Under the pieces are notes generated by a model. It did not search any database and was not told the DNA's origin. It saw only the letters and a program-made list of their open reading frames with translations. The translations under genes and the position numbers were made by a program. This document shows positions 1-52,110 of a DNA stretch of 52,110 nt, piece after piece. The stretch lies in NCBI GenBank assembly GCA_020692325.1, contig JAIMKR010000018.1, forward strand, positions 5,924-58,033, in the 5' to 3' direction. Position 1 is the first letter of the stretch, and each line of letters opens with the position of its first letter. Origin of the DNA: Desulfocurvus sp. (lineage in GTDB: Bacteria > Desulfobacterota > Desulfovibrionia > Desulfovibrionales > Desulfovibrionaceae).

Positions 1-948
1 GGGCATGGCGACGCGACGCTCTCGGGTTCCCCCCTGGACACTTCGGGGGCTTCGCCCCGTTCGATGTCGGAGCAGGATGTTTCGGCCGCGCCCCAGGCCG
101 AGGGGGCCTCCCCCCTTTCAAAGTCGGAGCAGGATGCTCCGGCCAGTCCTCAGGGAAATGGCGTCACGGCGCTTTCGGAAACCACGCCGAATACGCCGGC
201 GGCGACAAACGCCCCGGGTATGGCCGGGCGACCCAGCCGCGACGCCATGCATCCGCCGAAGCGCGACGGCAACGGGCATCCCCTGCCGCCGGATCTTGGC
301 CTGTCCGACCGCAAAGCCCAGTACCGCATCTGGTACGAGAAACGCGCCGAGGCGGCGTACCTCAGCCAACTGGAATTGCAGAGCGTGCTGGAACGGGCGC
401 TGCGACGCGCGCGCTTCCCCTTGTCCTTCAGCGCCGGATTCCACCCCATGCCGCGCATTTCCTTCGGCCGGGCGCTGCCCGTGGGCGTGGAGAGCGAATG
501 CGAGTGGTTCACGCTGACTCTGCGCGAGCATCTGCCGGCACAGCGCGTGCTGGGCGGACTGACGGAGCAGATGCCCCACGGCCTGACCCCCTTGCGCATC
601 GAGGCGCTGCCCGTGTTACAGCGGCCGATGCAGCCGGTGCGCGAACGCTTTCTGGTGCGCTACAAGGGCGCGGCGGAGGATGTGACGCGCTGGCGCGACG
701 GTTGGGCGGAATTCATGAAACGCGAGGTGGTGATGTTCGACCGCAAGAGCAAGAACGGCCCCAAGCCCACGAACCTGCGGGCGCTGGTGGCCGAGGCGCG
801 CATCCTCGAAAACGGCCGGGTGGCCCTCACCCTGGACTGGACCAACGACTACATGAGCCCCAGGGGCCTTGTGCTGGCCGTGAACGATCCCATTTCGCCG
901 CTGGCCGCCCACGTGCTCAAGATCGACCAGGAATTCGCGACAAGATAA
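1..948 (+). CDS. TIGR03936/DUF2344 radical-SAM-associated protein, 5' truncated by window edge
   Basis: The C-terminal two thirds match the TIGR03936 (DUF2344) family, which accompanies, or is fused to, B12-binding radical SAM proteins of the TIGR03960 type; the molecular role is unknown. Diagnostic stretches are YRIWYEKRAEAAYLSQLEL and FSAGFHPMPRISFGRALPVG. The reading frame is open from base 1, and the first in-frame ATG at 64 lies inside a low-complexity Ser/Ala/Pro-rich segment of about 90 residues with an imperfect SEQD repeat. That ATG has no good ribosome binding site, so I treat the gene as continuing to the left, possibly as the tail of a fused radical SAM protein. It ends with TAA at 946-948, convergent with the next gene with only 3 bp between them. 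Family call is good; the true start is unknown. Confidence 0.8.
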   Translation, partial: GHGDATLSGSPLDTSGASPRSMSEQDVSAAPQAEGASPLSKSEQDAPASPQGNGVTALSETTPNTPAATNAPGMAGRPSRDAMHPPKRDGNGHPLPPDLGLSDRKAQYRIWYEKRAEAAYLSQLELQSVLERALRRARFPLSFSAGFHPMPRISFGRALPVGVESECEWFTLTLREHLPAQRVLGGLTEQMPHGLTPLRIEALPVLQRPMQPVRERFLVRYKGAAEDVTRWRDGWAEFMKREVVMFDRKSKNGPKPTNLRALVAEARILENGRVALTLDWTNDYMSPRGLVLAVNDPISPLAAHVLKIDQEFATR

Positions 949-951
949 AAC

Positions 952-1653
952 CTACTTCGGCAGGCGCATCCCGCACAGCTTCCAGGAGAACAGCCCGTCG
1001 CGCCGGAACTCCAGCACAACCGATTGGGCGTCGGTTTTGTTGTCCCCGCGCAAGCGCACGACGAAGCGGTTCATCCCCTCGTAGCCCATGTCCGCGTCCA
1101 TCTTGCCGGCCCGGGGCCGGTCCGAAGCCGGGGCGTCTTCGCCAGACCGCGCGGTCTGATCGGCCTGCCCAGACGAGCCCGACTGGTCCGATTGGCCCGA
1201 TTGATCGGATGAGTCGGCTGCTCCCGGCGCACCGCCAGCCTTACCTTTTTTCCCCGAGGTGAAGTCCGAGGACAGACCGAAAGGCAGCGCGTTGCGCACG
1301 GTCACGGCCGGGTCGGGCACGCGGCCGCGCATGATGACGGCGATGTTCTCCGGCGTCAGGAAGGCGTCCACCAGCTGGTTGGCCAGCGTCGCCCCGAAGA
1401 GCATTCCGATGGAGGCCATGGGGTCGTTGGGATTCCTGCGCAGCTCGGCGGTGAGGCGCGCGCCCAGGTCGGCCTTGATGCTGGAGCGCAGGGCCGGGAA
1501 GTCCACACGGGAGGAGACGCCCTCGGCGTCGCGGTTCTCCGCCGCTTTACGCAGCGCCTGCACAGTCATGTACGGCGAGGCGTAGACCAGTCCACACGCG
1601 ACAACGAGGGCCAGCAGCGCGCCGCCGACGATCCACTTCATGTTCCTGCGCAT
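952..1653 (-). CDS. DUF2939 domain-containing membrane-anchored protein
   Basis: A 233-residue protein starting at an ATG preceded by a strong AAGGAGG. Residues about 4-24 form one hydrophobic N-terminal segment (signal or anchor), followed by a DUF2939-like region beginning YASPYMTVQALRKAAENRD, with the conserved idea of a small domain sensitive to residues DAEGVSSRVDFPALR. A middle stretch of about 40 residues is a Ser/Gln/Asp/Gly linker with SDQSGQ-type repeats. The C-terminal part (FVVRLRGD to the final MRLPK) resumes a folded pattern. Function is unknown in this family; the location is probably periplasmic and membrane-tethered. The gene lies 52 bp downstream of the M48 peptidase on the same strand and may be cotranscribed with it. 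Confidence 0.75.
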   Translation of the reverse strand: MRRNMKWIVGGALLALVVACGLVYASPYMTVQALRKAAENRDAEGVSSRVDFPALRSSIKADLGARLTAELRRNPNDPMASIGMLFGATLANQLVDAFLTPENIAVIMRGRVPDPAVTVRNALPFGLSSDFTSGKKGKAGGAPGAADSSDQSGQSDQSGSSGQADQTARSGEDAPASDRPRAGKMDADMGYEGMNRFVVRLRGDNKTDAQSVVLEFRRDGLFSWKLCGMRLPK

Positions 1654-1705
1654 GTGCGCGCCTCCTTCATGTTGCCGAATGAGACAGAATATCCGCCGGG
1701 CCGGC

Positions 1706-2908
1706 TCAGAGGTCGGCCTCCGGCTGCTGATCGGCTTCCGAATCGACCGTGACTTCCGGCGTTTTGGCCGGGGTCTTGGCGTCCGTTTTCGTGGCGGGCG
1801 GCGTCTTCGCGGCATCCGTTTCGGCCGCGGCGGGCTTTTTCTCCGACGCACCCTTGAGATCCGGCACGAGCGGCAGCCCCTCGGCGCGCTTCCTGTCGAT
1901 CTCGGCCGCGTCCGCCGCCAGACCGACGAAGCGCTGGCTGTTGCTCGGGTGCGTGGTCACCAGCGTGATGATCTGCGGGTACTCCACGGACATGCGCCGC
2001 CACACGTCCGCCACGTTATGAATATCGTACCCCGCGCGCGCGGCATAGTACAGGCCCACGTAGTCGGCCTCGGCCTCGTACTCCGGGCTGAACATCTGCG
2101 CGCCGACGCGCGCGCCGGCGTAGGTGTTCACGCCGAGCAGCAGGCGGATGGGAAGATCCACCAGCAGGTGGCCGACGGCCGCGTTGAAGTCCTGGTCGCG
2201 GAGGTGCTGGCGGACGTTGTGGGCCATCTCGTGCCCCACGATGGCTGCCAGTTCGTCGTCGTTCTTGACGAACTTGATGATGCCCTTGTTGATGTAGATG
2301 GCGTCGCCGCTGGCGTGGGCGTTGATCTCGGCGCTGGGGTCCATCAGAACAGGATAGCCGCAAATTTTGAACGGCGTCAACGTGTGCGAACTGGTCGCGC
2401 CGTCGCGGCGCGTTTCCAGCACCGCTGGCCGGCCGGCCTTGAGCGCCTCGGAAAGCAGTTCCCGCGCGCGCTTGCGCGTTTCGACCGGCTGGCCGTCCAC
2501 GGAGACCACGACGTCGCCGCGCGCCAGGCCCGCCACATCCGCCGGGCCACCGGGGCCGACGAGGAACACGGTGGGGACGTCGTGCGCATGGAGCACATCC
2601 TTCACGGCCGCGCGCTGCATGGCGTTTTTGTAGGACTTCAGCGAAAAAAGCGTGAAGCCGAAGGACGCGGCCACATGGTCGCCGCAGAGTTCCGTATTCA
2701 TGGCGCGGAGGTTCCAGGCCACGCGGTACAATTGCTCCAGATGCCCTGTCGCGCCGCGCACCGCCAATTCGTACTGGAGGCGCGCCTCCTGGTCCACGGC
2801 CCCGGCGTCCAGCTGCGGGACCTTGCTTTGGGGCGAACAGGCGCACAATGCGGCGAGCAGAAGAAAAACGACGATGCGGCCGGGGAAAATCCTGGGGGCG
2901 CGATGCAT
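1706..2908 (-). CDS. M48-family zinc metallopeptidase lipoprotein with PDZ domain
   Basis: A 400-residue protein. The start at 2908 is chosen because it follows AAAGGAG and begins a lipoprotein signal peptide (positively charged start, hydrophobic core, lipobox LCAC with Cys24). A PDZ-like domain sits near residues 115-175 (GPGGPADVAGLARGDVVVSV). The M48 peptidase core has HEMAH at about 226-230, the third zinc ligand in EYEAEAD (Glu about 280) and the family motif THPSNSQR near 319. The C-terminus is a Lys/Ala/Pro/Thr-rich tail of about 60 residues. It is related to BepA/LoiP-like envelope proteases, probably on the periplasmic face of a membrane and active in envelope quality control. The PDZ domain placed before the catalytic core is somewhat unusual. 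Substrate unknown. Confidence 0.9.
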   Translation of the reverse strand: MHRAPRIFPGRIVVFLLLAALCACSPQSKVPQLDAGAVDQEARLQYELAVRGATGHLEQLYRVAWNLRAMNTELCGDHVAASFGFTLFSLKSYKNAMQRAAVKDVLHAHDVPTVFLVGPGGPADVAGLARGDVVVSVDGQPVETRKRARELLSEALKAGRPAVLETRRDGATSSHTLTPFKICGYPVLMDPSAEINAHASGDAIYINKGIIKFVKNDDELAAIVGHEMAHNVRQHLRDQDFNAAVGHLLVDLPIRLLLGVNTYAGARVGAQMFSPEYEAEADYVGLYYAARAGYDIHNVADVWRRMSVEYPQIITLVTTHPSNSQRFVGLAADAAEIDRKRAEGLPLVPDLKGASEKKPAAAETDAAKTPPATKTDAKTPAKTPEVTVDSEADQQPEADL

Positions 2909-3491
2909 GGCGGCTCCTTTGGCGGGGAAATCGACGCGCCCCCGCGATTCGTATGCGCCACGCGATACCACGAGACGCATTGTTCGACAAGCCGCGCCCC
3001 TCACGCGCTGCGGCCGGCTTCCCCGGTCATGTTTTCCGCCGGCGGGGGAAAAACGCGTTTGTCGCGATTCCCGTCGCAACGCCGTCACGGCGTCCTCCCA
3101 GGATGGGGCAGGGCCGCACAAAGGCCGGGAGCAAGTGGCGGTGTCAACGAGGAGGCTCAACGCGGTTCGGCGGCGGGACATCCGTCACGACGATGGCCTC
3201 CCCGGGGGGGGGAGACAGGGCCGCACAAAGGCCGGGAGCGGCAACGCCGTGGTTGCGCCCACGGGGTCGCTCAACGCGGTTCGGCCGAGCGGATCGTCGC
3301 CACAACGGTGACACGGCAGGGTGCGTGGTCGCCATCGGGCCGGCCGACACGCCGAGCCCATTGGACTGCACCAACGTCTTCCCTCCACGCCCCTCCGGCG
3401 CGAACAGATGGAGGGCATTCCCACCGCCGCGCGGCGGCTGCGGGAGTCCGCCGGAGCCATGAGCGCGCGCGCGGGGCGCCCCCTTCGCCGA
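2909..3491. other. 583-bp intergenic region without a recognisable gene
   Basis: Between the M48 peptidase (start at 2908, minus strand) and the end of the DUF4197 gene. Six-frame reading gives only Arg/Gly-rich open frames with no ribosome binding site. The region holds a degenerate tandem duplication (3082-3290, listed separately). No promoter for the M48 gene could be picked with confidence. Confidence 0.5.
3082..3290. repeat. Imperfect tandem direct repeat, about 100-114 bp unit, two copies
   Basis: Copy 1 begins with CCGTCAC at 3082 and copy 2 with CCGTCAC at 3182. Within the units a 24-bp block is identical at 3109-3132 and 3216-3239 (it contains CCGCACAAAGGCCGGG), and a 15-bp block CTCAACGCGGTTCGG is identical at 3156-3170 and 3270-3284. 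The sequence between the blocks has diverged. No inverted repeats or target-site duplications mark it as an insertion element. Confidence 0.6.
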
Positions 3492-4250
3492 CTACTTGCC
3501 GCCAAAAACCTTCTGCAGAATGGAGGTGGTGCGCTCGGCCGGATTCTTGCGGATGCCCTTCTCCTCCTGCGAGATCATGTAGAACAGGCCGTCCTGGGCC
3601 TTGGTGTTCACATAGGAATCCAGATTGACGCCGTAGGCCTGGGCCGCCGCCGCGGCCACGGGGCTGGCCGTGAGTTTCTTGTAGGCCTTCATCACGCCCA
3701 CGGACTCCATGCTCTTGTCGATGATGGGCTTCATCATCTCGCCGATCTTCTTCCCGCTGGACTTGCGGAAGTACTGTGTGGCCGAGTCGTCGCCGCCGGT
3801 GAGGATGCCTCTGGCGTCGGAGACGCTCATGTTGCGCACGGCGTCACCCAAAATGTTCGCGGCCTGGGGCACGGCCTTCTCCGCCGCACGGTTCATGGCC
3901 AGCACGAAGTCGTCCACCAGCTGGCCCTGGCCGGCCAGACGCAGCGGGGCCTCCAGCCTTTTCAGCGAATCGGGCAGGAGAATTTTGACCGCCTCGTTCC
4001 CGAAATAGCCGTCGGTCTTGCCAAGGTTGTTCACGGCGTTGGTGGTGCCCTTGGCCAGCGCCTCCTTCAGGCCCTTGGTGATGTCCGAATCGGACAGACC
4101 AGCCCCGAGATTCGCAGCGGGCGTGGACGATCCGGCGGAAGCGGCCGGCAACTCCTGCTGCACCTTGTCCAGCACATCGGTCCAGCCAGCCAGCGCCGGA
4201 GTGGCGCACAGGCACAGCCCCATGGCGAGGGGAAGCGCTCGTTTCAACAT
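3492..4250 (-). CDS. DUF4197 domain-containing exported protein
   Basis: A 252-residue protein starting at an ATG behind GGGAGAA. Residues 1-21 are a Sec signal peptide with cleavage expected after ALA (MLKRALPLAMG... ATPALA). The remainder matches DUF4197: GLKEALAKGTTNAVNNLGKT, DGYFGNEAVKILLPDSL and a C-terminal GLFYMISQEEKGIRKNPA. It is predicted to be periplasmic and alpha-helical; the family has no established function. The gene is divergent from the EF-hand gene (start codons 128 bp apart), so both may be driven from the shared intergenic segment. Confidence 0.85.
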   Translation of the reverse strand: MLKRALPLAMGLCLCATPALAGWTDVLDKVQQELPAASAGSSTPAANLGAGLSDSDITKGLKEALAKGTTNAVNNLGKTDGYFGNEAVKILLPDSLKRLEAPLRLAGQGQLVDDFVLAMNRAAEKAVPQAANILGDAVRNMSVSDARGILTGGDDSATQYFRKSSGKKIGEMMKPIIDKSMESVGVMKAYKKLTASPVAAAAAQAYGVNLDSYVNTKAQDGLFYMISQEEKGIRKNPAERTTSILQKVFGGK

Positions 4251-4377
4251 GATTTTTCTCCCGCTGTTTGAGTTTTTGGAGTCCGTGGCCAACGTATCCG
4301 ATGCCGCCTTCGGCGGCAAGAACCTCCCTCCGGCGGGCTGGACCGGATTATGCAAAATTACGGCAGGAGGAAAAATC

Positions 4378-5016
4378 ATGCGCGTCAACCCCTACATCGC
4401 CAACCAAATGTATCTGAACTACACGACCAACAGCGACTCCAACGGCGACGTGAGCGGCTCCATCCTCCCCCAGGGAACCTACAGCAAGCTCGCGGCGGCC
4501 AAATACATCAAGGATAACGACAAGGACCACGACGGCAAGCTCACCAGCGACGAGGTGAGCATCTCCTCGGCGGCCTTCGCCAAGCTCGACACCGACTCCG
4601 ACGGCTACATCAGCAAGTCCGAGATGACCACGGCCCTCTCCGGCAAGGACGACGAGATCTACAGCTTCTACAAGAGCGGCGGATCGGAAACGGGGGAGGA
4701 CATCACCGATGAACTGCTCGAGGGCACGTCGTCCACAAGCTCTTCCAGCAACGCCAAGCTCTACACCAAGATGGCAGCCAAGGCCTACATCAAGGCTTAC
4801 GACACGAACAGCGATGGCGTCATCACCGCCTCGGAGGCCTCGGCTCTCGCCTCCAACGTCTTCGCCTCCATCGATACGAACTCCAACGGCTCGCTCACCC
4901 TCGCCGAGCTGGAGAACGCCCTGGCCGACGACGGCGACAGCATCTACAAGTACTACAAGAACGGCGGCACGCAGAAGATCGCCACGTTGACATCGCGCCT
5001 GCTCGCGACCATTTAG
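4378..5016 (+). CDS. EF-hand calcium-binding protein (four loops)
   Basis: A 212-residue protein; the ATG at 4378 follows a strong AGGAGG. Four canonical 12-residue EF-hand loops are visible: residues 48-59 (DKDHDGKLTSDE), 71-82 (DTDSDGYISKSE), 142-153 (DTNSDGVITASE) and 166-177 (DTNSNGSLTLAE). They are arranged as two pairs separated by a Ser/Thr-rich linker at about 115-126, which suggests an internal duplication of a two-hand unit. There is no signal peptide and no membrane segment, so the protein is cytoplasmic or exported by a route that leaves no N-terminal signal. Its last codon lies 5 bp before the next gene, which suggests coupling. The role is calcium binding, as a buffer or sensor; the partner is unknown. 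Confidence 0.85.
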   Translation: MRVNPYIANQMYLNYTTNSDSNGDVSGSILPQGTYSKLAAAKYIKDNDKDHDGKLTSDEVSISSAAFAKLDTDSDGYISKSEMTTALSGKDDEIYSFYKSGGSETGEDITDELLEGTSSTSSSSNAKLYTKMAAKAYIKAYDTNSDGVITASEASALASNVFASIDTNSNGSLTLAELENALADDGDSIYKYYKNGGTQKIATLTSRLLATI

Positions 5017-5021
5017 GAGGC

Positions 5022-5291
5022 ATGAGCGACTACGCCGCCCCCTTCTGCACCCTGCCCTCCCCCTCCGCCCCGGAAAACGAAGACGACGGGACGGGGGCGG
5101 TCATTTACGGCCGCGAGGGCTGCCCGCACACCGCCCGCGCCCGCAAGGGGCTGCCGCGCGCGCGCTTCGTCGATGTCACCGCCGACCCGGCCGCGCTGGA
5201 AGAGATGCTCCGGCTTTCCGGCGGGGTGCGGCGCATCCCGGTCATCGTCCGTGATGGGGAGGTCAGCGTCGGCTACCGGCGCGGCTCCTGA
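5022..5291 (+). CDS. UXX-star family glutaredoxin-like protein (Cys form)
   Basis: An 89-residue thioredoxin-fold protein with VIYGREGCPHT at residues about 27-37, then RARFVDVTAD, EEMLRLSGGVRRIPVIV and a final VGYRRGS. This matches the UXX-star (seleno)protein family of anaerobes, in which the active site is U/CxxT. Here the redox residue is Cys (codon TGC), followed by P-H-T. Its role is presumably thiol-disulfide or selenol exchange; the substrate is unknown. The start codon lies 5 bp after the stop of the EF-hand gene, and the AGGAGG ends only one base before the ATG, much closer than normal. That suggests translational coupling, or a start slightly further in. The N-terminal 25 residues are Pro/Ser-rich and poorly conserved in appearance. 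Confidence 0.7.
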   Translation: MSDYAAPFCTLPSPSAPENEDDGTGAVIYGREGCPHTARARKGLPRARFVDVTADPAALEEMLRLSGGVRRIPVIVRDGEVSVGYRRGS

Positions 5292-5331
5292 CACGTCTAG
5301 CCGCCGGGCCGTGCGCCCGGTTTCCCGCCCG

Positions 5332-5868
5332 TCAGAGGAACAGAAAGAACCCGTTGGCGAAGCAAAACATCCCGACCACGCCCACGGTCACGCCGCCCAA
5401 CCACACACTTTTCAGCCGCATCAACGCCGCCACCGAGGAGAGCAGGATGGCGATCTGCAAAAAGATGATGGCCAGGCCGAAGGCCGCCGAATGCGCCTGC
5501 GCCTCGGCGATGGCCGCGTCGAGAGCCTCCGCCTGCCGTTTGATCTCGGCCTTCTGCGTTTCGTATTTCGCGATCTTGGCCGCATAGGCGGCCTGCTTGT
5601 CACGCGCCACCCGGGCGAAGCCCCCACCGGATCGCCCGGCGTCCCAAAGTTCCAGATCCAAGTTGTCGCGCTGGAGCTCGTGCAGGTACTGCTTCAGATC
5701 CTTGGCCTGATAATAGGCCCACTGGTTGGTGGCCTTGGCCTGGGAGAGCACGGCCCGCGTGGAGTGTTGCCCGCCTTTGAACGTGGCGAGCGTGGCGCAC
5801 ACCGCGAAGATTATGGTGGTCACGGCCACCCAGCCCAGCCACTTCTCTTTCTTCTCCTCTTCCGCCAT
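5332..5868 (-). CDS. DUF4337 domain-containing membrane protein
   Basis: A 178-residue protein; the ATG at 5868 follows GGAGGAGGG. The layout is typical of DUF4337: an N-terminal transmembrane segment (residues about 10-28, WLGWVAVTTIIFAVCATLA), a soluble charged helical stretch of about 90 residues containing NQWAYYQAKDLKQYLHE, then two C-terminal transmembrane segments ending GMFCFANGFFLFL. Function is unknown; the family occurs widely as small inner-membrane proteins. The neighbours are on either side of separate transcription units, so it is probably monocistronic. Confidence 0.85.
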   Translation of the reverse strand: MAEEEKKEKWLGWVAVTTIIFAVCATLATFKGGQHSTRAVLSQAKATNQWAYYQAKDLKQYLHELQRDNLDLELWDAGRSGGGFARVARDKQAAYAAKIAKYETQKAEIKRQAEALDAAIAEAQAHSAAFGLAIIFLQIAILLSSVAALMRLKSVWLGGVTVGVVGMFCFANGFFLFL

Positions 5869-5971
5869 ACGCAGCCCTCCTCCGTTCGGTTTGGCCGGAG
5901 TGCGGATCACCCGGCCCGACGCACCGCGGAATATACGTAGTTTCAGCCGCCAGACAAGGCCCCGAGGACGA

Positions 5972-6005
5972 AAAAGGCCGGAGGGATCAACTCCCCCCGG
6001 CCTTT
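5972..6005 (-). terminator. Intrinsic terminator after cmk
   Basis: The inverted repeat AAAGGCCGG ... CCGGCCTTT encloses GGA/TCC extensions and a short loop. On the minus strand it is followed by a run of T (AAAAA at 5971-5975 on the plus strand). It lies just beyond the cmk stop codon. Confidence 0.75.
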
Positions 6006-6028
6006 CGGTGTGGTGTTCTTGGGTGTCG

Positions 6029-6724
6029 TCACGCCGCCCGGACCAGCTCCAGCACCTTTCGCAGCACCTCGTCCTCGCTTAAATGCGTGGTGTCCACCAC
6101 CACGGCGTCCGGCGCGGGCTTGAGCGGCGCGATGCTCCGGTTCCTGTCCTGGTCGTCGCGTTGGCGGATGCTGGCGGCGATGGCGGCGAAGTCCGCCGGT
6201 TTGCCCTGCTCCTCCAGCTGGCGGCAACGCCGCCGCGCGCGCTCGTCGGGATCGGCGTCGAGAAAGAACTTGCGCCGCGCCCCGGGGAAAACCACGGTGC
6301 CCATGTCGCGTCCCTCGGCCACCAGGGAGGTGGTCCGCCCCAGGAAGATCTGCGCCATCTTCATGTACGCCCGCACCGAGGGCACCACGGCCAGCTGCGA
6401 GGCCCAACGCCCGGCGGTCTCCCCACGGATCTCCGCCGGCAGGGGCTTGCCGTCGAGCAGCAGCATGGTGTCGCGTCCGCTGCCGAAAAGAGTGAACTCG
6501 AATTCGCCGAGCTTCTCCTGCAAAAGGCCCTGCTTCCAATCCCACGCGCCCTCGCCCAGCACATAGGCTGCGGCGCGGAACATGGCGCCCGTGTCCAGAA
6601 AGGCGATGCCCAGCTCGCCGGCCAGCCGCGCGGCCAGGGTGCTCTTGCCCACGCCGGCCGGGCCGTCCAGGGTGACGATGAGCGGCTCCGCCGCGCCCGC
6701 CCCGACGGATGCGGCGCTAACCAC
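6029..6724 (-). CDS. cmk: Cytidylate kinase
   Basis: It phosphorylates CMP/dCMP to the diphosphate in pyrimidine salvage and lipid precursor supply. Visible motifs are the P-loop GPAGVGKST, FLDTGAMFRA, VAEGRDMGTVVFPGA and the lid-region ARRRCRQLEEQG. The start is uncertain. I choose the GTG at 6724, which follows GAGGTG and overlaps the last codons of hisC, giving 231 residues. The in-frame ATG at 6745 lies inside hisC with a poorer ribosome binding site and would add seven residues. The two genes are translationally overlapped and form a hisC-cmk operon, with an intrinsic terminator after cmk. Confidence 0.92.
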   Translation of the reverse strand: MVSAASVGAGAAEPLIVTLDGPAGVGKSTLAARLAGELGIAFLDTGAMFRAAAYVLGEGAWDWKQGLLQEKLGEFEFTLFGSGRDTMLLLDGKPLPAEIRGETAGRWASQLAVVPSVRAYMKMAQIFLGRTTSLVAEGRDMGTVVFPGARRKFFLDADPDERARRRCRQLEEQGKPADFAAIAASIRQRDDQDRNRSIAPLKPAPDAVVVDTTHLSEDEVLRKVLELVRAA

Positions 6725-7817
6725 GAAGCACCTCGCCCAGGACATTCAGGAAGGTCTCCGTCTCCTCGGGCAGGCCCAGGTTGACGCGGATGCGCTCCGG
6801 CAGGCCGAAGCTTTTCAGGTGCCGCACGATGATCCCACGCTCCAGCAGCCGCGCGCACACGTCGCCGGCCGGCTTGGGCGGGCGGAACATGACGAAGTTG
6901 GACTGCGAGGGTGTGACCTCGCAGCCAAGCTCCGGCAGCCGCGCGAGCAGACGCTCCCGGCCCTTGAAGACCACGTCGAGGGTGGCGCTGTAGAAATTGT
7001 CGTCGGCCAGGGCGGCTATTCCCGCGGCCTCGGCCATGACGTTCACGGTGAAGGGCGCGCGGGCGCGGCGCACGTGCCCGGCCAGCCAGGCGGGCATGAC
7101 TCCGTAGCCCAGACGCAGCCCGGCCAGCCCATAGGCCTTGGAGAAGGTGCGCAGCACCACGATGTTCTCCGAGTCGGCCACGTGGGAGATCATGGCGTAT
7201 TCCTCCGGCGGCCAGGAGAAATCCATGTAGGCCTCGTCCACCACCAGCAGCGTTCCAGCGGGCAGCACGCCGGAGAGTACCTGCAGCTCCTCGGCCCGGG
7301 CGGCAAGGCCGGTGGGGTTGTCCGGACTGGTGACGATGACCATGGCGGTGTTCCTGTCCGCAGCCTCGGCCAGGGCCTCCAGCGGCAGACGGAAGTTTCC
7401 GCCGCGCGGCACCTCGCGGTACTCCACGCCGCACAGCCGGGCGGTGAGCCCGTACATGCTGAAGCTGTGCTCGTAGCAGATCACGTTGTCCACGCCGGGG
7501 CGGGGGACCACGCGCATGAGCAGATCGATGACCTCGTCGGAGCCGTTGCCGGAGATGACGCATTCCGCCGGCACGCTCATGGCCTGGGCGATGGCCTCGT
7601 TCAAACGCGGATTATGGTTCTGCGGATAGCGATGCGCGCCAGCGGCTGCGAGCCGCAAGGCCCGCTCCACCTCGGACGAAACGCCCAGCGGATTCTCGTT
7701 GCTGGCGAGTTTGATGACCTTTTCCAGTCCGTACTTGGCCTTGATCTCCTCGACCGAAAGCCCGGGAACGTAGGGCTTGAAGTCGAGAATCTCCGGCCGG
7801 ACGCGCTTGCTCGGCAT
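6717..7817 (-). CDS. hisC: Histidinol-phosphate aminotransferase
   Basis: A 366-residue PLP enzyme of histidine biosynthesis (imidazole-acetol phosphate to histidinol phosphate). N-terminal landmarks are IKLASNENPLG and HRYPQ. The PLP-binding lysine is K227 in RTFSKAYGLAGLRLGY, with the DEAY motif at 194-197 and NPTG at 167-170. The ATG at 7817 follows GAGGAG. The end overlaps the start of cmk. Family members with this sequence type sometimes also act on aromatic amino acids, which cannot be resolved from the sequence. Confidence 0.93.
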   Translation of the reverse strand: MPSKRVRPEILDFKPYVPGLSVEEIKAKYGLEKVIKLASNENPLGVSSEVERALRLAAAGAHRYPQNHNPRLNEAIAQAMSVPAECVISGNGSDEVIDLLMRVVPRPGVDNVICYEHSFSMYGLTARLCGVEYREVPRGGNFRLPLEALAEAADRNTAMVIVTSPDNPTGLAARAEELQVLSGVLPAGTLLVVDEAYMDFSWPPEEYAMISHVADSENIVVLRTFSKAYGLAGLRLGYGVMPAWLAGHVRRARAPFTVNVMAEAAGIAALADDNFYSATLDVVFKGRERLLARLPELGCEVTPSQSNFVMFRPPKPAGDVCARLLERGIIVRHLKSFGLPERIRVNLGLPEETETFLNVLGEVLRG

Positions 7818-7859
7818 GGGCTGCTCCTCAACGTGTTGCCGCGCGGCATTGCGCGGGGC

Positions 7860-7914
7860 GTAAAAAACGGCGACGCGGCGGCCGGTCCCGATCGGACCGG
7901 CACCCGCCGCGTCT
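7860..7914 (-). terminator. Intrinsic terminator after the universal stress protein gene
   Basis: A long hairpin: GACGCGGC ... GCCGCGTC outside GCCGGTCC ... GGACCGGC, with a 4-base loop CGAT. On the minus strand it is followed by TTTTTT (AAAAAA at 7862-7867). It separates the universal stress gene from hisC. Confidence 0.85.
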
Positions 7915-7962
7915 TCACATACGTATTTCCTCGCCCCCCGTCCAGACGGAAGGGGATGGGAT

Positions 7963-8406
7963 CTATACTTCCGGCCGGATGGTCATGACCGGGCACTTGG
8001 CGCCCTTGACGACCTTCTCCGCCACGGAGCCGAAGAGGATGCGATCGATGCCCTTGCGGCCATGGGTGCCCATGATGATGAGGTCGATGTGTTGCTTGTC
8101 GGCCAGGGCGAAAATCTCCTCGGCGGCGTAGCCGGTGACCACGTGTCCCTCGGCCGCGACGCCCTGGAAGTTCTCGTTGAGGAAGGCGCTCATGGTGGCC
8201 TCGGCCCCGGTGACGATCTCGCCGACGAAATTCTCGATGGAGCTGGGTGGCACGTGGAAGCCGACGTACTGCGAAAGAGAGGGGGCGACATACAGGCACA
8301 GGATCTTGGCGCCCAGTCCCTGGGCCATCAGGCGCGCATACTCCGCCACGGCGGGGCTGTGCTCGGAAAAGTCCACTGCGCAAAGGATCTTCTTGATCTG
8401 GGCCAT
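7963..8406 (-). CDS. Universal stress protein, UspA family
   Basis: A 147-residue single-domain Usp protein. It starts MAQIKKILCAVDFSEHS, which is typical of the family, and ends with the ATP-binding signature GTHGRKGIDRILFGSVAEKV, that is G-2x-G-9x-G(S). It therefore belongs to the ATP-binding branch. It is cytoplasmic and expected to respond to starvation or redox stress. The start at 8406 follows GGGAG. It is flanked downstream by a strong terminator, so it is a single-gene unit. Confidence 0.93.
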   Translation of the reverse strand: MAQIKKILCAVDFSEHSPAVAEYARLMAQGLGAKILCLYVAPSLSQYVGFHVPPSSIENFVGEIVTGAEATMSAFLNENFQGVAAEGHVVTGYAAEEIFALADKQHIDLIIMGTHGRKGIDRILFGSVAEKVVKGAKCPVMTIRPEV

Positions 8407-8652
8407 GAGGGTCTCCCTTGTTGGGGTTAGCCTCCCGGCGGACCGGAAGGAGAAGGAGCAATGTGAAAATAATCACCAGCCAGCGGTAATGCAAGAACAA
8501 TTTCCGCCGATAGGATAGCCGCGAGCGGGGAGCCGAACCGCCGGGGTTCGATGGACAAGGCCCCGCGCATACGCTATCGCTCGGAACACGGCCGCAGCCC
8601 CCCGCGCGAGGCGGGGCAGGCAAGATTTTCCTCCGTCTGCTCTGAACATGTC

Positions 8653-8672
8653 CTTATATTTCAGGATATAAG
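8653..8672. promoter_or_regulatory. Inverted repeat upstream of sigma-54 promoter, possible operator
   Basis: A perfect 7-bp inverted repeat, CTTATAT / ATATAAG, with a 6-bp spacer in an AT-rich island, 13 bp upstream of the -24 element. Its position so close to the promoter suits a repressor or accessory site better than a classical enhancer. There is no direct evidence for a binding protein. Confidence 0.4.
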
Positions 8673-8684
8673 CAGTTTAGTCAA

Positions 8685-8702
8685 TTGGCATGGTCTCTGC
8701 AC
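8685..8702 (+). promoter_or_regulatory. Sigma-54 (RpoN) promoter
   Basis: TTGGCATG at 8685-8692, then CTGCA, with GG at 8687-8688 and GC at 8699-8700, exactly 10 bp between them. This fits the consensus TTGGCACG-N4-TTGCW. The predicted transcription start is near 8711, 23 bp ahead of the ATG of the hypothetical gene at 8734. Confidence 0.75.
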
Positions 8703-8733
8703 AGGCAAAGGAAACAAACGGCGAGGAGTTGCC

Positions 8734-9240
8734 ATGAAGATCCTTCCCGACCAGTTGGAACGCGTCCGCCTGGAGCAGCAGCAGTCCGCCCAGACGAACC
8801 GCGGCGCGCAGCAGACGGGCGACGCCTTTGGCGACATCCTGAGCGGCGAAGTCGCGAAGACGAGCTCGCAGTCCACCGCCAGCACAGCTTCCCTGCCGCC
8901 TCCGGGCGGCCTCGGCACCCTGTCGGCCCTCGTCGGGGCCCAAGACGTCGAGGCCACGAGCGAGGTGAACAACTCGGGGAGTGCGATCATGGACAAGGTG
9001 GACAGCGTGCTCGACAAGCTCGACCAGTACGCACAGAACCTGCAAGGAACCTCGGGCGATTCCAGCCTGAAGGACGCCTACGGCGTGCTCGACGACATCG
9101 ACAGCGCCGTGCAGGACATCAGGAGTGCCAACCCGAACCTGGCGCAGAGCAATCCGGGCCTTCAGAACGTGGTTTCGGAACTCGAGGCCATGACCATGAC
9201 GGAGCGCATCAAGTTCAACCGCGGCGACTACACCGCCTAG
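8734..9240 (+). CDS. Hypothetical protein under a sigma-54 promoter
   Basis: A 168-residue soluble protein without signal peptide or membrane segments; the ATG follows GAGGAG. The first 60 residues are Gln/Ser/Thr-rich and probably disordered (LEQQQSAQTNRG, SSQSTASTAS). Residues about 80-165 look helical: MDKVDSVLDKLDQYAQNL, LKDAYGVLDDIDSAVQDIRS and a terminal SELEAMTMTERIKFNRGDY. I do not recognise the family. A disordered head, helical tail and sigma-54 control resemble flagellar or secretion-accessory proteins of Desulfovibrio, but that is inference only. Confidence 0.75.
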   Translation: MKILPDQLERVRLEQQQSAQTNRGAQQTGDAFGDILSGEVAKTSSQSTASTASLPPPGGLGTLSALVGAQDVEATSEVNNSGSAIMDKVDSVLDKLDQYAQNLQGTSGDSSLKDAYGVLDDIDSAVQDIRSANPNLAQSNPGLQNVVSELEAMTMTERIKFNRGDYTA

Positions 9241-9270
9241 GCGATTCCGCGCCCCCCGGCCGGACCGGCG

Positions 9271-9906
9271 TCACGAGCCCGGCCGCGACCACAGCTCAAA
9301 GTACCTGGGTCCCCCCCGCCCGAGTGCGCTGCGCCATAAAATAAAAGTCCACGCGGCGACGGAATCGAAACGCTCCGCCGCGAGCGCCCTGCCCACCAGC
9401 CCCCAGTCGTCGCCCTCGACGGCGGTGCGAACGCGCCCGAGGGTGATGTGCGCCCGGAAACCGCGTCCCGCCCCCGGCTCGAAGCCGAGGGGGGCCAGCG
9501 CAGCGTTCACGCGCGCGGCGAAAACGGCCGCCGGCTCCCCGCCCTCGGCGAGACCCGCCCACAGGGTGCGCGGCGCGCCATCGCCCCGCCCGCCGCCAAA
9601 ACTCCCGGCCGGGCCCGGACGCATGGCGAAGGGCGCGAAGTCCACGCCGGAAAGCGCCGTGATGACATCGGGCAGGCGCTCCGTCTCCACCTCGCCCAGA
9701 AAACGCAGGGTGACGTGCCAGTTGCCCGGCGGCGTCCAGGCTATGCGTGAGGAAAACGCCCGCGAAAGACGCGCCACGACGCTCTCCAGGGCCGCGCCCC
9801 ATTCCTCCGGCAACGGCAGTCCCACGAAGCAGCGCACGCGCTCCCCGACCGGCGGCGGAACGTCCCTGGCGGCCGCCCGCGCGGCGCCGACCTGCGAGGC
9901 CGTCAT
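9271..9906 (-). CDS. thpR: RNA 2',3'-cyclic phosphodiesterase (2H family)
   Basis: A 211-residue protein of the LigT/ThpR family, which hydrolyses 2',3'-cyclic phosphates on RNA ends. The two catalytic HxTx motifs are present as [10 protein letters not shown] and HITLGRVRT, and the family start [10 protein letters not shown] is visible at about residue 24. The ATG at 9906 overlaps the stop of cinA (ATGA), so the two are translationally coupled. The first about 22 residues (Ala/Arg-rich) are longer than usual for the family and may not all be translated. Confidence 0.88.
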
Positions 9907-10436
9907 TTGACGAACGTGGACAGGCCGAACAGCGCGCCGGCCACGCTCTGCGCCTTCACCGAGGCGCGCGAGCCCCGGAACAGGAATTTTTCGGCGCGCT
10001 CGCCGCCGGGCCAGGCCCAACCGATCCACACGGTGCCCACGGGTTTCTCCCGCGTGCCGCCGGTGGGCCCGGCGATACCGGAAATGGCCACAGCGACGCC
10101 GCGTCCCCCGGGCATTCCCGGAAGCAGCAGCGCCCCGCGCGCCATGGCCAGCACCACCGGCCCGCTCACCGCGCCGTTCTCGGCGAGGATCGCCTCGGGC
10201 ACGCCGAGCAGGCCCATCTTCAGCGCGTTCGAGTAGGCCACCACGCCCCCATGGAACCAGCGGGAGCTCCCCGGCAGATTGGTCAGCGTGCTGGCCAGCA
10301 ATCCGCCGGTGCACGATTCCGCCGTGGCCAGCATCCACCCGTTTCCCTGCGCCAGCCTCCCCGCGTCGGAGGCCATCAGCTCCAGCCGCTGCTGGCCTTC
10401 CAGGGCCAGCAGTTCGAATTGCCCGGTCATATTCAT
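9903..10436 (-). CDS. pncC: CinA C-terminal domain protein, nicotinamide-nucleotide amidohydrolase
   Basis: A 177-residue stand-alone CinA C-terminal domain (PncC type), which deamidates NMN to nicotinate mononucleotide in pyridine nucleotide recycling. Motifs are [24 protein letters not shown] and [12 protein letters not shown]. The N-terminal MoCF-like domain of full-length CinA is absent. The start at 10436 follows GGAGGG; an alternative ATG lies two codons in. It overlaps thpR by 4 bp. Confidence 0.88.
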
Positions 10437-10491
10437 GGCGACCCTCCGGCCCTTGTTTACAGAACCGGGCCGGGCGTGGCAATTGAAGGGC

Positions 10492-10950
10492 ATGGACAAC
10501 GGCCAGCCGACCATCTCCCCGCGCGAACGCGTCATCAACGTGCTGCAACGCCTGCGCCTGCGCCGGCGCGAGCCCTGGAACTGGCTGGTGCAGACGGTTG
10601 GACTGGCGCTGCTGCCCTTCGGCGTGCTGTTCCACAGCGCGGCGTTCACGACCATGGCCCTTTTGGCCGTGCTGGCCGGCTGCCTGCGGCTGGGCCTGCC
10701 GCCCATGGCCTTCACCGGCCTGCGCCGGTTGGCCCCGTTCATCGAGACGCGCATCGGCCGCGAGAACGCCTGGCTGGCCCGGCCCATGGACAACAAGAAA
10801 CGTCGAAAAATCGTACTGACCGTGGGCGGCGTCATGTGCACACTTCTCCTGCTGTGGGAGCAGGACCTCGGCCCCATCGGTCTGGCCATCGCCATCTGGG
10901 CGCTTTGGCGCGTGCGCCGCGCCAACATCGATCAGGGCATCGATCCCTGA
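10492..10950 (+). CDS. Hypothetical membrane protein
   Basis: A 152-residue protein with hydrophobic segments at about 30-48 ([17 protein letters not shown]), 52-72 ([18 protein letters not shown]) and 106-140 (a long stretch that could cross the membrane twice, split by EQDLG). It is highly basic between segments. The ATG follows GAAGGG with short spacing. The gene is divergent from cinA and lies about 90 bp upstream of serS. I do not recognise a named family; related small proteins occur upstream of serS in this bacterial group as far as I recall. Confidence 0.7.
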
Positions 10951-11039
10951 TCGCGTCGAATTTCCCCCTTTATTCCCGGCCCGGCATTGGGTACACCACG
11001 GGCTGCGCTTCAAGCGCCCTATTTGTAAGGAGACAGACC

Positions 11040-12326
11040 ATGCTTGATCTCAAATTCGTGCAGAAGAACCTGGACGCCGTGGCCAGGAGCCTTCAAAAAC
11101 GCTGCAAGACCGAGCCCGACGTGGCCGAGTTCGCCCGGCTGGACGAGAAGCGCAAGGCGCTCATCGGCGAGGGCGAGGCGCTCAAGGCCGAACGCAATCA
11201 GGCCAGCGCCGAAATCGCCAAGAAGAAACGCGCAGGCGAAGACGCCGCCGATATCCTCGCCCGCATGGGGCAGGTGAGCGAGCGCGTCAAGACGCTGGAC
11301 ACCGAACTCGTCGACATCGAGGCCGCCGAGCGCGACTGGCTGCTCAAGGTGCCGAACATCCCCGACGAATCCACGCCCGAGGGCCGCGGCGAGGAGGACA
11401 ACCCCGTGCAGCGCACCTGGGGCGAAAAGCCGTCCTTCGACTTCAAGCCCAAGGAACACTGGGAGCTGGGCCAGGCCCTGGGCGGGCTGGACTTCGAGCG
11501 CGCGGTCAAGCTGGCCGGCTCGCGCTTCTGCGTCAGCTTCGGCTGGGCGGCCAGGCTGGAGCGCGCCATCTCCACCTTCATGCTCGATTGCGCCGCCGAA
11601 AACGGCTACACCGAGGTGCGCCCCCCGCTCATCGTGAACAAGGCCACCATGACCGGCACCGGCCAGCTGCCCAAGTTCGAGGAGGATCTCTTCAAACTGC
11701 GCGGCGAGCAGGAGTACTACCTCATCCCCACCGCCGAGGTGCCGCTGACCAACCTGCACGCCGGCGAGGTGCTCGACGAGGCGCAGCTGCCCGTGACCTA
11801 CTGCGCGCTGACCCCGTGCTTCCGCAGCGAGGCCGGCAGCTATGGCAAGGACACCAAGGGCCTCATCCGCCAGCACCAGTTCTACAAGGTGGAGCTGGTG
11901 CGCTTCGCCCACCCCGGGAAGTCCTTCGACGAGCTGGAAAAGCTCACCGGCCACGCGGAAATGGTGCTGCAGCGCCTGGGCCTGTCCTACCGGGTCATCA
12001 CCTTGTGCGGCGGCGACCTGGGCTTCTCCTCCTGCAAGACCTACGACATCGAGGTCTGGCTGCCCGGCCAGAACAAGTACCGCGAGATCTCGTCCTGCTC
12101 CAACTGCCTGGACTTCCAGGCCCGCCGCGCGAACATCCGCTTCAAGGCCAGGGGCGCGAAGAAGGCCGAGTTCCCGCACACGCTCAACGGCTCCGGCCTG
12201 GCCGTGGGCCGCACGCTGGTGGCCGTGCTGGAAAACGGCCAGCAGGCCGACGGCAGCATCGTCATCCCCGAGGCCCTGCGCCCGTATCTGGGCGGCCTTT
12301 CGCGCATCGACGCCGCCACCAAGTAA
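11040..12326 (+). CDS. serS: Serine--tRNA ligase
   Basis: A 428-residue class II synthetase that charges tRNA-Ser (and tRNA-Sec). The N-terminal long coiled-coil arm spans about residues 30-105 ([18 protein letters not shown]). Motif 2 is visible at about 258-280 ([16 protein letters not shown], then RQHQF) and motif 3 near 384-400 ([16 protein letters not shown]). The ATG at 11040 follows AAGGAG. It is followed by a strong intrinsic terminator. Length matches the bacterial family. Confidence 0.97.
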
Positions 12327-12351
12327 TCCCCTTTCGCCATACATGACCGAG

Positions 12352-12392
12352 GAACCCGGCCGAGTCGCATGACTTGGCCGGGTTCTTGTTTT
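12352..12392 (+). terminator. Intrinsic terminator after serS
   Basis: The stem GAACCCGGCC (12352-12361) pairs with GGCCGGGTTC (12376-12385) and is followed by TTGTTTT. It lies 25 bp past the serS stop. Confidence 0.9.
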
Positions 12393-12617
12393 CCACCAGC
12401 GGTGCGCCGGCCGCCCAAATCACCGATCCCCGCTTTCCATCGTCTCCCCGACGAGGATCACAATGCCCTTACGAGGTCACGCGCCCGCTCACGCGACGCC
12501 GGGCCGTCCTCCGCGCACACTCTCTAGACAAGATCTGGAAAAATTTTCCCACCTCGCTTTCTCCCGGCCCGGCGCGACCAGCCCGAGAGAGGAAACACAT
12601 CGCCACCACCCCGAGAC

Positions 12618-12634
12618 GTCACAAACGAAGTGAC
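12618..12634. promoter_or_regulatory. Candidate upstream activator (enhancer) site
   Basis: The inverted repeat GTCAC-AAACGAA-GTGAC is centred at about 12626, about 120 bp upstream of the -24 element at 12745. That is the usual distance for an NtrC-type activator, and such an activator is encoded by the third gene downstream (14817). Only one copy is seen, whereas enhancers often occur in pairs. Confidence 0.4.
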
Positions 12635-12742
12635 AGAGAAGCTGCATCCATGCGGAAGCACCCTGTAAACGCGAGTTGGCGTAATACTCGGGGGAAATTT
12701 TAAAATAGTTAATAAAATTAGGATATTATATTATGTAAAAAG

Positions 12743-12760
12743 ATGGTCCCACTTTTGCTT
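12743..12760 (+). promoter_or_regulatory. Sigma-54 (RpoN) promoter of the sulfate-exporter operon
   Basis: ATGGTCCC around GG at 12745-12746, and TTTTGCTT with GC at 12757-12758, exactly 10 bp between GG and GC. The -12 half is ideal (TTGCT); the -24 half departs from TGGCAC at two positions. The predicted start near 12770 leaves a leader of about 155 nt. Confidence 0.65.
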
Positions 12761-12924
12761 AAGGAAGAACGGAGAGAGGAGAGGGGGACCGCCCTGACAG
12801 GAGCGCGCGCTCCGGGGCCGGGCTGGGAGTCGGTCCCGAACCCCTTGTCCACAAACGTCCGGTTCGGCGTGGCCCGTGCGGCCGCCGGAACACATTTCTC
12901 GAACATGCGTGCAAGGAGGTTCAT

Positions 12925-14367
12925 ATGGCGGAAAAAGCGAGATGGCTCACGGAAGATAAACTGGCCCTCATCCTGGGGCTATTCCTCTTCGCGCTCGGGA
13001 TGCTCAACTTCGCGGGGCTCGACGTCCTGGGTTGGAGCGTCAAAACGAACGTATGGGTGACATTCGACAAGATGCTCTCCCCGGCCACGGGGGCCTATAA
13101 GGGCTTCTCCGGCGTGGCATCGCTGATCTGCACCTACATTTTCATGACCGCGATGCTCGCTGCCGGCGTCAAGTTCCTCGGCGGCGCAGTGGGCAAGTTC
13201 ATCAAGTCCTTCACCATCATCTTCTTCATCAGCTTCGCCTGCTGGGCGGCCGGCAGCTACGCCGTCATCGCCGCCACGCCCGACCAGCTGCACAAGTTCA
13301 ACCTCACCTGGGCCATGGGCCTCACCGGCGAGGCTGGCTTCATCATCGCCCTGGTGGTCGGCATCTTCATTGGCAACTTCCTTCCCGGCGTGTCCGAAAA
13401 GCTGAAGGAAGCCCTGCGCCCCGAGATGTACATCAAGATCGCCATCGTCATCCTGGGCGCCGAGCTCGGCGTCAAGGCCGTCGACGCCCTGGGGCTCGCC
13501 TCCTCGGTCATCTTCCGAGGCCTGTGCGCCATCGTCGAGGCCTACCTCATCTACTGGACCATGGTTTACTATGTGGCCCGCAAGTACTTCAAATTCAGCA
13601 AGGAATGGTCGGCACCGCTGGCCTCGGGCATCTCCATCTGCGGCGTCTCCGCGGCCATCGCCACGGGCGGCGCCATCCGCTCCCGGCCCATCGTGCCCAT
13701 CATGGTCTCCTCGCTGGTGGTCGTGTTCACCTGCATCGAGATGCTGATCCTGCCCTTCGCTGCCCAGTGGGGCCTGTGGAACGAGCCCATGGTCGCCGGT
13801 GCCTGGATGGGCCTGGCGGTGAAGAGCGACGGCGGCGCCATTGCCTCCGGCGCCATCACCGACGCCCTCATCCGCGCCAAGACCGTGGCCGAGACCGGCG
13901 TCGTCTATCAGGACGGCTGGATCACCATGGCCGCCACCACCGTCAAGATCTTCATCGACGTGTTCATCGGCATCTGGGCCTTCGTGCTCGCCGCCGTGTG
14001 GTGCACGTTCATCGACTGCAAGCCCGGCCAGCGCATGAAGTTCAAGGACATCTGGGACCGCTTCCCCCGCTTTGTGCTGGGCTACGTGGTCACCTTCCTC
14101 ATCATGCTCATCATCTGCGCCACGGAGCCCGCGGGCATGGTCAAGCTGGGCAAGAACGCCATCGCCGGCACCGGCATCTTCCGTGGTCTGTTCTTCGTGC
14201 TCACCTTCTTCACCATCGGCGTCGTCTCGAACTTCAAGAAGCTGTGGGCCGAGGGTCTGGGCAAACTGGCCGCCGTGTACGTCGTCTGCCTGTTCGGATT
14301 CATCATCTGGATCGGCCTGTTCATCTCCTGGCTGTTCTTCCACGGCGTGAAGCCGCCCGTGGCCTAA
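12925..14367 (+). CDS. Putative sulfate exporter family transporter (YeiH/UPF0324)
   Basis: A 480-residue polytopic inner-membrane protein with about 11 hydrophobic segments. The signature GISICGVSAAIATGGAI (residues about 233-249) marks the YeiH/UPF0324 (Cons_hypoth698) family, annotated as putative sulfate exporters; members also sit in taurine and sulfonate pathways. At 480 residues it is longer than the usual 320-350, with an extended N-terminal segment and extra central loops, as seen in the sulfate-reducer branch. The ATG follows AAGGAGG. It heads a unit with a sigma-54 promoter, a small membrane protein (14407) and a sigma-54 activator (14817). The actual substrate, whether sulfate, sulfite or an organosulfonate, is not proven. 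Confidence 0.85.
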   Translation: MAEKARWLTEDKLALILGLFLFALGMLNFAGLDVLGWSVKTNVWVTFDKMLSPATGAYKGFSGVASLICTYIFMTAMLAAGVKFLGGAVGKFIKSFTIIFFISFACWAAGSYAVIAATPDQLHKFNLTWAMGLTGEAGFIIALVVGIFIGNFLPGVSEKLKEALRPEMYIKIAIVILGAELGVKAVDALGLASSVIFRGLCAIVEAYLIYWTMVYYVARKYFKFSKEWSAPLASGISICGVSAAIATGGAIRSRPIVPIMVSSLVVVFTCIEMLILPFAAQWGLWNEPMVAGAWMGLAVKSDGGAIASGAITDALIRAKTVAETGVVYQDGWITMAATTVKIFIDVFIGIWAFVLAAVWCTFIDCKPGQRMKFKDIWDRFPRFVLGYVVTFLIMLIICATEPAGMVKLGKNAIAGTGIFRGLFFVLTFFTIGVVSNFKKLWAEGLGKLAAVYVVCLFGFIIWIGLFISWLFFHGVKPPVA

Positions 14368-14406
14368 CCCGCGCAGACAGCCGCGAAAAGACAAAAGGAG
14401 CGACAA

Positions 14407-14577
14407 ATGGAAGTCGATCATCAGAAGATAGCCGAAGAAATGCAGAAGATGGAGTACGAGCCCCTCGAACCCATCGAAAAGAAACTCATCGCCTGGAGCA
14501 TCTCCATCGGAGTGGTGTCGCTGGTGCTGTTGTACTGGATCAGCGCCACGTTCTTCCCTACCGCGCACAGCATGTAA
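14407..14577 (+). CDS. Small membrane protein (56 residues) accompanying the sulfate-exporter protein
   Basis: It starts at ATG 14407 behind AAGGAG, 39 bp after the permease stop. The sequence begins MEVDHQKIAEEMQKMEYEP (charged, amphipathic), followed by one transmembrane helix at about residues 28-50 (IAWSISIGVVSLVLLYWI) and a short tail ending PTAHSM. Good ribosome binding, spacing and codon use make it a real gene despite its size. It may be a small subunit or stabiliser of the permease. I do not recognise a family. Confidence 0.8.
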   Translation: MEVDHQKIAEEMQKMEYEPLEPIEKKLIAWSISIGVVSLVLLYWISATFFPTAHSM

Positions 14578-14590
14578 AACCCTTACGCCC

Positions 14591-14659
14591 CCCGGGCCGG
14601 GCGCGAATACCCCGGCCCGGGCCGTAACACCCGCCGCGCCACGGCCCCGGCGCGGCGGG
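14591..14659 (+). terminator. Two consecutive strong hairpins after the permease unit
   Basis: Hairpin 1: CCCGGGCCGGG (14591-14601) with CCCGGCCCGGG (14611-14621). Hairpin 2: CCCGCCGCGCC (14630-14640) with GGCGCGGCGGG (14649-14659). Each has a perfect 11-bp stem. Neither is followed by a T-run, so they are better described as transcript-stabilising or partial terminators between the permease pair and the regulator gene. Confidence 0.55.
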
Positions 14660-14816
14660 CTCAACAACCAAACGCCACAGGATTTTCCGCCATGATCCGC
14701 CCGCTCTCCACCCCGACGCCACACGCGGTTTCGACGCCGCGGGGGGAGCGCCGCGCGGACCGGCATGTTTTGGGGGCCAACGCCCAGGACACGCGCGCGG
14801 ACAGGGAGGAAGCGCG

Positions 14817-16247
14817 ATGACCCCGGAGGCCCCCGCCGCCGGACGCGCCCTGGTGGTGGACGACGAGCGCGACTTCGCCACCGGCATCGCCCGGCTGCTC
14901 GCCCACCGCTTTCCCGACTGGACCTTCGCCACGCGCGCCTCGGCCGACGAGGCCCTCGCCGAGCTGGAAAACGACGAGTACGACATCGTCCTCAGCGACC
15001 TGCGCATGCCCGGCGTCTCCGGCCAGCAGCTGCTCACCACCGCCCTCGCGCGCGACCCCTCGCTCACGGTCATCATCCTCACGGGCTATGGCTCCGTGGA
15101 GACGGCCGTGGCGGCCCTCAAGGAGGGCGCGTACGACTTCCTCACCAAACCCATCGATCGCGAACAGCTCGCCCGCGTAGTGGGCAAGGCCATGGAGCGC
15201 GCCCAGCTGCTGCGCGAGAACCGCCGCCTGCGCGAGAAGGCCGCTGACAACGAACTCGGCCCCATGCTCATCGGCGAAAGCGCGGCCATGCGCCGGCTGC
15301 GCAAGTCCATTCTGGCCGTGGCCGCCAGCGAATACACCGTGCTCATCCGGGGGGAGTCCGGCACCGGCAAGGAGCTGGTGGCGCGCTCCGTCCAGGCGCT
15401 GGGCCGGCGCAGCGCGGCGCCCTTCATCACGGTCAACTGCCCGGCCATACCGGACACGCTGCTTGAGAGCGAGCTCTTCGGCCACGCGCGCGGAGCCTTC
15501 ACGGGGGCGGACAAGAGCCGCAAGGGCCTGTTCATGGTCGCCGACCGCGGCACCATCCTCCTCGACGAGATCGGCGACATCCCACCCTCCGTGCAGACCA
15601 AGCTGCTGCGCGTCATCCAGGAGGGCGAGGTGCGACCCGTTGGCGCCAACGAATCCGCCAGCGTCAACGTGCGCATCCTGGCCTCCACCAACCAGAATCT
15701 CGAGGGCAAGATCGCCGAGAAAAGCTTCCGCGAGGACTTGTACTTCCGCCTCAACGTGCTGGCCATCAACGTTCCCCCCCTGCGCGAACGCGCCGAGGAC
15801 ATCCCGCTCATCGCCAGCCACTTTCTCCCCACGGTCTGCCGCGAACTGGGTGTGGCGCAAAAGGAATTCTCCGACGAGGCGCTCTCCTACCTCTCCTGCC
15901 GCGCCTGGCCGGGCAACGTGCGCGAGCTTCTGAACCTGGTGCGCCGGCTGGCCGTGTTCTGCCCAGGCGATCGCATCGAGCCGGCGCACGTGCGGCAGGT
16001 GGAGTGCGGAGCTGGACAGGGCGCGCAGCCGCCGGGCGTGTTCTCCCCCTACAAGGAGACCAAGCGGATGGTGCTGGACGAGTTCACCCGCACCTATGTG
16101 CAACGCCTGCTGGAGCACACCGGGGGCAATATTTCCGAGGCGGCCAGGATCAGCGGAGTGGAGCGCTTCTCCCTGCAAAAGATCCTGAAACGATTGCGCA
16201 TCAATTCCGGCGAGTACCGGAAAAACCAGCTCAGGGGAGGCCTATGA
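14817..16247 (+). CDS. Sigma-54-dependent response regulator (NtrC family)
   Basis: A 476-residue activator with three domains. Receiver domain (1-125): acidic pocket at 15-17 (DDE), phospho-acceptor D61 in VLSDLRMPG, T88 and K110. AAA+ domain (about 148-385): Walker A GESGTGKE at 178-185, the sigma-54 contact loop GAFTGA at 225-230 and Walker B TILLDE ending at 250. C-terminal Fis-type helix-turn-helix at about 430-465 (GGNISEAARISGVERFSLQ). It activates sigma-54 promoters after phosphorylation. The nearest candidate target is the promoter at 12743. No partner kinase is adjacent; the kinase at 20637 is in a different unit. The ATG at 14817 is preceded by GGGAGGAAGCG. Confidence 0.93.
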   Translation: MTPEAPAAGRALVVDDERDFATGIARLLAHRFPDWTFATRASADEALAELENDEYDIVLSDLRMPGVSGQQLLTTALARDPSLTVIILTGYGSVETAVAALKEGAYDFLTKPIDREQLARVVGKAMERAQLLRENRRLREKAADNELGPMLIGESAAMRRLRKSILAVAASEYTVLIRGESGTGKELVARSVQALGRRSAAPFITVNCPAIPDTLLESELFGHARGAFTGADKSRKGLFMVADRGTILLDEIGDIPPSVQTKLLRVIQEGEVRPVGANESASVNVRILASTNQNLEGKIAEKSFREDLYFRLNVLAINVPPLRERAEDIPLIASHFLPTVCRELGVAQKEFSDEALSYLSCRAWPGNVRELLNLVRRLAVFCPGDRIEPAHVRQVECGAGQGAQPPGVFSPYKETKRMVLDEFTRTYVQRLLEHTGGNISEAARISGVERFSLQKILKRLRINSGEYRKNQLRGGL

Positions 16248-16534
16248 ACCGCGAAGAGCTTCTGAAAAAGCTGCTCGACATGCTGCAAGAAGACAAGAAG
16301 CAGAGCCTGCGCTCGAAAATCGAGACCGCCATGGCCGAGGAGGCCGCCAAGGCCGCGACCCCGGCCGAGGGCGAGGAGCGCGCCATGCGTTTTCTGAAGG
16401 ACCTGGACATCTTCGTCGCCTGGCGCGGCGCGGATTTCATGTATTCGCGCGGCATAGCCGAGACACTGCGCGTGGGCGAGGACATCTGGGAGCTGGCCTA
16501 CCAGTTCAAACAGGCCATGCTCTGCGAGGCCTAG
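16244..16534 (+). CDS. Hypothetical protein coupled to the sigma-54 regulator
   Basis: A 96-residue acidic, helical, soluble protein (MNREELLKKLLDMLQEDKK, then a segment LKDLDIFVAWRGADFMYSRG and WELAYQFKQAMLCEA). Its ATG overlaps the regulator stop codon (ATGA at 16244-16247), so translation is coupled and the two products are probably made together. I do not recognise the family. A role as a modulator of the regulator is a guess based on coupling alone. Confidence 0.7.
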   Translation: MNREELLKKLLDMLQEDKKQSLRSKIETAMAEEAAKAATPAEGEERAMRFLKDLDIFVAWRGADFMYSRGIAETLRVGEDIWELAYQFKQAMLCEA

Positions 16535-16566
16535 CGCCGCGCGGTCGCAAGCATCCCGGGGAAAGC

Positions 16567-16594
16567 GGGGAGGGCCCGGCGCCCTCCCCTTCCC
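16567..16594 (+). terminator. Probable terminator after the regulator unit
   Basis: GGGGAGGGC / GCCCTCCCC with loop CCGGC (16567-16589), then TTCCCT. The T-run is poor, so it is a moderate match. Confidence 0.55.
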
Positions 16595-17006
16595 TCACGT
16601 CCGCCATGAAGAGCGGCGGACACACGGGCCATTTTCGCGCGGACATGCATAAGCGTCCGGCGGGAAATGGGGAGGGAGTGCGGGTCCCCCCCCTGCTCGC
16701 CCATGCGCGTGGAGGCTGCGCGCGGGCGGGACCGCGACGCGCCCGGTTACGATCCGGCATTGGATCGGCCGCCGGATCATCAATCGGCCCAACCGTCGGG
16801 ACGACGGACGATGGTGGCGGCGAAAGCGGGAGCGTCCCCTCTCCAGCCCTTCCGGGCGCTCCCCGTCCGCCGAGGGGCGCTTCGCGGAATGTTGCGACGA
16901 CACGGCGCGCTCCACTCCGCCGGGGGAGGGCGTCCCTCCGAACGCCCTCCCGAGGCAAGAGTTGGCGGAGGCTCGTGTCGTGTGAAGGCTCATTTTCTTT
17001 CCCACG
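16595..17006. other. Intergenic region without a recognisable gene
   Basis: GC-rich sequence between two converging units. A 10-bp-stem hairpin, GGGAGGGCGT / ACGCCCTCCC, at 16924-16951 lies downstream of the split-Soret cytochrome gene on the minus strand and may end that transcript, though no T-run follows. I see no other structure or coding sequence. Confidence 0.45.
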
Positions 17007-17837
17007 TCACGGGTGGTCGTGGAACTTGTCCGTCACGGCCCGTCCGCCGCTGTGGCAGGGCGTGCAGTCCATCCGGCCCTTGAGAACGGGCGAGACCTTG
17101 CCCGCGCCGTGACAGGAGGCGCAGGTCGCCTCCGCCTGGGACTTGAGAGCCGGGGCGAAGGTCCCGTCGATCTTGGCGTTGATGATCTCGATGGCCTTGG
17201 CTGTCACGTCGGCGGTGACGCGCGCGCAACGCTCGCTGCGGCGCACGTCGTCGGCGGGTATGGCTGCGGCCTGGCACCAGCCGCTCACGGAAATGTGGCA
17301 GAGCACCGCGCCGGGGACATGCGTGGGCAGCGGACCAGCCGCGCCCTGCGCCGCCGCGCCGGGATCGTATATGGGGAAGGCGGTGCGCTCATACCAGCGG
17401 AACAGCTCGGTCACCATGGGATCGCGCTCCTTGCGGCCCCAGAACAATGCCATGGCGCTGGCCGCGCCGAGCAGCGCGCCGCAGATGGTGCCCCACTCGG
17501 AAATACCGCTCTTGCCCACCTCCATCATGTGGAAGGGAAAATTGGAATACGGCGCGCCGTATTGTTCGCCCATGGTTCCGATGATGGCGTGAAACGATCC
17601 GTAGCAACAACCGTAGCCTTTATGCCAGTACCCGGCGTAGGCCACGGGTTGGCACTTGCCCGCGTCCAACCGATGAGGAGTCCACACCAAGGTTCCGGGC
17701 TCGTCCTTGAGGCCCGGCGCGCCGGGCTTCGCCGCCATGCCGTCGCCGGCCGAGGCCACGCCCACGCCGGCCAGCACGCCGCCAAGCGCCGCGCCGCCAA
17801 GCCATCCCAGCGCCTCTCTCCTGCTCATGTTCGCCAT
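17007..17837 (-). CDS. Split-Soret cytochrome c precursor
   Basis: A 276-residue exported dihaem protein. It has a twin-arginine signal (SRREALGWLGGAALGG) within the first 30 residues. The middle carries a C_GCAxxG_C_C-type cysteine cluster (GYGCCYGSFHAIIG, then TICGALLGA), and the C-terminus has two haem-binding motifs, CASCH (239-243) and CTPCH (258-262). This domain order is that of the split-Soret cytochrome of Desulfovibrio, a periplasmic protein with two haems per monomer and, in known members, an additional iron-sulfur cluster. The physiological partner is unresolved; expression on nitrate has been reported for the D. desulfuricans protein. A second possible ATG lies three codons in, at 17828. 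It is monocistronic with an AT-rich upstream region. Confidence 0.85.
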   Translation of the reverse strand: MANMSRREALGWLGGAALGGVLAGVGVASAGDGMAAKPGAPGLKDEPGTLVWTPHRLDAGKCQPVAYAGYWHKGYGCCYGSFHAIIGTMGEQYGAPYSNFPFHMMEVGKSGISEWGTICGALLGAASAMALFWGRKERDPMVTELFRWYERTAFPIYDPGAAAQGAAGPLPTHVPGAVLCHISVSGWCQAAAIPADDVRRSERCARVTADVTAKAIEIINAKIDGTFAPALKSQAEATCASCHGAGKVSPVLKGRMDCTPCHSGGRAVTDKFHDHP

Positions 17838-18601
17838 GCCTTGCTCCCTTGCAATTTTTTTTGTGTGGATGCGCCTGTGCGCGGCATTTCTTGAGCAAAG
17901 CGCGTGCCGAAAATGACAATCGTAAAATATAAATCATTAAAGCATGTTGTGATATCATTCATGATTGAATTCCGCCAACCGGTGGTGGCGGGCGAATACC
18001 CAGGGTGGCACGAGGACGCGGCCGACGCAGCGAGTCGCCCGGCTGGGAGCGTCGCCATGCAGGCGCGCACGGGATGACAGCCGCGAGTTCCGGGAAACGC
18101 GGCCGAACAAGGGCGCGCCGAGAAGGCGGCGGATGCATCATAGGGGAACGGGGGTCGGTGCGATCGACGTGACAGGCGCGTCCGCCGGGAATCCCGGCCA
18201 AGCCCGACGGGATGGCGGCCCATGCCGACAAACCGGAAGGCGAATCGGGAAGGGGCGGCACCGGCGACTCAGGGAACGCGGAAGACGAGACGGCACATCG
18301 TCATACGGAAGGAGAATCGGCCGGAACAGGGGAGGACGCTACGCGACAAATGAGCGGAAGACCCGGCCGGGAGCCGGTGGCATCACATCGACCAGGCGAC
18401 GCACCACCGCGCCGCAGGACCATGACCCCGACGTGGCGTGGCCGACGCGCCACCCAACCGGATCGCACGGACCGACGCGCGAGGCGGCGGCGCAGCGTCA
18501 CGCCGGAAGGCAATCGGCCGTGAGACGGGCCCGGCGAGCAGGACGAGGGCGGGGAACAGCGCGCGGGGAGCTCAACGCGACGACGCGAGGCTCCGGCCGG
18601 C
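17838..18601. other. 764-bp intergenic region with an AT-rich promoter zone and degenerate motif repeats
   Basis: 17838-17985 is AT-rich and presumably carries the cytochrome promoter; no clean FNR or HcpR palindrome could be defined. 17986-18601 is purine-rich on the plus strand, and its open frames encode only Arg/Gly-rich sequence with no ribosome binding site. Three degenerate copies of CGGAAGG(C/A)GAATCGG-like sequence occur at 18234, 18306 and 18504. No gene or RNA family was recognised. Confidence 0.5.
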
Positions 18602-19117
18602 CTACTCCTCGGCGTCGGTCCTGCCACGCTCCTGGCACAGCCGGTCCAGACGCGCGGCCATGTCCAGCAACAGCCGGTCCTGATGCGTCAGCTGCTCCAT
18701 GAGGACCTTGATCTCCTCCTCGGCGCGCGCGTTGATACGGTAGTCCAGCTCGGCCATGAGGCGGTCCTTCTCGGCCTGCCTGTTCTGACTCATCATAACG
18801 ATGGGCCCGGTGTACGCGGCCTGGAAACTCAGCACCAGGTTGAGCAGGATGAACGGATACGGATCCCAGGCCTTGAAGTAGGCCGGATTGTGCGCGACTT
18901 GGTAGACAAGGAAGCCGTTCACGCCCATCCAGACCAGGATGAGGCCCGTCTGCGCGATAATGAACGGCCAACCACCCATGATGCGCGCCACGGCGTCGGC
19001 CACGCGCTGGCCGGTGGTGAGCCCCTCCTCGAACTTCTTGTTGACGTTGGTCACCACATGGGTGTCGTGGTTGAACGACGCCGCCGGTCCAAGTCGTCTC
19101 CACTGCGGCAGAGCCAT
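18602..19117 (-). CDS. DUF1003 domain-containing membrane protein
   Basis: A 171-residue protein. The ATG at 19117 follows GGAAGGAGG. The DUF1003 signature is clear: GQRVADAVARIMGGWPFII, NGFLVYQVAHNPAYFKAWDPYPFILLNLVLS (two transmembrane helices around residues 52-72 and 88-108), then PIVMMSQNRQAEKDR and a cytoplasmic coiled-coil tail. Function unknown. It is 61 bp downstream of rimO on the same strand and may be cotranscribed; a 7-bp-stem hairpin (19131-19147) lies between them. Confidence 0.9.
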   Translation of the reverse strand: MALPQWRRLGPAASFNHDTHVVTNVNKKFEEGLTTGQRVADAVARIMGGWPFIIAQTGLILVWMGVNGFLVYQVAHNPAYFKAWDPYPFILLNLVLSFQAAYTGPIVMMSQNRQAEKDRLMAELDYRINARAEEEIKVLMEQLTHQDRLLLDMAARLDRLCQERGRTDAEE

Positions 19118-19178
19118 GTCCGCCTCCTTCCGCGGCCATTGGCCGCGTGTACCTGCGCCCGGTTCTTGAAAACGATTT

Positions 19179-20504
19179 TCAGGCCAGGGCCACCAGATCG
19201 TAGCTCTGCGCCTGTTCGATGTCCGCCATGACGAACCGGCCCGGCTTGACCTTGGGACCGCTCACGTAGGTCACGCCGTCCACCTCCGGGGCCTGCCACC
19301 ACGTGCGGCCCACATGCAGGCCCGGCCACTCCGGGCTCTCGGCTTCCACCAGCACCTCCTGCCGCGTGCCCACGAGGGATTCCAGCCGCTCGCGACTGAT
19401 CGCCTCCTGCAGCTTCATGACGGCGTTGCGCCGACGGGTCTTGACGTCCTGCCGCACCTGCCCGGGCATTTCCGCCGCGCGGGTGCCCTCCTCGCGATGA
19501 TACGGGAATACGCCGAGGTTGGCGAAACGCGCGCGCTCCACGAATTTTCTAAGCGTTTTGAAATGCTCCGGCGTCTCGCCGGGGAAGCCCACGATAAGGC
19601 TGGTGCGCAGGGCAGCGTCCGGGAAGTGCGCACGCACGCGGTCGATGACGCGCTCCGGGTCCTGGGCGAAGGGCCGGCCCATGGCCGAGAGGATGTCCGG
19701 GTGCGCGTGCTGCAACGGAATGTCGAAATAGGGCAACAGCGGCCGGCCCAGCCCGGCGAGGTGTCGCAGCAGATCATCCGTGAGACCCGCCGGATACAGA
19801 TACATGAGCCGCAGCCATTTGAGGCCCTCGATGGGCATGAGCCGGTCGAGCAAGCGCTTCAGGCCGTCGGCCATGCCCAGATCGCCACCGTAACAGGTCA
19901 CGTCCTGCCCCACCAGCACCAACTCGGAAACCTCGCCCTCGCCCACCAGCAGCCGGGCCTCGCGCTCCAGCTCGTCCAGCCCGCGGCTGACGTGCGCACC
20001 CCGGATGGACGGAATGGTGCAGAAGGCGCACTTGTGCGAGCACCCCTCGCTGATTTTGAGATAGGCGTAGGCCGGGCCGGTGCTCAGCCGGCGCGCGTCC
20101 ATGCCCTCGACGTCCCGGCGCTCCAGCGCCTTGGCGATGCGCTCCGGCCACTGGGAAAGCTCGCGCGTGGAGAGCCACACGTCCACCTCGGGCAGGTCGC
20201 GGGCCAGGTTCTCCTCGCCGTAGCGGCTGACCATGCAGCCGGTCACGGCGATGACCGGCCGTTTTTCCGCCTCCCCGGCCTCGCGGATGACATCGACGAT
20301 GGTGTCGACGCTCTCCTCCACGGCCGGACGGATGAAGCCACAGGTGTTCACGAGCACGAGGTCGGCGTCGCCCACGCCCTCGGCCGGGACGAGCGCCCCG
20401 CCCAGCGCGCCGAGCATCCGCTCGGTGTCCACGCGGTTTTTCGGGCAGCCGAGACTGATGGTGTGGACCCGGACGGGCTGCGTGGACGAGGTGGAGGACT
20501 GCAT
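19179..20504 (-). CDS. rimO: Ribosomal protein S12 methylthiotransferase RimO
   Basis: A 441-residue radical SAM enzyme that adds a methylthio group to the conserved aspartate of ribosomal protein S12. N-terminal UPF0004 domain with Cys20 (ISLGCPKNRVDTERMLG), Cys55 and Cys90, which hold the auxiliary cluster. The radical SAM motif CxxxCxxC is at C155, C159 and C162 (EGCSHKCAFCTIPSIRG). A C-terminal TRAM-like region ends the protein. The start at 20504 follows AAGGAG; the frame stays open upstream, but that part is antisense to the sensor kinase and is not coding. Divergent from the kinase gene. Confidence 0.95.
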   Translation of the reverse strand: MQSSTSSTQPVRVHTISLGCPKNRVDTERMLGALGGALVPAEGVGDADLVLVNTCGFIRPAVEESVDTIVDVIREAGEAEKRPVIAVTGCMVSRYGEENLARDLPEVDVWLSTRELSQWPERIAKALERRDVEGMDARRLSTGPAYAYLKISEGCSHKCAFCTIPSIRGAHVSRGLDELEREARLLVGEGEVSELVLVGQDVTCYGGDLGMADGLKRLLDRLMPIEGLKWLRLMYLYPAGLTDDLLRHLAGLGRPLLPYFDIPLQHAHPDILSAMGRPFAQDPERVIDRVRAHFPDAALRTSLIVGFPGETPEHFKTLRKFVERARFANLGVFPYHREEGTRAAEMPGQVRQDVKTRRRNAVMKLQEAISRERLESLVGTRQEVLVEAESPEWPGLHVGRTWWQAPEVDGVTYVSGPKVKPGRFVMADIEQAQSYDLVALA

Positions 20505-20550
20505 GGACGCTCCTTCATTTTTGTGGGGTGAAAATCCCGGCGGCGGATTG

Positions 20551-20578
20551 TTGCGCTTTGCCCGCAGTCGTGTAGGAT
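20551..20578 (+). promoter_or_regulatory. Possible sigma-70 promoter for the sensor kinase-rdgB-glmS unit
   Basis: TTGCGC (20551-20556), a 16-bp spacer, then TAGGAT (20573-20578). The match is fair at both hexamers. The location suits the gene starting at 20637. Confidence 0.45.
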
Positions 20579-20636
20579 GATCCGCCAGAACATCCTTTAC
20601 GGCGCGTCCCCCCGGCGCGGAAGGAGACCCCGCCAC

Positions 20637-22112
20637 ATGGTGGAAGCCTTGCGGGCAGCGAAGCAATACCGCATTGGGCTTGTGGGCGACAAGACGTCCC
20701 TGCCCCCTTTCTGGGAGCTTTTCTCCTCCCTGGGAAATAAACGCGTCCTCGAACAGCTTGGCGTGCGCGCCCTGGCCCTGCCGGGAAACGCCGGGACCAT
20801 CGCCGACGCGCCCGAGGGCGTGGCCCTGCCCCTGCACACCGACTGGCGAGCAATGCTCACCGCCCACCCGGACATCAATCTCGTCATCGAGACCACCGGC
20901 CGCGAGGACGTGCTGGCCGACCTGCGCGGCCACCTGCCCCTGGACGTCGCGCTGACGGAGCGCGCGGCCGCGAGCTTCTTCGTGCGGCTGCTCTCCTCGG
21001 ACCAGATGTGGGTGGCCTGCAAGCTGGACCTGATGCAAAGCCGCAGTCTGGTGAGGAACATCATCGACCAGCTGCGCGAGCAGATCGCGCTGGTGGACGC
21101 GGCCGGTCTGGTGCTGGACTGCAACAAGGCCGTGCTCGAGGCCACGGGACGGACCAAGGACGCCATAACCGGCCGGCCCCTGCGCGCTTTCTTCCGCCTG
21201 CCGGAAAACGCCGAGGACGAGCTGCCCCAATACCCGCTGGAGCGCGCCCTGCTCACCGGCGAGGGGTCCGAGGCCACCATGCCCCACGTGGACGCCGAGG
21301 GCCGCCTGCACTACACCCGCGAATACGTCTACCCCATTCAGGACGACGAGGGCTCGCCGGCGAACTTTTTGTGCATCCGCCGCGACATAACCAGCCGCAC
21401 GCAGATGGAGCAGCGCTTGCAGCAGTCCGAGCGGCTGGCCTCCATCGGCGAGATGAGCACCTACATCGCCCACGAGATCCGCAACCCGCTGTTCGCCATC
21501 GGCGGCTTCGCCAACCAGCTGCTGCGCAGCGTGGACGATCCCGTCGCCCGCGAGAAGATCGAAATCATCATCGAGGAGGCCAAGAGGCTCGACGGCATCC
21601 TCAAAAGCATCCTCACCTTCGCCCGGCCCGTGGAGCCGGGCCAGGGCGTCGACGACATCAACGCCATCGTGCGCGACACCATGGAGCTCATGGGGCTGGC
21701 CTGCGAGAGCCAGGGCATCGCCGCCGCGCTGGAGCTGGCCCCGGACCTGCCCAAGGTCAAGGCCGGGCCGGAGCTCGTCAAGCAGTGCCTCATCAATCTG
21801 GTGAAAAACGCCGTGGAGGCCATGCCCCAGGGGGGCAGACTCGTCGTGCGCACGGCCATGGGCCGCACCCACGTCCGGCTGGAGGTGGAGGACACCGGCG
21901 GCGGCATTCCCCCGGAGATACGCGACAAAGTCTTCAGCCCCTTCTTCAGCACCAAAGGGCGCGGCTCCGGCCTGGGACTGGCCATGACCAAGAAATCGCT
22001 GGACGACATCGGCGGCACGGTGGAGCTCGCCAGCATCCCCGGCGAGGGCACGCGCGTCACCCTGCACCTGCCCCCCCAGCTGGCTGTTGCGAAATCCGCC
22101 CCGGACAGGTAG
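20637..22112 (+). CDS. Sensor histidine kinase with N-terminal Rossmann-like and PAS domains
   Basis: A 491-residue soluble kinase with no membrane segment. Residues about 1-125 resemble a nucleotide-binding Rossmann fold (YRIGLVGDKTSLPPFWELF, then HPDINLVIETTGREDVLADL and VALTERAAASFF). A PAS domain lies at about 140-255. The HisKA box is GEMSTYIAHEIRNPLFAIGG, with the phospho-acceptor near H279. The ATP-binding domain has N-box NLVKNAVEAMPQGG, DTGGGIPPE and GRGSGLGLAM. It presumably phosphorylates an unlinked response regulator. The ATG at 20637 follows AAGGAG. It is followed at 10 bp by rdgB. Confidence 0.88.
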   Translation: MVEALRAAKQYRIGLVGDKTSLPPFWELFSSLGNKRVLEQLGVRALALPGNAGTIADAPEGVALPLHTDWRAMLTAHPDINLVIETTGREDVLADLRGHLPLDVALTERAAASFFVRLLSSDQMWVACKLDLMQSRSLVRNIIDQLREQIALVDAAGLVLDCNKAVLEATGRTKDAITGRPLRAFFRLPENAEDELPQYPLERALLTGEGSEATMPHVDAEGRLHYTREYVYPIQDDEGSPANFLCIRRDITSRTQMEQRLQQSERLASIGEMSTYIAHEIRNPLFAIGGFANQLLRSVDDPVAREKIEIIIEEAKRLDGILKSILTFARPVEPGQGVDDINAIVRDTMELMGLACESQGIAAALELAPDLPKVKAGPELVKQCLINLVKNAVEAMPQGGRLVVRTAMGRTHVRLEVEDTGGGIPPEIRDKVFSPFFSTKGRGSGLGLAMTKKSLDDIGGTVELASIPGEGTRVTLHLPPQLAVAKSAPDR

Positions 22113-22122
22113 AAACCGGATC

Positions 22123-22761
22123 ATGAACCGCGCCGAGAAATCTCCCCAAGACTCCATCGTGCTGGCTACCCGCAATCCGGGCAAAATAAGAGAACTCAAC
22201 GACATGCTCGCCGGCTTCGGCCTGCGGGTGCTGGGGCTGGCCGACTTTCCCGACATCGGCGAGATCGAGGAGACCGGGACCACCTTCCAGGAGAACGCCG
22301 CCATCAAGGCCCGGGCGGTGGCCACGGCCACCGGACTCGTGGCCCTGGCCGACGACTCCGGTCTGGTGGTCGACGCCCTTGGCGGCGCGCCCGGCGTTTA
22401 CTCCGCCCGCTACTCCGACCCCGGCGCCACGGACGCGCGCAACAACGAGAAGCTGCTGGCCGCGCTCTCCGACGTGCCGGAGGAGAAACGCGCCTGCCGC
22501 TTCGTCAGCGTCATCGTGGCCATGACGCCCGGCGGCGACAGCATCCTGGCCGAGGGCCGCTGGGAGGGCCGCGTGCTGGCGGCCCCGCGCGGCGACAACG
22601 GATTCGGATACGATCCGCTTTTTTTCGACCCTGAACTGGGCAAGAGCGCGGCCGAGCTGCCGCGCGAGGTAAAGAACGGGCGCTCCCACCGGGGCCGCGC
22701 CCTGCGCCGGCTGCTCGAGGCTTGGCCCGAATTCTGGGCCCGGGCCGCGCGCCGCGCCTGA
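22123..22761 (+). CDS. rdgB: XTP/dITP pyrophosphatase (RdgB/HAM1 family)
   Basis: A 212-residue house-cleaning enzyme that hydrolyses dITP, XTP and related non-canonical nucleotides to the monophosphate. Motifs: LATRNPGKIRELNDML near the start, LADDSGLVVDALGGAPGVYS, and GFGYDPLFFDPELGKS, followed by NGRSHRGRALR. The ATG at 22123 has only a weak ribosome binding site and begins 10 bp after the kinase stop, so it probably depends on translation of the kinase gene. Co-transcribed with glmS 36 bp downstream. Confidence 0.95.
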   Translation: MNRAEKSPQDSIVLATRNPGKIRELNDMLAGFGLRVLGLADFPDIGEIEETGTTFQENAAIKARAVATATGLVALADDSGLVVDALGGAPGVYSARYSDPGATDARNNEKLLAALSDVPEEKRACRFVSVIVAMTPGGDSILAEGRWEGRVLAAPRGDNGFGYDPLFFDPELGKSAAELPREVKNGRSHRGRALRRLLEAWPEFWARAARRA

Positions 22762-22797
22762 CATCGAATCAACCGCCGTCAAACGGAGGCCTCCCCC

Positions 22798-24624
22798 ATG
22801 TGCGGAATCATCGGTTACTGCGGCCACAGGCCCACCATCCCCCTCGTCATCGAGGGCCTGCACCGTCTTGAATACCGCGGCTACGACTCGGCCGGCGTGA
22901 GCTTCGTCCAGAACGGTGAGCTCTCCGTCATCCGCGCCGAGGGCAAGCTGGGCAACCTGGAAAAGAAACTGGAGAAGCGCAACGTCTTCTCCGCCACCAC
23001 GGGCATGGGGCACACCCGCTGGGCCACCCACGGCGCACCGTTGGAGAAGAACGCCCACCCGCACCTGGACTCCACGGGTAAGCTCGCCATCATCCACAAT
23101 GGCATCATCGAAAATTACCAGGAGATCAAGGCCGAACTCGCCGCCAAGGGCATCACCTTCCGGTCCGATACGGACTCCGAGGTGCTGGTGAACCTCATCG
23201 CCGAGTGCCTGAAAAAAACCAACGGCGACGTGACCCGGGCCATCTCCAAGGCGCTTTCCCGCGTGGAGGGGGCCTACGCCATCGTGGTCATGAGCCTGGA
23301 CGAGCCGGGCTCGCTGTGGGCCACGCGCGTGGCCAGCCCGCTGGTCATGGGCGTGGGCACGGGCGAGAACTTCTTCGCCTCCGACATTCCGGCCTTCCTC
23401 CCCTACACGCGCGACGTGGTCTTCCTGGAGGACGGCGAGCTGGTCAAAATCACCGCGAGCAGCTGGCACGTCATGAACACGGCCACGCTCGCCCCCATCG
23501 AAAAGAAAGTCTCGCACATCAACTGGGATGTGCAGGCGGCGGAAAAGGGCGGCTACAAGCACTTCATGCTCAAGGAGATTTTCGAGCAGCCCAAGGTCAT
23601 CCGCGACTGCCTGCTCGGCCGCATCGACCCGGCCACCGGGCTGCCGCGTCTGCCGGAGCTGGACGGGCTGCCCGCGCCGAAACGCCTGCACATCGTGGCC
23701 TGCGGCACCAGCTACCACGCAGGTCTGTGGGGCATGTACCTGCTGGAGAAATACGCCAAGATCCCCGTGCAGGTGGAGATCGCCTCTGAATTCCGTTACC
23801 GCGACCCCATTCTGCCAGAGGACGGCGTGGTGCTGGCCATCAGTCAGAGCGGCGAGACCATGGACACCATGGCCGGAATAAAGCTGGCCAGGAGCCGCGG
23901 GCTGCCGGTCATCGGCCTGTGCAATGTGGTGGGCTCCAGCATCTCGCGCGAGGCGGACTACGTGGTCTACAGCCAGGCCGGCCCGGAAATCAGCGTGGCC
24001 TCCACCAAGGCCATGTGCAGCCAGCTGTGCGCCCTGCTCCTGCTCACGCTCTACTGGGGCCACAAGAACGGCTCCATGACCGACGAGACCTGCGCGGCCA
24101 TGCTGCGCGAACTCGCCGCCATGCCGACGTTGCTGGAAAACGCCCTGCCCGACCTGCGCGCCGAGGCCCAGCAGCTGGCCCGGCGCTACGCCGAGGCCAC
24201 CAGCTTCCTATACCTGGGACGCGGCCCCAGCTACCCGCTGGCCCTGGAGGGCGCGCTCAAGCTCAAGGAAATCAGCTATATCCATGCGGAGGGCTATGCG
24301 GCTGGAGAAATGAAGCACGGGCCCATCGCGCTCATCGATCCGCGCTTCCCCACCTTCGCCATCGCGCTGGACGATGAGTTCTTCCCCAAGGTGAAGTCGA
24401 ATCTGGTGGAGGTGCAGGCCCGCGCTGGCGAAATCATCGCCCTGACCAACGAGGGACTCGACCTCGACGTGGAGCACCCCTGGAGCCTGCCGCGGACATC
24501 AGGACCGCTCTCGGCCTTCGTCATCCTGCCGGCGCTGCAGCTCTTCGCCTACGAGATGGCCGACTACCTCGGCAAGGACGTGGACCAGCCACGCAACTTG
24601 GCCAAGAGCGTGACCGTTGAATAA
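22798..24624 (+). CDS. glmS: Glutamine--fructose-6-phosphate aminotransferase (isomerizing)
   Basis: A 608-residue enzyme making glucosamine-6-phosphate, the entry point to UDP-GlcNAc for peptidoglycan and lipopolysaccharide. It begins MCGIIGYCGHRP, with Cys2 as the N-terminal nucleophile after Met removal, then the glutaminase domain (RLEYRGYDSAG, GHTRWATHG). Two SIS sugar-isomerase domains follow (CGTSYHAGLWG, SQSGETMDT and GRGPSYPLALEGALKLKEISY). It ends DQPRNLAKSVTVE, the standard terminus. The ATG follows GGAGG. No glmS ribozyme is apparent, as expected outside Gram-positives. Confidence 0.97.
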   Translation: MCGIIGYCGHRPTIPLVIEGLHRLEYRGYDSAGVSFVQNGELSVIRAEGKLGNLEKKLEKRNVFSATTGMGHTRWATHGAPLEKNAHPHLDSTGKLAIIHNGIIENYQEIKAELAAKGITFRSDTDSEVLVNLIAECLKKTNGDVTRAISKALSRVEGAYAIVVMSLDEPGSLWATRVASPLVMGVGTGENFFASDIPAFLPYTRDVVFLEDGELVKITASSWHVMNTATLAPIEKKVSHINWDVQAAEKGGYKHFMLKEIFEQPKVIRDCLLGRIDPATGLPRLPELDGLPAPKRLHIVACGTSYHAGLWGMYLLEKYAKIPVQVEIASEFRYRDPILPEDGVVLAISQSGETMDTMAGIKLARSRGLPVIGLCNVVGSSISREADYVVYSQAGPEISVASTKAMCSQLCALLLLTLYWGHKNGSMTDETCAAMLRELAAMPTLLENALPDLRAEAQQLARRYAEATSFLYLGRGPSYPLALEGALKLKEISYIHAEGYAAGEMKHGPIALIDPRFPTFAIALDDEFFPKVKSNLVEVQARAGEIIALTNEGLDLDVEHPWSLPRTSGPLSAFVILPALQLFAYEMADYLGKDVDQPRNLAKSVTVE

Positions 24625-24688
24625 GACGGACTCCGGGCCGGGTGTGACCGCACGACCGGTCCGGGACCGCGAGGGGGAGGGCTTCGCC

Positions 24689-26173
24689 ATGTCCCGCATC
24701 GCCCTGCCGAAAAAAAGACCGGTCCTTTTGGTGGTGTCGCTGTTTCTTGTCCTTGGGTTTCTCGGCACCACCATCGTCAGCTACCAGGTCTCGCGGAACG
24801 CCATCCGCGACGCCATCCTGACCCAGGAGCTGCCGCTCACCTCGGACACGGTGTATTCCGAGATTCTTAAGGATCTGGTACGGCCGGTGTTCGTGGCCTC
24901 CATGATGGCCAGCGACACCTTCCTGCGCGACTGGACCCTGGACGGCGAGCGCAACCAGGACCGCATGACCCGCTACCTGAGCGAGGTCATGGCCAAATAC
25001 GGGGCGTTCACCAGCTTTTTCGTGTCCGAGAAATCGCGCAACTACTACCATCCCTCCGGCGTACTCAAGCGCGTCCTCGATGGCGAACCCCGCGACGCCT
25101 GGTACTTCCGCGTGCGCGACATGCCCACGCCTTACGAGATCAACGTGGACGTGGACATGGCCAACCACGACCTGCTCACCATCTTCATCAACTACCGCGT
25201 GCTGGACTACGGCGGCCACTACCTGGGCGCGGCGGGCGTGGGCCTCACTGTGGAATCCGTTCGCCGGGCCATAACCCAATACCAAAAGCGCTTCGACCGG
25301 AACATCAGCTTCGTCGACAAGGACGGCCGCATCCTGCTCTCCGCCAACGGCGCCCATGGCGGGCCGACGAACATCAAGCTCGTGCCCGGCCTGCGCGATC
25401 AGGCCCGGAAGATTCTGTCCACGCAGAACGGCTCATACGAATACCACGAGGGCGGCAAGACGCACCTGCTCAACGTGCGCTTCGTCCCGGAACTCAACTG
25501 GTACCTGTTCGTCGAGAAGACCGAGGACGAGGCGCTCGCCGGCATCCGCCACACGTTATACGTGAACCTGGCCGTGTGTCTGGCCGTCTCCCTCCTGGTT
25601 GTGTTCATCACCGGCATGGCCCTCACGCGCTATCAGGACCGCCTGGAGGAAATGGCCACCACGGACAAGCTGACCGGTCTGCTCAACAGGCAGGCCCTCG
25701 ACGCCCTGTTCCCGCAGGCCGTGAACCTGTCGCGCCGCATCGGCTCGCCGCTCTCGGTCATCATCGGCGACATCGACCACTTCAAGGACGTCAACGACTG
25801 CCGGGGGCACCTGGTGGGCGACGCCGTCCTGCGCCGCGTGGCCGCCATCCTGCGGGAGAGCCTGCGCGCCTCGGACACTGTGTGCCGGTGGGGCGGCGAG
25901 GAATTCCTCATGATCCTGCGCGACTGCGACGAGGACGCCGGCATGGGACTGGCCGAGAAGCTGCGCCGCGCAGTGGAGGCCGACGCCAAACTCCTGGAAC
26001 TCACGCCCGGCGGCGTCACGGCCAGTTTCGGCGTGGGCATGCTGAACGCGGAGGAAAGTGGGGAAAGCCTGGTGGCCCGGGCGGACAAGGCGCTTTACGC
26101 GGCCAAGATGTGCGGACGTAACCAAGTGCGCGCGGCCACCAAAAAAACAGAACAGGACGCGCCCGTCTGCTAG
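24689..26173 (+). CDS. Membrane-anchored diguanylate cyclase (dCache-like sensor plus GGDEF)
   Basis: A 494-residue protein. TM1 at about 11-31, an extracytoplasmic sensor of about 255 residues (Cache-like, with NYYHPSGVLKRV and DAWYFRVRD), TM2 at about 289-312, then a GGDEF domain. The active site is GGEEF at 402-406, and the inhibitory I-site RASD is at 393-396 with the correct 5-residue spacing. An active, product-inhibited cyclase making cyclic di-GMP is therefore expected. I choose the ATG at 24689 (behind GGGGGAGGG) over an in-frame TTG at 24617 that overlaps glmS. Its stop codon overlaps that of the convergent pabB gene by 2 bp. Confidence 0.9.
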   Translation: MSRIALPKKRPVLLVVSLFLVLGFLGTTIVSYQVSRNAIRDAILTQELPLTSDTVYSEILKDLVRPVFVASMMASDTFLRDWTLDGERNQDRMTRYLSEVMAKYGAFTSFFVSEKSRNYYHPSGVLKRVLDGEPRDAWYFRVRDMPTPYEINVDVDMANHDLLTIFINYRVLDYGGHYLGAAGVGLTVESVRRAITQYQKRFDRNISFVDKDGRILLSANGAHGGPTNIKLVPGLRDQARKILSTQNGSYEYHEGGKTHLLNVRFVPELNWYLFVEKTEDEALAGIRHTLYVNLAVCLAVSLLVVFITGMALTRYQDRLEEMATTDKLTGLLNRQALDALFPQAVNLSRRIGSPLSVIIGDIDHFKDVNDCRGHLVGDAVLRRVAAILRESLRASDTVCRWGGEEFLMILRDCDEDAGMGLAEKLRRAVEADAKLLELTPGGVTASFGVGMLNAEESGESLVARADKALYAAKMCGRNQVRAATKKTEQDAPVC

Positions 26174-28035
26174 GATTTCCCGCCACCCGGCATCGACGAA
26201 CCACCCGGTTCCGACATCCGGCAAGGCATCCACCAGCGCACGGCGTTCACCAGCCACACGCGTTCGGCGCGCAGCACGTCGCCGGGGCGCAGAACGCGTT
26301 CCCGCACCACACCCCGGCGCAGCAATCCCGCCCGGAACACACCGGGCAGCAAACCGCAGGAAAGCGGCGGCGTCACCAGCTCCCCATCCAGCCACAGCAG
26401 CAGATTCGCCCGCGTGGACTCCGTCACCTCGCCGCGCGTGTTCACGAGCAGCGCGTCGTCACAGCCGGGGCAGGCCGCCAGCGCCACCTCGTACACCTCC
26501 CGGCGGGTGGTCTTGTACGCCAGCCAGGGATCGTCCGCCGCCACAGGTCGCGGCGCGAAGCCGAGCGCCAATGGCCGGGCGCGGCCGCCGGAGATGGCAG
26601 CGGCCGCCGCCGTCAGTTCTCCGCCGCGCGCGAGCAGCAGCCGGGCCTTGAAGCGCCCGCGAGGATGCGCCGCCGAAAGTTCCGCGAGCGCCCGCCGCAC
26701 ACTCACCGCGTCCAGCGGAAAGCCCAGCGCCGCCGCCGAACGCGACAACCGCTCCATGTGGCCGGTCAGCAAGGGATAGCGCCCATCGAGCAGCAACAGC
26801 GACTCGATGAGTTGGAAGTCCTCATCTGGCGGCGTCAAGAAGCGCATCTTCGTCAGGCACTCGCGGTACTCGTCCGCCATGTCCGAAGAGTGGGTGACGC
26901 CGCCGCCAACACCAAAGCGGGCGACGCCGGCGGCGACGTCCAGCGTCACGGTGCGGATGGGCACACTGAACACAGCCCGGCCGGGCAGTCCGCCACCGCC
27001 GGGCGCGAGCAGACCCACGGCCCCGCAATAGACGCCGCGCGGCAGCGGCTCCAAATCGCGAATGATCTCCATGGTGCGCACTTTGGGCGCGCCCGTCACG
27101 GAGCCGCAGGGAAACAAGGCGGCCAGCGCGTCGCGCAGACCCAGCCCGGCGCGGAGCGAAGCCCGCACGTCCGAGGTCATCTGAAACAGGGTGGGATAGG
27201 CCTCCACATGGAACAGCCGGGGCACACGCACGCTGCCCGTCCTGGCCACGCGGCCCAGGTCGTTGCGCAGCAGGTCCACGATCATGACGTTCTCCGCACG
27301 GTTCTTGGTGCTGGCGGCCAATCCCCGGCGCAGGGCGTCGTCGGCCCCCGCGCCGGTCCCACGTGGGGCAGTGCCCTTCATTGGCCGGGCCAGCAGACCG
27401 CGCCCGGCCCCCGGAACGTCGCCCCCGTCGAGCCGGAAAAACAACTCCGGCGATAGCGAAAGCACCTTGTGCCGTCCCATGTCCAGCCAGGCGCAGAATC
27501 CGGCAGGCTGCGCCCCGACCAGCCGCGCGAACCAGGCCAGTCCGTCGGGGTCGGCGCTCCCGCCGGTCCAGGCCCGCTCGAACGGCACGGTGTAATTGGT
27601 CTGATAGGTCTCGCCGCTGGCGATCTGTTCCTGAAGAAGGCCAAAACGCCGGGCGTAGTCGGCCGGCGGTGTCAACGCGCGCCAGGGCAGGCGCGGCGGG
27701 GCGTCCGGGGCGGGAAGGCGGAAGCCGGACAGCCGGGCCTCGTGGCTGGCGGCCCAGGCGAGGGGCAGCCCCTGCAGGGGGGCGTGGGCGGCTAAGGCCG
27801 CGTCGAAGGCGGGCGCGGCCTCGAAGGCCAACACGAGGACCACCCAGCGCCCCGCGCGCGATTCGGCCTCGGCCCAATCGACAACCCCGGGCGTCTCCGC
27901 ATGGGTCCAGGCCCGGCGGATGGCGGTCGGTTCGCCGAAGGCCGCATCGAGCCCCCAGCCGGAACCGTCGGCCCCGTTCGCGGCATCGAGGACAACGGCG
28001 CGTCCCTCGCCCACACCGAAACGATCGGCGGACAT
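26170..28035 (-). CDS. pabB: Aminodeoxychorismate synthase component I fused to aminodeoxychorismate lyase (PabB-PabC)
   Basis: A 621-residue bifunctional enzyme of folate synthesis. Residues 1 to about 390 are the chorismate-binding PabB domain (SGETYQTNYTVPFERAW, RPMKGTAPRG, ENVMIVDLLRNDLGRV, PCGSVTGAPKVR and GVYCGAVGLLAPGG). About 395-621 is a class IV aminotransferase fold acting as 4-amino-4-deoxychorismate lyase (SLLLLDGRYPLLTGHMER, then YKTTRREVYEVAL with the likely PLP lysine, and STRANLLLWLDG). The product would be p-aminobenzoate. No pabA glutaminase gene lies nearby. The start at 28035 sits 5 bp past the stop of the LysE-type gene. Confidence 0.92.
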   Translation of the reverse strand: MSADRFGVGEGRAVVLDAANGADGSGWGLDAAFGEPTAIRRAWTHAETPGVVDWAEAESRAGRWVVLVLAFEAAPAFDAALAAHAPLQGLPLAWAASHEARLSGFRLPAPDAPPRLPWRALTPPADYARRFGLLQEQIASGETYQTNYTVPFERAWTGGSADPDGLAWFARLVGAQPAGFCAWLDMGRHKVLSLSPELFFRLDGGDVPGAGRGLLARPMKGTAPRGTGAGADDALRRGLAASTKNRAENVMIVDLLRNDLGRVARTGSVRVPRLFHVEAYPTLFQMTSDVRASLRAGLGLRDALAALFPCGSVTGAPKVRTMEIIRDLEPLPRGVYCGAVGLLAPGGGGLPGRAVFSVPIRTVTLDVAAGVARFGVGGGVTHSSDMADEYRECLTKMRFLTPPDEDFQLIESLLLLDGRYPLLTGHMERLSRSAAALGFPLDAVSVRRALAELSAAHPRGRFKARLLLARGGELTAAAAAISGGRARPLALGFAPRPVAADDPWLAYKTTRREVYEVALAACPGCDDALLVNTRGEVTESTRANLLLWLDGELVTPPLSCGLLPGVFRAGLLRRGVVRERVLRPGDVLRAERVWLVNAVRWWMPCRMSEPGGSSMPGGGKS

Positions 28036-28040
28036 CGCGG

Positions 28041-28679
28041 CTAGCGCTTCTCGCAGGCCAGCGCCACGCCAAGGCCGACCAGCGTGCCGCCCAGGGCGCG
28101 TTGTACCACGCGACGCACGCCCGCCGAGCCCCATAGCCGCCGCGCCACGCGGTCGGCGCACAGGCAGAGCGTCACGTCCCAGGCCAGCCCCATCACGAGC
28201 ACGATGCCGCCGAGCAGCAGGAACGCGCCCACCTTGTTCGTCGCTCCCGGCGCGATGAACTGCGGCAGAAACGCCAGGAAAAACAGCGCGACCTTGGGAT
28301 TGAGCAGATCCGTCAGCACCCCTTGCAAAAAGAGCCTGCGGTCGCGCCGGACGGGCGTCGCCGCCCCCGCCGTCCGGGCCGGCGTTTCCCGGCCGGCCTC
28401 GCGGAAGCTCTGCACCCCAAGGTAGACGAGGTAGGCCGCACCCACATATTTGAGGATCATGAACGCCTGCGCCGAGGCGGCCAGAAACGCGGAGAGCCCG
28501 AGGGCAGCGGCCATCACGTGCCCGCTCGCGCCCGCGCTGATGCCCAGCGCGCTGATCAGGCCGGCCCGACGCCCCTGCGCCAGGGCGCGGCCGAGGATGT
28601 AGGCGAAGTCCGGCCCGGGCATGACGCACAGCGCCAGCGAGGCCAGCAGAAAGGCCGGGAAATTCACGATGCCGCTCAC
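28041..28679 (-). CDS. LysE/RhtB-family amino acid exporter
   Basis: A 212-residue inner-membrane protein with about six hydrophobic segments. The family start is evident in LLASLALCVMPGPDFAYILG, followed by AGLISALGISAGASGHV and LTDLLNPKVALFFLAFLPQF, all typical of LysE/RhtB transporters. It exports an amino acid or derivative of unknown identity. The start is a GTG at 28679 behind AAGGAGG, overlapping the stop of the methyltransferase gene (GTGA), so the three minus-strand genes (methyltransferase, lysE, pabB) form an operon. Confidence 0.9.
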   Translation of the reverse strand: MSGIVNFPAFLLASLALCVMPGPDFAYILGRALAQGRRAGLISALGISAGASGHVMAAALGLSAFLAASAQAFMILKYVGAAYLVYLGVQSFREAGRETPARTAGAATPVRRDRRLFLQGVLTDLLNPKVALFFLAFLPQFIAPGATNKVGAFLLLGGIVLVMGLAWDVTLCLCADRVARRLWGSAGVRRVVQRALGGTLVGLGVALACEKR

Positions 28680-29812
28680 CGGGACACCTCCTTGACGATG
28701 CGGACGACCTGGGCCGCCGCCTGTTCCAGCATGGGCCCGCACAGCCCCGTTTTGAGGCCGCGCGCGCGGTAGTCGGCCACCCCGTCGGGCGAACCGAGGT
28801 CGCAGCCGGTGATCTCCCGGCACGAGGTCGAGCCGAAGCGCTCCACGAAGAATTCGTGAAACTCCTGCGCCGGACCGAAGGTCTCGTCCAGATCGTCGCG
28901 GCCGTCGTCGCGCCCCAAAGCCAGCCCCAGGGCCATGATCCCGGCGGAGAACGCCCCGCACGGTCCCTGCGTGCGCGAAAGCCCGCTGCAGAATCCCGTG
29001 GCCATGCGCGGAATGAGCGGCGAACGCACGCCAAGCGCACGGGCCACGCCACACAATACGGACTCCGCGCACAAGAGCGGCCGGGCGGCCGACCAGCACT
29101 CCCGGGCCTTGGCCTGCGCCACGCCGGGATCGGCTTCGGCCAAGCGCACGCGGCCAAGGGGCCGGCGCGCCGTTGCGGCGAAGATGAAAATCCGCGCCGG
29201 GCCAGCGCCCGCGCACGAGTCCGCGCAGCACTCCTCGCCACAGCAGTCCACACGCGCGTTTTCGAGACCGGCCGCCATCAGCCAAGCGCGCACGTCCGCG
29301 CGTTCAAAGCCGGGCCAGCGGTCGTGATGCTCCGTGAGGAGAAAGGCGAAGTCGTGGCGGTCCAGATCGGTCAGCACCACGCGGCCGCCGGGCTTGAGCA
29401 CGCGGGCCATCTCGGCGATGGCCGCCGCCGGGTCCCCGGCGTGGTGCAGCAGCATGTTGGCGAAAACGAAGTCCACGCTGGCCGAGGGCAGTGGCAGCCG
29501 CCCGGCTCCACCGGGCAACACGGTGAGCCGGCCGCGCCCCGCCAGTTTGGCGCGCAACCGCTCCAGCATCTCCGGCGACTCGTCCACGGCGCAGACCTCC
29601 AGGCCGGCGGCCAGCAGCGCCTCGGTCACGAAGCCCGTTCCCGCGCCCACGTCCAGGGCGGTGCGCCCGGCCCCCGCGCCCGGTCCGCCGACCGAGCCGC
29701 CGTCGAGCCCGGCCAGGGCCAGCGCCTTGTCGCGCACGGCCTCGGGAAAAAAACCGGAGCGCAGCGCGTCCCACTCCCCCGCCACCCGGGCGAAATATTC
29801 ACGTCCCGACAT
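28676..29812 (-). CDS. SAM-dependent methyltransferase fused to a C_GCAxxG_C_C redox domain
   Basis: A 378-residue fusion. N-terminal class I methyltransferase (about 1-210): motif I LDVGAGTGFVTEALLAAGL, acidic VDESPEMLERL, and FANMLLHHAG and VLKPGGRVVLTDLDRHDF. A Cys-rich hinge follows (VDCCGEECCADSCAG). C-terminal C_GCAxxG_C_C domain (about 245-378): CAESVLCGVARALG, TGFCSGLSRTQGPCGAFSAGI, and TSCREITGCDL. Such domains bind a metal or iron-sulfur centre and occur with methyltransferases and arsenic or corrinoid metabolism. The substrate is unknown. The start at 29812 follows GGGGGAAG. Confidence 0.85.
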   Translation of the reverse strand: MSGREYFARVAGEWDALRSGFFPEAVRDKALALAGLDGGSVGGPGAGAGRTALDVGAGTGFVTEALLAAGLEVCAVDESPEMLERLRAKLAGRGRLTVLPGGAGRLPLPSASVDFVFANMLLHHAGDPAAAIAEMARVLKPGGRVVLTDLDRHDFAFLLTEHHDRWPGFERADVRAWLMAAGLENARVDCCGEECCADSCAGAGPARIFIFAATARRPLGRVRLAEADPGVAQAKARECWSAARPLLCAESVLCGVARALGVRSPLIPRMATGFCSGLSRTQGPCGAFSAGIMALGLALGRDDGRDDLDETFGPAQEFHEFFVERFGSTSCREITGCDLGSPDGVADYRARGLKTGLCGPMLEQAAAQVVRIVKEVSR

Positions 29813-30062
29813 ATCGCTTCCCCCCCATGCGGCGCGCCCAAAGGCTTCGCTGTCGCGGTGATGACGAAATTCTCCCGATGTGTTTTCCCCGCGTCGAACG
29901 CCGAGACGGACCGCGTTCGGCGCACATTCCACCCGGAACCGGATTCCACTGCCCGCGACCTTGGCAAAAGCCGCCGGAGAAATCCAATGGGAAATAGTGA
30001 GGCTGCTCCTCGGAAAATTTGATGAACCCTCAGCCCCCCGACCGGACTGTCGGCGATAAAAA

Positions 30063-30090
30063 AAGGGGCCCCGGCGAACCGGAGCCCCTT
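30063..30090 (-). terminator. Intrinsic terminator after rpmB
   Basis: The stem AAGGGGCCCCGG (30063-30074) pairs with CCGGAGCCCCTT (30079-30090) with one mismatch, loop CGAA. On the minus strand it is followed by a run of T (AAAAAAA at 30058-30064 on plus). Confidence 0.9.
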
Positions 30091-30112
30091 CAGCGTGGAA
30101 AACGAACTTCCG

Positions 30113-30331
30113 TTACGCCTTGACGGCCTCGGGCCGGGCGACGGGCTTGGTCACCGCACCGCTGCGGATGCAACGGGTGCAGGCGTGAATGTAGCGCACT
30201 TCGCCGGAGGGCATAACGGCCTTGACGCGCTGCAGATTGGGCAGGAAGCGCCGACGGGTGCGGTTGTTGGCATGGCTGACGTTATTGCCGGAGCAGGGCT
30301 GCTTGCCGCAAATATCGCACGTCTGGGACAT
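30113..30331 (-). CDS. rpmB: Large ribosomal subunit protein bL28
   Basis: A 72-residue ribosomal protein. [24 protein letters not shown] is characteristic, as are [11 protein letters not shown] and [13 protein letters not shown]. The two CxxC pairs indicate the zinc-binding (C+) form. The ATG at 30331 follows AGGAGG. It is monocistronic and divergent from the yceD-rpmF operon, ended by a strong terminator. Confidence 0.97.
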
Positions 30332-30420
30332 GGGAATCCTCCTGAAAACATTCGCTTTATGTGGAAGCGGCCACAGCCGCGCTCAATCTCGATGCCGGCT
30401 CCCGGCGTCAAGGAAGTGGA

Positions 30421-30449
30421 TTTGTAGCCCCCGGAAAGGAAAAACGCAA
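30421..30449 (-). promoter_or_regulatory. Probable sigma-70 promoter of rpmB
   Basis: On the minus strand TTGCGT (30449-30444), a 17-bp spacer, then TACAAA (30426-30421). The leader to the ATG is about 80 nt. Confidence 0.55.
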
Positions 30450-30460
30450 GTGCTTTTTTC

Positions 30461-30488
30461 TTGACAAACAAAAAGGGCGACGTATAAA
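30461..30488 (+). promoter_or_regulatory. Strong sigma-70 promoter of the yceD-rpmF-plsX-fab operon
   Basis: TTGACA (30461-30466), a 16-bp spacer and TATAAA (30483-30488), near consensus. The start is expected near 30495, only about 14 nt ahead of the yceD ATG. It is back-to-back with the rpmB promoter, about 12 bp apart. Confidence 0.85.
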
Positions 30489-30508
30489 CATGCCCCCTGC
30501 GAGGCAAC

Positions 30509-31036
30509 ATGACTGAACTCTGGATCGCCCTGACGGACATTCCGGCCGAAGGCCGGGACTTCAGCTTCACGGACCAGTCCCTGTGGACCGGCCCGATGGC
30601 GGAGTTCCACGTGCCGGGAAAAATCGTCAAGCCTTTTTCAGCGCGGATGCGCATTGTTCCACAGGATAAGGGGTTCCTCGTCACCGGGGACTTCTCCGGT
30701 TCGGTGCGGCTGCCCTGCGTGCGCTGCGCCGAGGAGTTCGAGCAGCCGGTCTCCGGCGGTTTCGAGGCCTTCGAGGAGCCGGCTGGTGAGACCGGGGCCG
30801 ACGACCTCGAGGACGCCGGCAGAGTGCGCCTGGTCAAGGGCGCACCGCAGTTCGACGCCGCCGGATTCCTGTGGGAGCAGTTTCTGCTGGCTATGCCGGA
30901 GAATCCGCTCTGCGTCGAGGATTGCAAGGGCCTGTGCCCGCAGTGCGGGGTCAACCGCAACAAGGAACTTTGCGCCTGCGTCGAGAACAAGGGCGATCCG
31001 AGACTTGCGGTTCTGCGCAACTTGAAGTTACACTGA
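30509..31036 (+). CDS. yceD: YceD/DUF177 family protein (23S rRNA accumulation protein)
   Basis: A 175-residue DUF177 protein, a family implicated in 23S rRNA accumulation and nearly always encoded next to rpmF, as here. It contains VRLPCVRCAEEFEQPVSGGF and a C-terminal Cys-rich segment, EDCKGLCPQCGVN and LCAC, likely a zinc knuckle. The start follows GAGGCAAC, with a short leader from the strong promoter at 30461. First gene of the rpmF-plsX-fab operon, 58 bp ahead of rpmF. Confidence 0.9.
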   Translation: MTELWIALTDIPAEGRDFSFTDQSLWTGPMAEFHVPGKIVKPFSARMRIVPQDKGFLVTGDFSGSVRLPCVRCAEEFEQPVSGGFEAFEEPAGETGADDLEDAGRVRLVKGAPQFDAAGFLWEQFLLAMPENPLCVEDCKGLCPQCGVNRNKELCACVENKGDPRLAVLRNLKLH

Positions 31037-31094
31037 CAATCGCGCGTGGGTTCGTCCCGCCGCGTTCACCACCCGAAAAATAAGGAGAGCCGTC

Positions 31095-31277
31095 ATGGCC
31101 TTGCCGAAGAAAAAAACCTCCAAGTCCCGCAAGAACATGCGCCGCGCGCATGACCACGTCGCCACCCCCAACGTCGTGCTGTGCAAGTGCGGCGAACCCA
31201 TTCTGCCGCACCGCGCCTGCGACGCCTGTGGCAACTACAAGGACCGTCAGGCGCTGAAGCCCGAGACGAATGCCTGA
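31095..31277 (+). CDS. rpmF: Large ribosomal subunit protein bL32
   Basis: A 60-residue ribosomal protein with the family start MALPKKKTSKSRKNMRRAHD and zinc ligands CxC ... CxxC (LCKCGEPILPHRACDACG). The ATG follows AAGGAG. Its end overlaps plsX by 8 bp, which ties ribosomal protein output to phospholipid synthesis, a conserved arrangement in bacteria. Confidence 0.97.
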   Translation: MALPKKKTSKSRKNMRRAHDHVATPNVVLCKCGEPILPHRACDACGNYKDRQALKPETNA

Positions 31278-32334
31278 GATCCGGCCCTGTATCGCCATTG
31301 ACGCCATGGGCGGCGACATCGGCCCCAAGGTCAATATCCCCGCAGCGCTCCAAGTGGCGCGCGAGGGCATCCGCGTCATCCTCGTGGGCGACGAGACCGA
31401 GCTGCGCGCCGAACTCGCTCGCCACGGGGGTGTCGGGGATTTGCCCATCACCATCCATCACGCCTCTCAGGTCATCGAGATGGACGAGAAGCCCGGCGAC
31501 GGAATGCGCCGCAAGAAGGACTCATCCATCCTGGTTGCCTGCCAGCTGGTGAAGGATGGCCGCGCCGACGGCGTGGTCAGCGCGGGCAACTCCGGCGCCT
31601 CAGTGGCCTGCGGCATGTTCGTGCTCGGCCGCATCAAGGGCGTGGAGCGGCCGGCGCTCGCCAGCATCATGCCCACGGAGAAGAACCCCGTCGTACTTCT
31701 CGACGTGGGCGCCAATGTTGACTCCAAGCCCTACCATCTGGCCCAGTTCGGCCTCATGGGCGACATCCTCGCCCGCGACGTGCTGGGCGTGGAGCGGCCA
31801 CGCGTGGGCGTGCTCTCCATCGGCGAAGAGGAAGGCAAGGGCAATCTCGTGGTCAAAGAGGCCTTCGAGCTGCTCAAGCGCACCTCGCTGAACTTCGTGG
31901 GCAACGTTGAGGGACGCGACGTCTTCACCGGCGACCTCGACGTGGCCGTGTGCGACGGCTTCGTGGGCAACATCTGCCTCAAGCTGTCCGAGGGGCTGGC
32001 GCGGTCGTTCGGCCACGTGCTCAAACGCGAACTCAAGCGGAACATGCTCTCGCGCATGGGCGCGGCCCTGTCCATGGGGGCCCTCAGAAACTTCGTCCGC
32101 ACGATGGACTACGCCGAATACGGCGGAGCCCCGCTGCTCGGCCTCAAGAGCATCCTCATCGTCTGCCATGGCGCCAGCAACCCCAAGGCGGTCACCAACG
32201 CCATCCGCATGGCCGCGACCTACGTGGAGAAGCGCGCGCACGAGCACCTCGCCGACGAACTCTCCAAGCACAAAGAGCTTGGCCAGTTCAGCCGGCACAA
32301 GACGCAAGAAGAATCCACGACGGCCCCGGCCTGA
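31270..32334 (+). CDS. plsX: Phosphate acyltransferase PlsX
   Basis: A 354-residue enzyme that converts acyl-ACP to acyl-phosphate for phospholipid synthesis, acting at the inner membrane face. Landmarks are IAIDAMGGDIGPKVNIPAAL, DGVVSAGNSGASVACGMF, VLLDVGANVDSKPYHL, GVLSIGEEEGKGN and CDGFVGNICLKLSEG. The start ATG at 31270 overlaps the end of rpmF. Length is normal. It is followed 59 bp later by fabH. Confidence 0.96.
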   Translation: MPEIRPCIAIDAMGGDIGPKVNIPAALQVAREGIRVILVGDETELRAELARHGGVGDLPITIHHASQVIEMDEKPGDGMRRKKDSSILVACQLVKDGRADGVVSAGNSGASVACGMFVLGRIKGVERPALASIMPTEKNPVVLLDVGANVDSKPYHLAQFGLMGDILARDVLGVERPRVGVLSIGEEEGKGNLVVKEAFELLKRTSLNFVGNVEGRDVFTGDLDVAVCDGFVGNICLKLSEGLARSFGHVLKRELKRNMLSRMGAALSMGALRNFVRTMDYAEYGGAPLLGLKSILIVCHGASNPKAVTNAIRMAATYVEKRAHEHLADELSKHKELGQFSRHKTQEESTTAPA

Positions 32335-32393
32335 GACCGACGCCGCCTGAAACGCCGGGCTTTCCCGGCCCACCCCCACTCACGAGCGAGCCA

Positions 32394-33386
32394 ATGAACA
32401 CTTCCTGCATCATTCGCGGACTGGGCCACTGCGTACCGGAGACCCGCCTCACCAACGCCGATCTCGAACGCATGGTGGAAACCAACGACGAGTGGATCGT
32501 CAGCCGCACCGGCATCCGCGAACGCCGCATCGCCAAGGGCGGGGAGACCTGTGTGGACCTGTGCCGCGGCGCGGCCCGGAAGGCGCTGGAAAACGCCGGC
32601 ATGCCCGCCGGGGAACTCACCCATGTTTTCGTGTCCACCTTCACCGCGGATTCCCTCGTTCCCTCGGCCGCCTGCCTGCTGGCCAACAGCCTGGACATCC
32701 ACGGCCGCGTGTGCATGGACCTCTCCGCCGCCTGCTCGGGCTTTCTCTACGGCCTTGAGACCGCCCGGGCCTTCGTGGCCCTGCACCCGGAGGCCAAGGT
32801 GCTGCTGGCCTGCTGCGACATTCTTTCCTCCCGCACTGACTACACCGACCGCCGCACCTGCGTGCTCTTCGGCGACGGCGCCGGAGCCATCGTGATGACG
32901 GCCGACGAGGCGTCCCTTTCCGGCGGCCGCGTGCTGGACGTGCAGGTCGCCGCCGACGGCGCCATGGGCGATCTGCTCACCGTCATGGGCGGCGGCTCGG
33001 CCGCGCCCTATAAGCTGGGCGAGACCGTCCGGCGCGATTTCTTCGTGGAAATGAACGGCCGCGAGGTGTACAAACACGCCGTGCGCTCCATGAGCGCCGT
33101 GTGCGAGGACCTCCTCAAAAAGCACGGTCTCACCGCGACCGACGTGGACGTGTTCATTCCGCACCAGGCCAATCTTCGCATCGTGGAGGCCGTGGGCAAG
33201 CGGCTCAACCTGCCCGCGGAAAAAGTCTTCACCAATCTGCAAATGTACGGCAACACCTCCGCCGCCTCCGTGCCGCTGGCCCTGTCCGAGGCCGTGGCCG
33301 GCGGATTCGTCAAGCCGGGGAACCTAGTGCTGCTGGGAACCTTCGGCGGCGGGTTCACGTGGGGCTCGGCGCTGGTTCAGTTCTAA
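32394..33386 (+). CDS. fabH: 3-oxoacyl-ACP synthase III (FabH)
   Basis: A 330-residue initiating condensing enzyme joining acetyl-CoA and malonyl-ACP. The catalytic triad is visible as Cys114 (LSAACSGFLYG), His257 (IPHQANLRIVEA) and Asn287 (MYGNTSAAS). The C-terminus GTFGGGFTWGSALVQF is canonical. The start follows a weak GAGCGAG; the next in-frame ATG would cut into the fold, so 32394 is kept. Middle of the fab operon. Confidence 0.96.
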   Translation: MNTSCIIRGLGHCVPETRLTNADLERMVETNDEWIVSRTGIRERRIAKGGETCVDLCRGAARKALENAGMPAGELTHVFVSTFTADSLVPSAACLLANSLDIHGRVCMDLSAACSGFLYGLETARAFVALHPEAKVLLACCDILSSRTDYTDRRTCVLFGDGAGAIVMTADEASLSGGRVLDVQVAADGAMGDLLTVMGGGSAAPYKLGETVRRDFFVEMNGREVYKHAVRSMSAVCEDLLKKHGLTATDVDVFIPHQANLRIVEAVGKRLNLPAEKVFTNLQMYGNTSAASVPLALSEAVAGGFVKPGNLVLLGTFGGGFTWGSALVQF

Positions 33387-33476
33387 CGCCATCGAAGGCG
33401 GGTTTGCAGTCCGGCCGGATTTCGGGTATCAGGCATCAAGCCACCGGCCGCCAACCTGCCGGAAGTGAGGAAACAC

Positions 33477-34220
33477 ATGAGCGAATCGCCCAGGGTCGCA
33501 CTGGTCACAGGGGGTTCCCGCGGAATCGGCCGGGCCTGCGCCGAACGTCTCGCCGGGGACGGCTTCGAGGTCTATCTGACCTACGTGAGCCGGCCGGAGG
33601 AGGCGCGGAAAACCGTCGACGCCATCACAGCCGCCGGCGGCGAAGCCAGGGCCTTCCAGCTGGATGCCGGAAACCGGCAGGCCGTGGCCGCCTTCTTCGT
33701 CGAGGAGATCAAGGACAAGGTCGATTTGGCCGTGCTGGTGAACAACGCCGGCATCACCAAGGACGGCCTGCTCATCCGCATGAAGGACGAGGACTGGGAC
33801 CGCGTACTGGACATCAATCTCAGCGGCGCGTTCGCCTGCCTGCGCGAGGCCGCCAAGATCATGGTCCGCCAGCGCTCGGGGCGCATCGTCAACATAGCCT
33901 CCGTGGTGGGGCAGATGGGAAACGCCGGCCAGGCCAACTACTCCGCGGCCAAGGCCGGACTCATCGGACTCACCAAAAGCGCCGCGCGCGAGCTGGCCGG
34001 ACGGGGCATCACCGTCAACGCCATCGCGCCGGGCTTTGTTCAAACCGACATGACCGCCGCTCTGCCGGAGGCGGTCGTTGCGAAAATGCTCGAGAACATT
34101 CCCCTTGGCCGCCTCGGCTCCACCGATGACATCGCAAACGCCGTCTCGTTCCTTGCGGGCCCCGGCGCAGGCTACGTCACCGGGCAGGTTCTGGCCGTCA
34201 ACGGCGGAATGTACATGTAA
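33477..34220 (+). CDS. fabG: 3-oxoacyl-ACP reductase FabG
   Basis: A 247-residue NADPH-dependent short-chain dehydrogenase, catalysing the first reduction of the fatty acid elongation cycle. [10 protein letters not shown] (11-20) is the cofactor loop, NNAG lies at 89-92, and the catalytic residues are Ser142, Tyr155 and Lys159 (NYSAAKAG). The C-terminus [14 protein letters not shown] is typical. The ATG at 33477 follows GAGG with proper spacing; a GTG four codons upstream at 33465 is possible but less well placed. Confidence 0.95.
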
Positions 34221-34254
34221 CGAACATCAGGAAAACACACCTTTTGGAGGGAAT

Positions 34255-34485
34255 ATGTCCGTAGCCGAAAAAATCAAAGGCATCGTCGTGGAGCAGCTGG
34301 GCGTTTCCGTTGATGAAGTGAAACCCGAGGCCTCCTTCGTCGAGGATCTGGGCGCCGATTCGTTGGATCTCACCGAGCTCATCATGGCCATGGAAGAGGC
34401 CTTCGACATCGAGATCGACGACGAAGAGGCGCAGAAGATCGTCAAGGTCAAGGACGCCATTGACTACATCGAAAAGCACAAGTAG
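34255..34485 (+). CDS. acpP: Acyl carrier protein
   Basis: A 76-residue acidic four-helix carrier. The phosphopantetheine attachment site is Ser36 in [12 protein letters not shown]. It starts [16 protein letters not shown] and ends [10 protein letters not shown]. The start follows GGAGG. It is followed by an intrinsic terminator, so it can be made in excess over the downstream fabF-glyA genes, consistent with its high abundance. Confidence 0.97.
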
Positions 34486-34522
34486 CCTTGGTCCACAAGG
34501 CCTTACCTTCGCAAAAGATTTT

Positions 34523-34566
34523 CGGAGCGCCCTGCCTGCAACGGGCTGCGGGGCGCTCCGCTTTTT
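34523..34566 (+). terminator. Intrinsic terminator between acpP and fabF
   Basis: The stem CGGAGCGCCC (34523-34532) pairs with GGGCGCTCCG (34551-34560), followed by CTTTTTG. It lies inside the operon and should let only part of the transcription continue to fabF. The loop contains a second small stem, TGC/GCA. Confidence 0.85.
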
Positions 34567-34605
34567 GCATCGCACGGGCTGCACCCGCATAACGGAACGC
34601 GCCGC

Positions 34606-35844
34606 ATGAATAGGGTTGTCGTCACGGCTCTGGCCGCCATTACCCCCCTCGGGAACGATCTTGAGACGAGCTGGGAGAACCTCCTCGCCGGAAAGTCTGG
34701 CATTGGGCCGGTCACCAGCTTCGACGCCAGCGGCTTCGACACGAAGATCGCCGGCGAGGTGAAGGACTTCGAACCAACCAAATACATCAACGCCAAGGCC
34801 GCCCGGCGCATGGAGAAATTTACTCAGTTCGCCGTGGCCGCCTCCAACATGCTCATGGAGCGGGCGGGCTGGGACATTCCGCCCGAGGAGGCGGACCGCG
34901 CCGGCGTCATCATCGGCGTGGGCCTGGGCGGACTCGAAGGCATCGAGCGTCAGCACCAGAAGCTCATCGAGGCCGGGCCGCACCGCATCAGCCCCTTTTT
35001 CATCCCGACCATCATCGCCAACATGGCCGCCGGCATGGTCTCCATCGAGCACGGCACGCGGGGTGCGAACATCTGCACCACCACGGCCTGCTCCTCGGGC
35101 ACGCACGCCATCGGCCTAGCCTACTCCGAGATCAAGCTGGGCCGCAACGACGTGATGATCTGCGGCGGCACGGAGTCCACCATCACCCCGCTGGCCTTTT
35201 CCGGCTTCAACGCCATGAAGGCGCTCTCCACCCGCAACGACGATCCCGAGCACGCCAGCCGTCCCTTCGACAAGGACCGAGACGGCTTCGTCATAGGCGA
35301 GGGCTGCGGCCTGATGCTGCTGGAGAGTCTGGACCACGCGAAAAAGCGCGGAGCCACCATCCTGGCGGAAGTAGTGGGGGCCGGGGCCTCCGGCGACGCC
35401 TATCACATGGCCGCTCCGCCGGAGGACGGTTCCAGCGCGGCCATCGCCATGCGCAAGGCCATCGAGGAGGCCGGCATCTCCCCCTCCGAGGTGGACCACA
35501 TCAATGCTCACGCCACCTCCACCAATCTTGGCGACCTGGGCGAGACCCGGGCCATCAAGAGCGTCTTCGGCGCGCACGCCAAAGACATCGCCATATGCAG
35601 CAACAAGGGCCAGATGGGCCACCTGCTCGGCGCGGCCGGCGGCGTGGAGGGCGTGTTCAGCGTCATGACGATCCACACCGGCATCATTCCCGGCACCGTC
35701 AACCAGATCACCCCCGATCCCGAGTGCGACCTGGACTACGGCGCGGGCGGCGCGCGCAAGAAGCAGGTGGAGTACGTGCTTTCCAACTCCTTCGGCTTCG
35801 GCGGCACCAACGGCTGTATGCTTTTCAAGCGCTTTGCGGAGTAG
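34606..35844 (+). CDS. fabF: 3-oxoacyl-ACP synthase II (FabF)
   Basis: A 412-residue elongating condensing enzyme. The nucleophile is Cys162 ([13 protein letters not shown]). Further landmarks are [17 protein letters not shown]-like residues with the first catalytic His, and [15 protein letters not shown] with the second, then SFGFGGTNG at the C-terminus. It begins [16 protein letters not shown]. No strong ribosome binding site is seen; it lies 120 bp past acpP, beyond an intrinsic terminator. Length normal. Confidence 0.96.
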
Positions 35845-35896
35845 CGGGCCGGAAAACGGGCCGCTTCGGGCACCAACCAGCACACGAGGACGCACA

Positions 35897-37135
<1,239 letters not shown>

Positions 37136-37214
37136 AAAACGCCAAGCGGGCCGCCCGGACCAGCAGGAAGCCAGATCCGGGCGGCCGCATTCAAAGGCTT
37201 CGGGAGGCAGCAGC

Positions 37215-37679
37215 ATGACCGAACGCGTCCCCTGGCCCACCTATTTCATGCGCATCGCCAGTCTCGTGGCCGAGCGCTCCACCTGCCTGCGCCGCAAGGT
37301 GGGGGCCATCGCCGTGCGCGACAAACGCATCGTGGCCACCGGCTACAACGGCACCCCCACCAACGTGCCCCATTGCGCCGAGGTGGGCTGCATCCGCGAA
37401 CGCCTGGGCATTCCCTCGGGCCAGCGCCACGAGCTCTGCCGCGGCCTGCACGCGGAACAAAACGTCATCGTCCAGTGCGCGCTGCACGGGCTCTCGCTCT
37501 CCGGTGCGGAACTATACTGCACCACCGAGCCCTGCCTCATCTGCACAAAAATGCTCATCAACTGCCAGGTGCGCGCCATTTACTACGCCGAGCAATACCC
37601 GGACGAGCTGGCCGGGACCATGCTCAAGGAGGCGGGGATCGAATATGCCTACATGCCTGGGGACTACCACTGCTCGTGA
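37215..37679 (+). CDS. dCMP deaminase family protein
   Basis: A 154-residue zinc deaminase of the dCMP deaminase/ComEB type, converting dCMP to dUMP for thymidylate synthesis. The zinc site is H79-A-E81 ([11 protein letters not shown]) with PCLIC (C107, C110). The N-terminal [26 protein letters not shown] is diagnostic. The start follows GGGAGG. Its 3' end overlaps the start of ribD by 35 bp. The two are homologous deaminase folds in tandem. Confidence 0.93.
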
Positions 37680-38808
37680 ACTTTTCATGCGTCGCGCGGC
37701 CGAACTGGCCCTGCGTGGACGTGGCGCCACCGCGCCCAACCCCTGCGTCGGCACGGTGCTCGTCAAGGGCGACGCCATCGTGGCCGAGGGCTGGCACAAA
37801 TTCTTCGGCGGCCCCCACGCCGAGGTGAACTGTCTGGCCGACGCCCGCGCCCATGGCGTTGACCCCGCCGGCTGCGACCTCTACGTGACGCTGGAGCCTT
37901 GCAATCACTACGGCAAGACGCCGCCCTGCGCCAAGGCCGTGGTCGAGGCCGGGATCAAGCGCGTGTTCGTGGGCTGCTGCGATCCCAACGCCGAGGCCTG
38001 CGGCGGGGCCGGGACCCTGCGCGCCGCCGGCATCGAGGTGGTGACCGGCGTGGAGGAGGACCTCTGCCGCGACATCCTCGACGAATTCGTGCTGTGGCAG
38101 ACCACGAAGCGCAGCTACAACATCCTCAAAATGGCCAGCACCATCGATGGCAAGATCGCCGCGCGCGGGGGACGGCCGGAGGCGGTGAGCGGCGAATCGT
38201 CCATGTACGACGTGCATCGCCTGCGCTCGCGGGTGCGCGCGGTCATCGTGGGTGGCAATACCTTTTACGGCGACAATCCGCAGCTCACCTGCCGGCTCAA
38301 AAGCGAGGACATGCCCGAGGGTTTTCATCAGCCCTACGCGATCATCGTCACCGGCAAGCTGCCCAAGGCCTACTCCACCTTCACTATTCTGCGCCAGCGC
38401 CCGCAGGACGCCATCTTCTGGACCACGGAATACGCCGCCACAACCCCGCTGGCCGACGAACTGCGCGAACGTGGCACGCGCATCTGGGCCCTGCCGGAAC
38501 TGCCTACCGGATCGGGCGGCTGGCTGAACTTCGCCCCGGCTTTCGAGCGGCTGCGCCAGGAGCTGAACTGCTGCCACACCCTGTGCGAGGGCGGCGGGCA
38601 TTTGGGCCTGAGCCTGTGCCGGCAGGGGCTGGTGGACGAGTTCGTGCACTACGTGGCCCCGCGCGTGCTGGGCGACGAGGAGGGCAAAAGCCTCTTCGCC
38701 GGCATGTCCGCCCAGAGCATGAAACAGGCCCTGCCCTTCCGGCTGGCGCACGCGGTTTCCTGCGGCGACGACCTGAAGCTGACCTACAAGCCCAGGAGGA
38801 CGGCGTAA
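37645..38808 (+). CDS. ribD: Bifunctional riboflavin biosynthesis deaminase/reductase RibD
   Basis: A 387-residue enzyme performing the deamination and reduction of the pyrimidine intermediate after GTP cyclohydrolase II. The deaminase domain has H58-A-E60 (GGPHAEVN), C86 ([13 protein letters not shown]) and C95. The reductase domain begins near [13 protein letters not shown] and contains [18 protein letters not shown]. The start at 37645 has AAGGAGG 12 bases upstream and lies inside the dCMP deaminase gene; the next ATG (37687) has no ribosome binding site. Stop and start of ribE overlap (TAATG). Confidence 0.94.
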
Positions 38809-39500
38809 TGTTCACCGGACTGGTGCAGGGCACGGGCCGCGTGGAGGCCAAGGAGCCGCGCGGCGGCGAGACCCGGCTGAACATCCGCGCCCTGTTCGAT
38901 CTGACGGCCCTGGTGGCGGGCGAGTCCATCGCCGTCAACGGGGCCTGCCTCACGGTGGAGACCTTTGGACGCGGCTGGTTCACCGCCTACGCCAGCGCCG
39001 AGACCCTGCGGCGCACCAACCTCGGCGATCTGCGCAGCGGCTCCGTGGTCAACCTGGAACGCGCGCTCGCCCTGGGCGACCGTTTGGGCGGGCACCTCGT
39101 CAGCGGACACGTGGACTGCCTCGCAGAGGTGGCGTCCATCGGCCGCGAGGGCGAAAGCCGCGTGTACACGCTAAACTTCCCGGCCGAGCACGGCCCCTTC
39201 GTCATCGAGAAGGGATCCGTCGCGCTGGACGGCGTGAGCCTGACCGTGAACGCGCGCACGGCGACAAGCCTTTCCGTGAACATCATCCCCACCACCCAGG
39301 GCGAGACAACCATCGCGGACTGGAAACCGGGCGTGAAGGTGAACATGGAGACCGACCTCATCGGCAAGTACGTGCGCAACATGCTCGCCGCCTGGACCGG
39401 CCAACCGGACCAGATCAGCCAGGCCGCCGCCCAGGACGGACAACAGGGCGCGTTGTCCTCCGGCCTGACCCTGGACTTTCTGCGCGAAAACGGCTTCTAG
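38808..39500 (+). CDS. ribE: Riboflavin synthase (alpha chain)
   Basis: A 230-residue enzyme that dismutates 6,7-dimethyl-8-ribityllumazine to riboflavin. It begins [20 protein letters not shown] and consists of two tandem lumazine-binding repeats (about 1-97 and 98-200), with GESIAVNGACLTV in the first and KGSVALDGVSLTVN in the second. It overlaps ribD by one base and is preceded by AGGAGG. The C-terminus is about 15-20 residues longer than usual. No ribBA or ribH follows; a terminator comes next. Confidence 0.95.
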   Translation: MFTGLVQGTGRVEAKEPRGGETRLNIRALFDLTALVAGESIAVNGACLTVETFGRGWFTAYASAETLRRTNLGDLRSGSVVNLERALALGDRLGGHLVSGHVDCLAEVASIGREGESRVYTLNFPAEHGPFVIEKGSVALDGVSLTVNARTATSLSVNIIPTTQGETTIADWKPGVKVNMETDLIGKYVRNMLAAWTGQPDQISQAAAQDGQQGALSSGLTLDFLRENGF

Positions 39501-39594
39501 CCGTCGAGCCGCCACAGTCCACACGACTTCGCGGGGGTCGGCGACTTTCCCCACGACACGTTGCAACGTTAAAAATCGAAACCAGAGCATTTGA

Positions 39595-39620
39595 GCCAGC
39601 GGGGCGACTCGCTGGCTTTT
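39595..39620 (+). terminator. Intrinsic terminator after ribE
   Basis: GCCAGCG (39595-39601) pairs with CGCTGGC (39610-39616), followed by TTTT. It ends the fabF-glyA-rib operon. Confidence 0.8.
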
Positions 39621-39863
39621 CCATTCCTTTCGCCCCCCATGCCCCGGATCGACGGTGCTCCGCTTCATCCCGCCCGACGCCGCGTTTCTCCACACAGACG
39701 CGCCTCCGGGAGCCGGCAAAGCGGCTCGCCGACACTTCCAGCCATCGACGATACGCGCCGACGGGTGCGCGCCCCGGCCGTGACCACCCCGCCGCGTCGC
39801 GGCCAAGGCCGTTCACGGCGAATCACTCGCAAGCACATCGCGCCCGCACCGCCTCCCCCACGT

Positions 39864-39900
39864 AAAACGCCCCGACGGGAATTTCTCCCGCCGGGGCGTT
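39864..39900 (-). terminator. Intrinsic terminator after ilvN
   Basis: The stem AACGCCCCG-ACGGGA and TCCCGCCGGGGCGTT (39866-39900) is nearly perfect. On the minus strand TTTT follows (AAAA at 39864-39867). Confidence 0.85.
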
Positions 39901-39933
39901 CATCATTTACAAGACGACCGCCGCTCGGACGGC

Positions 39934-40260
39934 CTAGGCCACGGCCTCGGCGCAGGGGCCGGCGGCCTCCCACCCGGCCATGCACTGATCCATGCGGGAA
40001 AGCGCGCTGGCGTCGGCCTCGTAGGCCAGCACCTCCAGCACGTCGTTGAGCTTGCGCACCTGCCGCACCATCTGATCCACGCGCTCGTCGGATTTGACCA
40101 CGAGCCAGATGCGACTGATCTTCCCCCCCTCGCGCGGGGTCACCAGAATGGCCTCCACGTTGAAGGCCCGGCGGGCGAACAGCCCGCACACGTGGGTCAT
40201 GACGCCGGGGTGGTTGTTCACGGTGAGGCGCAGGGCCACGAACTCGCTGTTATGCGGCAT
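39934..40260 (-). CDS. ilvN: Acetolactate synthase small (regulatory) subunit
   Basis: A 108-residue ACT-domain protein ([33 protein letters not shown]) that binds valine and confers feedback inhibition on IlvB. The length of about 100 residues matches the short IlvN type of the ilvBN pair rather than the longer IlvH. The ATG at 40260 follows AAGGAGG and lies inside the last codons of ilvB (11-bp overlap). Confidence 0.92.
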
Positions 40261-41983
40261 GGGACTTTCCTCCTTCGCGCGATTCCTGCGCGTCCTCGCA
40301 GATCATGTTCGTGTTGGCCGCTCCCGGGGGCACCATGGGGTAGACGTTGTCCTGCGCCTCCACATGAATCCGCACGAGGCAGGGCCCTTCGCGCCGCAGC
40401 GCGCGCTCCAGGTCGGCCATGGGCGTCTTGCTCTCCGAAAGGTCGAGGGCGCGCACGCCGAACCCCTCGGCGATCTTGATGAAGTCCACGTGATGCCGAT
40501 AATCGGAGCCGAAGATGCGCCGGCCGTAGAACAAATCCTGTTGCTGCTGCACCAGGCCCAGACCGCCGTTATCCGCAAGGATGACGGTGACGTTGGCCCC
40601 GGTCTCCGCCGCCGTGGCCAGTTCCTGGATGTTCATCTGCAGGCTGCCGTCGCCGCTGAAGCAGACGACGGGCGCGCCGGGATTGGCCAGAGCCGCGCCG
40701 ATGGCCGTGGGCAGGCCGAAACCCATGGTGCCCAGGCCGCCGGAAGTCAGCCAGGCCCTCGGCCGCAAGTCGGGGTAGGCCTGTGCCGCGCGCATCTGAT
40801 GCTGTCCCACGTCCGTGGCCACTATGGCGCGGTCGCCCAGCAGCTGACCCGTGCAGCGCACCATGCCGTAGGGCGTCAACGGATCGGACAGACCGGGCAG
40901 ATTCTGCGGGTTCTCGGCCCTGCACTGCGCCACGCGCGCGAGCCAGGCAGCCCGGTCGCGCCGGGCGGATTCGGCGTCGATGAGCGGCAGGAGCGCCTCG
41001 ATGGTGGCGCCGATGTCGCCGGTGATGGCGATGTGCGTGGCGCGCAGCTTGTCCAGCTCGCTCTGGTCGATGTCGATGTGGATGACCCGGGCCTCGGGAC
41101 AGAACTCCTCCAGCCGGCCCGTGGCGCGGTCGTCCAGGCGCGCGCCGGCCACAAGCAGCAGGTCGCACTCGTGCATGAGGATGTTGGCCGCGCGGGTGCC
41201 GTGCATACCCAGCAGGCCGAGATTCAACGGATGGGCGTCGGGCAGTGCGCCCAGACCCAGCAGGGTCATCACCATGGGCAGGCAGGCGGCCTCGGCCAGC
41301 TCGCGGGCGCGGTCCGCCGCGCCGGAGTTGGTGACACCGGCCCCGACCATGAGGATGGGCCGGCGCGACGCAGCCAGGGCGCGGGCGGCGTGGTTCAGTG
41401 ACTCGTGGTCCGGCGGTTCGATGGGATCGGGCATACCGGGCTCGGGCAGGTTTTCGATGTCGATACGCGCGCTCTGCACGTCCTTGGGGATGTCGATGAG
41501 CACGGGACCGGGCCGGCCGGAAGCTGCGATGCGGAAGGCCTCCGGGATGACACGCGGCAGCTCCTCCACGGAGCGCACGAGGAAGTTGTGCTTGGTCACG
41601 GGGATGGACATGCCGTAGATGTCCACCTCCTGGAAGGCGTCGGTGCCGATCATGGAGCTGGGCACCTGGCCGGTGATGCAGATGATGGGCACGGAGTCGA
41701 GTTTGGCGTCGGCGATGGCGGTGAGGGTGTTGGTGGCCCCAGGACCGGATGTGGCGAAGAACACGGCCGGCTTGCCCGTGGTGCGGGCCATGCCCTGGGC
41801 CATGAAGCCGGCCCCCTGCTCGTGGCGAGCCAGCACGTGGCGAATGACGGCGCTGTCGGACAGGGCGTCATAGAGCGGCAGGTTGGCCCCGCCGGGAATG
41901 CCGGGAATGATGCGCACGCCCTGGCGTTCCAGCAGGCGGATGACGAGTTGCGCGCCCGTCATGGTCATCACTGGCTTGTGCAT
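40250..41983 (-). CDS. ilvB: Acetolactate synthase large (catalytic) subunit
   Basis: A 577-residue thiamine-diphosphate enzyme, the first common step of valine, leucine and isoleucine synthesis. It begins [19 protein letters not shown]. The catalytic Glu is in [11 protein letters not shown], followed by [20 protein letters not shown]. The ThDP/Mg motif is [15 protein letters not shown], and the FAD-binding middle domain is present. Start at 41983 after GGAGG. Expression is probably attenuated by branched-chain amino acids through the leader at 42049-42224. Confidence 0.95.
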
Positions 41984-42054
41984 GAGACACCTCCGATTTG
42001 GGTGCCCCGGGCGCGGGTTCTGGTGGGGAAGGTGCGCCGGCTGGCGCCGAAAGA

Positions 42055-42086
42055 AAACCCCCACCGACTCGCGCCGGCGGGGGTTT
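42055..42086 (-). terminator. Attenuator terminator in the ilvBN leader
   Basis: On the minus strand AAACCCCCGCCG pairs with CGGTGGGGGTTT, loop GCGCGAGT, followed by TTCTTT (42049-42054). It lies 25 bp past the leader peptide stop and about 66 bp before the ilvB start, exactly where an attenuator belongs. An alternative pairing of upstream GGCGG (within leader codons 33-35) with CCGCC of the stem could serve as antiterminator. Confidence 0.85.
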
Positions 42087-42110
42087 GGGTTCGCGTGAAG
42101 AACCAGCCCG

Positions 42111-42224
42111 CTACGACGCGATGCCGCCTATGACGCCTACTACCACGACGCGAACGTCGGACCGCAGGACGCGGGCGGCCGGGGCGGCTAGGGCCAGGGC
42201 GAAGGCGTAAGCGGTGTGGTTCAT
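42111..42224 (-). CDS. ilvBN leader peptide (attenuation)
   Basis: A 37-codon open frame, too short for routine gene finding, between the ilvB promoter region and the attenuator. The peptide begins [20 protein letters not shown] and ends with a cluster [14 protein letters not shown]. Within the last 20 codons there are nine regulatory codons (seven Val, two Ile) plus one Leu, read through GTC, GTT, GTG, GTA, ATA and ATC. This is the hallmark of ilv leader peptides such as E. coli IvbL and IlvL. Ribosome stalling at these codons when valine or isoleucine is short would prevent the terminator at 42055-42086 from forming. The ribosome binding site is weak (GCGAG). Confidence 0.8.
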
Positions 42225-42300
42225 GTCGATTTCGGCTCGCAAGTTGCGGGGTTGTTGACTGTTTTGACGCTTACGCCGAAATCGCGTTTAACGTCAAGTT
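42225..42300 (-). promoter_or_regulatory. Promoter region of ilvBN leader
   Basis: The 76 bp between the end of cheV and the leader ATG must carry the promoter if the leader is used. On the minus strand TTGACG (42297-42292) is a good -35; the -10 at about 17 bp is poor (GTAAGC). A tentative placement. Confidence 0.4.
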
Positions 42301-43272
42301 CTATTTGGCGCGGCGCTCCAAAATCATGGTGCGCACCGTGTTCGTCAGCCCACCGAATTCGGGCTTGGTGATCTGCGCGTCGGCTCCCACGCTCTCGCCC
42401 TTATGCAGCAGATTCGGGGAGATGAGCGAGGAAAACAGGACCACGGGCAACACGGCCAGGACCGGATCGGTCTTGATGCGCCGCGTCAGCGTGTAGCCAT
42501 CCATGCGTGGCATCTCCACGTCGGAGACCACGGCGTCGAGCAGCGCGATCACGCCCACTCCCGCCTCCTCCGCCTGTTTTTTCAGACCCAGCAGATGGTT
42601 CCAGGCGTCCTCACCGTTGCCCTTGGCCTCCACCTCGAACCCGGCCCGCTCGAAATTGCGCTTGAGCAGAAAACGCACGGAGGTGGAGTCGTCCGCCAGC
42701 AGCACGCGCATGGGGCGTTCGCCCGGTTCCGGCTCCACCGGCTCAGGTTCGGTGATGTCCAGGGCGTGGAGTTCGGAAAGGGCGCGCTCCAGGTCCAGCA
42801 GCAGGACGAAGTGGTCGCCCAGGCGCACCGTGCCGGTGATGCAGTTGCCCGGCAGGTCGGAAACGTAGCGGCTGGGGGGCTCCACCTCGCTCCAGCTCAC
42901 GCGGTGGATCATGGTGACCCCGGACACGAGGAAGCCCGTGCGCACGCCGTTGAACTCGGTGACGAGGATGGGCTCGTGGCGCGAGGGGACGCGCTTCACG
43001 TTCAGCCACACGGAAAGGTCCACCACGGGCAGCACCATGTCGCGCAGAGGAATGACCCCGAGATAGCTCGGATGATCCGCCGAGGACGAAGGCTCCAGGG
43101 TCGGCGGCGACTCGATGATCTCCAACACCTTGGCCACGTTGACGCCGAAGTAGGCGTTCACGAAGCCGTCGGCTCCGCCTTCCCGCTCGGCCGGGTCGGC
43201 CTCGGCGATGTAGAGTTCGATGATCTCCAGCTCGTTGGTGCCGGATTCAAGCAAGATGTCCGTCTGATTCAT
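42301..43272 (-). CDS. cheV: Chemotaxis protein CheV (CheW domain plus receiver)
   Basis: A 323-residue coupling protein. CheW-like domain (about 12-170): FVNAYFGVNVAKVLEII, YLGVIPLRDMVLPVVDLSVWL and CITGTVRLGDHFVLLLDLE. Receiver domain (about 188-320): DD at 194-195, phospho-acceptor D251 (AVVSDVEMPRMDGYTL) and K303 (ITKPE). It links chemoreceptors to CheA and supports adaptation. The length is normal. There are no other chemotaxis genes in the window. The ATG at 43272 follows AAGGA. The short gap to the ilv leader leaves no clear terminator. Confidence 0.95.
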   Translation of the reverse strand: MNQTDILLESGTNELEIIELYIAEADPAEREGGADGFVNAYFGVNVAKVLEIIESPPTLEPSSSADHPSYLGVIPLRDMVLPVVDLSVWLNVKRVPSRHEPILVTEFNGVRTGFLVSGVTMIHRVSWSEVEPPSRYVSDLPGNCITGTVRLGDHFVLLLDLERALSELHALDITEPEPVEPEPGERPMRVLLADDSTSVRFLLKRNFERAGFEVEAKGNGEDAWNHLLGLKKQAEEAGVGVIALLDAVVSDVEMPRMDGYTLTRRIKTDPVLAVLPVVLFSSLISPNLLHKGESVGADAQITKPEFGGLTNTVRTMILERRAK

Positions 43273-43390
43273 GCGTGGCCGTCCTTCTCACGTGCATACG
43301 CGAGAGCGGCGACGAACGCCAGCCCCACCGAGGAAGACGCCCGGAGACGGGTGGCTGACGCGCCCGAAGACTGTGGCGGGAACCGGCCCC

Positions 43391-44488
43391 TTATCCCCGG
43401 GTGGACAATGAGGCCGCGCTCGTCTGCTGATGCGCCAGGGCCAGGGTTTCCCAATGGAGCGGCTCCTCGCACTTCACGGAGCGCAGCAGCGCCGCGCCCA
43501 CAACCTCGTCCCAGTGCACGGGCGAAATGCCGTCCAGCGGGCTACGGGTGGTCAGATCGGTTTCGGCCAGCACGTGCCCGGCGGGCAGATCGCGCGAGAA
43601 GACGATGCACTTGCGCAGCTTCTTGGCCGAGGCCAATTCCTCGGGAAACACCTTCTTGCCCTTCTGGACCATGCAGGCCTCCACCTCGCGGATCATGCGG
43701 ACGAGCTGGGCCAGTTCGTCCGGCACCAGGGAGGCCTTATGGTCGGTACCCACCTGATTCTTGTCCAGGGTGAAGTGGCGCTCAACCACGCAGGCGCCCA
43801 GGGCCACGGCGGCCACGCTGGGGGCCAGACCGCGTTCGTGCCCGGAGTAACCCACGGGCAGGCCGTAACGCTCACGCAGGGTCTCCATCACCGGCAGGCC
43901 GATCTTTTCCTCGACGCAGGGGTACGAACTGTTGCAATGCAGCAAAACGATGTTGTCGTGCCGGGAGCGGACGACGGAGACGGCTGCGTCGATCTCCTCC
44001 AGGCTGCTCATGCCCGTGCTCATGATGACGGGCAGGCCGCTCTCGGCCACCCGCCGCAGCAGCGGCAGGTTGGTCACGTCGGCGGAGCAGACCTTGATGA
44101 CCGGCATGCCGATGCCGATCATCTCGCCCAGACTCACCTCGTCCCAGGCGGAGGCGAAGAACACCAGCCCCAGCGACTCGGCCAGCTCCTTGAGTTCGGC
44201 CATCTGCTCGGCGGAGAGCTCAAGGGCGCGGCGATGCGCGCCATAGGTGGGGCCGAAGCTGTTGGCCCCGGTGTAGGGGGCCTCGCGGCCAGCGCGGGTC
44301 AGCAGCGACTCCACGTGGCGCTTCTGAAATTTCACGGCCTGCACGCCGGCCCTCGCGGCCTCCTCGACCATGCGCCGGGCCGTCGCCATGTCGCCCTGAT
44401 GATTGTTGCCGACCTCGGCCACAATGAAGCAGGGCTGCCCACGGCCGATTTGGCGGCCATTAGGAAGTGTAATGGTGACGTGCGCCAT
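43391..44488 (-). CDS. neuB: NeuB-family N-acetylneuraminate (or related nonulosonate) synthase
   Basis: A 365-residue enzyme condensing phosphoenolpyruvate with an amino-hexose to a nine-carbon sugar acid. TIM-barrel part: FIVAEVGNNHQGDMATARRM, AVKFQKRHVESLL, FFASAWDEVSL, KVCSADVTNLPLLRRVA and GYSGHERGLAPSVAAVALGA. The C-terminal SAF (antifreeze-like) domain spans about 293-348 (KCIVFSRDLPAGHVL, TRSPLDGISP). The start at 44488 follows GAGG. No neuA, neuC or pseudaminic genes are adjacent; the upstream gene, only 2 bp away, is a winged-helix regulator. The exact product is therefore uncertain (sialic, legionaminic or pseudaminic acid type). Confidence 0.9.
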   Translation of the reverse strand: MAHVTITLPNGRQIGRGQPCFIVAEVGNNHQGDMATARRMVEEAARAGVQAVKFQKRHVESLLTRAGREAPYTGANSFGPTYGAHRRALELSAEQMAELKELAESLGLVFFASAWDEVSLGEMIGIGMPVIKVCSADVTNLPLLRRVAESGLPVIMSTGMSSLEEIDAAVSVVRSRHDNIVLLHCNSSYPCVEEKIGLPVMETLRERYGLPVGYSGHERGLAPSVAAVALGACVVERHFTLDKNQVGTDHKASLVPDELAQLVRMIREVEACMVQKGKKVFPEELASAKKLRKCIVFSRDLPAGHVLAETDLTTRSPLDGISPVHWDEVVGAALLRSVKCEEPLHWETLALAHQQTSAASLSTRG

Positions 44489-44490
44489 GC

Positions 44491-45108
44491 TCACAACCTC
44501 ACGATCTCGAGCCCCCTCCTTGCGGAGACGGGCTGCAGTTGCTGGAATATTTCGTCCTGACGGCCAAAGGAGGTGATAACCACGGCCTGACAATCCACGT
44601 GCTCCAGCACCACGGGCGACGATACGACATAGCCATTGAACAAAGCGCCGTGTTTGTCCACGTCGTTGTCGACGATGGCGACCACCTGAAAGGCGGTGTC
44701 CCGCAGAGCGGAGAGCACAACCTCGCAGGTCTCGGACGCGCCGAACAACACGATCCGTTTACTGCCGCGCCGCTCCAGGCTGCGCAGCTTGGAGAGGATG
44801 AAGTCCTTGATGTTGGTGTACAGGCGGATGGTCTCGCTCGAATAGTCGCTGAACATCTTGCGCCGGCTTTTTTCGCCACCGCTGGTCAGCACGTAGCGGT
44901 AGCTTTTGCCGTTCACCGGCCGGTACTCGATGAGCTCCTGCTCCTGCAAGAGCTTCAGGTACTGATTGACCCTGGCCCCGCTGAGCTTGAGCCTGCGCCC
45001 GAGTTCGAACTGCGACAGTCCCGAATCCTGCGCCAGGGAGTCCAGAATGGCCAGCACCCTGGTCTCCTTGCTGGGTCTGATGTATTTTCCATCCGCGAGC
45101 AGCATCAT
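44491..45108 (-). CDS. Winged-helix DNA-binding protein with C-terminal Rossmann-like sugar/nucleotide domain
   Basis: A 205-residue protein. Residues about 15-75 form a winged helix (KETRVLAILDSLAQDSGLSQ, then ELGRRLKLSGARVNQYLKLL and a wing IEYRPVNGKSYRYVLT), typical of MarR/ArsR-like readers. Residues about 115-200 form a Rossmann-like unit (RIVLFGASETCEVVLSAL, VVAIVDNDVDKHGALFNGY), like the N-terminal domain of sugar-acyltransferases and glycan enzymes. It ends 2 bp before neuB starts, so they form an operon. It probably adjusts expression of surface-glycan genes in response to a sugar nucleotide. The ATG at 45108 has a second ATG next to it. Confidence 0.75.
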   Translation of the reverse strand: MMLLADGKYIRPSKETRVLAILDSLAQDSGLSQFELGRRLKLSGARVNQYLKLLQEQELIEYRPVNGKSYRYVLTSGGEKSRRKMFSDYSSETIRLYTNIKDFILSKLRSLERRGSKRIVLFGASETCEVVLSALRDTAFQVVAIVDNDVDKHGALFNGYVVSSPVVLEHVDCQAVVITSFGRQDEIFQQLQPVSARRGLEIVRL

Positions 45109-45259
45109 ACTTCCACCCAATCGACCCCGATCCTCGTTCGGCCGCCCCACGCGGCGGGAAAGCCCTGCCGCGCCACGACGCCACCAGAAACATGCAAATT
45201 CCGGGCAAACGCCGTTCGACCGTTCACTTCGTCAATGATCCGTGCCACCCCTTGTCGAT

Positions 45260-45288
45260 GCATAAGCCAATAAATCAAGACGTGTCAA
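45260..45288 (-). promoter_or_regulatory. Probable sigma-70 promoter of the regulator-neuB unit
   Basis: On the minus strand a perfect TTGACA (45288-45283), a 17-bp spacer, then TTATGC (45265-45260). The leader to the ATG at 45108 is about 150 nt. Confidence 0.6.
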
Positions 45289-45432
45289 CGCTTCAACAGT
45301 TTTTTCGGCTAACGGGCGCGAAACATTAGCCTCCGACGCCAGGAAAATCATTCACGCAGGCAATGAACCAACACGTCAACAGACCGACGTCCTCCCCCGC
45401 TCGATCGCGGATGAAACGCACTCGTTTTCCTC

Positions 45433-45461
45433 TTGCCTCCGCGCCTGTGGGACCCTATAGT
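45433..45461 (+). promoter_or_regulatory. Probable sigma-70 promoter of the acyl-CoA synthetase gene
   Basis: TTGCCT (45433-45438), a 17-bp spacer and TATAGT (45456-45461). The leader to the ATG at 45503 is about 35 nt. Confidence 0.7.
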
Positions 45462-45502
45462 CCGGCGGCTTTCATCCCCCACGCCCTTTTTTGAGGTTAC
45501 CA

Positions 45503-47230
45503 ATGCCCGAGATCGACCGCCCCTGGCTCAAGCACCACGACCCGACCGTGCCCAACTCTCCGCGTCTTGATCCAAAGCCTCTGTTCCAGTTCCTGCTGGA
45601 CGCCGCGCGGCGCTGGCCCGACAGGGCCGCCATATCCTTTCAGGGGGCGACCATAAGCTATGCCAAACTGGCCAAGCTTTCCGGGCTGGTGGCGGCCAAT
45701 CTGCGCCGCCATGGCCTGCGGCGGGGCGACCGCGTGGCCGTGATGCTGCCCAACACCCCGCAGGCCATCATCGCCTTCTGGGGCGTGCTGCGCGCCGGCG
45801 GCACCGTGGTCTTCACCAATCCGCTGTACATGGAGACGGAAATCGTCCACCAGTTCACCGATTCCGGCGCGCGTTTCCTCATCACCCTCGACTTGCTCTG
45901 GAACAAGATCGCGCCCCTGCGCGACCAGCTGCCCATCGAAAAGTTCTTCGTCACCAGCATGGCCGACGGGCTGCGCTTTCCGCTGAGCCTGCTCTACCGG
46001 CTGCGCGCCTGGCGCGAAGGGCACACCGGACAGGTCCCCTACGACGGCAAGACCGTGCACACCTGGGGCGCGCTCATGGGCGGACTCAGCACCTTCACGG
46101 CCGAGGGGCTCATTCCGCAGAAGGATCTGGCGTTGCTGCAGTACACCGGCGGCACCACCGGGCTCGCCAAGGGCTGCATGATCACCCACGCCAACATCTG
46201 CGCCAACACCCAGCAAATTCTTTCCGTGCTGCCCGGCCTGGGCGACAAGCCGGAGACGTTCCTCGGCATCCTCCCCTATTTCCACATCTACGGCCTCACC
46301 GTGTCGCTCAATCTGTGCACGGCCGTGGGAGCCACGCAGATTCCCTTCGCGCGCTACTCGCCGCTGGACGTGCTCAAAACCATCGAGAAGGAGCGCCCCA
46401 CGGTGTTCCCCGGCGCGCCCTCGGTGTACATCTCGCTGTTGCAGCAAAAGAACGTGGGCCAGTACGACCTGCGCTCCATCCGCTACTGCGTGTCCGGCTC
46501 GGCCCCCATGCCGGTGGAGTGGTTCGACCAGTTCCGCAACGCCACGGGCGCGCACATCTGCGAGGGCTATGGTCTTTCCGAGGCCAGCCCGGTGACGCAC
46601 ATCAACCCGCTCAACGGCGTGGCCAAGCACGGCTCCATCGGCCTGCCCCTGCCGGGAACCGACGCCAAGATCGTGGACATGGACGTGGGCGGTCCCCCGC
46701 TGCCCCCGGGCAAGATGGGCGAGCTGGCGGTGCGCGGACCGCAGGTCATGGCCGGCTACTTCAACCGCCCGGACGACACCGCCGACGTCTTGCGCAACGG
46801 CTGGCTCTACACCGGCGACATCGCCTACATGGACGAGGAAGGCTACTTCTTCATCGTGGACCGCAAGAAGGACCTCATCATCAGCTCCGGGTACAACATC
46901 TACCCGCGCGAGGTGGACGAGGTGCTGCACCAACACCCCAAGGTGCGGGAGGCCGTGGCCGTCGGCATCCCCTGCGACACCCGCGGTGAGGTGGTCAAGG
47001 CCTACATCGTGCCCAAGCCGGGCGAGAAGCCGACCAAGGCCGAGATCATCGCCTTCTGTCGGCAGAAGCTGGCCAACTACAAGGTGCCGCGCCACGTGGA
47101 GTTCCGCGAGAGCCTGCCCAAGACCATGGTCGGCAAGGTGCTGCGGCGGGCCCTGCGCGCCGAGGAGGATCGCCGCGCCCAGGGGTGCGGCGTGCCGCCC
47201 GTGCAGGACGACGCCAGCGACGCGGCCTGA
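45503..47230 (+). CDS. Long-chain fatty acid--CoA ligase (AMP-forming)
   Basis: A 575-residue ANL-superfamily enzyme. The ATP-loop is YTGGTTGLAKG at 214-224, followed by GYGLSEASPVTHINP, LYTGDIAYMDEEGYFFIVDR and RKKDLIISSGYNIYPREVDE, then the catalytic lysine motif PKTMVGKVLRR. It activates fatty acids to acyl-CoA, peripheral to the inner membrane. The ATG at 45503 follows GAGG. Its AT-rich 3' flank starts exactly after the stop codon, where an acquired gene begins (47231). The natural terminator may have been displaced to 48772. Confidence 0.92.
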   Translation: MPEIDRPWLKHHDPTVPNSPRLDPKPLFQFLLDAARRWPDRAAISFQGATISYAKLAKLSGLVAANLRRHGLRRGDRVAVMLPNTPQAIIAFWGVLRAGGTVVFTNPLYMETEIVHQFTDSGARFLITLDLLWNKIAPLRDQLPIEKFFVTSMADGLRFPLSLLYRLRAWREGHTGQVPYDGKTVHTWGALMGGLSTFTAEGLIPQKDLALLQYTGGTTGLAKGCMITHANICANTQQILSVLPGLGDKPETFLGILPYFHIYGLTVSLNLCTAVGATQIPFARYSPLDVLKTIEKERPTVFPGAPSVYISLLQQKNVGQYDLRSIRYCVSGSAPMPVEWFDQFRNATGAHICEGYGLSEASPVTHINPLNGVAKHGSIGLPLPGTDAKIVDMDVGGPPLPPGKMGELAVRGPQVMAGYFNRPDDTADVLRNGWLYTGDIAYMDEEGYFFIVDRKKDLIISSGYNIYPREVDEVLHQHPKVREAVAVGIPCDTRGEVVKAYIVPKPGEKPTKAEIIAFCRQKLANYKVPRHVEFRESLPKTMVGKVLRRALRAEEDRRAQGCGVPPVQDDASDAA

Positions 47231-48768
47231 TTTTTCTTTTACTTTTTGTTTGCCACCCCCTGCTAAATACTTTACCATATATCATTATTCATATTGGGGG
47301 TAGTACAGATATGGCAGAAAGCAAAGAAATCAGGCTGCTTAAAAACAAATGGATCCGAGGTGATTCTTGGCCAAAGCGTCTAGAATGGCTTGAAATATCG
47401 GGGTTGCGAGGTTGGACGGGCCAACACATTGACTTTACTTTCCCCATTTTAGCGCTCGTTGGTGAAAATGGAGCAGGCAAAAGTACAGTTCTTCAAGCAA
47501 TTGCAGCGATTTACCGTCCAAAAGAGGGGGAACGAGGACACTTCGCTTCAGATTTCTTCCCGGATACCCCTTGGGACAAAGTGGAAGGGGTAACTCTTAA
47601 ATATTCTACTCGTGAAGGGGCTACGTCCAGTGACGGCAGTGTACGGAAACCTACTAAACGATGGCTTGGGAATAGAGACAGAAAAATTCGTACAGTAAAA
47701 TATATAGACCTAAGGAGAATTCAACCCGTCCCTGCTCGCGTGGGCTACCAGCGGCTAGCCAAATCTGTAAATCAAGAGGTCAGCTCCAAAAGTTTTGATC
47801 AAACTAATTTGCTGCGGTTATCAGAGATAATGGGAAAACAATATGAGCAGGCAAAAATGTCTGTTACGAATATTGATGCGGTGAGAGAGGTTCCTGTTAT
47901 CCAGCAACACGGAATAAGTTATTCTGGATTTCATCAAGGCGCTGGCGAAACCACAATTACAGAGCTACTAGAGATTCAACTTCCTAAATATAGCGTTGTT
48001 CTCATTGATGAAATTGAGTCTTCTTTACATCCAAGAGCCCAACGACGTTTGATACGTGATTTAGCAAACTTTGCACGGATTAATGAACTTCAAGTTATTG
48101 TTACAACCCACTCTCCATATGTTCTTGAAGAACTGCCACCTGAAGGAAGAATTTTAATTTTCAACGGGCATAATGGTCGTAACGTTGTAAGAGGAGTTAG
48201 CGCTTTTTTTGCTATGACACAAATGGATGATGAAAACCATCCTGAATGCGATCTCTATGTTGAGGATGAAAGAGCTAGCACTTTGCTTAGAGAAGTCTTG
48301 ACTAAAAAATCGGCAGAGATATCACGAAAATGCAGAATTATCCCCGTCGGTTCCGCAGCTGTAGGAAAGTCACTTGGGCTAATGGCTTCGGAGAAAAGAT
48401 TTCCTACTCCATCCTGCATCTACCTTGATGGAGATCAAGACCCTGCAAAAGGTTGCAACATCCTTCCTGGTGGAGACTCTCCTGAACGTGTTGTTTTTGG
48501 TGCCTTACAGGAAATTGGTTTCGAAGGAGTGGCCCAACGCATTGGCCGTAATCACTCTTCAGTCGTGGATGCTTGTGTCCAGGCTATGACTCTTTCAGAA
48601 GCCCACAAATGGGTAAATCACGCCGCTGACGCTTTAGATGTTGGTGGTGATATTCTTTGGAATGCTTTATGCGGAATATGGGTGGATCTGTGTCTAACTG
48701 ATGTGCAAAGTGCAGCAGTGATACAACCAATTATTGATGAACTCGCCACTGCCGAGTAGCAAACAATC
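47231..48768. mobile_element. AT-rich one-gene island (presumed horizontal acquisition)
   Basis: Base composition changes abruptly at both ends: the AT-rich run TTTTTCTTTTACTTTTTG starts at 47231 directly after the acyl-CoA synthetase stop, and GC-rich sequence resumes after 48768. The island contains only the ATPase-TOPRIM gene. Codon use includes many AGA, ATA and TTA codons, unlike every neighbour. No integrase, transposase, inverted terminal repeats or obvious target duplication is seen, so the mechanism is unknown. Confidence 0.65.
47311..48759 (+). CDS. AAA/ABC-type ATPase with TOPRIM-like C-terminal domain (OLD-like, putative defence protein)
   Basis: A 482-residue protein starting at ATG 47311. 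ABC/SMC-type ATPase head: Walker A GENGAGKS at 51-58, signature QGAGET at about 209-214, Walker B VVLIDEIESSLHPRAQ (D233, E234) and H-loop TTHSP (H267). From about 313 a TOPRIM-like domain: YVEDE with E318, then CIYLDGDQDPAKGC (D373, D375) and LPGGDSPERVVF. This order is that of OLD-family nucleases and related phage-defence ATPases (GajA- or PtuA-like), but the protein is shorter than classical OLD and lacks a long coiled-coil insert. No HNH, UvrD or retron partner is adjacent. AT-rich and foreign in character. Defence function is inference. Confidence 0.75.
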   Translation: MAESKEIRLLKNKWIRGDSWPKRLEWLEISGLRGWTGQHIDFTFPILALVGENGAGKSTVLQAIAAIYRPKEGERGHFASDFFPDTPWDKVEGVTLKYSTREGATSSDGSVRKPTKRWLGNRDRKIRTVKYIDLRRIQPVPARVGYQRLAKSVNQEVSSKSFDQTNLLRLSEIMGKQYEQAKMSVTNIDAVREVPVIQQHGISYSGFHQGAGETTITELLEIQLPKYSVVLIDEIESSLHPRAQRRLIRDLANFARINELQVIVTTHSPYVLEELPPEGRILIFNGHNGRNVVRGVSAFFAMTQMDDENHPECDLYVEDERASTLLREVLTKKSAEISRKCRIIPVGSAAVGKSLGLMASEKRFPTPSCIYLDGDQDPAKGCNILPGGDSPERVVFGALQEIGFEGVAQRIGRNHSSVVDACVQAMTLSEAHKWVNHAADALDVGGDILWNALCGIWVDLCLTDVQSAAVIQPIIDELATAE

Positions 48769-48771
48769 ATG

Positions 48772-48799
48772 GCCCCGCCGGAAACGACGGGGCTTTTTT
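48772..48799 (+). terminator. Intrinsic terminator (probably original to the acyl-CoA synthetase gene)
   Basis: GCCCCG (48772-48777) pairs with CGGGGC (48788-48793), followed by TTTTTTA. It has host-like GC content, unlike the island in front of it, so it may have belonged to the acyl-CoA synthetase transcript before the insertion. Confidence 0.8.
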
Positions 48800-48911
48800 A
48801 TCGCAAAGCCCAATCGTCACGCCCGCGCCCCCGCCCTGTCACGACGGCGGGGCATGGTGTTCCGCGACGGGCTCCCGCCCGCCCAACCGCTTCCACCACT
48901 AGGAGGACGCC

Positions 48912-49097
48912 ATGCTCCGACTGCTGCCCAATCCCAACGCCGAAAAGTCCGACAAGGGCCCCAAGCCCTCGGCCCTGGTCTACACGCTACTGCGCCACGG
49001 GCGAGGGCTGACCAGCGTCGAGGCCGAACGCCGTCTGCGCCAATGCCTGGCCGCCATTCGCCCGGCGGCCGACTCCGGTCCCTCCTCCGCCGCCTAG
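48912..49097 (+). CDS. Small hypothetical protein (61 residues)
   Basis: Begins MLRLLPNPNAEKSDKGPKPS and continues ALVYTLLRHGRGLTSVEAERRLRQCLAAIR, ending in an Ala/Ser/Pro-rich tail. The ATG at 48912 sits 5 bp after a perfect AGGAGG, which is the main reason to accept it. Composition is host-like. I do not recognise the family. It could be a short host gene or a spurious frame; no terminator or partner decides it. Confidence 0.5.
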   Translation: MLRLLPNPNAEKSDKGPKPSALVYTLLRHGRGLTSVEAERRLRQCLAAIRPAADSGPSSAA

Positions 49098-49207
49098 CTG
49101 TCGAGCCGCAAGGCATCGTTCACAATCCGATTGATTCGGACCGAATGAACAACCGCCCTTGACTTCACCTTCAGCCCCCGCGCCGGCGCAGCGCCGGTGC
49201 CGACGAC

Positions 49208-49240
49208 GAAAAAGCCCCCCGTCCCGAATGGGGCGGAGGG
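49208..49240 (-). terminator. Intrinsic terminator after the cyclophilin gene
   Basis: On the minus strand a GC-rich stem (GCCCTCCG ... GACGGGGGGC, with a mismatch) is followed by TTTTTC. It lies just past the cyclophilin stop. Confidence 0.7.
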
Positions 49241-49267
49241 CCATGGCGTCGATTCGTCGTCGCGCGA

Positions 49268-49864
49268 CTACTGCGAAATGATGGTGACCTTCTTGATGAC
49301 GATGGGCGTGACCGGCACGTCGGCGAACATGCCATGCCGGCCCGTGGGCGCGCCCTTGATCTCATCGACCACGCGCTTGCCTTCCACGACCTTGCCGAAC
49401 ACGGCATAGCCCCAGCCCATTTCGGACTTGCCCCAGTAGTTGAGGGAGGGGTTGTTCTTCACGTTGATGAAGAACTGGTCCGTGGCGGAGTTCGGATCCG
49501 AGGTGCGGGCCATGGCCACGGTGTACAGCTCATTTTTGAGCCCGTTGTCGGCCTCGTTCCTGATGGCCTTGTCGGTGGGGCGCTCCTGCATGTTCACATC
49601 ATACCCGCCGCCCTGAATCATGAAGCCGTTGATGACGCGGTGGAAAATCGTGCCGTCGTAGTGCCCCTTGCGCGCGTAGCGCAGAAAGTTCTCCACGGTC
49701 ACCGGGGCGGCCTTCTTGTTCAGCTCGAGCACGATGTCGCCCTTGTTGGTCTCCAGCTTCACCAGGATCCTGCCGGGCTCGGCCTTCTGGGCCAGGGCCG
49801 GCGCGGCCAGGGCCAGCACGAGGGCGGCGGCCAGCATCACACGGAAAAAGCGCTGCATCTTCAT
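49268..49864 (-). CDS. ppiA: Peptidyl-prolyl cis-trans isomerase, cyclophilin type (periplasmic)
   Basis: A 198-residue protein with a Sec signal peptide (hydrophobic core LAAALVLALAAPALA, cleavage before QKAEPG). The cyclophilin core follows: FHRVINGFMIQGGGYD, AMARTSDPNSATDQFFINV and AVFGKVVEGKRVVDEI. It assists folding in the periplasm. Two start codons are possible: 49864 and 49858. The AAGGAG is only 2 bp from the first but 8 bp from the second, so initiation at 49858 (196 residues) may be the real one. Confidence 0.92.
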   Translation of the reverse strand: MKMQRFFRVMLAAALVLALAAPALAQKAEPGRILVKLETNKGDIVLELNKKAAPVTVENFLRYARKGHYDGTIFHRVINGFMIQGGGYDVNMQERPTDKAIRNEADNGLKNELYTVAMARTSDPNSATDQFFINVKNNPSLNYWGKSEMGWGYAVFGKVVEGKRVVDEIKGAPTGRHGMFADVPVTPIVIKKVTIISQ

Positions 49865-49969
49865 GACTCCTTGGTTTCGGTGTGGGGGGATGTTTCACCC
49901 GCAGCCCCCGGCTGTAGCAGACCCGGCCCCGCAGGGCAATGCGCTCCCCCCGGTCGCGCGGACCAGGGC

Positions 49970-50371
49970 TTACGCGTCGCGCCGAAACGCCGGCGCATCC
50001 CTGTGCCGACGCAAACGCAGGTCCAATTCCTCACGCTCGCGCGCGGCGTCGGGACGGTCGGGCCGGTCCACCTCGAACAGCACGGCCAGCGCGCTCTCCT
50101 GCGGACGCACAGCATTCAGCACATCGTCGATGTCCACGAGCACCCGCCCAACCGGGCCGGGGCGCCGGACGGGACTCCCGCCCGCCTCCGGACTGGCCGC
50201 CCATCCAATGGGCGCGGCGGCTCTCGCGGTGGAGGCGACGGGATCGGCCGCCTCGCCGCCGGTGCGGCATGGCGCGGTGATCTCCGGGGATCGCGCGGGC
50301 GAGGCCAGCGACAGCCCGGCCGGCGCGGCGAAGGCCAAGACAATGGCGGTGGCGAAAAGACTTTTGCCCAT
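49970..50371 (-). CDS. Hypothetical exported protein
   Basis: A 133-residue protein starting behind GGGAG with a clear Sec signal peptide (MGKSLFATAIVLAFAAPAGLSLAS). The mature part begins with a Pro/Ala/Arg-rich low-complexity stretch of about 70 residues and ends with a charged segment RVLVDIDDVLNAVRPQESAL and VLFEVDRPDRPDAARERE. One cysteine follows the signal (APCRTGG), so a lipoprotein is conceivable but no lipobox is obvious. Unrecognised family. Confidence 0.6.
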   Translation of the reverse strand: MGKSLFATAIVLAFAAPAGLSLASPARSPEITAPCRTGGEAADPVASTARAAAPIGWAASPEAGGSPVRRPGPVGRVLVDIDDVLNAVRPQESALAVLFEVDRPDRPDAAREREELDLRLRRHRDAPAFRRDA

Positions 50372-50520
50372 GGCGGATGCTCCCAGGTTGGCGTTGCGTG
50401 GGCCGGCCGAGACGCGGGAGCGCACAGGGCCGGTGCGAAATCGCTCCGGGAAAGCAGAAAGTGTGCCGTTCTGGGTTGTGTGGAATTCCAGCGAGTTGAG
50501 AGGGACACGTCGGCCCGTCA

Positions 50521-50558
50521 TGCAGCGTTCTGCACCCGCGAGGGCGCGGAACGCTGCA
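50521..50558. repeat. Perfect inverted repeat downstream of cobB
   Basis: TGCAGCGTTC (50521-50530) with GAACGCTGCA (50549-50558), 18-bp loop. No T-run follows on either strand. It lies 9 bp past the end of the cobB/dsrN gene and probably stabilises or terminates its transcript. Confidence 0.5.
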
Positions 50559-50567
50559 CAAACGCGG

Positions 50568-51983
50568 TCAGCCGCGAGTGGCGCGGCGACGCAAAGCCGC
50601 GTTGACGAAGGCCGGAGCCCAGTGCGGTGCGCCCAGGGCGTGGATATGCGTGTAGGCGGCGAAGGTGTTGCCCAAGAGCAGGCCGTCGCGCCCGGCGACC
50701 ATGCCGTGGCCGCGCAACATGCGCAGGGCCAGACGCGGCCCCTCCGCGTCCACGCCTTCCTCGCGCGCGGGCTCAGCGCAAGCGGAGTAGTGGAACTCAT
50801 GCCCGACGAGCCGCGTTCCCAGCGGATGGAAGGGATTCTCCAGCTCCACCAGGGCCTCCACATAGCCGAGCCCCTGCGGCCGGGCGCACAGCCGTGTGAC
50901 CACGGGGAACACGCCAGCCATGGGACGCTCGCCATCCGGCAGCACCAAGCCGTCGCAGAGATACATGAACCCGCCGCACTCGGCATAGATGGGCAGACCG
51001 GACCGCGCCAGCGCGCGCACATGGTCGCGCGCCATGGTGTTGGCCGCGAGTCCGTCCGCCTGGGTCTCCGGGAAGCCTCCGCCAAGGTAGAGGCCGTCGA
51101 GGTCCGGCCAGGAGGCGGAGGAAAGCAGCGAAAGTTCGACAAGCCGCGCGCCGGCGCGCTCCAGCGCCAGCAGGTTCTCGGGGTAGTAGAACCACAGGGC
51201 GGCGTCGCGCACGTAGCCGATGACCGGGCCCTCGTCGCCGCATCCGGGCACGCGCTCGGGCCAGGGCACGGGCGCGGCCAAGGCGGGGGCGCACGCGGCG
51301 CGCGCGGTCGCGGCCACGCGGGGCACGTCCAGCCAACGCTCCACCACGTCGGCGATGGCGTCGAGCGCGTTCTCGCGTCCGGCGAATTCCTGGTCGGACA
51401 CGAGCCCCATGTGCCGCTCGGGGATGGGATTCTCGGCCATCTTGGGCAGACAACCCAGCACGGGCACGCCGGCCAGATCCTCCACGCACTCCGTGAGGAT
51501 GCGGCGGTGCCGCTCGCCGGCCGTGCGGTTCAGAATGACGCCGGCCAGTTCGAGCCCGGGCTCGAAGGTGCGGCAACCGGCCACGACGGCCGCGGCGGTG
51601 CGAGTCATCTTGGTGGCGTCCAGGACAAGGATCACGGGCGCGGCGAGCTGTCGCGCCAGCTCTGCGGTGGAGCAGGTGCCCTCGCGGTCCTTGCCGTCGA
51701 ACAGGCCTCGGTTGCCCTCGATGACGGAAATATCGGCCGGCCGGGCGCGCTCCTGAAACAGGGAGGCGAGGATGCCGGGCGGGAGCAGAAAGGGATCGAG
51801 ATTGCAGGCGGGGCGGCGGGCGGCCAACGAGAGCCAGGCGGCGTCGATGTAGTCCGGGCCCTTTTTAAAGGGAGCGACGGTGAGGCCGCGCCGGGCCAGG
51901 GCTCTGCACAGGCCAATGGAGACGAAGGTTTTGCCCGAACCGCCGGAAAGTCCGGCGAGAATGATGCGCGGAAAATGGGTCAT
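50568..51983 (-). CDS. cobB: CobB/CbiA-type cobyrinate a,c-diamide synthase, probable siroheme amidase (DsrN)
   Basis: A 471-residue glutamine-dependent amidotransferase. N-terminal ATP-dependent synthetase: P-loop AGLSGGSGKT (10-19), KKGPDYIDAAW, VIEGNRGLFDG and VILNRTAGERH. C-terminal class I-like glutaminase: GLYLGGGFPE and the catalytic Cys336 in YAECGGFMYL, then VGHEFHYS. The family amidates the a and c side chains of cobyrinate. Because the gene follows what appears to be dsrD, as in Desulfovibrio dsrABD-cobB clusters, the likely substrate is siroheme for dissimilatory sulfite reductase (siroamide) rather than, or besides, cobalamin. The start at 51983 has a weak ribosome binding site; an ATG at 52004 lies too near the hairpin. 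Confidence 0.9.
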   Translation of the reverse strand: MTHFPRIILAGLSGGSGKTFVSIGLCRALARRGLTVAPFKKGPDYIDAAWLSLAARRPACNLDPFLLPPGILASLFQERARPADISVIEGNRGLFDGKDREGTCSTAELARQLAAPVILVLDATKMTRTAAAVVAGCRTFEPGLELAGVILNRTAGERHRRILTECVEDLAGVPVLGCLPKMAENPIPERHMGLVSDQEFAGRENALDAIADVVERWLDVPRVAATARAACAPALAAPVPWPERVPGCGDEGPVIGYVRDAALWFYYPENLLALERAGARLVELSLLSSASWPDLDGLYLGGGFPETQADGLAANTMARDHVRALARSGLPIYAECGGFMYLCDGLVLPDGERPMAGVFPVVTRLCARPQGLGYVEALVELENPFHPLGTRLVGHEFHYSACAEPAREEGVDAEGPRLALRMLRGHGMVAGRDGLLLGNTFAAYTHIHALGAPHWAPAFVNAALRRRATRG

Positions 51984-52017
51984 GGATGCGGCGTCACTTT
52001 CCATCAGAACGAGAAAA

Positions 52018-52040
52018 GCCTTGCCCAAAGCGGGCAAGGC
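52018..52040 (-). terminator. Intrinsic terminator between the probable dsrD and cobB
   Basis: GCCTTGCCC (52018-52026) pairs with GGGCAAGGC (52032-52040), loop AAAGC. On the minus strand TTTT follows (AAAA at 52014-52017). It would end most dsrABD transcription, leaving low read-through into cobB. Confidence 0.8.
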
Positions 52041-52067
52041 CCTTCTCGTAACGATCGGCGGAGAAGA

Positions 52068-52110
52068 CTAGTCCTCGCCCTCGGCGTGCTTGCCGGCGCC
52101 GGACGCGCCG
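52068..52110 (-). CDS. dsrD: 3' end of a probable dsrD (dissimilatory sulfite reductase D), truncated by the window edge
   Basis: Only the last 14 codons are inside the window: the frame ending at TAG (52068-52070) reads GASGAGKHAEGED. This resembles the C-terminus of DsrD, which ends in a GxKGAGK-type, acidic-tailed sequence, as I recall it. The order dsrD, hairpin, cobB is that of Desulfovibrio. The identification rests on short sequence plus synteny, so it is tentative; the rest of the gene is outside the window. Confidence 0.5.
   Translation of the reverse strand, partial: GASGAGKHAEGED

Follow-up and report, generated by a model that had tools for sequence, protein, structure and literature searches.

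Single-gene defence by an ATPase fused to a TOPRIM domain is already in print, in the form of HEC-04 and IbfA (available text of PMC12111858). As far as that text goes, HEC-04, which it attributes to Payne et al., defends against T4 and T5 and not against T7 or lambda, while IbfA reduces the UAB_Phi20 phage yield and makes the infection abortive, early phage transcripts going up and late ones down (PMC12111858). The same source describes ibfA as part of a plasmid operon with proQ, gives 518 aa for its product and names plasmid R64 as a carrier. Whether a lone ATPase-TOPRIM protein (class 1 OLD) can give broad defence was still an open question in the accessible part of a 2023 review (PMC10568477). 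The protein described here is HEC-04-like, and thus of a kind already known. It is encoded in a stretch of 52,110 nucleotides from Desulfocurvus sp. (contig JAIMKR010000018.1), analysed as a whole and called the window below; unless a locus is named, coordinates refer to it.

A lone foreign gene behind fadD

The lone gene (47311-48759, plus strand) encodes a HEC-04-like ATPase-TOPRIM protein of 482 aa. Its likely start is the ATG at 47311, with GGGGG ahead of it at 47296-47300; a 524-aa version from a GTG start was rejected, as that GTG lies within fadD. The first-pass annotation had described a single gene of foreign composition, and three measures bear this out. The gene had a GC content of 44.1%, whereas 954 overlapping segments of equal length from the rest of the window averaged 66.6 ± 2.5% (z -8.9). 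Its GC3 was 33%, compared with 92% for fadD and for the cyclophilin gene, and its tetranucleotide distance (0.79) exceeded the maximum of 0.37 among 239 other segments. The 80-bp leader before the start codon displayed 32.5% GC. It holds a possible, weak sigma-70-type promoter (TTGCCA-17-TACCAT, 47250-47278, plus strand, 9 of 12 consensus matches), and the number of promoter-like sites in the leader was not above that of shuffles.

The foreign one-gene insert extends from the fadD stop to the old fadD terminator (47231-48769, plus strand, 43.4% GC). Upstream lies fadD itself, an AMP-binding acyl-CoA ligase gene (45491-47230, plus strand; Pfam AMP-binding, 300.7 bits), and downstream lie a GC-rich hairpin with a T-run (48771-48799, plus strand), presumed to have terminated fadD originally and to serve the insert now, and a cyclophilin-type isomerase gene (49268-49864, minus strand; Pfam Pro_isomerase, 157.6 bits). 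A fadD orthologue was present in 15 of 15 same-genus genomes, own genome included. The defence gene was absent from all 14 sister fadD loci, compared over up to about 1.5 kb per side, so that the insert boundaries, for which a comparison with sister strains had been proposed, hold. Foreign composition together with absence from the sister loci points to horizontal acquisition of the gene. That the terminator beyond the insert belonged to the acyl-CoA synthetase gene had also been judged probable at first pass, and it is well supported that the hairpin once ended fadD, since ten sister loci (L031-L035, L037-L040 and L044) carry, as judged by eye, a similar GC-rich hairpin with a T-run about 20-50 nt past the fadD stop. 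Among the other four, L041 has a run of N at this place and L036, L042 and L043 displayed no clear hairpin by eye. The order fadD to cyclophilin was kept in 7 of the 14 sister loci.

Two further observations concern this junction. At L042 (sister genome G002), a different small gene, apparently for a secreted protein, lies directly 3' of fadD, and the junction therefore varies among species. Between fadD and the cyclophilin gene of the window, a 61-aa ORF with no Pfam match (48912-49097) has counterparts of 45-65% identity in six of the 14 sister loci.

The insert (47231-48769) contains neither a transposase nor an integrase gene, and no target duplication was found around it, the longest word common to both ends being 5 nt. 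A weak 11-bp inverted repeat, TTGTTTGCYAC, bounds the insert (left arm 47246-47256, plus strand; right arm 48756-48766; 10 of 11 positions complementary). An equally good repeat was obtained in 7 of 5000 shuffles of the 40-nt end segments, but the repeat was chosen after the fact, and as a mark of the insert ends it is only a lead.

The gene stands alone without an obligatory partner, as HEC-04 does, and the neighbours scanned were housekeeping genes. The scan (Pfam, PADLOC) covered ten ORFs between 40253 and 52037, namely HTH, fadD, cyclophilin, CobB/CbiA, TPP-enzyme and CheW-REC genes and four ORFs with no Pfam hit, two of them shadow frames; its sole PADLOC match was LmuC, at 24 bits, to the HTH gene. 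The ORF at 43394-44593 (minus strand), outside the ten scanned, encodes a sialic-acid-synthase-type protein. No Rfam match at E <= 0.1 was obtained in 46800-49300. The lack of usual partner genes that had been remarked at first pass was confirmed among the neighbours scanned: Gabija was rejected with no UvrD-like helicase gajB, Septu with no HNH nuclease ptuB, and a retron with no reverse transcriptase and no Rfam hit, retron ncRNAs being possibly missing from Rfam. Across relatives, when the 697 ORFs flanking the gene at 21 loci were compared with one another by blastp, no neighbour was shared by every locus; those that recurred were prophage genes, an IS1-like transposase and one more small ORF in L022 and L023.

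Family, predicted fold and proposed action

The search of the protein against OLD, GajA, PtuA and other defence profiles, recommended with the first-pass annotation, gave HEC-04 as the best match, over the full length. The PADLOC HEC-04 profile (PDLC04149) aligned to residues 7-459 over profile positions 11-472 of 494 (171.7 bits, E 5.6e-51) and outscored every other defence model, the next ones (retron I-B ATPase-Toprim, AriA, PtuA) reaching at most 80.2 bits. On the same scale, HEC-04 proper scored 706 (L004) and 626 bits (L045), the IbfA-type protein L046 137.7 bits, L048, L049, L051, L003 and L006 143-167 bits, and L050 105 bits. The phage phiNP protein L052 was rejected as a member, with 57.4 bits for HEC-04 against 71.4 for PtuA. 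L046, from a Salmonella plasmid, has 518 aa, an adjoining ProQ-family gene and 97% identity to a copy on R64, which fits the description of ibfA (PMC12111858, text as available). Identity of the window protein to IbfA and HEC-04 proper was only 28.6-29.0% (two proteins compared), and its function may therefore differ.

A tree built from 28 proteins set the window subclade apart from HEC-04 proper, IbfA and the others (support 97/95). The window protein did not group with the copies from Desulfovibrio, and the tree leaves its own position inside the subclade open. The long-branched phage protein L052 also falls in the subclade, where it is to be ignored. The subclade alignment held 20 rows for 17 distinct proteins, the three duplicates being dropped from the tree; the near-duplicate L069 was left out of this alignment, and the frameshifted L029 of all alignments. 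The latter, a Neisseriaceae copy (L029 5977-7433), is split by a frame change, which may reflect either decay of the gene or an error in sequencing.

The predicted structure agreed with the two domains read from the sequence at first pass, an SMC/ABC ATPase head and a compact TOPRIM-like domain. In the AlphaFold2 model of the whole protein (mean pLDDT 83.7, pTM 0.57), residues 17-306 (47359-48228, plus strand) form a predicted SMC/Rad50/PtuA-type ATPase head, with VIA-align Z of 15-18 to SMC, Rad50 and PtuA heads. By motif reading, Walker A is GENGAGKS (47461-47484, plus strand), while Walker B (VVLIDEIE, residues 229-236) and TTHS (residues 265-268) are also within the head. Residues 313-482 (48247-48756, plus strand) make up the predicted TOPRIM domain, for which the C-terminal 187 residues were modelled alone (pLDDT 90.0, pTM 0.83). 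Structurally, the domain matched PARIS AriB 8ux9_A best (Z 9.9, 157 aligned residues, 3.9 Å), then a second AriB entry (Z 8.9), OLD (8.3-8.7) and GajA (6.1-7.2); outside these families, the hypothetical protein 2p62 reached 6.6, retron Eco2 5.9 and 5.1, and all others at most 5.7. With Foldseek, the top five matches of the domain were all OLD C-terminal regions (probability 1.00, E 5.6e-3 to 2.4e-2), and viral predicted structures returned general ATPases and giant-virus ATP-dependent endonucleases. Since the C-terminal domain had no Pfam match up to E 1, TOPRIM and DUF4435 included, and no convincing PDB match by sequence, its assignment rests on structure and motifs; PARIS was rejected by sequence on the same search, with no AriB/DUF4435 match. 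Taken together, the models confirm a predicted TOPRIM fold nearest PARIS AriB and OLD nucleases, and the alternative considered beforehand, a domain with no such fold, did not occur.

The putative metal residues E318 (48262-48264), D373 and D375 (48427-48435), all on the plus strand, had been numbered exactly at first pass. Together with D319 they were invariant throughout the subclade alignment (20 of 20 rows, 17 distinct) and among the diverse relatives compared (19 of 19). E392 (48484-48486, plus strand, in P391-E392) presumably corresponds to the second metal ligand in TOPRIM domains of the OLD type; it was kept in 18 of the 19 diverse relatives, and P391 in all 19.

Family and fold argue that this is probably a self-sufficient defence gene of the HEC-04/IbfA kind, horizontally acquired, whose ATPase head and TOPRIM effector would act by abortive infection; for this particular copy we infer defence by analogy. 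Within a single polypeptide, the SMC/Rad50-type head would serve as sensor and switch and the TOPRIM nuclease-type domain as effector. The head would dimerise or assemble further and keep the TOPRIM domain idle, until a phage product or DNA state triggers its release; a metal-dependent nuclease would then cut nucleic acid, either DNA, as OLD, or RNA, as PARIS AriB, and the infection would abort. Expression would probably start from a promoter in the gene's own 80-bp leader and end at the borrowed fadD terminator. High ATP turnover of the head is disfavoured, which counts against the head as an active ATPase.

Two other modes of action, both tentative, make different use of the same structural matches. 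The TOPRIM domain may degrade incoming phage DNA directly, in a restriction-like manner and without killing or arresting the host, as a class 1 OLD would. This draws on the OLD regions that fill the Foldseek matches of the domain and on class 1 OLD being single genes with DNA exonuclease activity outside defence islands (PMC10568477, in the part accessible), but IbfA is reported to be abortive (PMC12111858, likewise), and the OLD profile reached only 57.5 bits against 171.7 for HEC-04. The comparison with OLD-family nucleases made at first pass thus stood for the fold, which is near OLD, and not for the sequence, which is far nearer HEC-04.

AriB, the best structural match of the domain, cuts tRNA. 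It is equally doubtful, though conceivable, that the protein is a single-chain analogue of PARIS, in which an AriA-like head would hold an AriB-like nuclease and a phage-protein trigger would lead to RNA cleavage and growth stop. As far as the text at hand of PMC9122126 goes, ariA and ariB are also found as one-gene fusions. However, no DUF4435 match was obtained, the AriA profiles reached only 73-80 bits, and the Z gap between AriB and OLD is little more than 1, the second AriB entry tying with OLD.

Relatives and their mobile contexts

Copies of the gene were scattered among relatives. Some match at E <= 0.001 was found in 33 of 59 genomes of the genus, family and order (own included), mostly to short ATPase motifs. 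A clear homologue (E <= 1e-24) was present in only 4 of the 58 others, at 23-33% identity, and the core gene of host-like composition in all relatives, named at first pass as a refuting outcome, did not occur. Each of these four homologues (L003-L006) is a lone, divergent HEC-04-type gene with a GC content of 38-47%, next to ORFs with 59-73%; their surroundings differ, and they have no IS1-like ends. Over the phylum, 6 of 395 genomes (own included) matched at E <= 1e-40, among them G248, whose close copy (38% GC) has two small low-GC ORFs at its sides and sits between genes of 67 and 65% GC. Close chromosomal relatives (49-55% identity) came from eight loci in Pseudomonadota, Planctomycetota, Acidobacteriota and Desulfovibrio MAGs (one contig scan). 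Distant relatives lie in defence-type contexts: on plasmids, the HEC-04-type genes of L048 and L051 adjoin Vsr/C5-methyltransferase/DUF3883 genes and a type I restriction system, respectively, and L050 lies beside an integrase and SIR2.

On viral contigs, relatives occupied a slot behind the CI repressor. Viral loci from IMG/VR numbered 24, 17 collected with the subclade alignment and seven with one HEC-04 protein, and 23 of them show the upstream side (L054 starts at the gene); the loci are not independent of one another. On 20 of the 23 readable contigs, namely all 20 with a full-length gene, the gene is preceded by a same-strand repressor of the CI type (HTH and/or S24 peptidase domain), at a distance of about 30 to 1460 bp: L055-L066 and L069 in the subclade set and L081-L087 (seven of seven) in the second set. 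In the subclade set, ten repressors were identified by Pfam and three by near-identity, L060 being identical to L059 over 7510 bp, L069 99.7% identical to L055, and the repressor of L066 98% identical to that of L056. At L061 and L063 the nearest upstream ORF had no match and the repressor was one or two ORFs further. The three exceptions hold partial genes, L067 and L070 being remnants and L068 being cut by the contig end, and all three were counted against the slot. They displayed no upstream ORF like any of 14 repressors (blastp, best E 0.096; a weak test without Pfam), and the largest plus-strand upstream ORF of L068 had no convincing PDB match. By our estimate, the 1.5 kb or less behind the repressor amount to no more than a few per cent of a genome of 45 kb. 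On L067, a tyrosine-recombinase-like ORF (3768-4313, minus strand, by eye) was noticed about 0.7 kb upstream of the truncated defence gene.

In lambda, rexAB lies in the region between cI and n, which is described as a mosaic hotspot (PMC8585504, portion available). L055 shares a 1657-bp segment that includes the gene with L056 and with L066, at 99.5% identity; just after the segment these contigs were about 85% alike and just before it nothing over 300 bp matched, a pattern that looks as after cassette exchange. Other genes occupied the same place after the repressor, namely a Panacea-domain gene with a small ORF in an Enterobacter plasmid record (L077 4458-5454) and a DUF7946/DUF7947 gene in a DH5alpha prophage (L078 3092-3958), which we take to be phi80; both are candidate exclusion genes. 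Among complete E. coli genomes, only the flank of the L055 stretch was found (74 of 5426), never the gene.

This position could suit a Rex-like prophage regulatory or superinfection protein, acting on the lysis-lysogeny switch or on early transcription, with nuclease activity secondary or absent, a reading that we hold unlikely. It takes in the relatives downstream of CI on viral contigs, where rexAB and bstA lie (PMC8585504, as far as available), the raised early and lowered late phage transcripts under IbfA (PMC12111858, in the same limits) and the bias of the lambda switch reported for RexA in the literature at hand. On the other side, no repressor was noticed beside the window, plasmid and chromosomal copies examined, and a protein with a purely regulatory role would have no need of the catalytic acids, which are invariant.

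In three of the eight close chromosomal relatives (L022, L023 and L025), the gene was cargo of an IS1-like transposon. The genes for the IS1-like transposase and for the defence protein are divergently oriented, with 70-240 bp between them, and inverted ends (GGTAGTG..T[TA]TGAA) enclose both genes together. The units cover L022 4863-8482, with a 6-bp target duplication and also a PemK-type toxin gene, L023 87-3453 and L025 4709-7797, the latter two with a perfect 8-bp target duplication. The transposase of L023 scored above the cut-off of the IS1 profile (28.4 bits, cut-off 24.1) and the other two below (22.6 and 21.3), the ORF of L025 being short. As L022, L023 and L025 form no single clade in the tree, the sequences suggest either that the gene was captured more than once or that the association is old and has been lost in part. 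The other five close chromosomal relatives had no IS1-like ends within the DNA searched, and a generic inverted-repeat test on them (L024 and L026-L029) gave no score above shuffles. The window copy likewise displayed no IS1-like transposase, no GGTAGTG..TTTGAA ends and no target duplication.

A gene outside defence, either a domesticated DNA-metabolism or cell-cycle protein, like the archaeal OLD-type ATPase reported to be not antiviral and needed for cell-cycle progression (PMC12796447, text in part), or a silent passenger, is improbable given the sporadic distribution (4 of 58 other relatives, 6 of 395 phylum genomes), the mobile contexts and the foreign composition.

The reading of a self-sufficient, horizontally acquired defence gene can be extended to the whole HEC-04/IbfA superfamily, with what we judge to be about even chances. 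It would be a nomadic, self-sufficient abortive-infection gene with two vehicles, the rexAB slot behind CI of lambdoid-type prophages, where it would be expressed in lysogens, and small IS1-like cargo transposons, through which it would arrive as a solitary AT-rich gene on chromosomes of several phyla; the window copy would represent such a landing with its vehicle lost. The repressor slot predicts both the time of expression (lysogeny) and the targets (superinfecting phages), and the IS1-like cargo units would be a direct route for a single defence gene to hop between unrelated bacteria. The repressor-slot and IS1-like cargo patterns for HEC-04/IbfA relatives appear unreported: the literature on repressor-slot genes and on anti-phage passengers of insertion sequences, as far as its text was available, made no mention of HEC-04 or IbfA. 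With regard to the question of class 1 OLD, HEC-04 and IbfA suggest that a lone ATPase-TOPRIM protein can act, and the subclade supplies one-gene representatives from several phyla.

Comparison with described systems

Lambda RexAB and BstA of Salmonella prophages share with the relatives on viral contigs the slot downstream of CI, whereas the window copy itself is outside a prophage; this likeness is one of position, with no sequence kinship detected. GajA has the same domain logic and TOPRIM fold but differs by its low profile score (60.8 bits) and by the GajB helicase, which has no counterpart near the window gene. In PARIS, an ATPase is likewise paired with a TOPRIM protein, and the fold of the window domain is AriB-like, OLD being nearly as good; PARIS nevertheless consists of two proteins or a fusion of them (PMC9122126, text at hand), and the window protein has no DUF4435 match. 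Class 1 OLD (P2 Old, T. scotoductus OLD) is alike in domain logic, TOPRIM fold and single-gene arrangement, yet the best sequence match is not OLD.

IbfA of the IncI1 plasmids (pUA1135, R64) has ATPase and TOPRIM in one chain, as the window protein does, and abortive infection is reported for it (PMC12111858, as above); it differs by its other clade, its plasmid operon with proQ and its 518 aa. The name HEC-04 comes from embedding in the Hma system, and no Hma match was found in the ten neighbouring ORFs of the window, the plasmid IbfA type being likewise not embedded in an Hma system. HEC-04 proper belongs to a separate clade (97/95) and scores 626-706 bits on its profile, against 171.7 for the window protein. 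Both are nonetheless single genes for an ABC-type ATPase fused to a TOPRIM domain, with a full-length profile match and the same catalytic motifs.
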